DNA from: Diphasiastrum complanatum
Lineage: Eukaryota > Streptophyta > Lycopodiopsida > Lycopodiales > Lycopodiaceae
Reading direction: 5' to 3'
Assembly: GCA_029204225.1 (NCBI GenBank)
Contig: CM055097.1
Coordinates: forward strand, 8,263,411-8,327,410
DNA: 64,000 nucleotides
Numbering within the stretch: position 1 is the stretch's first letter; each line of letters opens with the position of its first letter. Below, in pieces: positions 1-64,000 of this stretch. The notes below the pieces were generated by a model. It did no database searches, was not told where the DNA came from, and saw nothing but the letters and a program-made list of their open reading frames with translations. The position numbers were made by a program, and so were the translations under genes.

Positions 1-362
1 GATCTTGCTTATGGTATGGGACATAAGTAGGGTCTGGATCTTGAGTATGCTATGGAGTGTTGTGGTATGCTTGTGATTTGTTTATGGTTAGCAAGGGGGT
101 TGCTAGATAGGTCTTGCTTGGAGCTTGGATCTAGCTATGATTGGGTGGTGAATACTTGAGGCCAGCTTGTTATCTATCTTTGTGTTCAAAGAGTAGGGAC
201 ACAGGTGGAGGAGAGATCCTTGAAGGCTTGCAGATCTTTACTTGCAGGTGGAGGCATCCTAGCTTGGAGTTGGGGAGCATCTTGAAGCTTGCAGGTTGCT
301 TGGAGGACATTTGGAAGCTCTACCTTGGATTTGGAGGACTTCCTCACCTCTACTTGTAAAAG
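1..362 (+). repeat. Probable 3' part of a plus-strand LTR
   Basis: This stretch lies directly upstream of a tRNA-Met-type primer-binding site at 363-374, so by position it should be the downstream part of a 5' LTR whose start lies outside the window. It repeats phrases such as 'gcttggagcttgga' and 'cttgcaggtggagg'. No clean LTR end in CA is visible at the join with the primer site, so the end is degraded or misjudged. No gene is seen here. Confidence 0.4.
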
Positions 363-374
363 TGGTATCAGAGC
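363..374 (+). other. Primer-binding site (initiator tRNA-Met type)
   Basis: The 12 bases tggtatcagagc match the standard plant LTR-retrotransposon primer-binding site complementary to the 3' end of initiator tRNA-Met. The gypsy-like reading frame begins about 1 kb downstream on the same strand, so this probably primed that element. Confidence 0.75.
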
Positions 375-1409
375 TAGACAAAGGATGATAACCTTTTTAA
401 CCTTCTTCAAGTTCTATTAAGATCACCAACTAATTTTTTTTTGGGAAAGATTATAGGCTTTTCTAGTTGTAGGAAGCTTGTAGTTGAAGTACCCAATGAA
501 TCTAGTTCTCTTTGGAAAAGAGTAGTGATGCTTCTATAACTGTTTAGGGGCTGATTTTTTATCAGGTTAGAAAAGTTTTAAAGTGGAATTTGGGTTTTTA
601 AAAGTTCTGAAAAAAGATTTGTGGGATGGGTAGAGGAAGTCTTCCTCTACATACACAAACTTTTTTTTGGCAAAAAGATTGATGCTAGCTATGTGTTTTG
701 ATCAAAACTAGTGGTTTTTTTTTGGACAAATGAAGTGTTTGAAGTTTTGAACTACATTTTGAAGTTATATTTTTAGACTTGTAAATCTGAAAATCAGATC
801 TGAAATATGAAGTTTTGATTCAAACTTCATTAGTTACACCTTTCTATCTCCTAGTTTCATGAAGATGGCAGTGTAGGAAGGGGGGTAGTGTAACTTTGTG
901 CATATAACAAGTTTTGAAATTCTGTTTTTTGTCATTTTGAAGTTCTAATTTTCAGACCTGTAAATCTGAAAATCAGATCTAAAAATTGAAGTTTTCATAA
1001 AGCTTCATTAGTTATCCATTTCTAGACACTAGTTTCTTGGTTTTGGAAATCTAGAATAGTGAGAAATGTGAAAACTTTGGTTGCTTTTGAAATGACAAAT
1101 GGAATTGGAATGGGAATGGGAATTTTATGTAAACATTAGCTCGGACTAGTTAATTGAAGTTTACATAAAGATTTGGTTTTCATTTTTGTTTTTGATTAAG
1201 GCAAATGTAGCTTGTTGTTGTTTTTCTCTTAAACTTGGATTAAGCTTGCAAATAGTAGGCTTGGATTGAGCTTACAAACAATAAGATTGAATGAATATAA
1301 GTAAATGCTTTTTATTTGCATTGGATGTGACAATTGAAGCATTTCTATCATTCTAATTTGAGCACTTGTTGTTGTATTTGCTTAATAGGAAAACACACAA
1401 GCAACCCCA
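375..1409 (+). other. Retrotransposon leader with internal ~180-bp repeat
   Basis: AT-rich sequence between the primer site and the first gag-like codon. No gene is seen. Two related blocks, about 755-838 and 934-1016, share the run around 'gtaaatctgaaaatcagatc' followed by 'gaagttt...cttcattagtta', which gives a diverged duplication with a period near 180 bp. A long untranslated leader is usual for plant gypsy elements. Confidence 0.45.
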
Positions 1410-2898
1410 ATGGATCAAACCAATGAAAATCCAACATTTGATCTATCAAACCCATCCAATGTGGCACAAGCTCTTGAATGAGATGGATGTATTTTTTTCT
1501 TCGTTCTTTAGTCTTTGGACCTAATGATCTTAAGTGCATTAAAAGTAAAGAAATTGAACAAGGTAACCGTTAAGAATAGATATCCACTATCGTGGATGGA
1601 TGGCCTAATAGATTATCTTGGTGGTGCTGGGTACTTTACCAAGATAGATCTAAGGTCAAGATTCCATCAGATATGCATAGACAAAAGATATACCAAAAAT
1701 CAGGTTTCGAACTCGCTTTGGTCACTACGAATTTTTGGTGTAGTCATTTAGTTTGACCAATGCACCGGCAACTTTCCAACAGATGATGAACGATTTGTTC
1801 AGGTCATATTTGGGAAGATTCAGTGGTATTCTTAGATGATATCCTAATTTTCAGTAAGACTTTGGCGGAACATAAAGAGCATCTTAGGATCGTCTGGGAC
1901 ATCCTAAGAAGGGAAAAGCTCTTTGCCAAAGAGTCTATGTATGACTTTTTTTGCGAAGAAATTTTCCTACTTGGGACAGAAGATTTCCGAACGGGGAGTG
2001 GAGATTGAGGCCTATCGTATCCAGAGAGTTATTGATTGGCCTATTCTCACAACAGTGCAGAAAATCAAGTCTTTTTTGGGGTTTGTAAGTTTTTTTCATC
2101 GACATATTCCCCAATTTGCTCGATTGGCATTTACCCTTACCCAGACCTTGAAAGGCTATAAGAAGCTAAGCTGGAGGGCTAAGAGTCCACTAGTGGTGTG
2201 GACGGAGGATATGAATAATTGTTTTGAGTTGCTTAAGAAAAGTGTCACTTCGGCACCAATACTAATCATTGGCGATCCTAATAAGGCTTTTGTGGTTAGG
2301 ACCAATGCCAATGATTATGCTATTGGAGCTATTTTGATATTGTAGGATGGACATCCTGTGGCTTATGAAAGCAAGGAACTCAATCCTGCTCAGTCTAGGT
2401 ATTGTGCCTATGAGAAGGAACTGTTTGCAATTGTTCATTCCTAGAAAATTTGACAACATTATTTGTATGGAGCCAAATTTGAAGTTTTGACGGATCATCA
2501 GACTCTTCGATATGTCTGTGATGCTACGGATTTAAAGGGGAGACAAGCTAGATGGATTGAGTTGATGCAAATATTTGACTTTTCTATACGTTATTGTAAA
2601 GAAAGTCAACATACTCTAGCAGATGCTTTGAGCAGGTTACCGATTATTAATCAGTTGTGCTTTACTATTATAGAACCGAAGATGTTTCAGTCTCTTCAAG
2701 GACTATATGAGTCCGATCCTTTTTTTGGAAAGTATTGGCAATGAGTACTTTTGGGGGGTCGATTCAGGTTTGCAAGATTCTTCGAATCAAGGAAAGACTG
2801 AAATGGATTTCCTAATTTGAAACAGGATTTTGTTTCGTAAAGGAAAGGTGTGTGTACCGGAGAATGACATTGTAAGGGCCCAAATCTTGCATGAGTGT
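1410..2898 (+). pseudogene. Ty3/gypsy gag-pol remnant, plus-strand copy
   Basis: A gag-like start (MDQTNENPTFDLSNPSN) at 1410 jumps near 1480-1540 straight into reverse transcriptase, so most of gag and all of protease are deleted. RT motifs include NRYPLSWMD, FTKIDLRSRFHQI and the catalytic box VFLDDILIFSKT. The RNase H part has TNANDYAIGAI, VLTDHQTLRYV and LADALSRLP. The frame is broken several times by stops and shifts (for example near 1751, 2008, 2345 and 2444). The copy stops abruptly at 2898 in the integrase zinc-finger region, where a reversed copy of the same family begins. It cannot encode a working enzyme. Confidence 0.9.
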
Positions 2899-4420
2899 CC
2901 AAGATAGATCGGCATACTGCCTTGCCCTGTCCTGGGCACTTCTTATGCTATCTTTAGCTAGCTATAACATTTCAGCTGTGGCTTGCACTCGTAGGTTTTT
3001 GATGCCAACACTTATTGGTGATCGAGGTTGAAAACCATACATAAGTATGAAAGGGCTGAATCCGGTCGATGAATGTTTTGCACTGTTATATGCAAATTCC
3101 ACCAGTGGAAGGTAATGTTCCCAATGAAACTGCGATGGCCCACATATGCTCAAAGCATATCCTCCATCGTCTGATTGGTCCTTTCCGTTTGACCGTCTGA
3201 TTCCGGATGATCTGTAGAACTCAAACTTAAAATTGTTTCCAACTTTTCAAATACTGCTTGCCAGAAATTCCCAGTGAATTTTGGGTCACGGTCACTGACA
3301 ATATCGTAAGGCAGCCTGTATAGTCGAAAAAGCTTCTCAGCAAACAGTTGAGCTAGTTCTGAAGCTTTAACAATTGTTTTCGTTGGGATAAATTGAGCAA
3401 ACTTCGTAAGTCTGTCAACAATGACCCAAACTGACTCATGGCCCTTCCCTGTATGTGGAAGCCCGACCACAAAATCCATAGATATATTTTCTCACTTTCT
3501 AGTAGGAATATCTAAAGGATGTAATAGGCCACTAGCTTTTAGCCTCTCTGCTTTATTTAACTAGCACGTAGTACATTAATGTACATAGGCCTCTACCTGA
3601 CTTTTCATCTTAGGCCACCAAAATTGCCTTCGAACTAAGTCAAGTGTTTTTTGTATACCCGGATGTCCTGCGCATGGACTATCATGACACTCATGCAAGA
3701 TTTGGGCCCTTATAGTGTCATTCTCCGGTATACACACATTTCCTTTACGAAACAAAATCATGTTTCGAGTTAGGAAATCCATTTTAGTCTTTCCTGATTC
3801 AAGGAATCTTGCAAACCTGAATCGACCCCCGAAAGTACCTGATTAATAACCGGTAACCAACTCAAAGCATCCGCTAGAGTATTTTGACTTCCTTTACAAT
3901 AACGTATAGAAAAGTCAAAGATTTGCATCAGCTCAGCCCATCTAGCTTGTCTCCCGTTTAAATTTGTAGCATCACAGAAATATTGATGAGTCTGAAGCTC
4001 CGTCAAAACTTCAAATCTGGCTGCATACAAATAATATCACCAAATTTTCAAGGAATGAACAATTGCAAATAGTCCCTTCTCATAGGTACAATGCCTAGAC
4101 TGAGCAAGATTGAGTTTCTTGCCTTCATAAGCCACATGATGTCCATCCTGCATCAAAACAGCTCCAATAGCATAATCACTGGCATCGGTCGTAACCACAA
4201 AAGCCTTATTAGGATCACCAATGATTAGTATTGATGCCGAAGTGACATTTTTCTTAAGCAACTCAAAACAATTATTCATATCCTCCATCCACACCACTAG
4301 TGGACTCTTAGCCCTCTGACTTAGCTTCTTATAGCCTTTCAAGACCTGGGTAAGGGGAAATGCCAGTCGAGCAAATTGGGGGATATGCCGATGAAAAAAT
4401 CCTAAGAAAACCAAGAAAAA
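2062..4420. repeat. Long inverted repeat made by two gypsy copies
   Basis: The left arm (about 2062-2898) and the right arm (about 3686-4420, reversed) both encode the same RT/RNase H/zinc-finger stretch, separated by a 787-bp spacer holding the minus copy's integrase. Reading either arm inward gives the same order of motifs, ending at the 'atcttgcatgagtgtc' phrase. Transcription across it could fold into a long imperfect hairpin. Confidence 0.8.
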
Positions 4421-4425
4421 CTTTA
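2899..4425 (-). pseudogene. Ty3/gypsy RNase H-integrase remnant, minus-strand copy
   Basis: Read on the minus strand from about 4420 this gives the end of RT (FFHRHIPQFARLAF), RNase H (TTDASDYAIGAVLMQ, LADALSWLP), the H2C2 integrase finger (HECHDSPCAGHPGIQKT...) and the integrase core (MDFVVGLPHTGKG, VSDRDPKFTGNFW, ESDGQTERTNQTMED). Integrase homology ends at 2899, where the plus-strand copy of the same family takes over. Stops and shifts fall near 3153, 3479 and 3575. It is the same family as the neighbouring copy and related to the gypsy element at 28512-37756. Confidence 0.9.
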
Positions 4426-4588
4426 AAAAACATCAAGGTGGCATTGATAAAGCTGAAGCTCGTAATAGAGTTGCTGGATTTTTTGTAGTAGTGGGCCAAG
4501 TTAAAGGAATGGCCAAGTTTAGATTATGGTGCAGATACTCCAAAAATGGAGATGTAGCACAAGAGATATGGAGTAGATAGATAGTGAA

Positions 4589-5497
<909 letters not shown>

Positions 5498-6678
5498 TGT
5501 TGGGTTGAAAGAGAGAGTGAGAGTGTGAGAAACTAAAATAGCTCGAAAAGAAACGAACACGAAAAGAAGCAAACTCGAAACTCGAACAAAAAGTGTTCGT
5601 GCGCAACGGAATGAGCTATATTACTCTTTCCCTAAGCATGACTACGCCTATCAGAAACGAACAGAATGTTAGAGATAGAAATCACAGTCGATTTGATTAC
5701 GTAGCCAAACATTAAGCAACAAAAACATCAGAAGGATAATTTGTCGTGAACAGCTAGACAAATTGTTAGTCGCGAATAATTCGTAAAGAGCTCAATTGAT
5801 AATCAGTTGCAAAAGACAAGACTAAATATTAGCCGCCAACAGCTAGTAGACTAATAATAATTCGCTAAGAACAAATTACCAGATTGAGCAACAAGAGAGT
5901 CAGATAGAATGTAGAAAAGCATAGCAATATTGACACAAATCTGAACGCTGAACAAAATAGAGTTGTTATCAGATTAAGTATAGATAAATATACATGTCAA
6001 TAATGTTGTGGAGCAAAAGACAATAGTGGATGAAACCACGTGCTCTACAAAGCTAATTCAAAAAGGAATGAACCTGTTACTAACAATACAAAAGAATCAA
6101 TGTGCGTGGGCATCTACTTCGTCTATGTTTGATAAGTTTCTAATGCTATTATTTTCACACACGTTCTTATCTCACATCTTCTCATATATATACACAATTT
6201 TATAGGTGTGCAGATGAAGAAAGTACAAAGTGGATGTGCTATCTGTAGGAGATCGTGGGTGGCTGCTGTCGTTGTCAAATCTGTTAGCACACTTGCATGG
6301 ATGAGCATGAGAATGCTGCAACGTCAACCTTTGCTGAAAGGAACGTTCGTGAAGATGCGAAAAATGTGACACTCTGACAAATGCCTTAGGATTTGATTTA
6401 CACGGTGTCTCCGCTTTCCCTAGGGCACCTTCGACATTTTTGTAAGGCAGTGTCGTCTTTTTAGCCTATCACAAATCATGTGTAAAAGCATAGTGTCGCG
6501 TTTTTCATCTTTTTCGCCTGTGGAAAATTACTTGTATTTATGCAGACATTCGAGTTTTTTGTCTATCTTATTTTACATGTAAATATGCAGACTGTGCGAC
6601 AACATGAGTAAAAAAATGCAGTATGAATGGAGGCAGATTAAAATAGGATTTAGGAGAGTATAGGAGATAAATCCAACA
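5498..6678 (-). repeat. Copia-1 3' LTR (minus orientation)
   Basis: On the plus strand the block runs from TGTTGGGTTG to AAATCCAACA, giving the TG...CA and TGTTGG/CCAACA inverted ends typical of LTRs, with a length of 1181 bp. Read on the minus strand it is preceded directly by a polypurine tract (6679-6688) and by copia pol, so it is the 3' LTR. No second copy is seen in the window, so the 5' LTR is lost or outside. No coding region is recognised inside it. Confidence 0.8.
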
Positions 6679-6690
6679 TCCCCCCTTAAT
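6679..6690 (-). other. Polypurine tract of copia-1
   Basis: The minus strand reads attaaggggggaTGTTGG, the classic purine-rich primer for plus-strand DNA synthesis next to the 3' LTR. It fixes both the element's orientation and the LTR edge. Confidence 0.85.
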
Positions 6691-6945
6691 CTGGATCCGT
6701 GAATGCCTTGATCTTCAGACTAAGCAATGCACAAAATTTGTTATGTGCATTAACACTTAATGCCTTCGTGAATATATATGTAACCATGTCATGCATTCTG
6801 TAGTATGTTAAGCTCACCTCCTTGTAGAAAACCTTGTCCTTGATGTAGTGATATCTGATTTCAATGTGCTTACTCCTAGAGTGAAATCTAGGGTTGGCCG
6901 ATAAGGCAATAGCACTATGATTAACACAGAATAAAATTGTAGGAC

Positions 6946-9400
6946 TGTACTAATGTAGATTAACGTCTGACAATAAATTTCTCAACCAAAACGCTTCCTT
7001 AATAGATTGAGAAGCAGCAATATACTCTGCTTCTGTAGAAGAACGTGTGATAGAGGTTTGCTTACGACTATTCCATGAGATAGAACTGTCATTGAAGAAG
7101 AATGTAAATCCAGATGTGGACTTATGATTGTCTACATCTCCTCCCCAGCTTGCATCAGAATACCCACTGAGCTGATGAAGATTGTCGTCGTCGACATCTC
7201 CATAGCAGATGCACTGGTCCATGGTAGCTCGAATATATCTCATGACTCTTATGAGAGCCTTCTAATAAAAAATGCCAGGATTAGCCATATATTGGCTGAG
7301 TGAGCTTACTGCAAAAGAGATATCTGGTCTTGTACAGACCATTGCATACATGAGAGATCCAAATATCGATTGATAAGGATACTCTCTCATCTGCTCATCT
7401 TCCTGCTTGGTCTGGGGACATTGGTCCTTTGACAAGTGCAGGCCTGGATCCATCGGTGAGTGAGCTAATTTACAATTCATTAGATTGTATATGCTAAGAA
7501 CATTGTGAAGATACCTTTATTGAGTGATGTAAATCAGTCATCTCGCTCTGTCTCCGTGGATCTGAATGCCCAGACAGAAGTGAGCTTCGCCTAGATCAGT
7601 CATGTCGAACTTTGAAAACAACATCTGCTTCAAATCCTTGACCATATTGGTATTATTGCTGAAGAGCAACATATCATCCATGTATAAGATGATGATAATG
7701 AAGGATTGTTGCACTGACTTGGAATAGACATTGCAATTAGCAGTGCTTGGTTTGAATCCTTGTTCGATGAGGAATGTGTTGATCCTCTGAAACCAAGCTC
7801 TGACAGACTGTTTCAAGCCGTAAAGTGCTTGTGGAGTTTACAGACATGATTTTTTTATACCTTCCAGAACGTATCCTTCGGGCTGGATCATATAGATGTC
7901 TTCTTGTATAACTCCATTCAGATAAGTTGTTTGTACATCAAGTTGATGTACTTCGAGGTCGGCAGCTATAGCATAAGACAGGAGTGCTCGGATCGATGAA
8001 TGTTTGACTACTGGATTGAAAGTCTCGCTGTAGTTGACATTGGGGATCTGAGTGAATTTTCATGCTACTAGTCTTGCTTTCCTTCGATCAATTGCTCCGT
8101 TGGCATTGTATTTGATCTTGAAGATCCATTTGCAATCAATGATATAGCAGCCAATAGGAGCCTCGACTAGTGACCACGTCTGGTTCTTGATCAGAGAGGA
8201 ATACTCTTTGTCCATAGCTTCTCTCCATAAATCAAAGTCTGGTTGGCTGAGTGCCGCTTCGATTGTCGTCAATTCCTGTATCAAGAGACATGCAGACTCA
8301 AAAGTATACCTTGTGGGCTGTGTGCACACTCGGCTTGATCTTCTGGGAGGATTCGACTAATGAACCACTCCTAGGACTTGTTGTTGGGTAGCAGGAACGT
8401 CTTCGTTTGATTCGTTGTCAAAAACTGGGTCGACAATGGACACGCCTGAGCCAGAAGCTCAGACAGTCGTATCAATGACAGATGATGAAGGTTCTCCTAG
8501 AGAAATATCCTTGCCTTTGATGTCGACGAACTGATCCTCGATAAAGAATGTATCCCGGCTATACAAGAATTGTTGGATATCAGGATCATACAGCTTGTAT
8601 GTATTATGAGATGAAGTATATCCAATTAGGATCGTCTTGAGACCTTGGAAGTCCAATTTCTTCTTCGTGTATTTTGGGATCTGCGCATAGGCAACGCATT
8701 CAAACACTCTTAGGTTCTTCACAAAAGACTTAGATTCTGTCCATACCTCATGGGGTGTCTTGCCTGAGAGGGCCTTGGTCGAACATCTGTTCTGGACGTA
8801 ACCTGTAGTGGAGACAACTTCGGTCCAGAATCTCTTGGGCAGCAATGCATGCGCTAGCATACATTTGGCTGATTCAACTAGGGTACGGTTCTTCCTCTCG
8901 ACTAAGCCATTAGACTGAGGACTGTAAGGAGTGATGAATTGCTGCTCAATGCCTTGGCTTTGGCAGTACTCCTTAAACTTGGTAGTGATATATTCTCCAC
9001 CATTGTTTGACCTTAGGGCCTTGATCGTCCTTCCAGTCTCCTTTTCTGCACGCTCCTTGAAGATTCTGAAGCAGTTGAAGCTTCTGATAAAGTACACCAT
9101 AGTCCTTCTGGAAAATTCATTAATAAAAGTTAAAAAGTACTTTGCATCCTTCAGCAAAGGATTTTTCATCGGACCACAAATGTCGGAATGTACAATGTCT
9201 AACAATCCTCTAGCAATATGATGATGGCTTGATTGGTTTCCTAGTCTGTTTACCAACTAGACAGTCTTGACAAATCGGGAATACAGTCAATGGGAATGAG
9301 TTCCAAATTTGAAGGCCAGTTTGATTGAGATTTTCAATGCCACAAAGACATCCAATTTCGTCAACCTCATAATCAATCACAACACTAACAACATTCCTTA
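6946..9400 (-). pseudogene. Ty1/copia pol remnant (copia-1)
   Basis: On the minus strand, from 9400 down, the order is gag-pre-integrase (LWH, then CQDCLVGKQTRKP), integrase (DIVHSDICGP, ALRSNNGGEY, SNGLVERKNRT), RT (WKFKIKY-like block, LDVQTTYLNG, ALYGLKQS, YMDDMLLFS) and RNase H (GYSDASWGGD, SSTEAEYIAASQ). This is the copia order, integrase before RT. The integrase second catalytic aspartate (normally RSDNGGEY) is Asn. Stops or shifts occur near 8060, 7850, 7537, 7480 and 7262. The 5' part of the element (gag, protease, LTR) is missing. Confidence 0.93.
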
Positions 9401-10985
9401 GATCGGTTGAAGTGTCAAAGCAAAGTTCCAACACAGAAAAGTTACGGTATAAATAGATACCTATCGGAGGAAATGTTTCAAGTTGACAATGAATCAAAGG
9501 GAATAGAGAAATTGTAGCATGTGTTTAGAGTCACTCAAAAGAGTGAGCAACAAGGAGCTATGAAAAATATTTTTCAAGAATACCAATAAGAAAGCTGTTG
9601 GAGACAAAATAAATACTAGCTATCAAAGTGTCTATAACTATATCATCTTCGAGAATCAATATGTTGATAATCCTTGGGATAACCAAAATGAAGATGATTT
9701 TTTTAGATATGATTAGAATAATGACTTGTTTGAACATTATAGTGATGTGAATATCAATAGGATGTCAGTGGCCAAATATGGGAGACACATTCCTTGACTT
9801 GGAGCATCACTACTTTGGATCAACAACAAGTGTACCCATCATTTTATTCACAAGGAAAATTAATGGATAATATGGCTATCCATCTTCAATAAGACATTGT
9901 CACTAACCTTGCTCCTATTGATCAATAAAGATAAAATTCCAACAACTCTCTTCCAGATCAATTGGAGGAGACATTAGCACAAGATAATGTACAACCACAG
10001 GCTCAAGGCATTGGATGACAAATGTGAATGAACAAGAGACCATAGAAGTGGACAAACGAGTATATTGCTATGTTGCAATATTGTGCACCATCAACCCCTT
10101 TTCTAGTCATTTTCAAAGGGCCATTAGCTCAAAAGAAACTTGAGGATCTATAGTCGTTTTTATTTTTACTTTTTATGGATGCTCAAAAGCTATTTGGATC
10201 TGTAACGCAATCATCATCAAGGTCAACGACCTAGCCAATCAAAAAAGAGAGGCAATAATTGAGTATTGTAGCAAAGAACTATGGATTGTAAAATGGAACA
10301 ATATTTAGCCAGTCGCAACAAGTAACTATTTAAAGACACCATTTGGAAGATCTTTCTTGCGTTAAGAAGTGGCCGAAGACATTGAAAACTACCAAAAGAT
10401 TCATAGAGCATGGCATTTGACCAAAAGTCACATGGCCTTGCTGGCTTTTGCCAATGGATGGTTCATGTGCCTACAACCACATGGGAGCTTGATCATCCTC
10501 TAGTTTTAGGCTTGATGTATTCGATGATTAATCAATGAAAATCTTACCTTTCTTTGCCATATTTGATGAAGGTTTCTTTAATTTGTCTAGTTTCTTGACT
10601 TCTTTCTTACATCATGCTAATTTGATGTTAAAAAATGGATTAGATGTTTGGATGCTATGATTGGCACACAATTGCCCTAGCTTCCTTATTACTCAAATCC
10701 TCTCAGTAAACTACTCTACATGTACAATTTGTAACTTCAAGCCATTCTTCCACATGGTCAAAAAGCATACATAGAGCTAACTTACTTCTAATGTACATCT
10801 CTATGCAATAACAAGCACTTATGTGTTTTGCATTGATACTTAATGAAGTTGCTAATATCTCAGAAAGGTAGTAGCTTACATCTTCTTGAGCCATATGAGC
10901 ATGATCTTGGGCATCCTTTTCATTGTAGGCCTTCTTCTATCATTAACTCAAATTGTGGCCAAGTTTTACTTAGTTGCATTTCTCC
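9401..10985. other. Unassigned spacer
   Basis: AT-rich sequence right of the copia-1 remnant. Many short frames interrupted by stops can be read, and none shows a motif I recognise. It may hold very old gag sequence, but I cannot support that. Confidence 0.4.
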
Positions 10986-11148
10986 TTATTGAACACTAGC
11001 CTGAAGGCTTGTAATTCCCAGAGTGCTTTCAAGAACGGAGGCCAATGAGGCACCGGACTTTGGGAAGCTATCAAGTATGACTATCTTCTCATCTTCATCA
11101 ATCTTGCATGGAATAACAGCAACTTTGTCTATGGTGGTTTGCTTGCTT
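10986..11148 (-). CDS. Possible exon of an unrecognised protein
   Basis: Read on the minus strand, a stretch with protein-like composition starts after an AG near 11149 and reaches a TAA at 10986-10988. It contains TIDKVAVIPCKIDEDEK, IVILDSFPKSGASLAS and VLESTLGITSLQ. The mix of charged and hydrophobic residues and the lack of stops over ~53 codons differ from the flanking DNA. I do not recognise the family. It lies ~1.1 kb downstream of the nitronate monooxygenase stop on the same strand, so it could be a last exon of another gene or a pseudogene scrap. Confidence 0.3.
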
Positions 11149-11600
11149 CAAAACCTGAATAAGTATGTATGCATAGTTCACATCTAGTTGATGAAGTGCC
11201 CATCAATAATGTGTTGCCCAAGCAAATACAAGTCTGAAGGTGATCAGCTTTGAAACAGGAGCAGATTTAATCTATCGTAACTTTTAACTTGTTAAACATT
11301 TCATATTGATAAGGTACTAGAAACTCACTCCAAATGGATTTCTATTATATTATCTCTAGAATGGAGTACAATTCCCATACATTATACTGTGCAAAAAATA
11401 AGTCTTTTTATTACTCTTCCTCCATTGCAAGCCACCTAACTTCAAATTTAGATGCTTCACCAAAATAAGAGAACATTCAAAAGCTTTGTAGTCATGGAAT
11501 ATGAAATACTCGACATGCCAGGCCATCCATAATTATGAGGTGTTTTTTACCTAGACCCCTTCTCGCTCATCTAAGGGAATTGTAATGTCTGGTGCAAAAA

Positions 11601-11807
11601 CTATTGGAATATGATTTCATGCCACAAACCACTCCCATATAAAAAAAAATGCAAATCTTTAATGTAAACCTCGATGTGTTTGAATCTTTCTTCGATACAT
11701 TCAAACTTATAGATTGCTCTTTCTTGCCATTTATTCTGCAAAAGAGAACTTGACTTTACTAGTACACAAGCAAGACAACTCAAAGTGTCTTCTGAAATTA
11801 TTGCCAA
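11601..11807 (-). CDS. Short open frame, possible exon fragment
   Basis: A minus-strand frame contains ISEDTLSCLACVLVKSSS and FECIEERFKHIEVYIKDL. Its composition is plausible for protein but no family is recognised and no start or splice evidence is clear. It sits between the possible exon at 10986-11148 and the nitronate monooxygenase gene on the same strand, so the two fragments might belong together. A chance open frame is equally possible. Confidence 0.2.
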   Translation of the reverse strand: MAIISEDTLSCLACVLVKSSSLLQNKWQERAIYKFECIEERFKHIEVYIKDLHFFLYGSGLWHEIIFQ

Positions 11808-12040
11808 AAGGAGGATGGTACGAGATTGTCTTTTTACAACACAGTGACTTCATAAAAGTCATTGCTTTGTTACAAACACAAAACAAGGCCAGCTCTCAAA
11901 GCTTGCCTTTTCAGAGAAAATGGGTAAGGTTTCCAGTGTGCAGTCTTGAAATTCACCTTCTACAGTGAAATAGAAAATGTTGTCTAGCATATGTTGGCAG
12001 CAAAGGGTGCAAATTATGTAGATAAAGAGCAAGCCATTCA

Positions 12041-12210
12041 GATGAATCAAAGAGTTCATGGTCCTTTTCCGTGAAAATATAAAGTGGGAGCCAGGAACAC
12101 GAATCAAAGAGTTCATGGTCAGTCTCTCCTGAAGTTACAGTTTGATGAAGAACTTGTGAGCCACAAATACACACTGTGAGCCATGAAGATGAATCAAAGA
12201 GTTTGTGCTC
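12041..12210. repeat. Short repeat, three copies of 'gaatcaaagagtt'
   Basis: The phrase gaatcaaagagttcatggtc occurs at about 12044 and 12101, and a shortened form (gaatcaaagagtttgtgctc) at 12191. It lies just downstream of the nitronate monooxygenase stop codon, in the likely 3' untranslated or flanking region. Confidence 0.7.
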
Positions 12211-12245
12211 ACTTTCACTTTATTACCACCAACATTCCATGGAGG

Positions 12246-12437
12246 CTAAAGAGACCCTTGTAGTTGCTCTTGTATGATTTTCCGAGCACCCTCAACCAAA
12301 CCCTGCACAACATCTTGTGCAGATATTATCTGCTTAATTTGGCCTACTCCACAACCAGCATACATTGCCATATTCTCTACTTGGCCTACAGTCGTCATGT
12401 TTGGGACCTTCCCAGAAAAGCGAGGGACATCTTCCTC
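12246..12437 (-). CDS. Nitronate monooxygenase exon 6
   Basis: The acceptor is ttgcAG|GAGGAA. The exon adds 63 residues (start EEDVPRFSG, then [14 protein letters not shown] and [13 protein letters not shown]) and the stop at 12246-12248. The tail ends GSL, which is not a standard peroxisomal SKL signal. Confidence 0.92.
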   Translation of the reverse strand, partial: EEDVPRFSGKVPNMTTVGQVENMAMYAGCGVGQIKQIISAQDVVQGLVEGARKIIQEQLQGSL

Positions 12438-15400
12438 CTGCAAGAAAATTATGCAAGAATCAAGGTTCCAGCTCCATGAAGCTCCTCATGTTATGCACTA
12501 GCAAGTCTGGGGAAAAACCAAAACCAGACGTGTGGAAATATATTTGGGCCAAATGCCTATCGCAAAAGTCAGCATAAGCCGTGCTGGAGAACCTCACATA
12601 CCTGACCAAAACTTGTGGTTTTGCCAATTACTGGCTGACCGGGAGTCTTCTCTGTTTCATTTGCTGGTAGCTTGTCCCGCCACTCCATGAAGAAAGGGGA
12701 TTTCAGAACCCTCTGTGGGGCGGGCCATCGTGCACGTCCAAACAAATTAGTGTATTCAGTATCTGATTCTGAAGCCTCCACAATTTTGCTTTTGTACAAT
12801 GGATGTGCATAAGATTCAAATGTTGCTAAAAACCTGCCCAGTCAGTGTACTTCCATTATCAATAGTATATACTAACATCAATGAACAGCAAAAACTTGAC
12901 ATACTTGAAGTGAATATTTAAAGTGAATGAAAATTGACATAAAAGACTAGGGAAGAACACCTATTTGATAATTTTTGACTTGCCTTGTTCCAAGGCATAT
13001 GCCTCGAGCACCGAGGGCCAAGGCAGCCACATAGCCCCGTGCATCGGCAATTCCACCACAAGCTATAACTGGAATATTTGAACCTTGAATAGCATCTATC
13101 ACACTGGGAAGAAGAGACATGAGGCTGGTCTGCAAAGGACACCATGTCAATAGACTAAGCAACTGGGATTGTCAAAAAAAAAGTTATACTGTGTAGTAAG
13201 CCCTTGACTCTCCACACGCAAAAACATAAAGACAGAAAGATGGCACCAGACATGGGGGCTAAATGTGCGAGACCAGTCTGAGCAAATGCATCGCTAGTCT
13301 GCGATGTGGCTATGTCAGCAGGGCAACTTTTGCACCAAAAAAGTATAATACATTAACTTCCATGTAAGTCCTCTCATGTTTCCACTGAAACAAAAATCTT
13401 ACAATGGTGAGTGAATGGTCCTAATGACAATTGTCTGGATCCAGCAAACTGTTTTACTGCTTTAGTAGAAGTATGTGACATAAAAGGCTACCACCTTCCC
13501 ATATTAAATCTGTTACATCATGAAATATCTTAAAGGATGGTACAAAAAGAAAATAATCCTTATTATTTTTTAATGTAGCAGGCAAAAAGTTCACATGCAA
13601 ATACCGAAGATTTTTGTTTTGAAGAGGATTTTGTGGCATTAGAATCTAGGATTCTATTTGCTAATAACATAGAAAGAATTTAGAAGAAAGTTACTTTAGT
13701 ACCAAAAAGGTTGTCTGTTTGGCGTTGTATAGTGCAACTGACCTTAGTAAGCCAGTTACACCCAGGAGACCCCATTATCCATTATCAGAGTAGGGCGAGA
13801 GAGTTGACTGTGTGAAACCGGCTCACTAAAGTCAGTTCCATTGAGTAGTATAGATGTTGACTTTTTAAGCAAGGATCCAATTAGGTAGCAGATTGAAGCT
13901 TCATGATTACATTTGGACCACTCATTGCACAATAATAAGGCACATGGATGAATTCTTTCTGGTTACCTGGCTGCATATACACTAAGGAAAAGTCAAATAG
14001 TACTGATCTAGAAAAGCTAATGGCAAGCAAGATGAAACGATAGAGAGAATAATGTTGTTTTCAGTAATGGTCCATCTGCTAATAGTGTGCAATAACAGAT
14101 GCTTCTGTATGGAATAACATGCTTTCAAGAAATAGTGCCTTGAACATTCATGTCATTTACAAGCCAAATCCTTGGGCACAATCATTGGAGCGGTGTTAAA
14201 AGGTTCCATCACGCCTGGCAAGAGAGCCAAACACAACCAAGTGGAAGGCAATGAGACATGTGTCATGAATTATTGTACTCGGCCACACACACAGGTCGAC
14301 ATAAGCCTCCACTAAGAGAAGTACAATTATTTACCTCTCTAAAGATAATTGAGATGTCTATCCTCGCTGACTGTTTCAGTGCGCCAGTCTGCCAACAAAT
14401 GACTAGTTTGAATCATCACACAAAACATCTATACACCATTGACTTGACACATACATCCCTATTGTTGTTTACTCCAAAAATTTAGTTTTTATTCTTCACC
14501 CTCAAGATGATCCATTTCTCTATTCAAATGCACAAATCCAAAATGTGTGATGAACTTCATGCTAAGCTTCTATCACATGCATCTCATAAACTCCTGCTAA
14601 TCCTCATTGATCATTTAAATGCCAGTCTGCCATGAGTAACCTTCATCCTTGTGAGCAAATGTCATCCATTCCATCCACAAGGCCAAAGGCCCCATGAAGC
14701 CAGAAGCTTTGAGCAATTATGATTGGGTATGTCTTGTCTAAGTTGTATGGCACTGAATGAAAATTCAACCAAGTCATGTAGCTGAGAGGCAAGGGAATGT
14801 ATGCACTAGCCAGGATATTCTATATTTGACTGGATTTCACACGTTGGACCATCATTGAGGAAGCTGGATAGAGAAGAACGAGGGTATTCTACTGCGTCGT
14901 AAATTTCAATAAGGCATTTGACTCAATTCCATGTGATAGATTGATACAAAGACTTCAAGATTTGAACTTTCATCAGGATACCATGGTGGCAATGAAGGAA
15001 AATTTGGGCATGCTACTTAGAGTTTGCCACCTAAACATATCCCCACACCTATTGAGAATTTGCTCAAATCAGTATCATAAATGAAATGCCCGTAGCAAGG
15101 AACCCAAATTGGCACATACTACACATGAAGAAATCACAACACAAATTCCTATATCAGAGTAAGTACAAAAGTGGAAGAGACATGACTTAGCAAGACTCAC
15201 ATCCCATGCTGGTGGGGAAGGGGGGCCCAATTCACAGAAGCTCCCACCAATCAGACCTTGTGGATTGGGACCTATTTTTAGTTGGAGGCATTACCCAACT
15301 TACAAGCATTCATGATGTAATTTAGTTTGAGGCCTTTCCCAACTCACAAGCATTCATAATGGGACAATCATAAAACACATGGCAAGTGGCACAAATATAT

Positions 15401-18400
15401 ATGTACCCAGAAATTGACACATAGCCTACCACTGACCTAGCTATTTCCTGAATAGAACCTCAAGCTCCCTGAATACATTGTTCTCTGGTAGTTGGGCCCT
15501 ATCGAACCAGATCAGTTATGCCTTGGGTGCCTTGACAAGACATTATCACTACATAACTCTGGAGCAGAGAACGATGTGTCAGCTGAGAAGCAGCTCATGT
15601 ACCTGTTGAGAGCCTTACCCAGATTATTCCAGACAACAAGGACCCTGCTCGCGAAAGATCCTACCATGAACCTCAAAAAGGCGATTGTCGAGATTTGAGA
15701 GGAAGTTGAGGCCAGAGAACATCTTGATCACAAAGATGGTTTTGACCAAGCACTCTACGGCAAGAAAGAAAAATCCAAGACGCAATTTAAGCCTAAGAGG
15801 GAGTCCAATCAGAGGCAGGATCGTGACCAGCAAGCAGAGGGGACCAGCAAAGGCAACTGGAAGAGCAAAGGGAGGTCGAAACAACAAGGTGCAGACAAGA
15901 GGGCTTGTGTGAGATGCAGAAGAGATGAGCATACAGTAGATACCTGCTGGCTCAATCCCAAGATTGAGTATATCCATTGCCATAAGAAGGGTCACGCAGT
16001 CGTGGATTGCCGCCAGAACCTGAGAAACAAGTAAGCACAGAACAGACAGGAGAACAACAATAGTTCATCCTATGTGGAGGAGCCCGAGAGCTCGAAGATC
16101 GGCAAAGAAAGAACGAACAAAAACTGTTCGACCGCCTACATTTGTGAAGACGTGTGTGCAGCATCAACATCTGACACACATGACGTGATCCTAGATTCAA
16201 GAGCCACCTCACACTTCGTGACATCAAGATGAATCATGTCTGATTTCAGAAGTGCAGATCCCTCAAGATTCATAGTTCTTGGAGATGGATCTAGACATCA
16301 AGTGAACGGTATTAATTCACTATGGCTCAACACCAAGGGCAGAGACAGACGACTCGAAGACGTTTTGTTCGTGTCTACTCTGCAACAAGACTTGCTCTTT
16401 GTAGCAAGAATAGCAGATGCAGGGATGCGTGTGACGTTTTCAGATGAAGCATGTAATGTGATTGATGCCAGTACCAGTACTTTGATCGCTCAAGGCAGAA
16501 GGAAAGGGAACCTATATCATCTGAAGGTACGCCTACCTGCAGATCAGATGCATCAGACTCATGACGACTCGCCAGACACTCTGTGGCACAAAAGACTCTG
16601 CCACATGAACTCAATGGCACTTTACCAGGCAAGCCATCATGGAGCAATAACAGAGGTCAGCATCTCAAATGCAACCAGTTCGACCACCTGTGATGCATGT
16701 TTAAAGGGCAAGATGTCACGCACACCATTCGTCAAAGACTCCTACAGAACGACTAAGATTCTGGAGTTAGTGCATTCTGACATCTGTGAACCATTCAACG
16801 TGATCTCAGTAGGAGGCTCAAAGTATTATATAACTTCCATTGATGATTATAGAAAATTTGCTAGAGCGTATTTTATTCAGAATAAATCTGAACCACTTGA
16901 TAAATTCACAGAATATGTGAATTGGACTAAGAGATGTACAGGCAGCAAAGTGAAGCAGATCAGAACAGATCGAGGTGGCGAATATACAAGACTGTCAAAT
17001 GCAAATGGGTTTTCAAGCTCAAATATGGACCAGATGGAAATGTGACAAAATACAAGGCAAGACTGGTAGCCAAAGGTTTTTCTCAGAGATATGGTATTGA
17101 CTACTCTAAAACCTTCTCTCCTGTTGTCAAACATTCATCCCTACGTCTGTTATTTGCATATGCAGCAGCTTATGACCTCAAGATCCACATTGTGGACGAG
17201 AAGACAGCCTTCTTGCATGGCGAACTAGACGAAGAGGTCTACATGGATCAACCCCCAGGATATGTCTCAAATTCACTTCCTGACTATGCATGCAAAATGC
17301 CTAGAAGCATCTACGGTCTAAAACAATCAGCCCGACAATGGTACAAGATGAAAGATCAAGCCCAAAAATCATTAGGATTCAAGCCTCTGTTGGCTGATTC
17401 CAATGTATATGTCAGAGTTACAGATGGGCAGATCATTATTGTGGCTGTGTATGTGGAAGATACAAGAGGGACTATGTGTGATTCTAGCTTGTCTAGTTTC
17501 GTTCTTCTCTCTTTGCATCTTTTTTATGGAAAGCCGACTACAATGCCTCTCCACAAGGATGGTTTCCAGAGGCCATTATACTTGGTTATGGTGACCCTCT
17601 GCCACCACCTATCCCATTCATCCAGACAATTATCTGTAGCTTGAAGAAAGCTACTCAGGTTCATGATTTATTACAAGTACTGATCATGGTACATGCATGG
17701 CTGCTGAAAGCAATGACAAGGTTTTATGAATGGTTGATCTTATGGATGTATATGATTGGATTAAAACTTATTTGGAATGGGTACACAAAGGTAATCCACT
17801 TACCATTGTACTTTTCTGCACATACGTAACTACATGATAGATGCAGTTGTTAAATTTTCCAAAAATCCATCTACGAAGTTGCTTTCTTCTCTTGGTGATG
17901 CTGCTGCTATACGCATGATTGAGCACCTCATAAAGAAACCCAGCTTTTCCGCTAGGGCTGGAAGTAATTTTCTTGCAGGAGAGCGCAGTGGTCCCTTTAA
18001 TCTTAATACTCCGGGTACTGTTATGTCAAGTGGGGAAACGAGTCTGAACAAGAAGAGGAAATATGTTCCTTATAAGCAGCATAGCAGAGTAGAGGACAAG
18101 AAAGCTACAGAGATGACTGCAAAAGAGTTACCTATAAAGAAACTGAATTTCTATCAACATTGATTGCAGGTGGAGGACGAAAGGACTAGAAAGTTGATCT
18201 TGAGTTACGTTGTTCGTAGACTTGAGCTTAGAGTTACACGGACTTCTCCTAAATGTCTTTCGCATTTAAGTTATGTTAATCGTGTGTTTGAAAGCTTGAA
18301 TGTTCGTAACTTCTATAATGAATGTTTGAATGAATTACTAGAATCTGTTGATAATGCGTTTGAGGACATTACGTTTGGATGGGAACAATCAACATATTAA

Positions 18401-19433
18401 GGAATACTGGTACAAACCTTTTGATGTCTTTTGTAATTTCGATGTTGAAGCAATTGAACCTTGTCAATGTAGAGTTTTTAAGAGATTTATACCCTTTGTG
18501 TCGCAAAGCCATGAACATGTTCTTACTGTTGATTTCCATAAGATACGTCATAAGGAGCTTAGAAACGATTTTTCAAAAGGCTTCACATCCTTTTACGTCC
18601 CTCTAACATGAATGAAGTTCTGAACTATGGCATGTAGTAGATGAGCAAATGATTACCAAGCGGAACAGTTTACTCATTTCTAATTGTGTCATCATCCTGG
18701 AAAATAAGACCTAGAAACAAATCAGTGGCATTCCCATGGGGTTTGCTTGTTCACCAGTATGGTGCAACTGGTATCTCACATATTTTGAGATACAGTTCAT
18801 GAAATGGCTTTGTAAACTGAACGAATAGGACTGGATGAGAACGTTGAAGTACTCTTTCCAGTATATTGATGATCTTTGTTTCATTGATAACCTGGGTATA
18901 CAGAGGTTTTTAGATAAAAATCAACCCAGGGTGGACTCTAACCCATTTTGGATATACCCACTGGATTATCTTGAGATCGACCATGCCGAAGTGGAAACAC
19001 AAAAGGCAAATTTCTTAAATACTTCGATATCATATTCGCCAACACATGGGCGGTACACTGTAAAAAAATATGATAAAATAAAGGAATTACCTTTCCATGT
19101 CTACCATTTCATTCACTTGGCATCGTGCAGACCTACATATAACTCCTACAAAGTGATCACTTCACAACTGAACACCTTACTTTACTGCAATACTGAGTAT
19201 GAGTCATTTATAATGGAGCTTGAAAACCTGATGCAGGCATTTCAAAAGAATGGTTTTCTTCGTGACAAACTGAAGCAGGTAGTGATAAATTTTCTCACAC
19301 AATGATTTTCCGGGCATTAGATTTATATTACCCAAATATTTGGAAGAGAGAGAGAGAGAGAGAGAGAGGCTCACCTCTTGAAGGGTGGTAGATGCCCTTG
19401 ATGATGCTATGCCGGTTGCGGGTCGGACGGCGG

Positions 19434-19484
<51 letters not shown>

Positions 19485-21394
19485 GTACAGTTATTCTTGT
19501 TACATGTAAGGCTAACCAATGAATTGGACCCTAGTGTAATGAATTCATGACGACAATTAGCCCAAATGTAATATCGCTCTAACGATTCATAAAATCGGAA
19601 CGAGTACTACAGCTAGCATCATACATAGACCGGAGAATGAAGAGCTGCTGGACGTTTATTACCCTGAAGCATCGTAACAAAACTAAGGCTGACGGCACTT
19701 GTGATACGAATGGAATGACACGATATGACATTCCAAACGCTTCTATAGAGCACCAGTGTGGTTTTCGGGATATCATAGTGCTACAACACTGTCATATGCT
19801 CGTCGGTTTTTACTTTAGTCATAAAAACACACCCCACATGCATTGAGACCTGAATCTTCGGCATACATGAAGATAGAGTTTTGGCTATCTACCAACGCAT
19901 TGCTATCCAAGAATGGATCATTGCTGACCTGCCGCTACTACACCAGGATACAGCGAGGACCCACGTGCAAGGGAGGAGCGCTACACTACCACAAAAACGA
20001 CTTTCAGCCCGATAGAAGGCCAGCAGCCATCCAAAATGACTGTCCCACGAACATTCAAGCAGTTCACAGGGTAACAAACATCTATGCAACGCATTTTATT
20101 TCTTCCTTTGCTGTCTGCGACCTGCAGCAATGCTTAAATTGTTTCTAAAGCAGGCTGCGGCCTATTCCAGGGCAAAATGGCAGTTTTTTAGCTAGAACCC
20201 TTTGCCTACATTTGGTCTGCGACCTGCAGCAGATTATAAACAAGTTTCTAATGCCGGCAGCGGCCTATTCCAGGAGTAAATGCATGTTCTCTGACTGTGA
20301 TTCACTGCTACTTGGTAAGAATAACTTGCTTAGTTACTCTTTGCGACCTGGTACAGCTCTTTTCAATTCCGTTTTCTTCTATGACCTGTTCCACAAGTAA
20401 ATGATCGCTTTTAGGAATATACTTAGCTAATTTAACAAGTTTCTTTACTATCTAATAACGACTTGCACCCTGATACAAGCATCCTGAAATGCATTTTGCC
20501 TGCTTCGATCGATTCCACTTGATAATAGCTAATGGTTGATTGTATTCTGCTGCTTGAACATGCTTTGGTATTGCAGCAAGACATCGGATAAGATAATAAC
20601 GACCTAGTATCCAAGACAAGTACATACATACTGATCTGGTACGATGATGTACTGAACTTTATTTAAGCTTTTTGGTTGAAATATCCTCTATATTCTTCAT
20701 GCAACTAAAACTGAGTTACCTCTCAGAGGGTGAAACTTTTCACAATCTATTTATTTCAATGATGCTGTAAATGAAGAAGCTACTTTTTTAACGAGTTACA
20801 AGACACTAGTTAGCATGATATGGCAGTACTACTTACCGGGAAATGACGTCACTTCCTTTACATAAACCATCCGTGTCGTACCAGGAAGACTAACAGGATG
20901 GTGCAAATGCTTACCTTGTCTTTAGGTTTTTTTTTATTTCAACACAATACTTACACAAAAACGTTACTTTCATAGCGTGCGTAGGGTAAATTGGGCCAGT
21001 ATGGCAAGTGGCCTAGTAACCAACACGTTTTTACCATACCTTGCTCCACAATGATGTTTAAGGCTAATGAATGTATGAAAAAACACTACTGTTTGGATAC
21101 TTCTATTGCCCAATAATGTGTAAACTGTGCTCAGCAGGGATAACAACCGGATATCAGGAGAGACACTTGTCTTCTTCAAGACACTAACTTTGTGGTATGT
21201 TGTTGTGGGATGGTGGCAGGTAATAGCTGATCTCCTTTGAACGGTTTTCGTGTATGATACATTGTACTATAGATTGTTATATCGGCATTAAATTATACTA
21301 TGGTTAACTCTGATAGGAGGTAAAAAGTTAGGTCTTGTTTTTACAAGAGGGACTATATGAGATTCTAGCTTGTCTAGTTTCGTTCTTCTCTCTC

Positions 21395-21454
<60 letters not shown>

Positions 21455-24400
21455 GATTTGATCACAACTCTAACTAGTGATGGATTTCAAGTTTGTAGTT
21501 TGTCAGCGTATCTTGAAACAAAACAAGAACATTCTATTACACAACCAAAAGAACTGTCAAGAGAGGTTGTTGAACTGAGACAGCAGAAAGAAAAAGATGA
21601 TCCAAGGTGAAATATAAAAGCTGAAATTAGAAAGCATAATAGTAAAATTGTCACTCTGCTTATTTCACCCAAGGAAAATGGAATGACTTCAATAATGAGA
21701 TTTAAGTAGTAAACTTTTGTGGACATCAACACAAGATGGCCAATGAATGTTCAAGATGACCACCAACTCTTTGCAAGAGGCTTCATGCAAACTTATACTT
21801 CTTGGAGGACAATTTTACATTCAAATTTAGCATTCTAGAGCAAGATGCTGTAAACTTAAGTACCAAACTTAGATCTCCAAGGTTCTTCCAAAGAACAACA
21901 CTATACCTGACCCATAACATGCCCTCCTGCTTCTATCCCCTGAACCACAATCCCATCCACTCCTGCAGCTGCAGCCTTTTTCGCTTCTAAGACCGAGCCC
22001 ACCTGTACGATAAAGTACATAGAAAATGTTGATCAAAGATGTTGCAATGTAATTGGCACTGGTCACTAGGTAGTCTTTACAAACTCTGGGAAATACAAGC
22101 ATGTATAATCCTTTCTTTTTATTACTTACAGCAATGATAGGTCTGGGTGGGTTCACATTCCCATTTCATTCCCGTTCCCTGGCAACTATGCTCCTTGGTC
22201 ACAACACCAAATCAGAGTCTAATTTCCAAGTAAAATTTTTAATGTCTATTAGAGTCCCTCGTTAGCTGTGGAACGTGAAATGAGTGGGAGAGAAAGTGAA
22301 GATCTAGAAAAAGCTCTACAACAGATAAAAAGAAAGAAAGCAAGATGAGATTTTTTTTGCACTGATTAATTATATTTTGTACTGTATACATGAAATATGT
22401 TTATGATTATTGTTGATGCTTTGTGAGTGATTTTTCTAAGTCAAATGGTTCTAAGTTTTTTAGGAGCACAAGCACGTCACATACAATAGACTAGTTATAA
22501 CTTATGAGTAGTTAAGTGCATGAGGTGGACAAACACTTCTTTTCTTATGCATACGTCTTGAAACCTTCATTGAAGAGTCTAGTAGCTTTTGTAGATCATA
22601 TGAGGTCATTTACATTCTCCAACCCGGGGAAAAGCTACTATACTTTTGTTTTCTAGTATCATCACAAGTTGAGAGCTTCAACTCTCTAGTTTAATTAAGT
22701 GCTATGTTTTGCATTCTGTGCAATGATACTATCTCTTTTTTAGCTCTGATTTTTATGATCTATCATTTCTTTGTGATACCTAAGAGTGTATACTTCGTTA
22801 TAACACATTCATTGTGCCCTTTAATTACATGTTTTCAGAGCTTGAAAGGGTCTCTGTGTGCCCGGTTCTATCAGAGCCTTGAACAAGTTTCTATGCGCAC
22901 GATGATAGCTTGAACAACTTTCTGTGTGCCTGTGAATCATGCATGTAATTCCATGTTGGAATCTGCTTGTGATAGCATGTGTTTAAGCTGATTGCTTGGC
23001 AATTGTATCACTTTATGGCTCATTCCTTTGCTATCCAAATGCAGTATTGAAGTCACACTATAATAGTTGGTTTGTGGGAACGTTTACAGTCATCATACAG
23101 GTCGTCTCTATCCATTTCCTGACTCTCAAACTAGTAGCACTTGAGCACTCCTAGCGCCAAGATTGGCTTCTAAGCGGCTAGTTCCAGCTCTTCATAGCAC
23201 CTTGAAAGGGAGGAAATCTATATTGCACTTCAGTGATCAGACGTCGCTGTGGCTTTTGAGCAAATCTTTGGTTGTGTAAATCAATGCTTATTTCAGGCAC
23301 CTCTTGAGAAGTTTCAGCGAATTTTTAGCAGCCTACAACTTCAGTGGCAATTGGCAGAAGTCGGAGATTGTTGTTGGTACTATTTAGCAACTTTTTGACT
23401 AGCTGTTTAGCAGTTTACAACAGCCAGTCCCACAATGTGCAAATTATTGCACTACCATATCAGTAATTCTTGATTCAAAGCTGATGGGAAGCTGATGTAT
23501 GAAGAAAAGACAATCGACGTTTTTTCCAAAATGAGGAACTCTGATTGCTGGAGGGCTGTTTCGATAAAACAGCAATTAAGGTGGACACATCACTTGCCGC
23601 AGAGATGAAGATCTGGTAGACTTGATCATTTCCACTGGCACCCTGTTACACTGAAAAAATGTCATGTGTCCAGGTACGGCTGCAGCTATATGTACCAGGA
23701 GGGCAGCAGCCATGCTGCAGGTGACAGATGATGCTCTTACTCACAGCAATAGCTGCTAAATGCATTACTGCAGCGTGAATCAGGCATTTGCAAGAAGCAT
23801 GCAGCTTTGTGAGGCATCTTATCAACATCAAAGTGATATTTTTGCTTCTGCCACAATCTGAAATATGGGATTGTGTTTTTGTGACCTACAAAAGTAAGGA
23901 CTAGCACATTTTTAATGCTTGAAGCATAGGCCTGTCCAGAAGTTGTGTACATGGTTTACATATAACTGATCGTTGAATAGCTGATCAACAGCAGCCTACT
24001 TAACTGTTAGGCAGACACCCGCTTGTAGCACAACTACATTCCAGCAGATGGCAAATCAGCTTTGCAAGAGCAGTATGCCAGATTTGTGACGCTATCATAA
24101 CAGCCAAAGGCTCTGCATGAAGGCTCTAACCAGCTCCACAACATTGCAAACAAGCCCATGCAGACTAGCGCATATACTGGCACAGATCTAATCTCATGTA
24201 TGCATGCATATTTCAAGTATCCATGGCATGGATGAACACTGTTAGCGGTCCAATCAGCGACTTTCGCAATCCTTCTGTGTGTAGTCACAGCCACCTGGCG
24301 TCCCTTTTGCATTCTTGCTAACGGTTCCAATAAGTAACCATGTATTAGAGGCTTGAGACCTGATCTTTTGTGAACAAGTTACATGGGCAGGTCGCTTTGC

Positions 24401-27400
24401 CAACCAGCGAGAATGTGGGTGTGACCCAGATAAGCAGCAACAGAGGTACATTAACAACAGCATGTCAATCGCAGAAGCAGCAATTTTACCTTCATTGAAG
24501 GATCACAGCTACATCTTTCAGCAGATTACAATCAAGTTATTCAGCTTCCAACAATGGCTATAACAACGATTTCTTTGTAGCTTAACATGGTCTCTGTGGC
24601 CTACTTCATGGTCAGCTCATAGTGCCATTCAGGAAAAAAATCTCAGCAACATAATTTGCAGCCAATTAGCAGGTGTACGATGCATAAACGCAGCCATTCT
24701 ATTCTGCACTCATCAACTTCAAGTTTTGCACGTGTTTGCATATTCGGGCTCAGTTTTTTACCAAGATTGCATGTTTAAATTCATGCATGATTGTATGTCT
24801 CATGCAAATTCAGATATTTATAGTGGTGATAGTGGACAAAATGTGTCCAAAATTGGCAGTTTTTCCAAAAAAGGAGTTTTGAGGTCTACAATTTCTTGTT
24901 AGTTATTAATGGTTGAACAATCTCCTTGTTTATAGAATCATGTGGCTCGACTTTAGACTATCAAGAAGGATCAGATATCGGCTCAAGCATTGATCAACAT
25001 TCCATCAGCACACTAGTTGTATGCCAAGCCTTCTTTTCATAGAGAAGCAGCTCTGCGGTCTGCTCTTGTATTGCCACAAGCTTGTTAGCTCACAATTGTA
25101 ACAGTTATGATTCTCATGAAGGAGTTTTGCTTGCTTAGCCTACTTTCACAGCATGATCAACCATCAGAAGATAGCAATTTATCAAAGTTATTTCTAGAGA
25201 GGTGCGTTAAGTCAAAGAATATACTAAAAACAAGTACCTGATTCTGAATGATAAGATGTATGTGAACCACACAGAAAACTTTCATAAAGCCAAACCTTAC
25301 CCAATTCAAAAACGAATATCTGACATTTAGTTTACCTGATGAATCACTTTAACCCCGGCTTTGTGCGCATCTTCAACAAGTTCCCGAGGATACTCTCCCC
25401 AAGCAACATGGAGTACTGCAACTTGTTCATCCAGAGCAGCTCTCACATTTTCCTCATGTGGGAACTCCAGGACAACGGCCACACCAAACGGTTTTGTGGT
25501 AAGTTCCCTAGTTTCTTTCACCAAGTGCCTCACGATGTCAGGATTATCCTGTTCACATTGGCAGCAAGCTCATGAACATAAGGGCCAGAACAAATATAAT
25601 CATTTATACAGATCATGGCATGGATTTTGAAACCAAAGCACGAATTTTGAACTGCAAAGTGAAAGTTTAGGATTTTCCTTATATATACCAAATATTTGCC
25701 TGGGTTCCAATGGAAAAAAAATAAAAGAGCATCAACCATTTAAGGTTTTCCGCAAAACAGCAGAAATTGAAGTCATCTTTATGACAGCCATGGAGGCTTC
25801 ATACAAGCATCAGAAGTCACCAATCATTGAGTAACAGGCTCACTGGGCCAAAAAAAGCTTTCTTGAGTCATTTTTGCATCAATAACTCCATCTCTTCCCC
25901 TGAAAGTTCACCAATCATTGAGTAACAGGCTCACTAGGCCAAAACAAAATTTCTTCTGCAGGGAACAGATTCAGGACCAATCATCTATAAATGTTATCTT
26001 CCACAAGCACTTATATACATCCAGATCTGTCATTTATTGTAAGGGAGGCCATGGAGCATGGGAAAATTCACCTTAAATATAGTCCCATATTTTACACAAT
26101 AGCGGAATGTATGACCAAACTACTTGGAGAAGGGAGACATGAGAAGTTTTGTGTAACAAATGAACATGTAAGAAGATTGTGGATGAAAGATGAAGTTTGA
26201 GTGGAGAGGTTAGATATAACAACACGTCATCACCAAGATCCACAAGTTAGTAACACCTGATAGCAGATTGAGCACTTAGTTGTGATAGAGAAGTTAGAGC
26301 AGAAAAATTAGCAGTAGGATACACGTCCATCCAGGAATACATGCACAGTTTTAGAGGATCGTCAGTCATTTGTTCAGGGTGAAATTTTATCCAGTTCAAA
26401 TGGATCTCTCAGTGTGAATGGACACCGTAAGTGTTCATGCCTTCAGTTCCACATTATGATAGAGTTTTGCTAGTTGAACCCTTGTAATCACAGTTATTCC
26501 TTTGCTATACTCTCATACACATATCAGATCACTTGGACTGAATTGCTTCATGCATTGTTGTTGTTGATAGTTCTTCTTTCTGCTAAGCTCAAAATTAGAA
26601 GAGTGCTACATCACTCCAATTTTTTAGTAGCTAGTGCCTGCCAGAAAAGTAGACTGGACTATAGTGATGTAGCTCAGCATACCCGGATCACAAAATTATA
26701 CTATACAGCATGCTATGCTTAAAGTTAGAAAACTGTTACGTCACTCCAATAGTTTACTAGCTAGTGCCTGTAGGAAAAGTAGATTGGACTATAGTGATGT
26801 AGCTTAGCACAACCACTGCGCCCATTTTTGCTTCAATTTCCAAATCTCATGTCAAAGCTTCCACAATGTTTTTATAGTTTGATTGTGTTGTGGACTCCCA
26901 AATCCAAGAAGGTGAATTGATTAACATGATGCCCTATGAATGATGATGTTTTGACTATGAATACTCAGGTGATAACTGAAAAGTCATATTATGGGCAAGG
27001 CCATATCCCCTTGGATTGCCTAAACATGATGAAATGTTAGCTCCTTGGTTTCTTTGTAATTGGAGCTACCCCACATACGCAACATGCCTGATTTTGTTGG
27101 ACAAACCTTGCATCCAGAAGGTTTCACCAAAAAAAACAACAATGTTGTACGGCCAGATACTGTCCGTTCAATTATGTGAGCGTGCTTTTCGTTTTCCTTG
27201 TTGTACGGGTAGTACCACCCTCCTTGCCAGCTCAAACCAGAAAAAAATGGATGGTAGATAGCTACACTACTTCATCAACAGCTTGCACTCCAATTGCACT
27301 GACAACTAGTTCTCTTGCTTAGTAGGTTACTCTACTTGCTGTTCAACAAAAGCACAAAAAGATTCAACCATTGCACCCTCACAAAAAACAGACACCGCAA

Positions 27401-27635
27401 ATCATATTACAAGCGTGTTTTGGATAGATCAACAGACAAGAAAGGAGGGAAAAAGAGATGATGGGTAATGTTAAGCAAAAGTGGAGGTACCGACCTGATC
27501 AGGAGCTCGAAGGAATCCAAGAGCGCCTGCATTGGCAACGGCTGCAACGAGGCGAGGACCAGATATGTCAGGCCCCAGGGGAGCCTGAACCACCCCATGC
27601 TCCACCAACCCAAACAATAATCCTTCCCTACCCAT
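12246..27635 (-). CDS. Nitronate monooxygenase (2-nitropropane dioxygenase family), six exons
   Basis: FMN-dependent enzyme that oxidises alkyl nitronates to a carbonyl compound plus nitrite. Exons (minus strand, in order): 27635-27495, 25548-25336, 22002-21907, 13129-12984, 12833-12602 and 12437-12246. They total 1020 bases, 339 residues plus TGA... stop, all in frame. Family marks in order: [24 protein letters not shown] (residues ~18-41, seen in two parts), [30 protein letters not shown] with the family histidine, [13 protein letters not shown] and [13 protein letters not shown] (FMN phosphate region), and the C-terminal [10 protein letters not shown]. No transit peptide or membrane segment is seen, so it is probably cytosolic. 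Length is normal for the family. The start ATG is the only one in frame after an upstream TAA. It is the sole gene here that appears intact. Confidence 0.93.
12438..12601 (-). other. Intron 5 of the nitronate monooxygenase gene
   Basis: A 164-bp GT-AG intron, donor GTATGTG and acceptor TTGCAG. No other feature is seen in it. Confidence 0.9.
12602..12833 (-). CDS. Nitronate monooxygenase exon 5
   Basis: The acceptor is ggcAG|GTTTTTAGC and the donor CAG|GTATGTG, phase 0. It completes the split Arg and adds 77 residues, among them [32 protein letters not shown] and FFMEWRDKL. Confidence 0.92.
12834..12983 (-). other. GC-AG intron (intron 4)
   Basis: A 150-bp intron whose donor reads AG|GCAAGT, the strong consensus for the minor GC-AG class spliced by the normal spliceosome, and whose acceptor is CAG. 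A GT six bases further on would add codons and break the reading frame into exon 5. Confidence 0.85.
12984..13129 (-). CDS. Nitronate monooxygenase exon 4
   Basis: The acceptor is ttgcAG|ACCAGC. The exon encodes [27 protein letters not shown] and [11 protein letters not shown], the flavin phosphate-binding half. It ends ACAAG followed by GCAAGT, a GC-type donor, splitting an Arg codon (AG|G) that exon 5 completes. This keeps the family motif GTRFLAT. Confidence 0.9.
14881..15084 (+). pseudogene. LINE-type reverse transcriptase fragment
   Basis: A single plus-strand frame from AGG at 14881 to TGA at 15082 includes [20 protein letters not shown] followed by [19 protein letters not shown]. The F-x-K-A-F-D-S-x-P block is the first catalytic aspartate region of non-LTR reverse transcriptases (RTE/L1 type). 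The rest of the polymerase, including the xxDD box, is not found nearby, so it is a short dead fragment. Confidence 0.7.
15540..17462 (+). pseudogene. Copia family B, copy B1, internally deleted
   Basis: Order on the plus strand: gag C-terminus ([19 protein letters not shown]), two CCHC knuckles ([14 protein letters not shown] and CHCHKKGH-type, 15909-16012), protease site [11 protein letters not shown], gag-pre-integrase ([11 protein letters not shown]) and integrase start ([19 protein letters not shown]). At ~16990 it jumps directly to RT ([49 protein letters not shown]). Relative to copy B2 about 0.9 kb of integrase and linker is missing at this join. The protease DSG is DSR and the RT box YVDD is YVED. 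It ends abruptly at 17462. Confidence 0.93.
17461..17520 (+). repeat. 60-bp direct repeat, left copy
   Basis: It starts tacaagagggactat and ends cttctctctttgcatct. About four mismatches separate it from 21342-21401. It begins exactly where copia homology stops and ends where the Penelope/telomerase-like frame opens. Confidence 0.85.
17497..19305 (+). pseudogene. Penelope/telomerase-like reverse transcriptase relic without endonuclease
   Basis: The N-terminal part (17497-18400, two frames, one TGA at 18161) includes [17 protein letters not shown], a basic patch KKRKYVPYK and helical text. From 18348 a CxC segment and [16 protein letters not shown] lead into the RT core: [30 protein letters not shown] (motif B), [11 protein letters not shown] (catalytic box at 18862) and thumb-like [19 protein letters not shown]. 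The frame moves +1 three times, and the core has two TAG stops (18712, 18826). 'GIPMG' and the Y-I-D-D box are typical of Penelope-like elements and telomerase. No GIY-YIG endonuclease follows the final TGA at 19303. A domesticated RT gene is the main alternative. Confidence 0.65.
19347..19482. repeat. (GA)n and (TC)n microsatellites in inverted arrangement
   Basis: A GA run (about 19347-19368) and a TC run (about 19437-19481) flank a 68-bp GC-rich spacer, so the two could pair as a hairpin. They lie just 3' of the reverse transcriptase stop. Confidence 0.9.
20113..20275 (+). repeat. Diverged ~100-bp tandem duplication
   Basis: 'ctgcgacctgcagca' followed by '...gtttcta...gc.g(c)ggcctattccagg' occurs at about 20114 and again at 20217. 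Weaker traces ('tgcgacctggtacag') follow near 20341. It is non-coding and lies within intron 3. Confidence 0.6.
21342..21452 (+). repeat. 60-bp direct repeat, right copy, plus (CT)n tract
   Basis: Right-hand partner of 17461-17520. Here the 'cttctctctctgcatct' end runs on into about 50 bases of CT repeat. The copies bracket the reverse transcriptase relic with 3.9 kb between their starts. Confidence 0.85.
21907..22002 (-). CDS. Nitronate monooxygenase exon 3
   Basis: The acceptor is gtacAG|GTGGGC and the donor CAG|GTATAG, phase 0. The exon has 32 codons. It holds [20 protein letters not shown] and the [10 protein letters not shown] motif, which includes the conserved histidine thought to act in catalysis in class I enzymes. 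Confidence 0.92.
22003..25335 (-). other. Intron 2 of the nitronate monooxygenase gene
   Basis: A 3333-bp GT-AG intron. I see no recognisable transposon protein or RNA gene in it. Parts around 22850-22930 and 23640-24750 show scattered repeats of 'agc.tgcag'-like words. Confidence 0.85.
25336..25548 (-). CDS. Nitronate monooxygenase exon 2
   Basis: The acceptor is gaacAG|GATAATCC and the donor CAG|GTAAAC, both phase 0. The exon has 71 codons. It contains [19 protein letters not shown] and [20 protein letters not shown], matching the second and third barrel strands of the family. Confidence 0.92.
25815..25955 (+). repeat. Direct duplication 'caccaatcattgagtaacaggctcact'
   Basis: The 27-base phrase occurs at about 25818 and 25909, followed in both by 'gggccaaaa' or 'aggccaaaa'. 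The spacing is ~91 bp. It is non-coding and lies inside intron 1. Confidence 0.85.
25991..26200 (+). pseudogene. Copia RNase H C-terminal fragment
   Basis: A plus-strand frame with [39 protein letters not shown] and GRHEKFC matches the end of copia pol (usual pattern HI-x-HFIRE...AD-x-LTK...K-H-x-KF). It carries no other part of the element and sits in intron 1, antisense to the gene. Confidence 0.75.
26575..26815 (+). repeat. ~110-bp diverged tandem duplication
   Basis: Units near 26578-26690 and 26711-26815 share 'agtgctacatcactccaat', 'tagctagtgcctg', 'gaaaagtaga.tggactat' and 'agtgatgtagct.agca'. It is non-coding and lies in intron 1. Confidence 0.85.
27495..27635 (-). CDS. Nitronate monooxygenase exon 1
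   Basis: It begins with ATG at 27635-27633, with an in-frame TAA two codons upstream, and encodes 47 residues starting [14 protein letters not shown] and ending LGFLRAPDQ. The donor is CAG|GTCGGT, phase 0. It carries the N-terminal barrel strand with the GPDISGP motif. Confidence 0.9.
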
Positions 27636-27805
27636 CAATTACCAACCCACCACTCGATCGATCAATCAACAGTAAAATCATCACTCCCCTCCCTTCCCTT
27701 TATGCCTTGCAAGAACTCTCTCTCTCTCTCTCTCTCTCTCCGTTATTCTATGTCCTTATCTAGACTTTATATTCTATCCATTATTTTATGTTCTTATCTA
27801 GAGCT
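27636..27805 (-). promoter_or_regulatory. Probable 5' leader and promoter of the nitronate monooxygenase gene
   Basis: On the minus strand a GA-rich tract (27717-27740) lies ~80 bases upstream of the ATG, a common feature of plant 5' leaders. A TATAAAG candidate TATA box lies at 27765-27771, about 130 bases upstream of the ATG. The surrounding 'ttat.ctatgtccttatctaga.ctta' segment is duplicated (about 27744 and 27780). The transcription start is not known, so the TATA assignment is an inference. Confidence 0.45.
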
Positions 27806-28000
27806 TAGATGTGAAGGCCGTGAGATGAACACCATCTCACCCGTTGCATTTATTCATAGGAAAACGTAGTAGGTACATTGATAAAAAATATATATGAAGG
27901 AGAAGTTTAAACAAAAGTAATTTTAAACAAGAGCGGAGCTTGCAGTAAAGTTAAGATTAATTTAAATCTTAGCATTAAAATAAAAGTGCATAAACTATGA
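27806..28000. other. Upstream intergenic sequence
   Basis: AT-rich sequence between the probable promoter and the old retroelement-like segment. No feature is recognised. Confidence 0.4.
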
Positions 28001-28511
28001 TGATGTCAGTGGGAGTTTGCCAACTAACTGCAACAGATCAGAAAAGTGAAGAGGTGGTGAGTCGGCTAATGAAGGGAGATGAGATGTAGCAGACCCAGCC
28101 ACCGTTGCCCGCTGCATAATTGATAGGGCCTGAGCACGTTGCAGGGCTATGGAAAATCGTTGTTTGAAAAAAGCCAAGAGAATAGAACTAGGAATACCTT
28201 GACGCTCTGCCGGCCTGTCGGAGTAGTTTGTTTCCTTCTCTTGTGCTGCCACGCCTGCCGCTTCTCCTGGTGTGAAGGCAGAGCGAGGCAATAGGTCACC
28301 ACGCGTGGGATCAGCAACAACAACATCTGCCAAAGTACGAAGCCCATCCCAAGAGAGGACAATGTCAACACGCGGGAAGAGTGGGACGCGGAAGAAGAAA
28401 GGTGATGAGACTGCTCTCTGAGGACATGGAATCCTCCATCTCTGGCTATAGCGGTCGCTGCATCTCTGACAACATCATACGTAGCTATGCGCTCACTCCT
28501 AGAAGGACAAC
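28000..28511 (-). pseudogene. C-terminal part of an old retroelement-like protein (right of the split)
   Basis: Minus-strand reading: SERIATYDVVRDAATAIARD, GFHVLREQSHHL, then after a one-base frame change VDIVLSWDGLRTLADVVVAD, PTRGDLLPRSAFTPGEAAGV, KETNYSDRP and FFKQRFSIALQRAQALS. It resembles the C-terminal region that follows the polymerase in some non-LTR-like plant and animal retroelements. The D...D-x-V-V...K pattern is compatible with a restriction-type nuclease fold, but that is conjecture. The upstream part of the same protein lies at 37757-37915, separated by the gypsy insertion. Confidence 0.55.
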
Positions 28512-29020
28512 TATAAGGAAAGCTCGTTAGATCCTGCTTCCAAATTCTAAACACAAAGGATAACACACTGTGGAGAAACCACCCAACCAAGTAGAAGCAT
28601 CCAATCAATCTCTAGAAGCCTCACCCCCAAGCCAAGAAACAAGAAGCATGATTGAGCTTGACAATGAATCAAGAACCATGATGAGGAGTAGGGCGAGTTT
28701 GGACCCATTATATAGAGCCAAAAGCATCTTGGGCACTTAGCCATGCATAGCCCTAAGTTCCCTATACATAGATTCACCTAGAATAGAGTCCTATGCATGG
28801 ACCAAATATTCATAGAATTGCTATTGATAACTCTACACATGCATACATTGTCTCATACCTTGTCTAAACTCCATTTAGTGTGTTCTGGGCCTCACAAGGA
28901 TATTAGTTACTTTTGGGCCACGTCCAGTATGACATGGCATAACTAACAGCTTGTTTCACTGGAGTACCGTGTATCCAAGACTAGGAGTATACTATATTCT
29001 ATGTACTGGTCATGGACATA
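28512..29020 (-). repeat. Gypsy-3 3' LTR
   Basis: 509 bp. On the plus strand it starts tataaggaaagctcg and ends tcatggacata. The ends do not follow the usual TG...CA; the boundary is set by the target duplication and by comparison with the other LTR. A tatata-like segment 'ccattatatagagcc' occurs in both LTRs (here ~28708). Confidence 0.9.
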
Positions 29021-29042
29021 ACATTCTTCCCTCCTTAAATTG
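29021..29042 (-). other. Gypsy-3 polypurine tract
   Basis: The minus strand reads tttaaggagggaagaatgt directly before the 3' LTR (TATGTCC...), the expected plus-strand primer. Confidence 0.8.
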
Positions 29043-29051
29043 TTTCTATCC

Positions 29052-30790
29052 TTAGAAACTAAAATTCGAGAAATTCTTTGTGCTATCAACTCTCTCCCAC
29101 GAATCATCGTCCTCAGTACGACCCTTCCACCAAATTAAGCACTCAGAGATAGAACGATTTCTCAATTGTTTATCTCTGGTTCTAAGCACTTTCTCGAGTT
29201 CCAAAGGTACACTAAGCGACAAATCTTCCAAATGGGATAAATCCTCATCCGATCCAACTGTATCACCATCATGTAAACTTAGTTTCAAACGACTTACATG
29301 AAACACTGGGTGTGCAGTCGATTTTCCTTAAAATCGAGTTCATACGCCAAAGAACCAATTCTACGTACAATCTTGAAAGGTCCACAATAACGGGTAGACA
29401 GCTTATAATGATTCCCTGTACGTAACGTCTTAAAATCTTTTGATACCCAGTCATCAACTTTAAAATCTCTTGGAGATCTCTTAAGATCGGTATAGTGTTT
29501 AGCTCTATCTTGAGCACTTCGGATACTATCCTTAGCCACTTGCAACAATTCTTGCATATCATACAAAAAATCAGCAACCTTCTGGATCTTAATAGACTTC
29601 GTCTCAACATTTACTGGAGATCTAGGTTGAAAACCATACATAAGCATAAAAGGACTATAACCTGTAGCATAATGTTTTCTATTAATATATGCAAACTCAA
29701 CCAGTGGGAGATAATCTTCCCAATGAGATTGCTTGTGAGAAACATACGTCCTCAAAATATCTTCCATAGTTTGATTAGTCCTTTCTGTCTGGCCATATGA
29801 TTCAGGATGATCAAAAGAACTTAAACTCAAAGAAGTTTCCAGTTTATGGAATACTGCTGACCAAAAGTGACCTGTGAACTTAGGATCTCTATCACTAACA
29901 ATATCACTTGGCAGACCATACAACCGAAATAATCTTTCAACAAAGATCTGGGCTAAATCAGGAGCTTTTATAGTTGACTTGACTGGTATGAATGCAGCTA
30001 ACTTAGTTAACTGATCCACTACAACCCAAAGAGAATCATTTTGTCATTGGATCTTTGGAATTCCAACTACAAAATCCATAGCTATGCTTTCTCATTTCTT
30101 ATCTAGGATATCTAACGAATGCAACAAACCACCAGCCTTATGGCATTCAGCCTTTACTAGTTGACAGAGCTTGCATTTAACAACATATGACTCGACATAT
30201 GGCTTGAGCTTTCGTCCCCCGAAGATCATGTTGATTACAAAAATACTTAAGAGGTTGGTGATCTGTATACACTACAAACTTACTACCATACAAGTAGTGT
30301 CTCTAGGTTTTAAGAGCATGGACTATAGCAAAGAATTCTTTTTTATGCGTACTATAACGCAACTGAGGACCAGTGAATTTTTTGCTCTCAAATGCTAGTG
30401 GCCTATCCATCTGTAATAGAACCGCTCCAACTGCAGCATCACTTGCGTCCGTTCTCACGACGTAAGATAAATCTGGATTTGCAATTTGTAACATGGGAGC
30501 TGAAACAATCATTGTTTTAAGTTTCTCAAAACATTGATTCAATTCCTCATTCCAAACAACAGTCGGACTAGGTTGATTCCTCTTTTTCTTTTTATTAACA
30601 ATTTCTTTTGTCAGATTATTGAGCGGTGCTGCTAACTTAGCATAATTTTCAATAAACCTCTTGAAGAAAAGTGTAAAACCTAAAAAAAGACTTTACTTGC
30701 CTCACAGTTCTTGAAATTGGCCACTCAATCACAATCTTGATTTTATCCTCATCAATCGGGTATGCACGATCCGGTGAAGCTATGGGATAG
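29052..30790 (-). pseudogene. Gypsy-3 pol: RT thumb, RNase H, integrase, chromodomain
   Basis: Minus-strand reading from 30770: the RT end (KIKIVIEWPISRTVRQV, then the FFKRFIENYAKLAAPL type block in a shifted frame), RNase H (VRTDASDAAVGAVLLQ, STHKKEFFAIVHALKT, YLYGSKFVVYTDHQPL), an abrupt skip of the RNase H end, integrase (VDQLTKLAAFIPV, VSDRDPKFTGHFW, ESYGQTERTNQTMED) and a chromodomain-like tail (CLIWWKGRTEDDDSWE). Integrase is open over ~240 codons. The RT palm with its DD box is missing upstream, so it cannot replicate alone. Confidence 0.9.
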
Positions 30791-33700
30791 CGTCTTTCAC
30801 CAGGAGAAATAGCACTCAGAGCGTCTCAGAAGAGAGGACTCCATACGGGGTATCGGCAGTCTGGATGGTTGGAGACAGCAAAATTCCTTCGATCGGAGCT
30901 TCGGGAAAGATCAGAACGATCGTCGTAGGTGGATTCCGCGGAGAATTCACGAAAAAATTGCTCAAAATGGATTCATAACGGCTCTTACGGAAAGCTGGCC
31001 AGAACTCTCTCAGTAGTTCGGTGATTGCTGAGCGGAGCGGATCAAAAGGTAGAGCAGGGAAGGAGAGGATCTTGAAATCCATTTGCAGTGGGAGGAGAAA
31101 GGAGCAGTTCTGTTTGTCAAAAAGTGGCCTAGTTGATGAAAAATGGAAAGTCACGGATCTTTCTCTGTACTTGACGGAATTGGGCACTGTAAATTGCTAC
31201 CCAGCATCTTACTGTAAGGGCCAAGTACTAGTGAAGTCTCAAGGACAGCCGAGAAGCAGGAAAGGAGCAATTAGACTTCCTCTCAACTTATGGAAGTAGT
31301 GGCCAGCTAGGGTTTATAGGGAGAAAATCATTGACTTCTCTGATGGAAGCGATTTGTTATGTTGTAACACCACAGGTAGGGGCGCCCTAGTCAAGCGAAT
31401 TTGGAAGTAGATGGCCGTGGAAAGCCGTGGGCAGCAGAAGTTGCTAAATAAGAAATACAATAGGGCGTAGAGACCCTTTTTCCACCATAGCTGGAGCTTG
31501 AAATAAAGAAGAGAGGAGGTGAACGAGCAGGTCGCGCGCGGTCAGTGCGAGTAAGCCCGTAGCGGCTACAAGGCATGAGTGCATGAAAGAAGCATGGTTC
31601 GGTCCACAAAGTGATGCATGGCCATTGGATTGAGTTTAAAGATGATCGACGAGCAGGATTGGAAGTTTAGAGAACTACATCAGCCGTCAGATTGAAATCA
31701 ATGGTGAAGATGTGATTGAAAGAGGGCCTTGAAAGGTTGAAGTGGGTTTGTGAAGAATTCCCATTAAAAATCTTCAATTGGAATTTGGACCCGAAGTTCT
31801 AAAAGGGCACTTCTTCATTAAAAATCTTCTTTGTGAAGTTTTAGTTCAAAAATACAAGGCAAATTGGCACTGGGGCTAATTGGGGCTAGAGGGCACCTAT
31901 TTTGGCCATCCTTGGGCCAAAATGACCCCAGAAACTGGCTGCTCAGAGCCAATGGACAGAGCGACGTCATAGAGTAGGGAGAAACTCATCACCGTTCTAT
32001 CGAGCAGAGTGCGGGTGACCTAGTGATGGGCTACATTTGCTATTTGGGTACCGTAGGGCCAAATTTGGGGCTATTTTTGGCTGGTGAAACTGCTACAGGG
32101 CGGTACAATGAGGCATTATCGCTTAGAAATCATTATTACTTATCTTGATAGGGTAACAAGGCGTTTGGAGGTGGTAAGTATAGTATGGGGGCGAATGGTA
32201 GCGGAATTGTGTGGAGAAAGCTAGTTTTGACGACAGAAGTGTAGTTTGGCGTCGTGACTACTCATCATTGGCGACAATTTTGAAAGGGCAAGCAATCGCA
32301 GGTGAGAGGTAGGCATGGTATGCCAGTTACAGGTGAAAAATTCTTGTGATCAAGTTCAACTCTTGGGGTTAGAACCGACCAACGTCAAGTGGCGTTTTGG
32401 GGGAACGCTCTCACAGGCATGATCGGCAGTGGCATTGTCGAGTCAAGTGATAGCTGCATTGACACACCATCTGTAGCTTGAAAATTTCTCATTCGGAGAG
32501 AAAAATGGGCTAGCTTGAAGGTACAGATTTTGGCGGTCACAATGATAGAAGTGTGAGGTGGTGCCAGTTGAAAGCCATTGGGCAAGATAGCACACTTGCA
32601 TTGGATGAGCTGTGTGTGGGACACACAAAGGATGAAAAATGGGTCAAGAATCACACTTTGGAGACTCTTGGAGAGTGGTGAGTGTGATGATTTTGCGGTT
32701 TTGCAGTTGGTAAGTCAATTTTGATCAAGTCATTGTAGCTGTGGAGCAGTGTATCAGGTTTGTCATCGAGGAGATACACTTCAACTACCAGTTTGGATAA
32801 GTCAGGTCAATTTGCCATATCAATATTGCATCAGGGATGCAGATTTCGATGATGACAGGGTGCAGATCGTTTGGTTTGGGCCATGGAAGATCTCACAAGT
32901 TCACTTGGAGGGATATTGGCATGCATAGTCATGTGAGGGACTTAATGGTGGCTTTGGAGTTCACATCTCAGTGTATTCTCAGGGAGTGGTTTGGAACCAT
33001 TCACAGAAGCAGCTTGGAGCTAGCTTGGGAGAATACAGGTGGGCACTACAGGGTGAATGCTCAGATCTTTGTGATCAGGGATGGCGTTGGGATATCTGGT
33101 AGGGATAGCACTGCAGGATGACATGGGATGATCTTCAGGGGGCAGCTATTTCATACTGGACTTGAGTCATTGGCATGGACAGGACTTACATGTGGGATTC
33201 ATGATGGAATCAGAAAGCTGCAAACGCAAATGGGCAAAGCGTGAAGCTTTGGAAGCCAGCTCTAGGTTGGAGAGCTGATGGAGATCGCAGAGGGTGTGAT
33301 CGGAGGACAAACATTGTGGCGAGTGTTTTGCTAGCGATTTACTAGAGGGGACACTGAAGGCGAGGACTTCATGGTGTGCTCATTTGGAAGTACATGATGG
33401 CATTACAACATGGAGCCAGTTTTTGGACATTGGCATCGATGGGGAGACATCTACCATCACGGGCATGGATGAGCTACCTATAGCTTTCATGCATTTGGCT
33501 ATATTTGCAAGAGTCTAGGCTTGGCACAGGTGTTGGAATCTCCATGGTGCATATTCTCAAGTCGTGAGATCATGGGAAAGCCTAGAGGAAGTCACTCAGA
33601 GCCATATACCTCAGTACGGTCAGGGAGACAACAGTCTCAAGATCCCATGAGCAACGACTCAGGGACAGGCTTGCATTGGCATGCTGTCGGGTGGCACATA

Positions 33701-34590
33701 GTCAGGGAGAGCGAGCAGATGCTAGGAGCCAGGAGGAGCAGGTGATGCTTTGAAGTTCAACTTGTCTACCAGGATGGTGACCAGGATTGGAGACATCAGG
33801 TTAGTATGTGGATGACGAGTCCATTGGAGTGGCACTCATGGAGATGCTACAGTTGCTCAGGTATGATATGTCATTTGATGTATGAACGATGTTCTTCAGC
33901 TGGTGCATCATGTGGTGACCTAGGGACGGGTCAAGCCTACTTGGAAGTAGGTGGCATGGAGTGTACCTGAGGTGGTACATATCATGAGGGCATGGAGTGC
34001 ATTACAGGGTGATGTGGATCTAGCATTCCCATGATTGTGAGCCAGCATGGATGGAGATGGTTGCTCAAGGAGTGGCAATTGATACTTTGGCGAGTAATCA
34101 GGTGAGCTGCATGGTTATATACATGGTGATCTCCAGGTTGGCGTCACATGTTATTTCTATCCATCATCTTTTGGTAAGCAAGATGCAGTATTTGGTTAGA
34201 TCCAGTTGGAATCTAGTTGCACTACAGGTGGACAGATTCTTGGGGAGCTATCAGTGGGTAATGGATACTTGGTGATCAGATGGTACAGGGTACAGGGTTC
34301 TGGAGCTATCCTACCTAATATGCTATGGATCGCGGGTGAGTTGTTCATCATGACAATGGATCTAGTTTGCATTTGCTTTGGCTTGGACGCTATGATGGAT
34401 GTGTTGGGGAGATAGGCTCCTTGGTGGGAGGCCTATAGATTGGTCAAATCAGAGTTGGCAATGTCAAGCATGGAAAGTTGAACCTACATGGAAAGGCAGA
34501 TCATCATCAGTATTTCTGGGAGGTGGGTGAGCTACTCAGGTATAGCCTATCGTGAGGTTTGTGTACATTCATTCATTGAGTCCTTGGTAG
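30791..34590. other. Non-coding segment in place of gypsy-3 protease and RT palm
   Basis: Between the gag zinc knuckle and the RT thumb, where protease and RT palm should be, lies 3.8 kb with no recognisable gypsy coding sequence. About 32150-34590 is rich in 'tggcatgg', 'ggtgg' and 'catgg' words with G and T dominating the plus strand. About 30800-31320 differs in composition and has a short open frame on each strand without a recognised motif. The edges near 30790 and 34590 are sharp. Confidence 0.6.
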
Positions 34591-34605
34591 ACTCTCGTGC
34601 TTGGA

Positions 34606-35480
34606 GCACAAAATTTCATCATATGTCCAGGCTTTTTACAAACAAAACATAAGTTCTCTCTTTTAGCCTTTTCGCGGGACAGATTTCTTGAATCTCTTTC
34701 TCTTCGGCTTCCTGGATTTCGATGCTGCTTGATCTAATTCGTCAAAATATTTTGCTTGGTCTGGACCACGCTTCTTAACCTTCTTGGTTTTCAAAGTGGT
34801 TGGAATTTGCGCAAACTGCTTCCTGGACGCCACCACTGTGGAATCATATGCTTTCGCAATTCGAAACGCATCCTCGAGGCTTTGAAGCACATTTCGCCTG
34901 CATTCGTTCTGATAGTCGGTTGGCAAACCTAGGACAAACTGCCAAAGTGCCAACTTTGCATCGAATGATGGAACCCTATTCCATAGGTCCATGAATTCCT
35001 GGATATAAGAGTCTAAACTCTTTGTACCCATCTTGCGGTTCACGAACTTCAGGTAGTAGTCCACATCATCACAATCACGAAAGCTTTCTTGAAAATTTCC
35101 GCAAACCATCCCAAGTAGTTGGCTTCACCGGTAAATCTCGCCACCACGATGACGCTTTGCCGCGTAAGAACAACACGACACTTTCAATTTTCTTCTCATC
35201 AGGAACACCGTGCAGATTGAAGTAACTACTTCACTTGGCCAGCCAGTCCTCGACGACCTCAAGTTTCTTCTCCTTCTTCTCGCCCGCATAAACCTCCTGT
35301 TGAAAATTGAGATTGGGTGAAGACATCAATCTGACTTGATTCAACAGAACCTCCATTTGCTGATCTCTCATCTAATTACGATTATTCATATCATTGAGTG
35401 CCGTACTCAACCGTTGACAAATCACCATATAAGATGGCGCAGATGGATTTGCAGCTTGATTTGAAGTTTCTTCGGCCATC
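34606..35480 (-). pseudogene. Gypsy-3 gag with CCHC zinc knuckle
   Basis: Start MAEETSNQAANPSAPSYMV at 35480. The capsid-type domain (YLKFVNRKMGTKSLDSYIQE, FMDLWNRVPSFDAKLALWQF, LPTDYQNECRRN) is followed by a very basic segment (KSRKPKRKRFKKSVP) and a zinc knuckle CFVCKKPGHMMKFC near 34606-34650, one frame away. There are stops near 35370 and 35230 and a shift near 35110. Gag normally packages the element's RNA. Confidence 0.88.
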
Positions 35481-37231
35481 TCGATATATTTATCCTGAAA
35501 ATTACTAAATTTAGTTAATATCAGATTAACTCATAGTGAAGTACTGTTGACCAAAAATTGACTGAAATTGACTCCAGTATGGTCAAATCACTAATTTTAG
35601 TCAATTTCATAGATATTACAAGAAATTGGAAAAAACTAAAAATTTTGAGTTTTCGCACTTTTAATTTATTTATTTTTTAGTTTAAGTTTTCTAAAAATTC
35701 ATAAAAAATCACTGTCAGTTATTAAGTAATCGAAATCAAAAATTTGATTCACTATTCAATTCTTGATTTTACTGTGTTAATGTCCCTCAGGCATGCAAGA
35801 CATGCGACATTAAACTGATTTTTTACTTTATGGAATTTTACGTAAAAATCCAGTTCTACGGAAATTGTTAGCCATAAAATCCAGTTTTGTATCTAACTGT
35901 CAGAGTACATGCGTATGACCACTCAAAACAGATCTAAACTACTCATGCATGTCAGAATCATTTTGAGAATCCACATGCAGTCATTCCATGCAAGCACAGT
36001 ACCTCAAAATAGGAAATTGTCATGCATGCAATCAGAACAATTAGAAATTTTACCAATTTTGCTCACAAAATTGCAAAACTTCACATGATCATATCTTTGG
36101 CTGCAGGACACCAAATCGGGTGTTGTAAAGCTCAGTACATAGGGAGACCTAGTGAACAAGACACTTGCCACATCAGCCTGTCACCTAGGATTCACACGTG
36201 CGAGTTCTGAACAACCAATTAACCAGTAGGAGGGCGCACTTTTTCTAGGCCAATATGTCTAAAAACATGCAAACACTCAACCAAGCCTAAAAGTGATGAT
36301 CCAAACAGTCTTAAATGGTCTCAAAAAGTTCTATGAAGCCTTCATACAGATCCTATGAAGCAGTATGGGCTGAGAACCATGAATTCTTGGTTTCTAGAAG
36401 TCAAAATTGCTACAAACTTTATGGAATCGAAACATAAGCCTCAACCCATCAATTTACAGGTCTGATAGCTTGTTGGGAAGGTAAAAAGGATTACAAATCA
36501 TGCTGGAAAAAATCCAGAATGATCCCCTTATGGATTTAGGGAAATCCATCCCCCAAAATTCACCAAAATTGGTCAATTTTTTACTTCTTACAAACCCAAT
36601 TGCTTGAATTCTTGGCTCTATCTTCTAGGACACCTTCAAAAGACTGTGATTCATCTTTTCCCAGCTTCAATTGATGTTCAAAAACTTTCTACCATCCAAT
36701 TTCATGAAAAAACAAGCAAAAATTATGAATTTTAGCCCTTTCTAGGTTTTTTCACCATGTCCAATTGGAGATTAATGGCAAGAACGTTTTCCAAATCCAC
36801 ATGCAATCCAAAATATAGAGTTACAACCAATCAATTGATCTGATCTAGCTGGATTTTGAGTTCTTCCCTCCATTTTGTGCCAAAATCATGGAAAACAAGC
36901 CAAATTTGTCCACAAAAGAGCCTAGAATCCAAATACATGGGAAGATCCAACATGCAAACTGAATTTCAACTACTTCAAAGTGTATTAACTTGCTAGAAAT
37001 TTTAGATAGTTTTGAGCTACACATGCTAAAACTCCAAAAAAGACACCAAAACTGATTTCCTAGCTTAATTCTCCATAAACCACAATGAATTTGAGAGAGA
37101 TATGGAACATGCAAATTGAATTTGGGAAGATCCACCAACTTGCAACCTTGCTCCTCTCCTTGGATGAGAATACTAGTTGAATACCACCAAGCTCCAATGA
37201 AAAGCACCACCTCTCCAAACTTGTAAACCTT
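35481..37231 (-). other. Gypsy-3 untranslated leader
   Basis: 1.75 kb of AT-rich sequence between the primer-binding site and gag, without a coding signal on either strand. Long leaders are normal for plant gypsy elements. Confidence 0.6.
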
Positions 37232-37243
37232 GCTCTGATACCA
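37232..37243 (-). other. Gypsy-3 primer-binding site
   Basis: The minus strand reads tggtatcagagc one base after the 5' LTR end (...ccttata g), complementary to the initiator tRNA-Met 3' end. Confidence 0.9.
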
Positions 37244-37244
37244 C

Positions 37245-37756
37245 TATAAGGAAAGCTCCTTAGATCCTACTTAGAAATCCTAAATACAAAGGATAACATA
37301 CTGTGGAGAAACCACCCAATCAAGTAGAAGCATCCAATCAATCTCTAGAAGCCTCACCCCCAAGCCATGGAACAAGAAGCATGAATGTAGAGTGAGAGCC
37401 TGACAATGAATCAAGAACCATGATGAGGAGTAGGGCGAGTTTGGACCCATTATATAGAGCCAAAAGCATCATGGGCACATAGCCATGAATAGCCCTAAGT
37501 TCTCTATACATAGATTCACCTGGAATAGAGTCCTATGCATGGACCAACTACTCATAGAATTGTTATTGATAACTCTACACATGCATACACTGTCTCATAC
37601 CTTGTCTAAACTCCACTTAGTGTGTTCTGGGCCTCACAAGGATATTAGTTACTTTTGGGTCACGTCCAATATGACGTGGCATAACTAACAGCTCTGGAGT
37701 ACCGGTGTATCCAAGACTAGGAGTATATTGTATCCTATGTACTGGTTATGGACATA
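37245..37756 (-). repeat. Gypsy-3 5' LTR
   Basis: 512 bp, the partner of 28512-29020. It is followed on the right by the target duplication acaac and then the older interrupted coding segment. Confidence 0.9.
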
Positions 37757-37915
37757 ACAACAGCGGAGGAGGTGGATAGCAAGAGCATCAATAGGGTGAC
37801 CACAAACACACCTGGAGAGATCCAAGACCGAAGGATGAGGTAGCCCCAAGCGAAGACGAAGAGCAGTGGTGAAGATGGCCAAAGACAACCGAAAGCTGGA
37901 AGGCCCAACACGCAA
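37757..37915 (-). pseudogene. Old retroelement-like protein, part left of the gypsy-3 split
   Basis: Minus-strand reading: SSFRLSLAIFTTALRLRLGL, PHPSVLDLSRCVCGHPIDAL and AIHLLRC, ending at the gypsy-3 insertion. The protein continues, in order, with the segment at 28511-28000 (RIATYDVVRDA...), so the two are one element cut by gypsy-3. The CxC...H...C pattern suggests a zinc-binding segment ahead of the C-terminal domain. The exact family is not certain. Confidence 0.6.
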
Positions 37916-38736
37916 TAAGTTCTTTGTAATAGAAGGTAGATAAAGAACATTGTCTAGATCTACTTTCTTAGATGATCCAAGACACAATGGAATGGATCCA
38001 ATTCCTACAAATCACATTCTTGATCACTTGCAATGAAGATAAGCTTCTTAGAATTATTGTAAGAAAGTAAAGTAGAAAAGTAGTCTTTTTGATGAGTCAT
38101 GTGGGAGCTAGCCCCACTATTAGATGTTTGTGTTAAGGATGTCGTTAAGGATAAGTTACATTCTTCCTCTTCCTCAAGCACAAGGTTCTTCTCTTGGGCA
38201 TTCTTCTTCTTGTAGCACTCGGATGCGAAGTGTCCTTTCTTACCACAAAAGAAATATTTTAGCTTCTTCTTTTCCTTCCTGCTCTTGCCTTTGAAACTTG
38301 ATGCTCCATCCTTCTCTCGACCTCCATATCTTGGGTCTTCTTGGATGGAAACTTCTTCTTCTTGCCTTTAAAAGAAAAGTTAGCTTTTTCATCACCATCA
38401 TTTAAAGATAAGGAACCAATCCTATTCTTGATATGAAGCATTCTACTCTCCTCATAAACAAGCATACTGTGAAGCTTTTATATACTAGGAAGTAGATCTT
38501 GAATAGCAAATGTTTGAACTAGATTAGAATACTCATTTCCTAATCCATTCAAAATGATTTAAACTAACTCATTGTCTTGGATCTTATCACCTATAGAAGA
38601 TAACCCTCTATTCAAAGATTTGATCCTAAGAACATAATCTTGGGCACTTTCATTATTTCCTTTCATGTTTTGAAGTATTTGGTTTCTTAGCATGAGTATT
38701 CTTGAAGTATTTTTGGATTCATAAATAAATTTTAGT
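37916..38736 (-). pseudogene. Copia family A gag, 3' half
   Basis: Minus-strand reading starts right after the target duplication at 38736-38732 with KFIYESKNTSRILMLRNQ, then NNESAQDYVLRIKSLNRGLS, DKIQDNELV, MLVYEESRMLHIKNRIGSLS, a lysine-rich run and a knuckle remnant. It ends near 37930 in the protease/pre-integrase phrase DLDNVLYLPSITKNLL. This is the second half of a UBN2-type gag. Its first half is at 50050-50319 on the opposite strand. Stops fall near 38559, 38480 and 38258. Confidence 0.88.
38732..38736 (-). repeat. Target-site duplication ACTAA (3' side of a family B insertion)
   Basis: The minus strand reads ...CCCTTAA|ACTAA|AATTT. The same ACTAA precedes the 5' LTR of copy B2 at 50315-50319. 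Confidence 0.85.
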
Positions 38737-39798
38737 TTAAGGGAATTAGAATAGGTATCGCGAAGCTTTCGCGAAGGAACCACAATCCTCTTGCCATTCG
38801 GATGGAGTCCAGATGCGATCACTGGACACTGCCAGTTGAATCACTCCTACAATCCTCCAGAATGTAATTAGGCACTGCTGATCTACATTTATAAAATTGA
38901 TGCAGCATTCAACATGGTTTCAACCAGGGTGCGAAATTCAAATGAACAAGAAAACTCAGACATATGAAATAATAGCAGAAGCAATTGCATTCGAGATCAG
39001 ACACAATAAGAAGATTGACATGTGCGCAAAGGCTACAATATCGTTTATTGATTTTTCTCCTCTGATTTTTCAAGCACTGCATGCAAATCCACGCAGTGCG
39101 TTGGCATGGGAGAAACACGGTTCTCTCATGAGTAATCGTCTCGTTTTACTAGCGGACAGTTGGATCTCTATGGATCCTGATCACAGAACTCGTCTCGCAC
39201 GCAGGCGGACTTATTGTCTGTGCTTCGTCTTGATTGCTTACTAGCATCAGACTACTACGTTAGATTGTGTGTGTATTCTGTTGATCTATATGTCAAGTAT
39301 GATCCAGTAAGTACAGTCGCTCTGTGTAAATCTAAGATTAGAGTGATTAAGCATCTACAACTAATCAGGGAATTACAAGAGTGGCAGATTAGCCACAACC
39401 TAGGGAGTATATGCTGACGTCATGCCATCAGATCGGATTTATGTACTTCTGGGTACTCGCGTGATCATTTTTGGTACTCTTTGGAGCGTGAGAGAAAAAC
39501 GAGTTTCGTGACATTTTTTGTGTCGCGTCGTTGGTTTCATCTCCGTCGTTGGTTCCGTTTTCCACCGTTGATTTTGTTTTGCTCGTCTGTCTTTCTCTCG
39601 TACTGGACCGCAAAGGATTCTCGTGCCAGACCGCAAAAGATTCTCGTTCGTGAATCTTTTGTGTTCGCGAACCGTTCGTCTTCGTCTCCTTTGATTTTTG
39701 TGTTTCGTGTCTCCTCACTTTCGTGTTCGCGAACATCTTTGTAGGTTGAGGGCTGAAAGCTAGCAAGGCTTTGTAGTTAGAAAAATTTTGTTTCTTCA
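38737..39798 (-). repeat. Copia family B LTR, inverted copy (former 3' LTR)
   Basis: 1062 bp. The minus strand runs TGAAGAAACAAAAT...ATTCCCTTAA and matches the 5' LTR at 50320-51401 along its length. The final CA has become AA. The minus strand just before it reads gatgctcagagggagc, a typical copia polypurine tract, so this was the 3' LTR. Confidence 0.88.
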
Positions 39799-41085
39799 GC
39801 TCCCTCTGAGCATCCACTTTGATGTCTACAGACCGAAGAAGATGGATTCGCTCTCAGGTTCGAGGTATTTTTTGACGCTCATAGATGATTGATTACAACC
39901 GAATGACCATGATCTACTACTTGAAGAAAAAATTTGAAGTGTTTGATTCCTTCAAGAAGTTTGTAGCATTTGCAAAGCGACACACCTCAAAAAGGATTTA
40001 GATCCTCAGATCTGACAATGGAGGTGAATACAAAAGCAAAGAATTCTCCAAATTATGCGAGGAACAGGGGATAGAACACCAGTTCACTCCTACATACACA
40101 ACAAAATACAATGGTGCCGTAGAGAGAAGAAACAAAACGCTAGTCGAAGGAGCCAGATGCATGATGACACATGCTCAATTGCCAAGTCAATTCTGGGCTG
40201 AGGCAATAGCTACAGCTGTATACTCGCAGAAAAGATCAACAATGATAGTGCTGGATAACAAGACACCATATGAAATGTGGACAGGTAGAAAGCCTAATCT
40301 CTCATACGTATGTGTGTTTGGATGTGCAGCATATAAGCACATTCCAAAAGAGAAAAAGGGCAAGCTCAATGACAAATCAGAGCAAACAATAAAAGGTTGT
40401 TTCGAGCATAGATGTGAAGTTCGATGAGTCCACATTCCCTGGACTGAAAGACGAAAAAGGCCATGAGATCTTCACACTGCTGCCTATTCAAGAGGAAGAT
40501 CGAGGACAGACATCAAATCAGAATGCAGAGCCACAAACTCCAGAATAGCAGGAAGCAGAGGATCGATCCCACAAACAAGAAACATTCGAGCAGCGACGAA
40601 ACGAACTTAGAAGGTCAACAAGACAAAAAAGACCTCCAGACCGTTACTCTGACAATCTTCAGTGGAGTGAAGACACACAGTTCGAGTACTGCAGCTTCAC
40701 TGAAGAGCCTACAACATATCAAGAAGCTGTTTAGAGTCCAAAGGGAGAATTCTGAAAGCAGACAATGTCAGAGGAAATCGAGTCGATGAGGCGAAACGAG
40801 GCATGGACATTAGAGCCACTGCCAGAAAATAGAAAAAGAGTCAACTGCAAGTGGGTGTACAAGAAGAAGATGAAATCAGATGACACCATTGGCCGATACA
40901 AGACAAGGCTTGTCGTGAAGGGCTACACGCAGAGATATGGTGTTGATTATTTCGACACATACTCGTCGATGGTCAAGATGACAAGCATATGACTACTCCT
41001 TGCATATGCCACACAACACAATCTGGAAATTCACCAGATTGATGTGAAAACAGCCTTTCTCCATGGAGATCTAGAGGAGAAAATT
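39799..41085 (+). pseudogene. Copia family C integrase-RT remnant
   Basis: Plus strand: IHFDVYRPKKMDSLSGSRYF (integrase start), LRSDNGGEYKSKEF, YNGAVERRNKTLVEGARCMM, FWAEAIATAVYSQKRS, RKPNLSYVCVFGCAAYKHIP, then RT start MRRNEAWTLEPLP, NCKWVYKKKMKSDD and IDVKTAFLHGDLEEKIF. Integrase catalytic residues D, D and E are visible, but stops lie near 39888, 39975 and 40001, and several frames are used. It is cut off at 41085, where gypsy-2 begins. Confidence 0.9.
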
Positions 41086-41921
41086 TTCATGTATATGGTA
41101 AATAGACCTTGCACAACCGGACGGATCACCTGATGGCTGTTGCTTCTTCAAGAGTTCGATTCTAAAATCGTCGTTCACAAAGGGAAACAACACTATCTGG
41201 CCGATCACCTCTCAAGGATCCAAAATGTTTCTGAGAGTAGAGGGGTTGATGACGAACTCCCTGACGCCATATTATTCCATGTCGATGCTGTCCCTGAGTG
41301 GGCTGCTGACATAGTAGGATATCTTATGTCGGGATGTACTCCCCCTGAGATGAGCAAAGTAGAACGACGCAGGTTAATCATTAAATCTGCTCCTTTTACA
41401 TTGATAGTAGGACAACTGTATCGCATTTGTAATGATGGGATTATATGCCGCTGTGTCCTACCGCACGAAGTGTTCCAAGTGGTGAGCATCACCCATGAAG
41501 GAATAGGAGGAGGGCATTTCGCTGCCAAAGCTACCAATAGGAAAGTGCTTCAACACGGCTTGTGGTGGCCCACGATGTTTAGAGACATTCACTACAAGGT
41601 CAAAAGGTGTGACGTATGCCAACGGTTCAACCGAACCCAAGGAAAGGATAGAATGTTGTTACGACCTATTTTGGCTTAAATGTCGTTTGAGAAATGGGGC
41701 ATTGACTATGTCGGCCCTATTCGTCCAGCAGCCCATGGCTCGCAAGCTCGATATATAATTGTAACCATTGACTACTTGACCAAATGGGTGGAATCCAAGG
41801 CAGTGAGGAAGGTTGATGCCAACTCCACTACCAAGTTCATGTATGAGAACGTCTTAGTCCGTTTTAGGCCATTAGAACTCGTGAGTGATCGCGGAACACA
41901 TTTCCTAAATGAGACTATCAC
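41086..41921 (+). pseudogene. Gypsy-2 RNase H-integrase fragment
   Basis: The end of RNase H (MVNRPCTTGRIT, WLLLLQEFDSKIVVHKGKQH, LADHLSRI), the H2C2 finger (HEGIGGGHFAAKATNRKVLQ...CDVCQR) and integrase core (FEKWGIDYVGPIRP, YLTKWVESKAV, LVSDRGTHFLNETI). It is open for 180 codons with a stop at 41677-41679 and a further open stretch to ~41925. It is truncated before the catalytic glutamate. A different gypsy lineage from those at 1410-4425 and 28512-37756. Confidence 0.92.
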
Positions 41922-43095
41922 TGTTGGGGGTATTCCTAACACAACACAAGCAAATAAATAAATTCAATAATAAAGGTGTTGCGAGGGCATGGCTTCCTGC
42001 GCGTATAAGTCCATGGACCAAGGAGCACGCAAGACAAAAATGTAAATAGAAATAATAGACTTGGGCCCCTTGTAATTAAAATAAAACTTGAGGCCCAAAG
42101 TCAAGTTAGAACTTAGAATTTACTATTTTAAAAGTTGGGTCCAATTTTGGACTCACATGAATCTTGTGATTTCTAATGTACTTTTTGTGGACCCTTGGAT
42201 CAAGTTCGGTCCAAGATGAATGGATAGGATCATTGTGAATATTAGCCAATAGGATTTTGGGGTTGTGAAAAATGCAAAAATAAGCTTGGTAGAGGCCAAA
42301 AATCTTGTATATAGATAAACACACGTGTGTGGAGCCTGTTCTCACGTGTAAAAATAGTGTACTTGTCATGTACCATAATCATATAGGTTGTACATATGAT
42401 TTAATTCAAGTTCTAGTGGCTAAAAAGGCCAAAAACTAGTTTTCTAGACATATGACACATGGCATCAATCTATTGATTGCATGAGCCACATCCTTTGGTT
42501 AGGTGTCATATCTCATGTGTAGAGGACAGCTCACATGTGTGGAATAAGCTGAAGTAGGCGAATTTTGACTTCTAGAAGATTTCCATGTAGATCTCCATAT
42601 AGAAGGAAAATGGACCAAAAGTGCTCAAAAAAGAAGGTTTTGTCCAAGTGTCAGTTTTGCATGATGAATCATCATATGACAAAGCACCTTCACACATGTG
42701 GGATCGTAGGGATGATCAGTACCCCGAGCTTCCACTTATTGTATATATAGAGCCACATTTGGCCATAATCAATGTGAGACACCAATCTTGGTTTTGGAAA
42801 CAATTTTGAGTGATTCTCTCCATTTGTCTACATTTGTTTTGATTGTTTTGAGGTTCTATCAATGTGTACTTGATTTTCAGGTTGGAGTCCGTACTCAGAC
42901 AGTGTTTCACACGTGTGAAACCAGAAAGTACACCTACATTCAATTAATGATTGTTCTTGTTAGGATTTTGTGTCTAGAATTGATCTAGATTGATCTTAAT
43001 CTCAAGTAGATTGATAGATCAAGTAATCTGACAACCAATCCCTCTTGAGGATCAGATTAGGATCCACTCTTGGTCCTTTTTGTACTTTTTGCACA
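41922..43095 (+). repeat. LTR of copia family A, isolated copy
   Basis: It shares 'gtgtggagcctgttctcacgtgt', 'ttctagtggctaaaa.gg', 'actagttttctag', 'atgccacatggca' style blocks and 'ctcttggtcctttttg' with 48500-49463, and ends TTTTTGCACA. No primer site follows at 43096, so it is a solo or truncated LTR. The left edge is set at TGTTGGGGG where gypsy-2 stops, which is a guess. Confidence 0.6.
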
Positions 43096-43439
43096 GGGGC
43101 AAGGGCCTTCCCATTTATAAAAAGACACCATTTGTACTCTATTTTCATGCTTAATAGAGAGGAAGAGACTCTACCATTTTGGGAGCTCAAGCATCCTCAA
43201 GTGCTAATCACTCTTTGCTTATGCTTTTGTGATAATTTGTGTGTTGTTTCCCATTTGCTATGTTTTTAGTTTATGCTAGTTAATGTTTTTCCATAAGCAA
43301 TGATATTGAGCATTTTAGCTAACCTCCATCTCAAATCTCTCTCCCTCTTTCTCTCTTTCTCTCCCTCTCTCTTCCCTTCACAACATGATGATGAATGTTA
43401 GTTTAGTGGAGTAGAGTTAGGGGTGAGTAAATGCAGCAC

Positions 43440-44330
43440 CGAGGTATGGTGCACCGAACAATCAGCAGCGCATGGCCTTACCTGCACCACCAGGGTCAGC
43501 TAATCAGCAAGCTACTCATGTGAATTTAGCAGCAGCAGAACCAGAGATGCCAATACCACCTCAACCTGAGCAGCGGCAATGGTATGGGCCGGATGAACCA
43601 TATATGGATCCTACCATAAATGAGTATTATGCGGCCTATGCAGCTCAAACTCAGCGTTAGGACGGGATAAATTATGGCTGCTACGGATGTGGCGAAGGAC
43701 ACAAAATTGTCGAATGTCTTTACAAGGGACAATATACATCCTTCTACAGGGAATGCGGTTATGGACATTGCTACAAGAACTGTCCATTAAGACCTGGGAC
43801 CAGCGCGTCATTGAATTTCATTGCGATACAACTAGTAACAGTTCTAGCGAGAATGCCACCTGTTTCCATGCCTTTGTGTAAGCCGTTACGCGAGAACTGT
43901 CCCTCACCACCACCGTCAGTCTCCGATGACCAACCCTTGACTTCAGTGCCATATCTGAATGTGAGGAAAGAAAGGAGGCAGTATCAGAAGATACGACATT
44001 GAGTATAGAGAGCGCAAGCGGAGGAGAAAGCACAGGAAAAATCCACAACTATAGAACCCCTTGCTAATGGAGAACCAATACCACGGACAGGCTCACCACT
44101 GCGCACTGATCAGAACGATCGGTTGCATTATCATGAATTACCTTTCCACGTGGTGGAGCCTGAGGAGCCGCATACGGAAGTGCTCGCCAGTGATTCCTCT
44201 AGTTTGTCACATGACAAAGTCCGACAATTGGAAATTCAAAATCATACCTTTTGAGTCAGAGACAAAAACTACCGAAAAAACCGACTGCATGACAATACTT
44301 GGTAGTTATACAAAAAATTGGACAGAAGTC
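43440..44330 (+). pseudogene. Gypsy gag fragment with two zinc knuckles
   Basis: Plus strand: MALPAPPGSANQQATHVNLA, WYGPDEPYMDPTINEYYA, then after a TAG CYGCGEGHKIVEC and CGYGHCYKNC knuckles (43679-43790), followed by a proline-rich linker and PRTGSPLRTDQNDRLHYHEL. The end fades near 44330. Gag/protease linker of a gypsy element. It may be unrelated to gypsy-2, which lacks this part. Confidence 0.7.
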
Positions 44331-45990
44331 AGACACATGAATACGAGCATTAAGAATATGGGGGCATGGGTATGAGGATACGGTAATTTACAACATAAAA
44401 ATACAATTTTGGGCCCATTTTCAGCAACACAAGAGAAAAGAACCGACAAACGTAAAATGCAAGACAGGGCCAAATGCCACTTTCATCGGTAGAGCTAAGC
44501 AAGTATGAAATTGGATTGCAGGCAGATGCAAGAAAAATATGGCTTCCGTTCTGCAAAGCATAAACAGAAAGTTCAGCTTCGTTATTCATTTCATTCTTTG
44601 GGGCGCCATTACCTTCGACCTTTCAGGTGCCACAACATATTTCTCTCAGACAAGCCAACGATCATCCATTCCCAACAGGTTTCAGCACCCAGATTATGTC
44701 TCAGATTCTTGGGACGAAACAGCGCTTCTTCCAGGCAGTTCGCCTAAAATTCTCGAAGTGCAATTCTTGGAAGCAAGTATAAGGAAGACAAAGCTGCAGG
44801 GAAGCGCAAATGAAATTAGAATAGGAATACCGTTGAAGCTCATCCACCAAACTTCTCTGCTATCTTCACACTCAAGGACTTTTTTGCTAAAATCGACATT
44901 CTTAAAGAGTTGCTGGAATTAGATACTGTCAGATTGAGAGGATACAAGCTCAGCTCTTGGAGTACTGGGATCCCCCAGAGTGGCCACTTTGCCTCAACGA
45001 ATGCAGTGAGTAGAAAACACAAAGTCGCAGATGTTGCCCTTGCGACATTTCCATCGGAGAGCGCAAACAACAGAATTATAGTTGTTTCTTCAATTTTTCT
45101 ACCAGCAAAAGCTTCTCTAAGCTACGTAGTCCTCTATTAAATTACCAACAATCCCTGCCTCTATGATAACAGAAACCAGCTGTGGCACTTTGGCACTACA
45201 ATACCCAGATCATTCCAAAATTGTTACGTGATACCCAGGTCAAGAATTCAAGTCCAATTGGCTGCACAAATGAGGAAATACAAGAGAAAGAAAAATCCAA
45301 ATATTGTGGTACAAGGTGAGGTTAATAATCATAATTATCTCCTAGAAGTTAGAACCATACACCGGCTGGAAAGCAAAAGCTTTGTTATCAATGTCTCTAC
45401 TATCAACATGTATAATAAAGTTGACTTTAACCAGACAAAAATATCAACACCGATGAGATTTTTGGATAAACTGCATTCAAGATGGCGATGGCCATTTAAT
45501 CATAGCTTAGAAAAATCAGTCCATCAAATAGAATCATTGAGACTTATTACATGAATAATAACAATCACTTGTCTCACAACAGTAACTACTACCACAATCA
45601 AATACAATCTATCGAGAATTGTTTCACCTGCACTTTATGTCACCTGCATTAGCAATAGAGACCACACATGAAACGCCTTGCTACACCCATAAAAGTCATT
45701 GATGCACCAACACCCTGCATGATTCAAGCATGAAGCAACCTGTTGAAAACTAGATAAAGAACTTATTCCTATCAGATACTCATGACAAAGAAGTTGTATG
45801 AAAAACACTGAGTGTGATGAACAAATCTTATCATATATATTATCGAAAGTCATGATACATATGGGCCATATGGAAGGCACTTTGCTCTTCCACCCACAGT
45901 ATAAGATTGGCGAGTAATAAACCTGTGAAAAATGCAAGAAAAATTCAAGCAAAAGACAAAGAAAAACCCATATAACAGTAGCTTAGCACC
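44331..45990. other. Unassigned region with a possible exon
   Basis: Mostly non-coding. At about 44925-45005 the plus strand reads IERIQAQLLEYWDPPEWPLC in one frame and IDILKELLELDTVRLRGYKL in another. A gtgagt donor-like site follows at 45006. Neither is recognised, and the overlap of two plausible frames lowers confidence. By position the right part is the leader of a minus-strand element whose primer site is at 45997-46014. Confidence 0.3.
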
Positions 45991-45996
45991 GTCTCC

Positions 45997-46014
45997 CCGG
46001 CAACGGCGCCAAAA
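45997..46014 (-). other. Primer-binding site of Tat/Athila type
   Basis: The minus strand reads ttggcgccgttgccgggg next to the LTR. This is the well-known primer site of plant Ogre/Tat/Athila gypsy elements, different from the tRNA-Met type used elsewhere in the window. Confidence 0.8.
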
Positions 46015-46017
46015 AAA

Positions 46018-47524
46018 TGTTGGACCTTTTCCGTACCTCTCTTTTTGTAGCGATCAAGAGAGCAAGATTAGGGTTTGGATCTCCAACCGGGTGAGTTGTC
46101 GTGTAGTATGAGTTCAATCCAATGGGGAGGGGGTTAAGCTACAGATCTAAATGGGAACTAAGCCTACCAAGGGTGTCAATCTTGGCATATGATTTGATGG
46201 TGGAATGGCTCAATTTGGGAATATGGAAAGGCATTGGTGGGAGGAGAATAATGAACAATGTCATATATGGATTTCATGTTACTATTTTCTTTGGTATGTG
46301 TATTGAAAATTTTGTTCAACATTATCTCTCCACAATGTTATCCCTAACACACACACCTGCTTAGGTCAACACTTGCTCACGACACATTTCCTTGACTCAA
46401 TTCATATCAACACATTTAGATGATTTGGATCCTTGGAGTATGTTGAATGCTTTTTCTCAAGATATCATCTTTTTTCCTTAATATATACATATTGTAATAT
46501 TCTACAAATTAACTTTTCTTTAGGCCATTATTTGAAGATTTACGATGAAGAACGCCCAAATTTGCAAAAACAAGCAAAATCTCTATGCTATATACTAAGA
46601 AAATCATCTACAAAAGATTGGTGGGCTGAGGGTTCTTTCGGCCTGAACATAGGAGCTATCTCGTTTCTATGAATGGCCCCATGAATGACAAAGGCATTTT
46701 GTGGCTATAGCAAAAAGTAAGGGCAATATTGGACAACCTTGTCCAATGCCACATAATAGTGGAAAGTTGCTCAATAGCAAGCCATTAAAGAACATACATT
46801 TTTATCTAATGCTTTGGTTAGGCAAAGGAAGTAATCAAGAATACCCCCTTTCTCATAGTAATGTAGGGGATTTCCCACATCTACCTTCAAACCCTATTTC
46901 CAAGATCCAAACAAGTAGGTTCATCCTTCTTGTCACGTGATAGTTCATTCCCAAAGGAGTATTGTCTATTCACAAGATGTTATGCAAGCTTATAATGAAA
47001 CCCTAACCACTAACAAGCATTAATCCTAAATCATCCACAAGATCAAAACTCACTTTTCTCTCATAAGATTGCAACAAGAAGCAAATCCAACACATGCAAA
47101 ATCTAAAAAGCATGAAATTCCAATAAACACGAGAGAGATGGAGGAGAAGGAGAAGGAGAAGGAAGAACATTCAATGCCAAAATGGTAGACTTTCAACCTT
47201 TCTTTGATTGAACATGAAAAATGAAGTATATCACTATTTGTAGTTGAGAGTGGACAGTTAGCCCTATTGGCTATTGGCCAATTTCTACCTCCCTATACAT
47301 TTTAATTCCAAAATAGGTGGGAAACACCTTTTATTCATCTAACTTTACTTTTAGGCCTCTAATTGATTTAATTCTCGTAATGGCCTTGAAATCACTTTTA
47401 TTTCCAACTAATGAATGAAATATCACCTCGCATGGATTCACACATGTAGGGTGCCAGAGCTTCACAATTAATCTCCTACTATTTTGTGCTATTTACATGA
47501 TATACTGCCAAATGTTGCCCAACA
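46018..47524 (-). repeat. LTR of a Tat/Athila-like element (LTR-E copy 1)
   Basis: The plus strand runs from TGTTGGACC to TTGCCCAACA, giving 1507 bp with inverted TGTTGG/CCAACA ends and a primer site abutting its left (minus-strand 3') end. The first ~200 bp reappear at 56334. No pol of this type is seen to the left, so the element is truncated or a non-coding derivative. Confidence 0.7.
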
Positions 47525-48499
47525 GTCTTCGTTTGATGAGATAGGATGTGACCTGTTCCATGCAAGCTAAATGTGAAATGTTTTGGTCATGGGGATGCGG
47601 TAAGAACTCCGATTGCACACCTTCTAGCCATATTGTGGTGGTCCATGTTACAAAATTTTCCTCCCATAAGCATTACCACTTTGTAGTAAAGCCTGGCTAT
47701 TGGCAACTAATTTGGAACATTCCATGACTTTAGTGTCAAATTGGAGTTGAATGCCAATCCAAGCAAGAAATCATCCCACTTCATTTTATTGCTACCAAGA
47801 ATGCCAAGTCATGTACATGTTAAAATTTGAGGGTTTTAATCTCATTTGGATCTACAAATATGAATCAGGCATCAAGGATTGCACATCAATTACATAGATT
47901 GAAAACTAGACACCAGATCTAGCTAAATTGCATCTAATTTGGCAATTGCCTTTCAACACCACTATTTAAATAGCACTTGCTGATCCTCATGGCCTCTCAC
48001 ACATGTGGACAATATGAAATACTGACAAGGTTCAAATCAATTCATAAGACAAAAAAATTACACATTCATCATGCATCAATTATACTTGCAAGAGCAAAAT
48101 GTCAAAATCACCATCGATCTTAGATCTCTCAAAAAAGTGTATGTACAAATGAGCTCCAAATTTATATCTAATGAGCTCAGATCTTAGCACAGGGTTATCC
48201 TTAGTTAGGTATAGACCTAATTCTACCATCTAATCCCCTAATCTAGGAATCACACCCACTTGATGGTTGGAATAGGTGTGTCACATGCATTGTCACCAAA
48301 TCCTTCTAAACTAGCCTACAATTTAGGACCTTGATTTTGGGGCTCAATTTGGCCACCTCTAAGCATGTGAATGGATTTAGATCATCTTTACATTAGTACC
48401 TAACTATGTACAAGAGTATGTGACATTTGGCCATCCATAATGGTGCCACTTGGTAGTAAACTACTAGCTAGTTTTTACATATTTTCACAGTACAAATAC
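47525..48499. other. Unassigned spacer
   Basis: AT-rich sequence between LTR-E and the family A LTR. No coding or repeat signal is recognised beyond scattered short words. Confidence 0.4.
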
Positions 48500-49463
48500 C
48501 ATAGCTTGCCGAATGGTCACGGATCTAGAGAATCTATGTTTTGCTATGTAAAAGGTTAAATTAAGTGTTCTCAAGAAGTCCCCTTCAATCGCCCAATTGA
48601 AACTTTGACATATAATGGGCCAATTTTGTGAAAATATCAAAATCATGCTTGATCTAGGCCATACTATGTACATATCATGATTACACATGTGTGGAGCCTA
48701 TTCCCACATGTGAATTAAATGAATATATCATTTAGATCAATCATCTAGTATGTACATATCATTTGATTTGAGATCTAGTGGCTAAAATGGTGAAAATCTA
48801 GTTTTCTAGCTATATGCCACATGGCACCCTTTTATTGGTAGAATGTGATACATCTTAAGTTTAGGATTGATCTCCCACGTGCAGAGGTCTGCTCACATGT
48901 GTGGGAAAATCAGTATACGTCGATTTTAGGCTTGTAGAAGATTTTTGTCTAAGTTCCTATAAGTTAGGGAACTTACCCAAAATCAAGGAGGTGCCTTAAA
49001 TCATGGAAGTCATGGACCATGTGCCAAGTTTGATGTGATTGATGGATCCTTAAGTGACTAGACATCCTCACACGAGCCAGATATGATGAATCAGCAGCAA
49101 CTTGAAATCCCTCTCATGTATATAAAGAGCCTCATTTGGCCATAATGAGCAAGGAAGCTAAGTCTTGGTTTTAGTGCATTTTTTGAGTAATCTCTCTATT
49201 TGTCTTGTGATTTTATGCTTCTAATGGTTTCTAAGCTTAGTGTACTTCAAACTCTTCTGGTTTTTCATACTCTGACAAGTCTTCACACGTGTGAAACCAA
49301 CAAGCATTAGTTTTGATCAATATTGATTGTTCTGGTTAGATTTGTTGATGTAGATTTGATCCAAAAGCTATCTAATCTTGGTAGATCAATCTAATTGAAA
49401 ACCCAATCACTCTTGTGGATCTGATTTAGATTCATTCTTGGTCCTTTTTGCTATACTTTCACA
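48500..49463 (+). repeat. Copia family A 5' LTR (3' part at least)
   Basis: It ends ...ctatactttcaca directly before a tRNA-Met primer site at 49464. Shared blocks with 41922-43095 show it is the same LTR family. The left edge is not resolved and may lie further left. Confidence 0.7.
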
Positions 49464-49475
49464 TGGTATCAGAGC
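49464..49475 (+). other. Primer-binding site of copia family A
   Basis: tggtatcagagc follows the LTR end directly. The gag start is ~590 bp downstream. Confidence 0.9.
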
Positions 49476-50047
49476 CAAGTACAAGTGCATTTAAGAGATT
49501 GATCTAAACTATACCCAAATTGGCAGGTTTTTGGAAACTAGCTAATATTGAGGTAGGGAGTTTGAATGGATAGCTAGAACCATTATTTTTGTACCAAATC
49601 TTGCTGTGGGATACAGGTGTACTGTCCACACATGTGGGGCCATACAGAACTTGTTTTGGACAGTAAAATTCAGTTTGGTGCATTTTGAGCTTCATACACA
49701 ATCTAGTGCATTTTTCAAGCTTTCACTTGCATTGTTTCTATTCCATTGATTTGTTCTTGGTTTAGATCAATCATATAGTTGATTTAAAGCTTGATACATT
49801 ACATTAACCCATATTCTTTGATATTTTGAGTGTGCATTAAAGTTGAGAGAGAGAGTTGCTATAAACCATAGATTAAGGAGTGTTTTTGCAAAGTTGAGAC
49901 TATAATCTATATATCCATCATTCAAGATTTGTTCTACAGTGATAGGGTCGAGTGTTGAGTCTACAAGCTTATTGATTGCTAGAAGACACTATAGGTTCAG
50001 ATCTCTAAGTGAAACCATCTAAGGTTCAATTGCTTTTTCACTAAAAA

Positions 50048-50319
50048 TGACATCAATGGGTGGTTTTTGCTTGAAGCTAGTGAAAGGCTCACATCCACTA
50101 ATTATGCCATTTGGAAAGTTAGAATGGATTCAATGCTTATACTTCATAGTATTTTTGACATTGTCCTTGATGTGGAAGAACCTCAAGGTGGTCAAGAATT
50201 AGTAAAGTACAAGAATGGATTTAGATTGGCATTACATTGCTTAAAGATGAATGTAAGTAATGACCTATTGAAAGAAATCTCATCTTGTAACACATACAAA
50301 GAGGCATGGGATTCACTAA
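50048..50319 (+). pseudogene. Copia family A gag, 5' half
   Basis: Plus-strand reading: LEASERLTSTNYAIWKVRM, DIVLDVEEPQG, LHCLKMNVSNDLLKEISS and TYKEAWDSL. This is the N-terminal half of a UBN2-type gag with its usual 'NY-x-x-W' and 'KEAWD' marks. It is cut at 50319 by the family B LTR, just after the 5-bp duplication ACTAA. Its continuation is at 38736 on the minus strand. The start codon region near 50048 (atgacatcaatgggtgg) is in a different frame, so there is a shift near 50066. Confidence 0.9.
50315..50319 (+). repeat. Target-site duplication ACTAA (5' side of the family B insertion)
   Basis: gattcACTAA|TGAAGAAAC. It matches the ACTAA after the inverted LTR at 38732-38736. Confidence 0.85.
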
Positions 50320-51401
50320 TGAAGAAACAAAATGTTTCTAACTACAAAGCCTTGCTAGCTTTCAGCCCTCAACCTGACAAAGATGTTCGCGAAACACGAA
50401 AGTCAGGAGACACGAAACACGAAAAGTTTTGCGAACATGAAAGTCAAAGGAGACGAAGATGAACGGTTTGCGAGCACGAAAGATTCACGAATGAGAATCT
50501 TTTGCGGTCTGGCATGAGAATCCTTTGCGGTCCAGTATGAGAGAAAGGCGGACGAGCAAAACAAATCAACGGTGGAAAACGGAACCAACGACGGAGACGA
50601 AGCCAACGACGCGACACGAAAAATGTTGCGAAACCCGTTTTGCCCTCACGCTCCAAAGAGTACCAGAAAAGATCACGCGAGTACTCAGAAGTACAAAAAT
50701 CTGATCTGATGGCATGATGTCAGCAGATACTGCCTAGGTCGTGGCTAATCTTCCACTCTTGTAATTCCCTGATTAGTTGTAGATGCTTAATCACTCTAAT
50801 CTTAGATTTACACAGAGCGACTGTACTTACTGGATCATACTTGACATATAGATCAACAGAATACACACACAGTCTAACGTAGTAGTCTGATGCTAGTAAG
50901 CAGTCAAGACGAAGCACAGACAACAAGTCCGCCTACGTGCAAGACGAGTTCTGTGATCAAGATCCATAGAGATCCAACTGTCCACTAGTAAAGAAAGATG
51001 ATTACTCGTGAGAGAACCATGTTTCTCCCACGCCAACGCACTGCGTGGATTTGCATGTGGTGCTTGAAGAATCAGAGGAGGAAAATCAATAGACGATATT
51101 GTACCTTTTGCGCACATGTCAATCATTCTTATTGTGTCTGATCTCGAATGCAATTGCTTCTGTTGTTATTTCGTATGTCTGATATTTCTTGTTCATTTGA
51201 ATTCCGCACCCTGGTTGAAACTATGTTGAATGCTGCATCAATTTAAAAAGCGTAGATCAGTAGTGCCTGACTACATTCTGGAGGATTGTAGGAGTGATTC
51301 AGCTGGCAGTGTCCAGTGATCGCATCTGAACTCCATCCGAATCGCAAGAGGATTGTGGTTCCTTCGCAAAAGCTTTGCAATATCGATTCTCATTCCCTTC
51401 A
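50320..51401 (+). repeat. Copia family B 5' LTR (copy B2)
   Basis: 1082 bp from TGAAGAAACAAAATG to CATTCCCTTCA, with TG...CA ends, one base before the primer site. It aligns end to end with the inverted LTR at 38737-39798. Confidence 0.92.
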
Positions 51402-51402
51402 G

Positions 51403-51414
51403 TGGTATCAAAGC
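51403..51414 (+). other. Primer-binding site of copy B2
   Basis: tggtatcaaagc, the tRNA-Met type site with one change (A for G at base 9). Copy B3 has tggtattagagc at 61962-61973, changed at a different base. Confidence 0.88.
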
Positions 51415-51517
51415 CGATTATTCAGTCATATTCTGACATAGCCAAGAAGCTAGCAGATCTAGGAGGCCAAGCATTCAAACAATCACCCATTAACAAGGGA
51501 ACGGACTCCAAGAAGCA

Positions 51518-54500
51518 ATGGCTTCAATCAGCAGCATGCAGAGCAAGATCTGCACAATACTTGATTCTTCAGGATCTAACTTTCTAGCCTGGAAAGATAA
51601 TACATCACTAATACTCAAGGGTGAAGGACTCTTCCCCTGGGTGGATGGCACAGAAGAAATGCCTACAACATCAGGCAAGGAGCTATGCGAATGCAGGAAG
51701 AAGAACGACAAGGCAATAGCCTTGCTATCATCTTCCATCGAAGATAGTCTCACACTTGACCTGGCTACACTCTCCAAAGCTAAGGAGATGTGGGATGCAT
51801 TACTCACCAGATTTCAGACGAAATCAAGAAGTTAGATCATGATGCTGGAAGATCAGCTGACGAATCTACAGTGGGATGGAAAGGACCTCACCTCAAAAGA
51901 TGAAAGATTTGTTTCTATCACTACATATTTTTGGAGCAGAGAACGTTGTGTTAGTTGAGAAGCAGCTCACGTACCTGTTGAGAGCCTTACCCAGATCATT
52001 CCAGACGACGAGGACCCTGCTCGTGAAAGATCCTACCATGAACCTTGGAAAGGCAATTGTCGAGATTCAAGAGGAAGTTGAGACCAGAGAACATCTTGAT
52101 CACAAAGTGGCTCTGACCAGGCCCTTTACGACAACAAAGAAAAATCCAAGAAGCAATTCAAGCCTAAGAGGGAGTCGAATCAGAGGCAAGATCATGACCA
52201 GCAAGTAGAGGGGACCAACAAGAGCAACTAGAAGACCAAAGGGAGGTCTAAACAACAAGGTGCAGACAAGAAGACTTGTGTGAGATGTAGAAGAGATGGG
52301 CATACAGTAGATACCTGCTGGCTCAATCCCAAGATTGAGTGTATCCATTGCCACAAGAAGGGTCACGCAACCATGGATTGCCCCCAGAACCCAAGAAACA
52401 AGTCAGCACAGAACAACAACAATTCATCCTATGTCAAGGAGCCCGAGAGCTCGAAAACGGGTGAAGAAAGAACGAACAGAAATTGTTTGACCGCCTACAT
52501 CTGTGAAGATGTGTGTGCAACATCAACATCTGACACACATGAGGTGATTATAGACTCAGGAGCCACCTCGCACTTCGTGACATCAAGACGAATAATGTTT
52601 GATTTCAGAAGTGCAAATCCTTCAAGATTCATAGTTCTTGGAGATGGATCTAGACATCAAGTGAACGATATTGGTTCATTATGGCTCAACACCAGTGGTA
52701 GAGACAGACGACTCGAAGATGTTCTGTTCGTGCCTACTCTACAACAAGACTTGCTCTTTATAACAAGAATAGTAGATGCAGGGATGCGTGTGACGTTTTC
52801 TGACAAAACATGCAATGTGATTGATGCCAGTACAAGTACTTTGATCGCTCAAGACAGAAGGAAAGTAAACTTATATCATCTGAAGGTACGCCTACCTGCA
52901 GATCAGGTGCATCAGACTCATGACGACTCGCCAGACACTCTGTGGCACAGAAGACTCTGCCACATGGACTCAATGGCACTTTACTAGGCAAGTCATCATG
53001 GAGCGATAACAGGGGTCAGCATCTCGAATGCAACCAGTTCGACCACCTGTGATGCATGTTTGAAGGGCAAGGTGTCACGCACACCATTCGTCAAAGACTC
53101 CTACAAAACGACAAAGATTCTGGAGCTAGTGCACTCTGACATTTGTGGACCATTCAACGTGATCTCAGTAGGAGGTTCAAGGTATTACATAACCTTCATT
53201 GATGATTATAGCAAATTTTCCAGAGTGTATTTCATTCAGAATAAATCTGAAGCACTTGATAAATTCACAGAATATGTGAATCGGACAGAGAGATGTACAG
53301 GCAACAAAGTGAAGCAAATTAGAACAGATCGAGGTGGCAAACATCTCGAATCGCTTCACTGACTTCTGCAATGATTGTGGCATCATTCACAGAAGAACTG
53401 CAGCCTACACACCGCAGCACAATGGTGTTGCTGAACAAAAGAACAGGACCCTAATGGAAGCAGCCAGATGCATGATGGCCTATTCGAAAGCTCCAAGGGC
53501 ATCGTGGGCTGAAGCAGTAGCTATAGCCGCATACATCCAGAACAGAACATGCAAGTCTGGTGTCCCTCATACGACACCACACGAGCTATGGTGGGGTAGA
53601 AAGTCCAACCTGTCTCACGTCAGAATCTTTGGCTGTGCAGCTTATGCACATATTCTTGATAAGATTCAAAAGAAGCTTGATGAGAAAGCTGAGCAAGGAT
53701 TTTTGGTAGGTTATGACAACAATTCGTCATACTACAGAATCTACATGCCAAACACGAACATTGTGAAAATAGTGAGAGATGTCAGATTCGATGAGAGCAG
53801 GACAATGGCCAATGACGACCCTGTCAGCTACAAAGTTCTGGAGAGACAGTACTATGACCTGCCGCCAATGAAAGAGGGAGTAGAGGACGAACACGAAAAC
53901 AAAAATTTTTGAGTCGTCTCCCATTTGAGCGACGAATCTGAAGAAGAAAGATTCGAGAGACAGCCTGCCGCCGCAGTTCTTGTAAACGAAGATGGTTCTG
54001 GACCGAGCAGAGTAGACAAGGGCAAAGGCATAGCTGTTCCAAGAGGATCTCCTAGAAGGTCGACAAGACCACGAAGAGCACCAACAAGATATGTGCCAGG
54101 CAGCTCAGCTTCCACATCAGAAGAGTTCTGCGGATTCAGTGGCAAACCACATACTTTCGAGGAGGCGATTAACAGTCCAGAGAAGGACAGATGGATCCAA
54201 GCCATGAACGAAGAGATGGAGTCCATGAGGAAGAACCAAGTATGGACGTTGGAGCCATTACCACATAAGCGCAAGACTGTCAAATGCAAATGGGTCTTCA
54301 AGCTCAAATGCGGACCAGATGGGAACATCACGAAATACAAGGCAAAATTGGTAGCGAAAGGTTTCTCTTAGAGATATGGTATTGACTACTCTGAAACCTT
54401 CTCTCCTATCGTCAAACATTCGTCCCTACGTCTATTATTTGCATATGCAGCAGCTTATGACCTCAGGATCCGCATTGTGGATGAGAAGATAGCCTTCTTG

Positions 54501-54790
54501 TATGGCAAACTAGACGAAGAGGTCTACATGGATCAACCCCCAGGATATGTCGTGAATTCACTTCTTGACTATGCATGCAGAATGCATAGAAGCATCTATG
54601 GTCTGAAACAATCAGTCCGACAATGGTACAAGAAGAAAGATCAAGCCCTGAAATCATTAGGATTCAAGCCTCTGTTGGATGATTCCAATGTATATGTTAG
54701 AGTTACAAATGGGCAGATCATCATTGTGGTTGTGTATGTGGATGACACTCTGATACTTTGCAAGAGTGAGCAGCTCTTGTTGTTCTCATC
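51518..54790 (+). pseudogene. Copia family B gag-pol, copy B2 (3' truncated)
   Basis: Gag starts MASISSMQSKICTILDSSGS at 51518 and shifts frame near 51840 and 51890. Knuckles CVRCRRDGHTVDTC and CHKKGHATMDC lie near 52275-52385. The protease site VIIDSGATSHF is intact. Integrase has VHSDICGPF and IRTDRGG, then a 2-base deletion at ~53336 that breaks the frame before ISNRFTDFCND and HNGVAEQKNRT. RT has [39 protein letters not shown] and VVYVDDTLILC. Stops at 52985 and 54370. Homology ends ~30 bases after the YVDD box, so RNase H and 3' LTR are missing. It is the fullest copy of this family here. Confidence 0.95.
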
Positions 54791-55228
<438 letters not shown>

Positions 55229-55632
55229 CCAAAAGCCCCAAAATCTCTCCTCTCTAGCCATTGGCAGCCAATGAAATTTTCAGTTATCTGGCGGAGCGCG
55301 CCTCCTGGCCACTTGCAACTGGTGCGCCAATGCAACATGTCTCGTCCTATGTCCTCAAGCAAGTGGTTTCAGTGATTTTCACCCTTTAGCCTTCAAGTAC
55401 CCCGACTGCGTCATGCAAGGGTGAGAGAGAGAGAGAGCATGCGCCAATGATGACAAACTCTTTTTATTCTAAAAAAAGGCTACAATTCTAAGTATTCTTG
55501 ATTCTTTTAAGACTTACTCATAAAAGGGTTTTTGTGCTAATCTAAAAAGTTTTCAAAATGTTATCATATCGGTCTTTGAGAAATTGTGTCGGTTTCATGC
55601 CTATACTTTGCATTGGCTAGGGGGAAGGGGCT

Positions 55633-55644
55633 GGGGGGGGGGGG

Positions 55645-55683
<39 letters not shown>
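55633..55683 (+). repeat. Poly-G run, ~51 bases with a single C
   Basis: Eleven or so G, a C, then 38 G in a row. Such runs are very rare in plant DNA and hard to sequence. It could fold as stacked G-quadruplexes, or it could be an assembly artefact (poly-G is the dark signal of two-colour sequencers). Confidence 0.95.
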
Positions 55684-55699
55684 CTCATGTGAGAAAGGC

Positions 55700-56260
55700 T
55701 GAAATTGACCTATCTCTGATGGTGGACATCAAATTTGAGTTATCTCATGTGATAGGTGTCAACTCCATCAACAAGGGGTCGAAGTCGACAAATCTTAATA
55801 TACTAGACTTGATATTCGTTGAGTCTGATCACTAGATGAGCCATGTCGAGTGATAAGCACAAAATCACACGTTAGGCATCGAATTTGAGCAATCTCAAGT
55901 GATACTGCCAAATTCAAGCTATCTCAATGACTTGAAGTCAAGATTCTTTTAATTTCATCACTCAATGGGCAATCTCGTGTGATAAAGGCCAAAATTTGAT
56001 TATCTTGAGTGATAGGTAGCAAATTTGAGTTATCTCATCTAATAGGAATCACCTATAATCAAAGAGTGGTGGAACTCGAGTAATTTGGATGTACTAAACT
56101 CAATGTTGGACAATAAGGAGAAATCAATGAGCCATGTAAAGCAACGTGGACCATAATTGACTTTTCTGATATGCACACATCATACTCCAATGTTCGCAAT
56201 TAATCTACATCAAGTTTTAGCCATATGAAGTGATAGGACACAATCCCATCTATAAGGGGC
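55700..56260 (+). repeat. Degenerate interspersed ~30-bp repeats 'ttgagttatctcatgtgatagg'
   Basis: Variants start near 55733 (gagttatctcatgtgatagg), 55886 (gagcaatctcaagtgatac), 55968 (gcaatctcgtgtgataaagg), 55998 (gattatcttgagtgatagg), 56026 (gagttatctcatctaatagg) and 56229 (catatgaagtgatagg). Most are preceded by 'aaattt' and followed by a 'c(a)aa' word. It is non-coding. Confidence 0.65.
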
Positions 56261-56333
56261 AAGAATTGATTGTCCCAAACTTTAGATTGATCAAGTCACA
56301 TCACTCAATCAATGTCAAGTGCTAAGGACTAAT

Positions 56334-56560
56334 TGTTGGACCCTTTCCATACCTCCCTTTTCGTAGTGATCAAGAGAGCAAGGTTAGGGTTTGGATCTCC
56401 AACCGGGTGAGTTGTCGTGTAGTACAGCGGGCTTCGATCCAATGGAGAGGAGGTTAAGCTACAGATCTAATTGGGAACTAAGCCTACCAAGGGTGTCAAT
56501 CTTGGCATATGATCTGATGGTGGAATGGCTCAGTTTGGGAATAGGGTGCTTGACACTCTC
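56334..56560 (-). repeat. LTR-E copy 2, conserved end
   Basis: It begins TGTTGGACCC and follows copy 1 (46018) closely for about 200 bp ('atcaagagagcaaggttagggtttggatctcc', 'accaagggtgtcaatcttggcatatga'). There is no primer site on its left, so it is a solo or truncated LTR. The full right edge is not resolved. Confidence 0.75.
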
Positions 56561-57156
56561 CTTGAACCTAAAGAGTACTCCAAGCTCTGTATAATAGATC
56601 ATTAGGCAAAATTGAGTTGGGCGGTTAACATTTTGTTTTTTGATACTTAGAGGAGGAAAATCTTTCGTGATAGCTATGGATAAAAAAACCAATACAATCT
56701 CAACTGGGAAATTTTTTAAGTAGAATCCATGACATGAACTATACTAATAAGAGAGTCTGAATTTTTTCTTGGAAATCCTTTGCACTCTTGACACTCTCCT
56801 TGACTCTTTTTAGGGTTTTGACATGTGAAGATCCTCTTCTTGGATCTTGGCTTTTCTTGGGCTGTTTAGGCTCTTTGAGCTCTAAACCTTCTCCTCTTGA
56901 GGCTTAGCTTCTCAAGGGAGGGGAACAATGGAAGTAAACTAAGTAATAGATCATAGTGCTCTCATGAAGGTTTCTAACTCCTATTTTACTATTGTGTATT
57001 TTGGTAGATTAGGAGGATGAAAGCTTGTGCTAATGATCTTCTTTATTGTGATAGCATGATTAGGAAACACATACAAGCATTCATCATTCCACAACCAAAC
57101 ATACAATGGCAAAAGAGAAAGACTTCACATAAAAGAAAAGGTACGAGGAGGCTTTG

Positions 57157-57775
<619 letters not shown>

Positions 57776-57830
57776 AATCATTCTTTAGAAGAATCTTCAC
57801 CAAAATCTTCTAACATGCCCCCACCACAAT
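57776..57830 (-). repeat. LTR start and polypurine tract of a minus-strand element
   Basis: The minus strand reads tgtggtgggggca then TGTTAGAAGATTTTGGTG, a purine-rich primer followed by a TG LTR start. 'aatcttYaYcaaaatc.tt' is repeated around 57761-57812. The LTR's other end is not located. Confidence 0.5.
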
Positions 57831-58249
57831 TTTGGTGACAGTCTCTTGGCACTTACATATGTCGTTGGTGTTGGCATGCATGGATGTGAAGCCGTTGCGA
57901 AAGAAAGAGAGAAAAGAGGCGTACTGACAGGAAGAGAAAAACATGTGGTGAAAAGTGAGAAAATTTTTTACAATAAGGTTGAGCGGCAAGGGGGAAAAAG
58001 GAGGAGGTATATGCACAGGGGAATAAATAAAAAGAGAAAAAAGAAGAGGGAAATGAGGTAATGGTAAAAAATAATAGAAATAAAGTTGAGTCCCTGTATG
58101 TTTTTTCTGAACTTTTTTTTTTTTGTTTTTTAAAGAGATACCGGTGTGAGATTTGTTTCAGAGGCTTTTCAGCTGTTTGCTCTTTTCCAGTTGTTGGCCC
58201 TTCGCATCTTTGGCTTCACGGTTCTTCCAATGGGTGTCTGTAACTGTAC

Positions 58250-61150
58250 AGATGAATCTGGACCACAATTGGCTGCGATGGATGGATTGTGATCGAATTG
58301 GGCCAAACGTTGGGTGTATACTTCCAAGGAAGCCAGTTGTGTACTAGGTTTCCAGCCTCGCTATATTGACAAATGATGTTGAAGACAAGCAATGGTAGGT
58401 CTTGTACAAGGGAATTTGGTCCACGATGGCCGTTTTTTTGAAGGCTTTATTTGGGTCGAAATAGTACTCTCCAGAACACATATCCCATCAGGTTTCGACC
58501 TTAGCAGCTATGAGTAATGTCTGCACATTATAATAGGCTTCCAGTACAATGGGATCTGGAGAATTAGTCGCGTCGGTCAGAAAGTGGTTGAGCACTCGTT
58601 CAAAATCGATGGTTGTGCTCCAACCCTTTGTCGACTTTATGATTAACCAGTTGTATGCCTTGATGCTGGGAGTCTACAAAGCTGTCCAAGATCATCGTCA
58701 TTCTTTGATCAGCTCTGGGTTGCGTAACAGTGCCGCTTTCTTCCATTCAGGTTGAGGATGTAGGAGCGAAAGGAGATCGGCCGGCTTCTTCTGGAGTAGC
58801 TCCTCGAGCTTTCATGGTAATGTGTATCCCCCTTTGGTAGTGACATCTGGATATTGCTTTTCAAAGTGGACCGGCTGCTTTGAGTCAAATACCATAAAAA
58901 ATTCGTGATACCATTGTCTGTGCACCGCCACAAGATCAGGGAGGTTATCCACTAGGTGAGGGGGAACTGTGAAGGTGGTTGGAAGATCAGATTTAGGGGG
59001 TGAAGTGGTGAGAGGTGGAGAAGAGATGCGAGATGGTGAAATGCCGCGAGGAGGATATGCAATCTCTAATTCGGGCATGTTAGGATCGATTTGAGAGGAG
59101 GTAGTGGCGGTTGCCTGAGAGTCAATCAGAAGGTCCTGGTCGAAGGTGCGATCTTCGCCAATTTTGAGGTTGAAGTGAGAAAAGGTTATCTGAAGTTGGT
59201 GAAAGTCAAAGGTGGAGGCGGATTCGATGAATGAAAACTCAAAAATCTGGCAAGGATGCCAGATACATGGATCTTGGACAATGGCGTTATAATGAGCCAA
59301 GGCCGCGTTATAGCAGACAATGAGAGTGGTGGGATGATACTGTTGGCAGTCATAATACAGGGCTCGGAGTTCATTATAAGCAAGACAGAGAGCATCAGAG
59401 AGTGCGGTAGCGGTGGTGTGACAGTGCTTAATGTGCTCTACGAGGGCGTCGGAAGGCTTCTCTGATCCTATGGGGTGATATTCTGGCGCATATCATGTCT
59501 GCTGGTGTTGTGAAGATGAAGGGATGAACAGGAGTGGAACAAAGAGGGGGGCTTGATGCATCTAATCTAGCTCCAATTGGAAACGTCGATCGTGCAAAAA
59601 ATTAATGATGGCACAAAGGCCGACTACAAAATGGAATGGAGGACTCCCAAAAACATCACAAAAATAGTCGAAATCCTTAACCTGGATAAAGCCAATAAGG
59701 ACGGCAAAAACAAAAATATTTTTATTGACCTTTGATGCAATCTGATAAATATGAATGACATCAGAATTGGAGAGGGGAGAACCTGGGAATGGCAGAGAAA
59801 ATAATAAAAAGCTAGTCTAATCAAATACTGAAAAGTAAGAGGTAAATTACCATCTAGAGTGGTGGAAAACTCTAGAATGGCCTTGAACTACTTTTTGAGG
59901 GTTCTTAACTGGCCTTCTACTGCCTGGAGCACTTGCTCGTCTTCTTGGAACATGGCCCATGGTGTCAGCTTGTATCTTTGGCGTGGAGCTCAGTTTTGTG
60001 AGGCCTTCGTTGATCCTGGTATGTTTGCAGCACTGAGCCAGAATGGTCTTTGTAATATTCGGCGTGCTTCCTCTACAATTTTTGAGCGGCCAGTGATTTG
60101 TCTTGTGTTCTTGCTACCATCTTATCTACGGCATCCTGGATGGCCTGCACCTGTTGGTCTGCCTGTTAGACTTTCAATTCTAGGGCCGTCTATTGACTCT
60201 TGAAATTGGCCTAGGCCCGCTGATTCTATGTCTGCTCTTTTGAGATATTACGCTCCAGTTGGTAGACGCAATCCTTGAGCGATCTCTCGGAAGCTCGAAG
60301 AGATTTGCATTCTTGTTCTAGCATTGTTTGTTTCAGGACGTGGTGTTGGCGGTCAGATTGATAGGTTTGTCGTGTTGTCTTTTCTTGAAGAACATGGGCC
60401 TGCAGGGCGGTCACAAGTTGTTGTTGTTGTTGGACTGCTTGGTCTGCTTTCTTGAGCTGCCCGGTCAATTGATGCACCAGCTCCTGACTCTCTTTCCTTT
60501 CTTTTTCTCTCTCTTTATTCAATTGCACAACCTGGTCAATTAAAGTCTGCAACGTTTGCCCTGCCACCACTTGGCTGTGAGATTGCTTAGTAGCTCTTTT
60601 AGAGAGAATCTGGTAAAGTTGATTCTGGAGGCTCGTTAAGGTGGTCTAGCAACCTAGTGTCTGAGTATCCCAACCGGTTGATGGTGGCAGAGTTATGAGA
60701 GGTGGCTGAAGGGGTGTAGTGACAGAGATGGTGGTGATTGGCAAAGAAACAATGGTGGTCGAAACAGGTATAACTATGGGGGTGAGTGGAATAATGACGG
60801 TAGAAATGAGAGTGGAGCGAACATGAGAAGAAATGAGTGGAATAGAGACAAATAAGGGGGATGAGGTGATGATGGCCAGAGTGGAGATGGCGGATGCGAT
60901 GGGACTTGAGATGGCAGTGGAGATAGGAGTTGAAATTACAAGGCGTACAGGGCTATGCACAAGGGATACTATTTGAACAATTGGAAAAGAGCGAATGGAG
61001 CTGGTATGGGCTAGACTAGCATGTGGCTTAGGGGATTGCATAGGAGAGGAGGAGAAGTTTGACGATTGTTGGCCGACCATCAGTTGCTTGAGAGGGTCCT
61101 ACGAGGAGAGGCTGGCAGACGGTGAGGAGGGCGGTGGCGCTAGATGTTCT
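58250..61150 (-). pseudogene. Decayed long reading region with a coiled-coil segment
   Basis: Minus-strand reading from ~61080: a Ser/Thr/Pro/Ile-rich low-complexity part (for example SSPMQSPKPHASLAHTSS), then a strong coiled coil at 60570-60226 (LIDQVVQLNKEREKERKES, LKKADQAVQQQQQLV, LEQECKSLRASERSLKDCV), then 59300-58812 (FEFSFIESASTFDFHQLQI, PPHLVDNLPDLVAVHRQWYH, FFMVFDSKQPVHFEKQYPD) and further in-frame pieces (NHFLTDATNSPDPIVLEAYY) to ~58250. Several stops and shifts. I do not recognise the family. It lies upstream of a polypurine tract and LTR-like start in the same orientation, so it is likely a retrotransposon-borne extra ORF or gag-like protein. Confidence 0.45.
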
Positions 61151-61540
61151 AGATGAGTGTAGGCGATGGCTGTGATAAGACCACCATAGGTGATCCATGA
61201 AGGGTGCTTGAAAGCAGCCTATAACTCTTTTATAAAAAACGAGGCCCCGTGTCCAGTCCTCCCATCATGGTAGTCATGACGATGACCTGCTAACACATGA
61301 AGAGGGCAGTGGGAACTGATGATGATGGTGGCGGATAAAAAATCTATTGTGTCACAGAGGTTGGACTCTTGAGCCTTGAGATCAAGTATTTGTATTTGGT
61401 TTTGGTCCTAACGGCGTCTTGGTCTAGATGAAGAAATGAAAAACTGTCGTATTTGGTGAGAGCACGGGTGGCTGGCAAGTTAGTGAAGTGTGGAAGCATG
61501 AGTACGATGGAAATTAGTTGTGGGTCAAGGGGGATCGCAT
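61151..61540. other. Unassigned spacer
   Basis: Sequence between the coiled-coil remnant and the LTR of copy B3. No motif is recognised. It may be the continued upstream part of the minus-strand remnant. Confidence 0.35.
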
Positions 61541-61960
61541 GTCGGTAGTGACCAGCAATCGTATCTGAATTTCACACGAACTGAATTTATTCGCGAATGT
61601 TTTTGTTTCATGTTTCATTTCGCTTCACTTCACGATCACTTGGCTTTAAGCCTAAATCAATTTCAGAATTCACATAAGTTTTGTTTCGTTTCGTATAGTT
61701 TTGTTTTGTTTTGTCTCGTCTCATTACCGAGCCTGGTTGATCTTCTCATGAATTCTTCTCTTTCGTCTCATTTCGCTTCGTTTTGTTTTGTTGCACGGCT
61801 TGATTGGATCGCGAATTCTTCTCGAGCAGAAATTATTCGTGATCAGAACAGTTTCACAAAATTGTTCGCAAATCGTTCGAGAGATTTCTATCAGTTCATT
61901 ACCAGAATTTTACTAGAATTTTGAATTTGCGCAGTTTGCATACATTCACACTTTCCATCA
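61541..61960 (+). repeat. Family B-related LTR, 3' portion (copy B3)
   Basis: 'agtgaccagcaatcgtatctgaa' resembles the family B LTR phrase 'agtgtccagtgatcgcatctgaa'. The block ends ctttccatca just before the primer site at 61962. It carries a T-rich segment with many 'ttcgtttcg' and 'tttgttttg' words. The left edge is uncertain. Confidence 0.6.
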
Positions 61961-61961
61961 G

Positions 61962-61973
61962 TGGTATTAGAGC
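61962..61973 (+). other. Primer-binding site of copy B3
   Basis: tggtattagagc, one change from the tRNA-Met type site. Confidence 0.85.
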
Positions 61974-62073
61974 CAGATTGTCATAATCTGACATGGCCGA
62001 AAAGCTATCAAATCCAGAAGGCTAAGCATTCAAGCAAAGAACCATTAACAAGTGAGAACACAAATTCAGGAGC

Positions 62074-64000
62074 AATGGCTTCTATAACATACAATCTAAG
62101 ATCCGTACAGTTCTGGATTCATCAAGATCTAACTTCCTAGCATGGAAGGTTAAGATCTCGTTGATACTAAAGGGAGAAGGATTATTCCCTTGGGTAGAGG
62201 CATTGAGGAGATGCCTGCAACAACATGCAAGGAGCTACGTGAATGGAGGGAGAAGAATGACAAGGCAGTAGCCTTGTTATCATTATCCATCGAAGATGGC
62301 CTGACTCTTGACCTGGCTACACTCTCTAAAGCAAAAGTGATGTGGGATATACTACTCATAAGATTTCAGACAAAATCATGCAGTCAGATAATGATGCTTG
62401 AAGATCAGCTGACAAACATGTAGTGGGATGGCAAAGACCTCACTTCTTTTGTTAGGAAGATGAAGGATCTATTCCTTAAAATGCAGTGTCAACAAAGAAG
62501 CAGCTCACTTATCTGTTGAGAGCCCTACCAAGATCCTTCCAGACAACCAGAACATTGCTAGCAAAAGATCCTACAATGACACTCGAAAAGGCAATTGTTG
62601 AGATTCAAGAAGAAGTTGAGGCTCGAGAGCACCTTAATCACAAGGATGCTTCTGATCAAACTCTCTACAAAAACAAGGAGAAGACAAAGAAACAATTCAA
62701 GCCTAATAGGGCGTCATATAGAAAGCAGGATCGTGATCAGCAAGCAGAAGGAACCAACAAAGGCAAATGGAAGAATAAGAAAAGATCGAAACAACAAGGT
62801 GGAGACAAGAATACCTGTGTGAGATGCAAATGCGAAGGGCGTATTGTTGATTCGTGTTGGCTCAATCCGAAAATTGAGTGTATCCACTGCCACAAGAAAG
62901 GTCATGCAGACATGGACTACTGCCTGAACCCAAGAAACAAATCAGCACAAAGCAAACATGAGAACGATAATAGTTCGTCCTACGTCGCTGATCCAGAGAG
63001 CTCAAAAATGGACGAAGAAAGATTGAACCATGGTAATTCGACTGCCTACATCTGTGCAAACATGTGTGCAGTGTCAACACCTAACACACAGGAGGTAATC
63101 CTAGACTGAGAAGCTACCTCACACTTGGTTACATCAAAATGAATTATGTCTGATTTTCGAGTGCAGATCCATCAAGATTTATTGTTCTTGGAGATGGATT
63201 GAAACATCAAGTGAATGATATTGGTTCACTGTGGCTCAACACGAATGGTAGAGACAAACGACTCGAAGATGTTTTGTTCATGCCTACACTGCAGTAGGAC
63301 TTGCTATATGTGGCAAGAATGGTTGATGTAGGATGCATGTAACATTCTCAGACGAAGCATGCAACGATGTTGATGCAAGTACTAGTACTCTAATCACTCG
63401 AGGTAGAAGAAAAGACAATCTGTATCACTTAAAGGTACGCTTGCCTACAGATGAAGTGCATCATACTCATGATAATTCGTAGACACTCTATGGCACACGA
63501 GACTATGCCATATGAATTCAATGGCACTATACCAAGCAAGCCATCATGGAGCAATCATAGGGGTGAGCATCTCGAATGCAACCAGTTTGAGGACCTGTGA
63601 TGGATGTCTGAAGGGTAAGATGTCACGTACTCCGTTTGTCAAAGACTCCTATAGAACGACCAAGATTCTGGAGTTAGTGCATTCTGACATTTGTGGACCT
63701 TTCAATGTGATCTCGATAGGAGGCTCAAAATTTTACATTACCTTCATTGATGATTTCAGTTTGTTTGCTAGAGTCTATTTTATTCACAATAAATCAGAAG
63801 CATTTGACAAATTCACAGAGTGTGTGAATTGGGAAGAAAGATGCATTGGTAATATAGTGAAGCAGATCAAAACAAATCAAGGTGGAGAATACATCTCAAA
63901 TCGATTCATTGACTTCTGCAATGATTGTGGTATCATTCACAGAAGGACTGCATCTTACACACTGCAGCACAATGGTGTCGCAGAAAGAAAGAACAGGACC
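62074..64000 (+). pseudogene. Copia family B gag-integrase, copy B3, runs off the window
   Basis: Gag: ATTCKELREWREKNDKAVA, LATLSKAKVMWDILLIRFQ, a stop at 62421, then [35 protein letters not shown], knuckles CVRCKCEGRIVDSC and CHKKGHADMDYC (the second with one extra residue before the last Cys). The protease site is VILD-stop-EATSH, so dead. Integrase: LVHSDICGPFNVISIGG, FIDDFSLFARVYFIHNKSEA, IKTNQGGEYISNRF and HNGVAERKNRT. The second catalytic Asp (IRTDRGG in relatives) is Asn. Frame breaks near 63150 and 63330. Confidence 0.93.

Follow-up and report, generated by a model that had tools for sequence, protein, structure and literature searches.

What is the reverse transcriptase (RT)-like sequence at 17497..19305 in this part of the Diphasiastrum complanatum genome, and how did it come to lie inside a chromosome? 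Positions below refer to the window, the whole 64,000-nucleotide stretch that was analysed. The sequence-only reading described a Penelope/telomerase-like RT relic without endonuclease, lying in a host gene intron. Our preferred reading, held at a probability of about 0.7, is that a Penelope-like retroelement (PLE) present in high copy number left a dead and partly tandem copy at 17461-21401; no endonuclease is recognisable in it, and a microsatellite-primed cycle is proposed. The feature first marked out is thus element sequence but not a single gene, since parts of the RT and of ORF1 are missing and the element extends to ~21401. Copies are arranged as 5' region/pseudo-LTR (pLTR), an ORF1 of ~470 aa, the RT-bearing ORF2, a 3' UTR that folds, and finally (TC)n. 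After this tract the window has the 5' region of another unit, which breaks off at (CT)n. The features are:

15576..17460 (start approximate), + strand: truncated Copia element adjoining the PLE on its left (Pfam gag_pre-integrs 6.7e-11, RVT_2 1.2e-47)
17461..17520, + strand: last 60 bases of the left pLTR with a CT-rich run at its end, directly 5' of ORF1 (95% direct repeat of 21342-21401)
17557..17810, + strand: ORF1 residues 3-87 (tblastn with ORF1 of L076 and L075, 1.3e-18 and 1.8e-17)
17804..18157, + strand: ORF1 residues 359-466 to the conserved stop (tblastn 3.6e-22)
18164..18611, + strand: amino-terminal part of ORF2, split over two frames and including the CxC...HVxxxD block (open frames; 80% DNA match to L044)
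18617..18626, + strand: deletion junction, with ~850 bases of RT including motif A gone (flanking matches to L044)
18619..19302, + strand: RT from motif B (GIPMG) via YIDD to the thumb, open from 18829 (tblastn 8.2e-73 with the L040 RT; 150 genome matches)
19303..19435, + strand: 3' UTR, where two hairpins fold in related copies; the window copy has a GA run here
19436..19482, + strand: (TC)n tract ending the first unit (found at this position in 26 of 33 loci)
19483..21395, + strand: 5' region/right pLTR of a second, 3'-truncated unit, head-to-tail (same-order piece matches after (TC)n at C13:8320014-8321845; pLTR end matches)
21400..21449, + strand: (CT)n microsatellite marking the 3' junction and interpreted as the target; single-copy DNA follows

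Other copies of the left-hand Copia element lie at ~51.9-54.7 kb and 62.5-64 kb of the window. The junction type seen at 17461..17520 recurs in other copies of the PLE.

GIPMG in motif B, a YxDD box and a PLE thumb form the RT pattern of PLEs and telomerase. Motifs A, B and C and the thumb were found in open copies of the element. The window copy has GIPMG at 18727, YIDD and the thumb-like segment in the 158-aa open frame 18829-19305, and the CxC...HVLTVD block in 18342-18611, as the sequence-only reading had it. CxC is present in the window, L039, L041 and L077 and is altered in L040, L044 and L076. GIPMG, YxDD and the thumb, together with pLTRs in partial tandem, support a Penelope-type RT, a filing that we infer from motifs and architecture. 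For group II intron, LINE or phage RT families, which were rejected, profile searches returned only weak matches to the RT core. RVT_1 reached a best E of 5e-6, below its cut-off, phrog_1423 reached 7e-5, and the group II intron model NCBIfam TIGR04416 gave 12.5 and 12.4 bits (E 0.057 and 0.063) against a cut-off of 300. No relatives were confirmed in IMG/VR or GTDB, and a PDB sequence search gave no credible match.

The window copy is broken and dead because it has lost ORF1 residues 88-358, absent by tblastn, and the motif-A half of the RT. Its match to the L040 RT piece starts only at residue 242, past motif A at residue 186. The segment 3300-4153 of L044 sits between the two matches that flank the window deletion and contains the RT parts missing from the window. 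The only near-identical genome match of the window copy is contig C321 (98.9% over 6.5 kb), which is probably the other haplotype.

The 158-aa RT piece was used to search the 1.74 Gb plant genome and gave 3,070 first-look candidates. All 150 that were scored matched, from E 5e-106 (self) to 2.9e-40, so that the RT has at least 149 matches besides the window. An ORF1 piece gave 152 matches (4,021 candidates, 150 scored), and the family apparently has thousands of copies. The RT is therefore multi-copy with no single-copy ortholog, and these counts speak against a relic of a rare lineage, as first suggested. The other suggestion, a decayed host RT gene that was domesticated or derived from telomerase, is extremely improbable. 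Near-identity with C321 alone would suit such a gene, but that contig is probably allelic, and the copy numbers of the RT and ORF1 matches, which speak against a host gene, are joined by pLTRs and partial tandems. A telomerase relic was also rejected, since the single genome match to PF12009 (Telomerase_RBD) lies at C5:19212968, outside the element family. The proposed host intron found no support. The window has 56 ORFs of >=110 aa; 20 of them outside the element were scanned, and 9 of the 20 match Pfam (E <=0.01), all to retrotransposon-type domains and none to a host domain, a scan that small exons could escape.

The best RT matches are interstitial, as was first noted for the window copy. 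Among RT matches on contigs of known length, 1 of 110 lies <1 Mb from an end where 3.5 were expected, and a search of 332,690 bases (90 loci, 12 of them outside the element family, plus the window) detected no telomere-type arrays. Nearness to telomeric repeats was thus not borne out, and the end distances and absence of arrays in this sample speak against a telomere association.

L040 has pLTRs (389-832 = 5072-5515, 95.7% identical), and L039 1-706, which lies 5' of ORF1, equals L041 5982-6678, located after (TC)n, at 90.7% (the longer form is 1,709 bases, 90.5%). The (TC)n tract lies 128-154 bases 3' of the RT frame in the 26 loci that have it, and 7 of the 33 are without a tract. Many loci have sequence common to copies after (TC)n; in L078, nothing in L039, L040 or L041 matches the DNA beyond (TC)n. 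Of 40 scored matches to 21150-21401, 30 terminate at the base equal to 21395. This common pLTR end corresponds to the base immediately 5' of ORF1, at 17514.

Of 20 fetched places, 18 have the pLTR 3' end at (CT)n; these amount to 14 of 15 distinct sites, against a background of 0.24% of window positions; the exceptions are one site (2 of the 20 ends). The CT tracts noticed beside the RT are thus relevant as the element's own junctions. Upstream stretches carry (CT)n in 1 of 10 cases. The flanks after (CT)n were single copy at the three tested sites (L049, L057 and the window), so there is no empty paralog, and flank searches at these sites found no empty site. A CT run followed by a stem-loop lies 5' of ORF1 at five distinct places (L039, L078, L073/L074, L071/L072 and L076). 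This junction stem-loop was seen in the L039 and L076 groups and is absent from the window and L075; the sole ORF1 junction seen in the window's own group (the window and its haplotype) is without it. L075 has also lost the CT run before ORF1.

It is possible, though we consider it unlikely, that (CT)n is not the target and that the RT adds or expands the tract starting on a CU-rich template, with insertion at breaks of any sequence. In its favour, CU runs occur in the template itself at each junction, and tract length varies with the same flank (for example, 158 versus 68 bases in L065 versus L066). Against it, 4 of the 15 distinct sites run on into (CA)n, giving (CT)n(CA)n, the form of pre-existing compound microsatellites.

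In related copies, 94.1% of cells in the 3' UTR hairpins are paired compared to 38-65% with slid partners. Covariation is modest, with changes to both partners in 8 of 28 pairs (2.9 in shuffles, 0 of 500 of which reach as high), and a control with partners slid by -3 gave 7 pairs and 13 both-side-change cells versus 12. Across nine loci and window 13400-22000, no Rfam match with E <=5 belongs to a hammerhead family. Most Rfam matches there are miRNA-like, fall on GA/CT runs and score below gathering thresholds.

No GIY-YIG domain was recognised in the window copy, where five pieces between 17497 and 19302 matched no Pfam family at E <=1, and Pfam detected none in the open frames of related copies. 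As a positive control, the GIY-YIG model recovers a stand-alone GIY-YIG ORF elsewhere in this genome at 5.9e-13. Searches of Pfam, PHROGs, NCBIfam and the PDB sequences found no match to ORF1, a conserved protein whose final residues and stop are the same in L039, L040, L041, L075, L076 and L077. ORF1 could harbour an endonuclease that has diverged beyond recognition by Pfam, and supply in trans is possible. The genome has many stand-alone GIY-YIG ORFs; as in-trans sources these were set aside since linkage to the RT was not seen, in a weak test. None of the 150 GIY-YIG places was within 10 kb of the 150 RT matches, a comparison of two partial lists that is weak because ORF1 matches are themselves within 10 kb of RT matches in only 8 of 50 cases, again from partial lists. 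Rfam found no rRNA near GIY-YIG ORFs in three loci.

These data also bear on a Chlamys/Naiad-type PLE (amino-terminal GIY-YIG, CxC, RT) whose endonuclease went unrecognised or sits on a separate exon or transcript. The CxC block in some copies, the richness of the genome in GIY-YIG ORFs, and the microsatellite junctions and pLTRs, traits of that clade, all fit. This reading is nonetheless rather improbable: even at E <=10, Pfam matches neither of two ORF1 proteins of 470 and 467 aa, although it readily detects the control ORF, hhalign of ORF1 and the RT against GIY-YIG ORFs gave a probability of 0.1 on a 100-point scale, and the family RT was absent from the 4 fetched of 150 GIY-YIG places. 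The proximity result points the same way, within its weakness.

For the microsatellite-primed PLE that we prefer, a promoter in the 5' region would drive an RNA that reads through ORF1 and ORF2, past the 3' hairpins and (UC)n, and on into the following unit. Binding of the RT to this RNA would occur close to where the pLTR meets ORF1. The CU run at that junction, or (UC)n after the 3' hairpins, could then pair with the exposed 3' end of a (GA)n microsatellite strand, and the paired end would prime reverse transcription. The free DNA end may come from a break, a stalled fork, or a nuclease acting in trans or hidden in ORF1. We infer all of promoter position, protein-RNA binding, target base-pairing and free-end source. 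More tentatively, and less likely than not, a PLE lineage that lost its endonuclease may have left chromosome ends, with dispersed (GA)n/(CT)n replacing the telomere as primer and a telomerase-like enzyme with a new kind of ORF1 extending internal microsatellite ends, apparently in thousands of plant copies. The element hints at how spread inside chromosomes may work without an own nuclease. An interstitial (CT)n lineage would allow testing of how a telomerase-related RT without its own nuclease finds primers, and of plant microsatellites as landing sites.

Coprina of fungi is an endonuclease-lacking PLE. The Athena elements of bdelloids and those of Selaginella moellendorffii resemble it and the present element in having a PLE-type RT without GIY-YIG. 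In contrast to all three, the present element is interstitial in the listed matches with no telomere-type arrays seen, and it has (CT)n ends, high copy number and an ORF1 of unknown kind. Craig et al. (2021) reportedly describe CxC, pLTRs and a microsatellite insertion bias as traits of the Chlamys/Naiad clade. The present element shares pLTRs and the microsatellite bias (14 of 15 sites at (CT)n), and some of its copies have CxC before the RT, but Chlamys/Naiad elements have an amino-terminal GIY-YIG, which was not found here, and the present element has a separate ORF1 before ORF2. In PMC3846280 and PMC12477314, endonuclease-lacking PLEs are described mainly at telomeres, and the latter text cites those of S. 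moellendorffii as telomere-associated. In vitro, the Anolis carolinensis PLE (PAc, Poseidon) starts internally, at a stem-loop close to where pLTR and ORF meet (PMC11167929). It is similar to the present element in its partial tandems with pLTRs and in insertion ends near that junction (PMC11167929), but it has a carboxy-terminal GIY-YIG and a hammerhead ribozyme, neither of which was found here. PAc uses AT-rich targets and a start site non-homologous to the cut DNA, whereas in the present element a CT run meets a CT tract. The Adineta vaga Penelope families share pLTRs and partial tandems with the present element (PMC3846280), but they encode an endonuclease and are present in few copies. 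An apparently endonuclease-less, two-ORF PLE with microsatellite junctions appears to be a new form among known PLEs.

The element at window 17461-21401, assigned to the Penelope-like retroelements (PLEs) by motifs and architecture, is a new variant that apparently lacks an endonuclease, carries an additional ORF1, occurs interstitially at high copy number and is joined to (CT)n. It has the reverse transcriptase (RT) motifs that the sequence-only reading had claimed: GIPMG at 18727, YIDD and a thumb-like segment inside the open frame at 18829-19305, and a CxC...HVLTVD block in 18342-18611. A search of the same genome (1,744,706,496 bases, 5,176 contigs) with the 158-residue RT piece of the window gave 3,070 first-look candidates. 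All 150 that were scored match, with E values from 5e-106 (self) to 2.9e-40, and the count is therefore at least 150. The RT belongs to a big, diverse repeat family. Its closest relatives among the scored matches are contig C321 and then C8:26498024 (72% amino acid identity), and the remainder are 41-59% identical to the window piece. C321 is 98.9% identical to window 13441-19951 over 6.5 kb and begins within the locus; on this sequence comparison it is probably the second haplotype, left unmerged. Similar pairing was also seen for several other listed matches. The telomerase RNA-binding model Telomerase_RBD (PF12009) has one match in the genome, C5:19212968 (1e-32; 18 of 18 candidates scored).

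Unit anatomy was read from the open frames of fetched loci L039, L040, L041, L042, L075, L076 and L077. ORF2 carries the CxC/HV block together with an RT that shows motif A, GIPMG, YxDD and thumb; in the L040 RT piece, motif A is at residue 186, GIPMG at 278 and YxDD at 323. The CxC is kept in the window, L039, L041 and L077 and is changed in L040, L044 and L076. ORF1 has about 470 residues (470 in L075, 467 in L076), and its final residues and stop are nearly alike in the six copies that show its end, which falls outside the L042 view. The ORF1 frames of L075 and L076 are:

L075:653-2062, ORF1 with Cys/His-rich block
L076:4025-5425, minus strand, ORF1 with Cys/His-rich block

ORF1 is widespread, with 152 matches from 4,021 candidates, 150 of them scored. 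It had no Pfam match at E up to 10, a search in which HMMER filters discard most hits above 0.1, and neither PHROGs nor NCBIfam gave the L075 ORF1 a match with E of 1 or lower. One search of PDB sequences returned nothing and another gave a best E of 0.88. The Cys/His-rich block is strongly conserved (HQARIWNWKRPFFKCRC.DKCKNN...WFDH.IWY), and no relative was found. It may represent a new domain with a nucleic-acid binding or a nuclease function.

For the GIY-YIG endonuclease that the sequence-only reading had reported missing, a Pfam model search indeed gave no match in the window pieces or in the open frames of family copies. The same model finds 150 scored matches in this genome from 471 candidates, and a stand-alone GIY-YIG ORF at L046:675-1067, used as a positive control, scores 5.9e-13. 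When the profile of ORF1 or RT was set against five of these genomic GIY-YIG ORFs, the probability was 0.1 on a scale of 100, and the four fetched GIY-YIG places (L045-L048, 5.5-6.5 kb) contain no RT of the element's family. None of the 150 GIY-YIG matches lies within 10 kb of the 150 RT matches and two lie within 30 kb, a weak test because both lists are partial and even ORF1 matches are within 10 kb of an RT match in only 8 of 50 cases. The stand-alone ORFs at L045, L046:675-1067, L047 and L048 (contigs C8, C11, C6 and C16) are about 120-200 residues long and belong to a repeat 1 kb or more in length. Of the 150 scored GIY-YIG matches, 27 fall in the first 2.6 Mb of C8.

Units form partial tandems with pseudo-LTRs (pLTRs). 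A direct repeat flanks the coding part of L040 (389-832 = 5072-5515, 95.7%), and the pre-ORF1 region of L039 (1-706) recurs after (TC)n in L041 (5982-6678, 90.7%; 90.5% in a longer version of 1,709 bases). Window 17461-17520 recurs at 21342-21401 (95%). The (TC)n tract starts 128-154 bases past the RT frame in 26 of 33 loci, a set of the 30 best matches (window included) plus L039, L041 and L042, with L040 omitted as L032 again and with the near-identical pairs L012/L013, L016/L020 and L031/L032. The tract is missing at this place in L014, L025, L030, L035, L036, L038 and L039. L014 does carry a tract of 138 bases, but over 1 kb downstream. The sequence past (TC)n is common to many copies and thus represents the 5' region of the next unit. 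Window 19483-21395 is such a region, parts of which match C13:8320014-8321845 after (TC)n in the same order with gaps. In L078 the DNA past (TC)n matches none of L039, L040 or L041; L039 is a 99% duplicate of L078 without 3.4 kb starting just past the hairpin.

The right pLTR end was located by a genome search with window 21150-21401, and 30 of the 40 scored matches (983 candidates) stop at one same base. Twenty of the 40 ends were fetched, mostly in listing order, and 18 reach a run of at least (CT)5 no more than 27 bases from an anchor in the pLTR. Grouped by flank, the 20 ends represent 15 distinct sites, of which 14 have the tract and 4 go on as (CA)n. The search sequence has a short CT-rich run at its own end, which may slightly favor (CT)n-ended matches. 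Such a run starts within 30 bases of 0.24% of window positions. The CT tracts noticed earlier beside the copy are relevant. Flank searches found single-copy flanks at L049, L057 and the window copy. The matching left junction directly precedes ORF1 and has a CT run followed by a stem-loop in L039 (same place as L069), its duplicate L078 (same place as L070), L073/L074, L071/L072 and L076, where the stem keeps its form with different bases (folds compared by eye). L075 has lost the CT run. The window and its haplotype have the CT-rich run but lack a stable stem; for the group of the 20 ends the stem-loop is therefore not established.

Two hairpins lie upstream of (TC)n in 22 aligned 3' UTRs (23 extracted, L020 dropped as a near-duplicate; L009, L012, L032 and L040 left out as copies of others). 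Hairpin cells are 94.1% paired versus 38-65% for slid partners, with the structure favored by being derived from the alignment on which it was scored. Both-sided changes occur in 8 of 28 pairs; shuffles give 2.9, and none of 500 reaches 8. Partners slid by -3 give 7 such pairs, with 13 such cells versus 12 in the real fold, so covariation support is modest.

The window copy is debris of its family and cannot yield an active RT. It lacks ORF1 residues 88-358, its RT match to the L040 piece starts past motif A, at residue 242, and about 850 bases are absent at 18617-18626 relative to L044. Its left pLTR is reduced to 60 bases and adjoins a truncated Copia element. The interstitial setting described in the sequence-only reading also applies to the scored RT matches: of 110 on contigs of known length, 1 lies less than 1 Mb from a contig end against 3.5 expected, and 12 lie less than 5 Mb away against 17.6 expected. 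Telomere-type arrays were absent from the window and 90 loci (332,690 bases), 12 of which (L001-L008, L045-L048) are outside the family. The proposed host intron is unsupported, since 9 of the 20 ORFs scanned besides the element (56 of at least 110 residues in the window) match Pfam, all with retrotransposon-type domains; a gene whose exons are small could have been missed in this way. Among LTR-retrotransposon fragments lie two pairs of large inverted repeats with 89-93% similarity (2067-2899/3686-4423 and 38739-39704/50434-51399), and a weak RVT_1 match at 14872-15084 (E 0.12) is perhaps a LINE. Compound (TC)n(TA)n microsatellites occupy 54980-55226 and 57159-57289, the former starting about 0.2 kb past a Copia fragment that resembles the one ending at 17460.

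The element was not found among titles and abstract openings on clubmoss PLEs and microsatellite-joined PLEs; a repeat library for the host species may already contain the family without a name. A study of Chlamys and Naiad elements reportedly treats an amino-terminal GIY-YIG, CxC, microsatellite bias and spike mosses. Selaginella PLEs are cited as telomere-associated, and telomere-associated elements are called rare in plants (PMC12477314). Pseudo-LTRs and partial tandems have been described, as have PLEs at bdelloid telomeres that are deficient in endonuclease (PMC3846280), and general remarks on PLEs are made elsewhere (PMC11630846, PMC8848866).

The purified protein of the Anolis PLE begins reverse transcription internally, at a stem-loop near the pLTR-ORF junction, on a tandem transcript; genomic copies end at this same start place, which shares no homology with the DNA that is cut (PMC11167929). 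Because no nuclease was found, a free DNA end for the clubmoss element may come from breaks or stalled replication at microsatellites, from a nuclease in trans or from ORF1. Copies of the clubmoss element terminate at a place of the same kind as in Anolis, but here a CU run forms the end and the putative target reads (CT)n. The natural reading is therefore that the element RNA would base-pair with a (GA)n end through its CU run.
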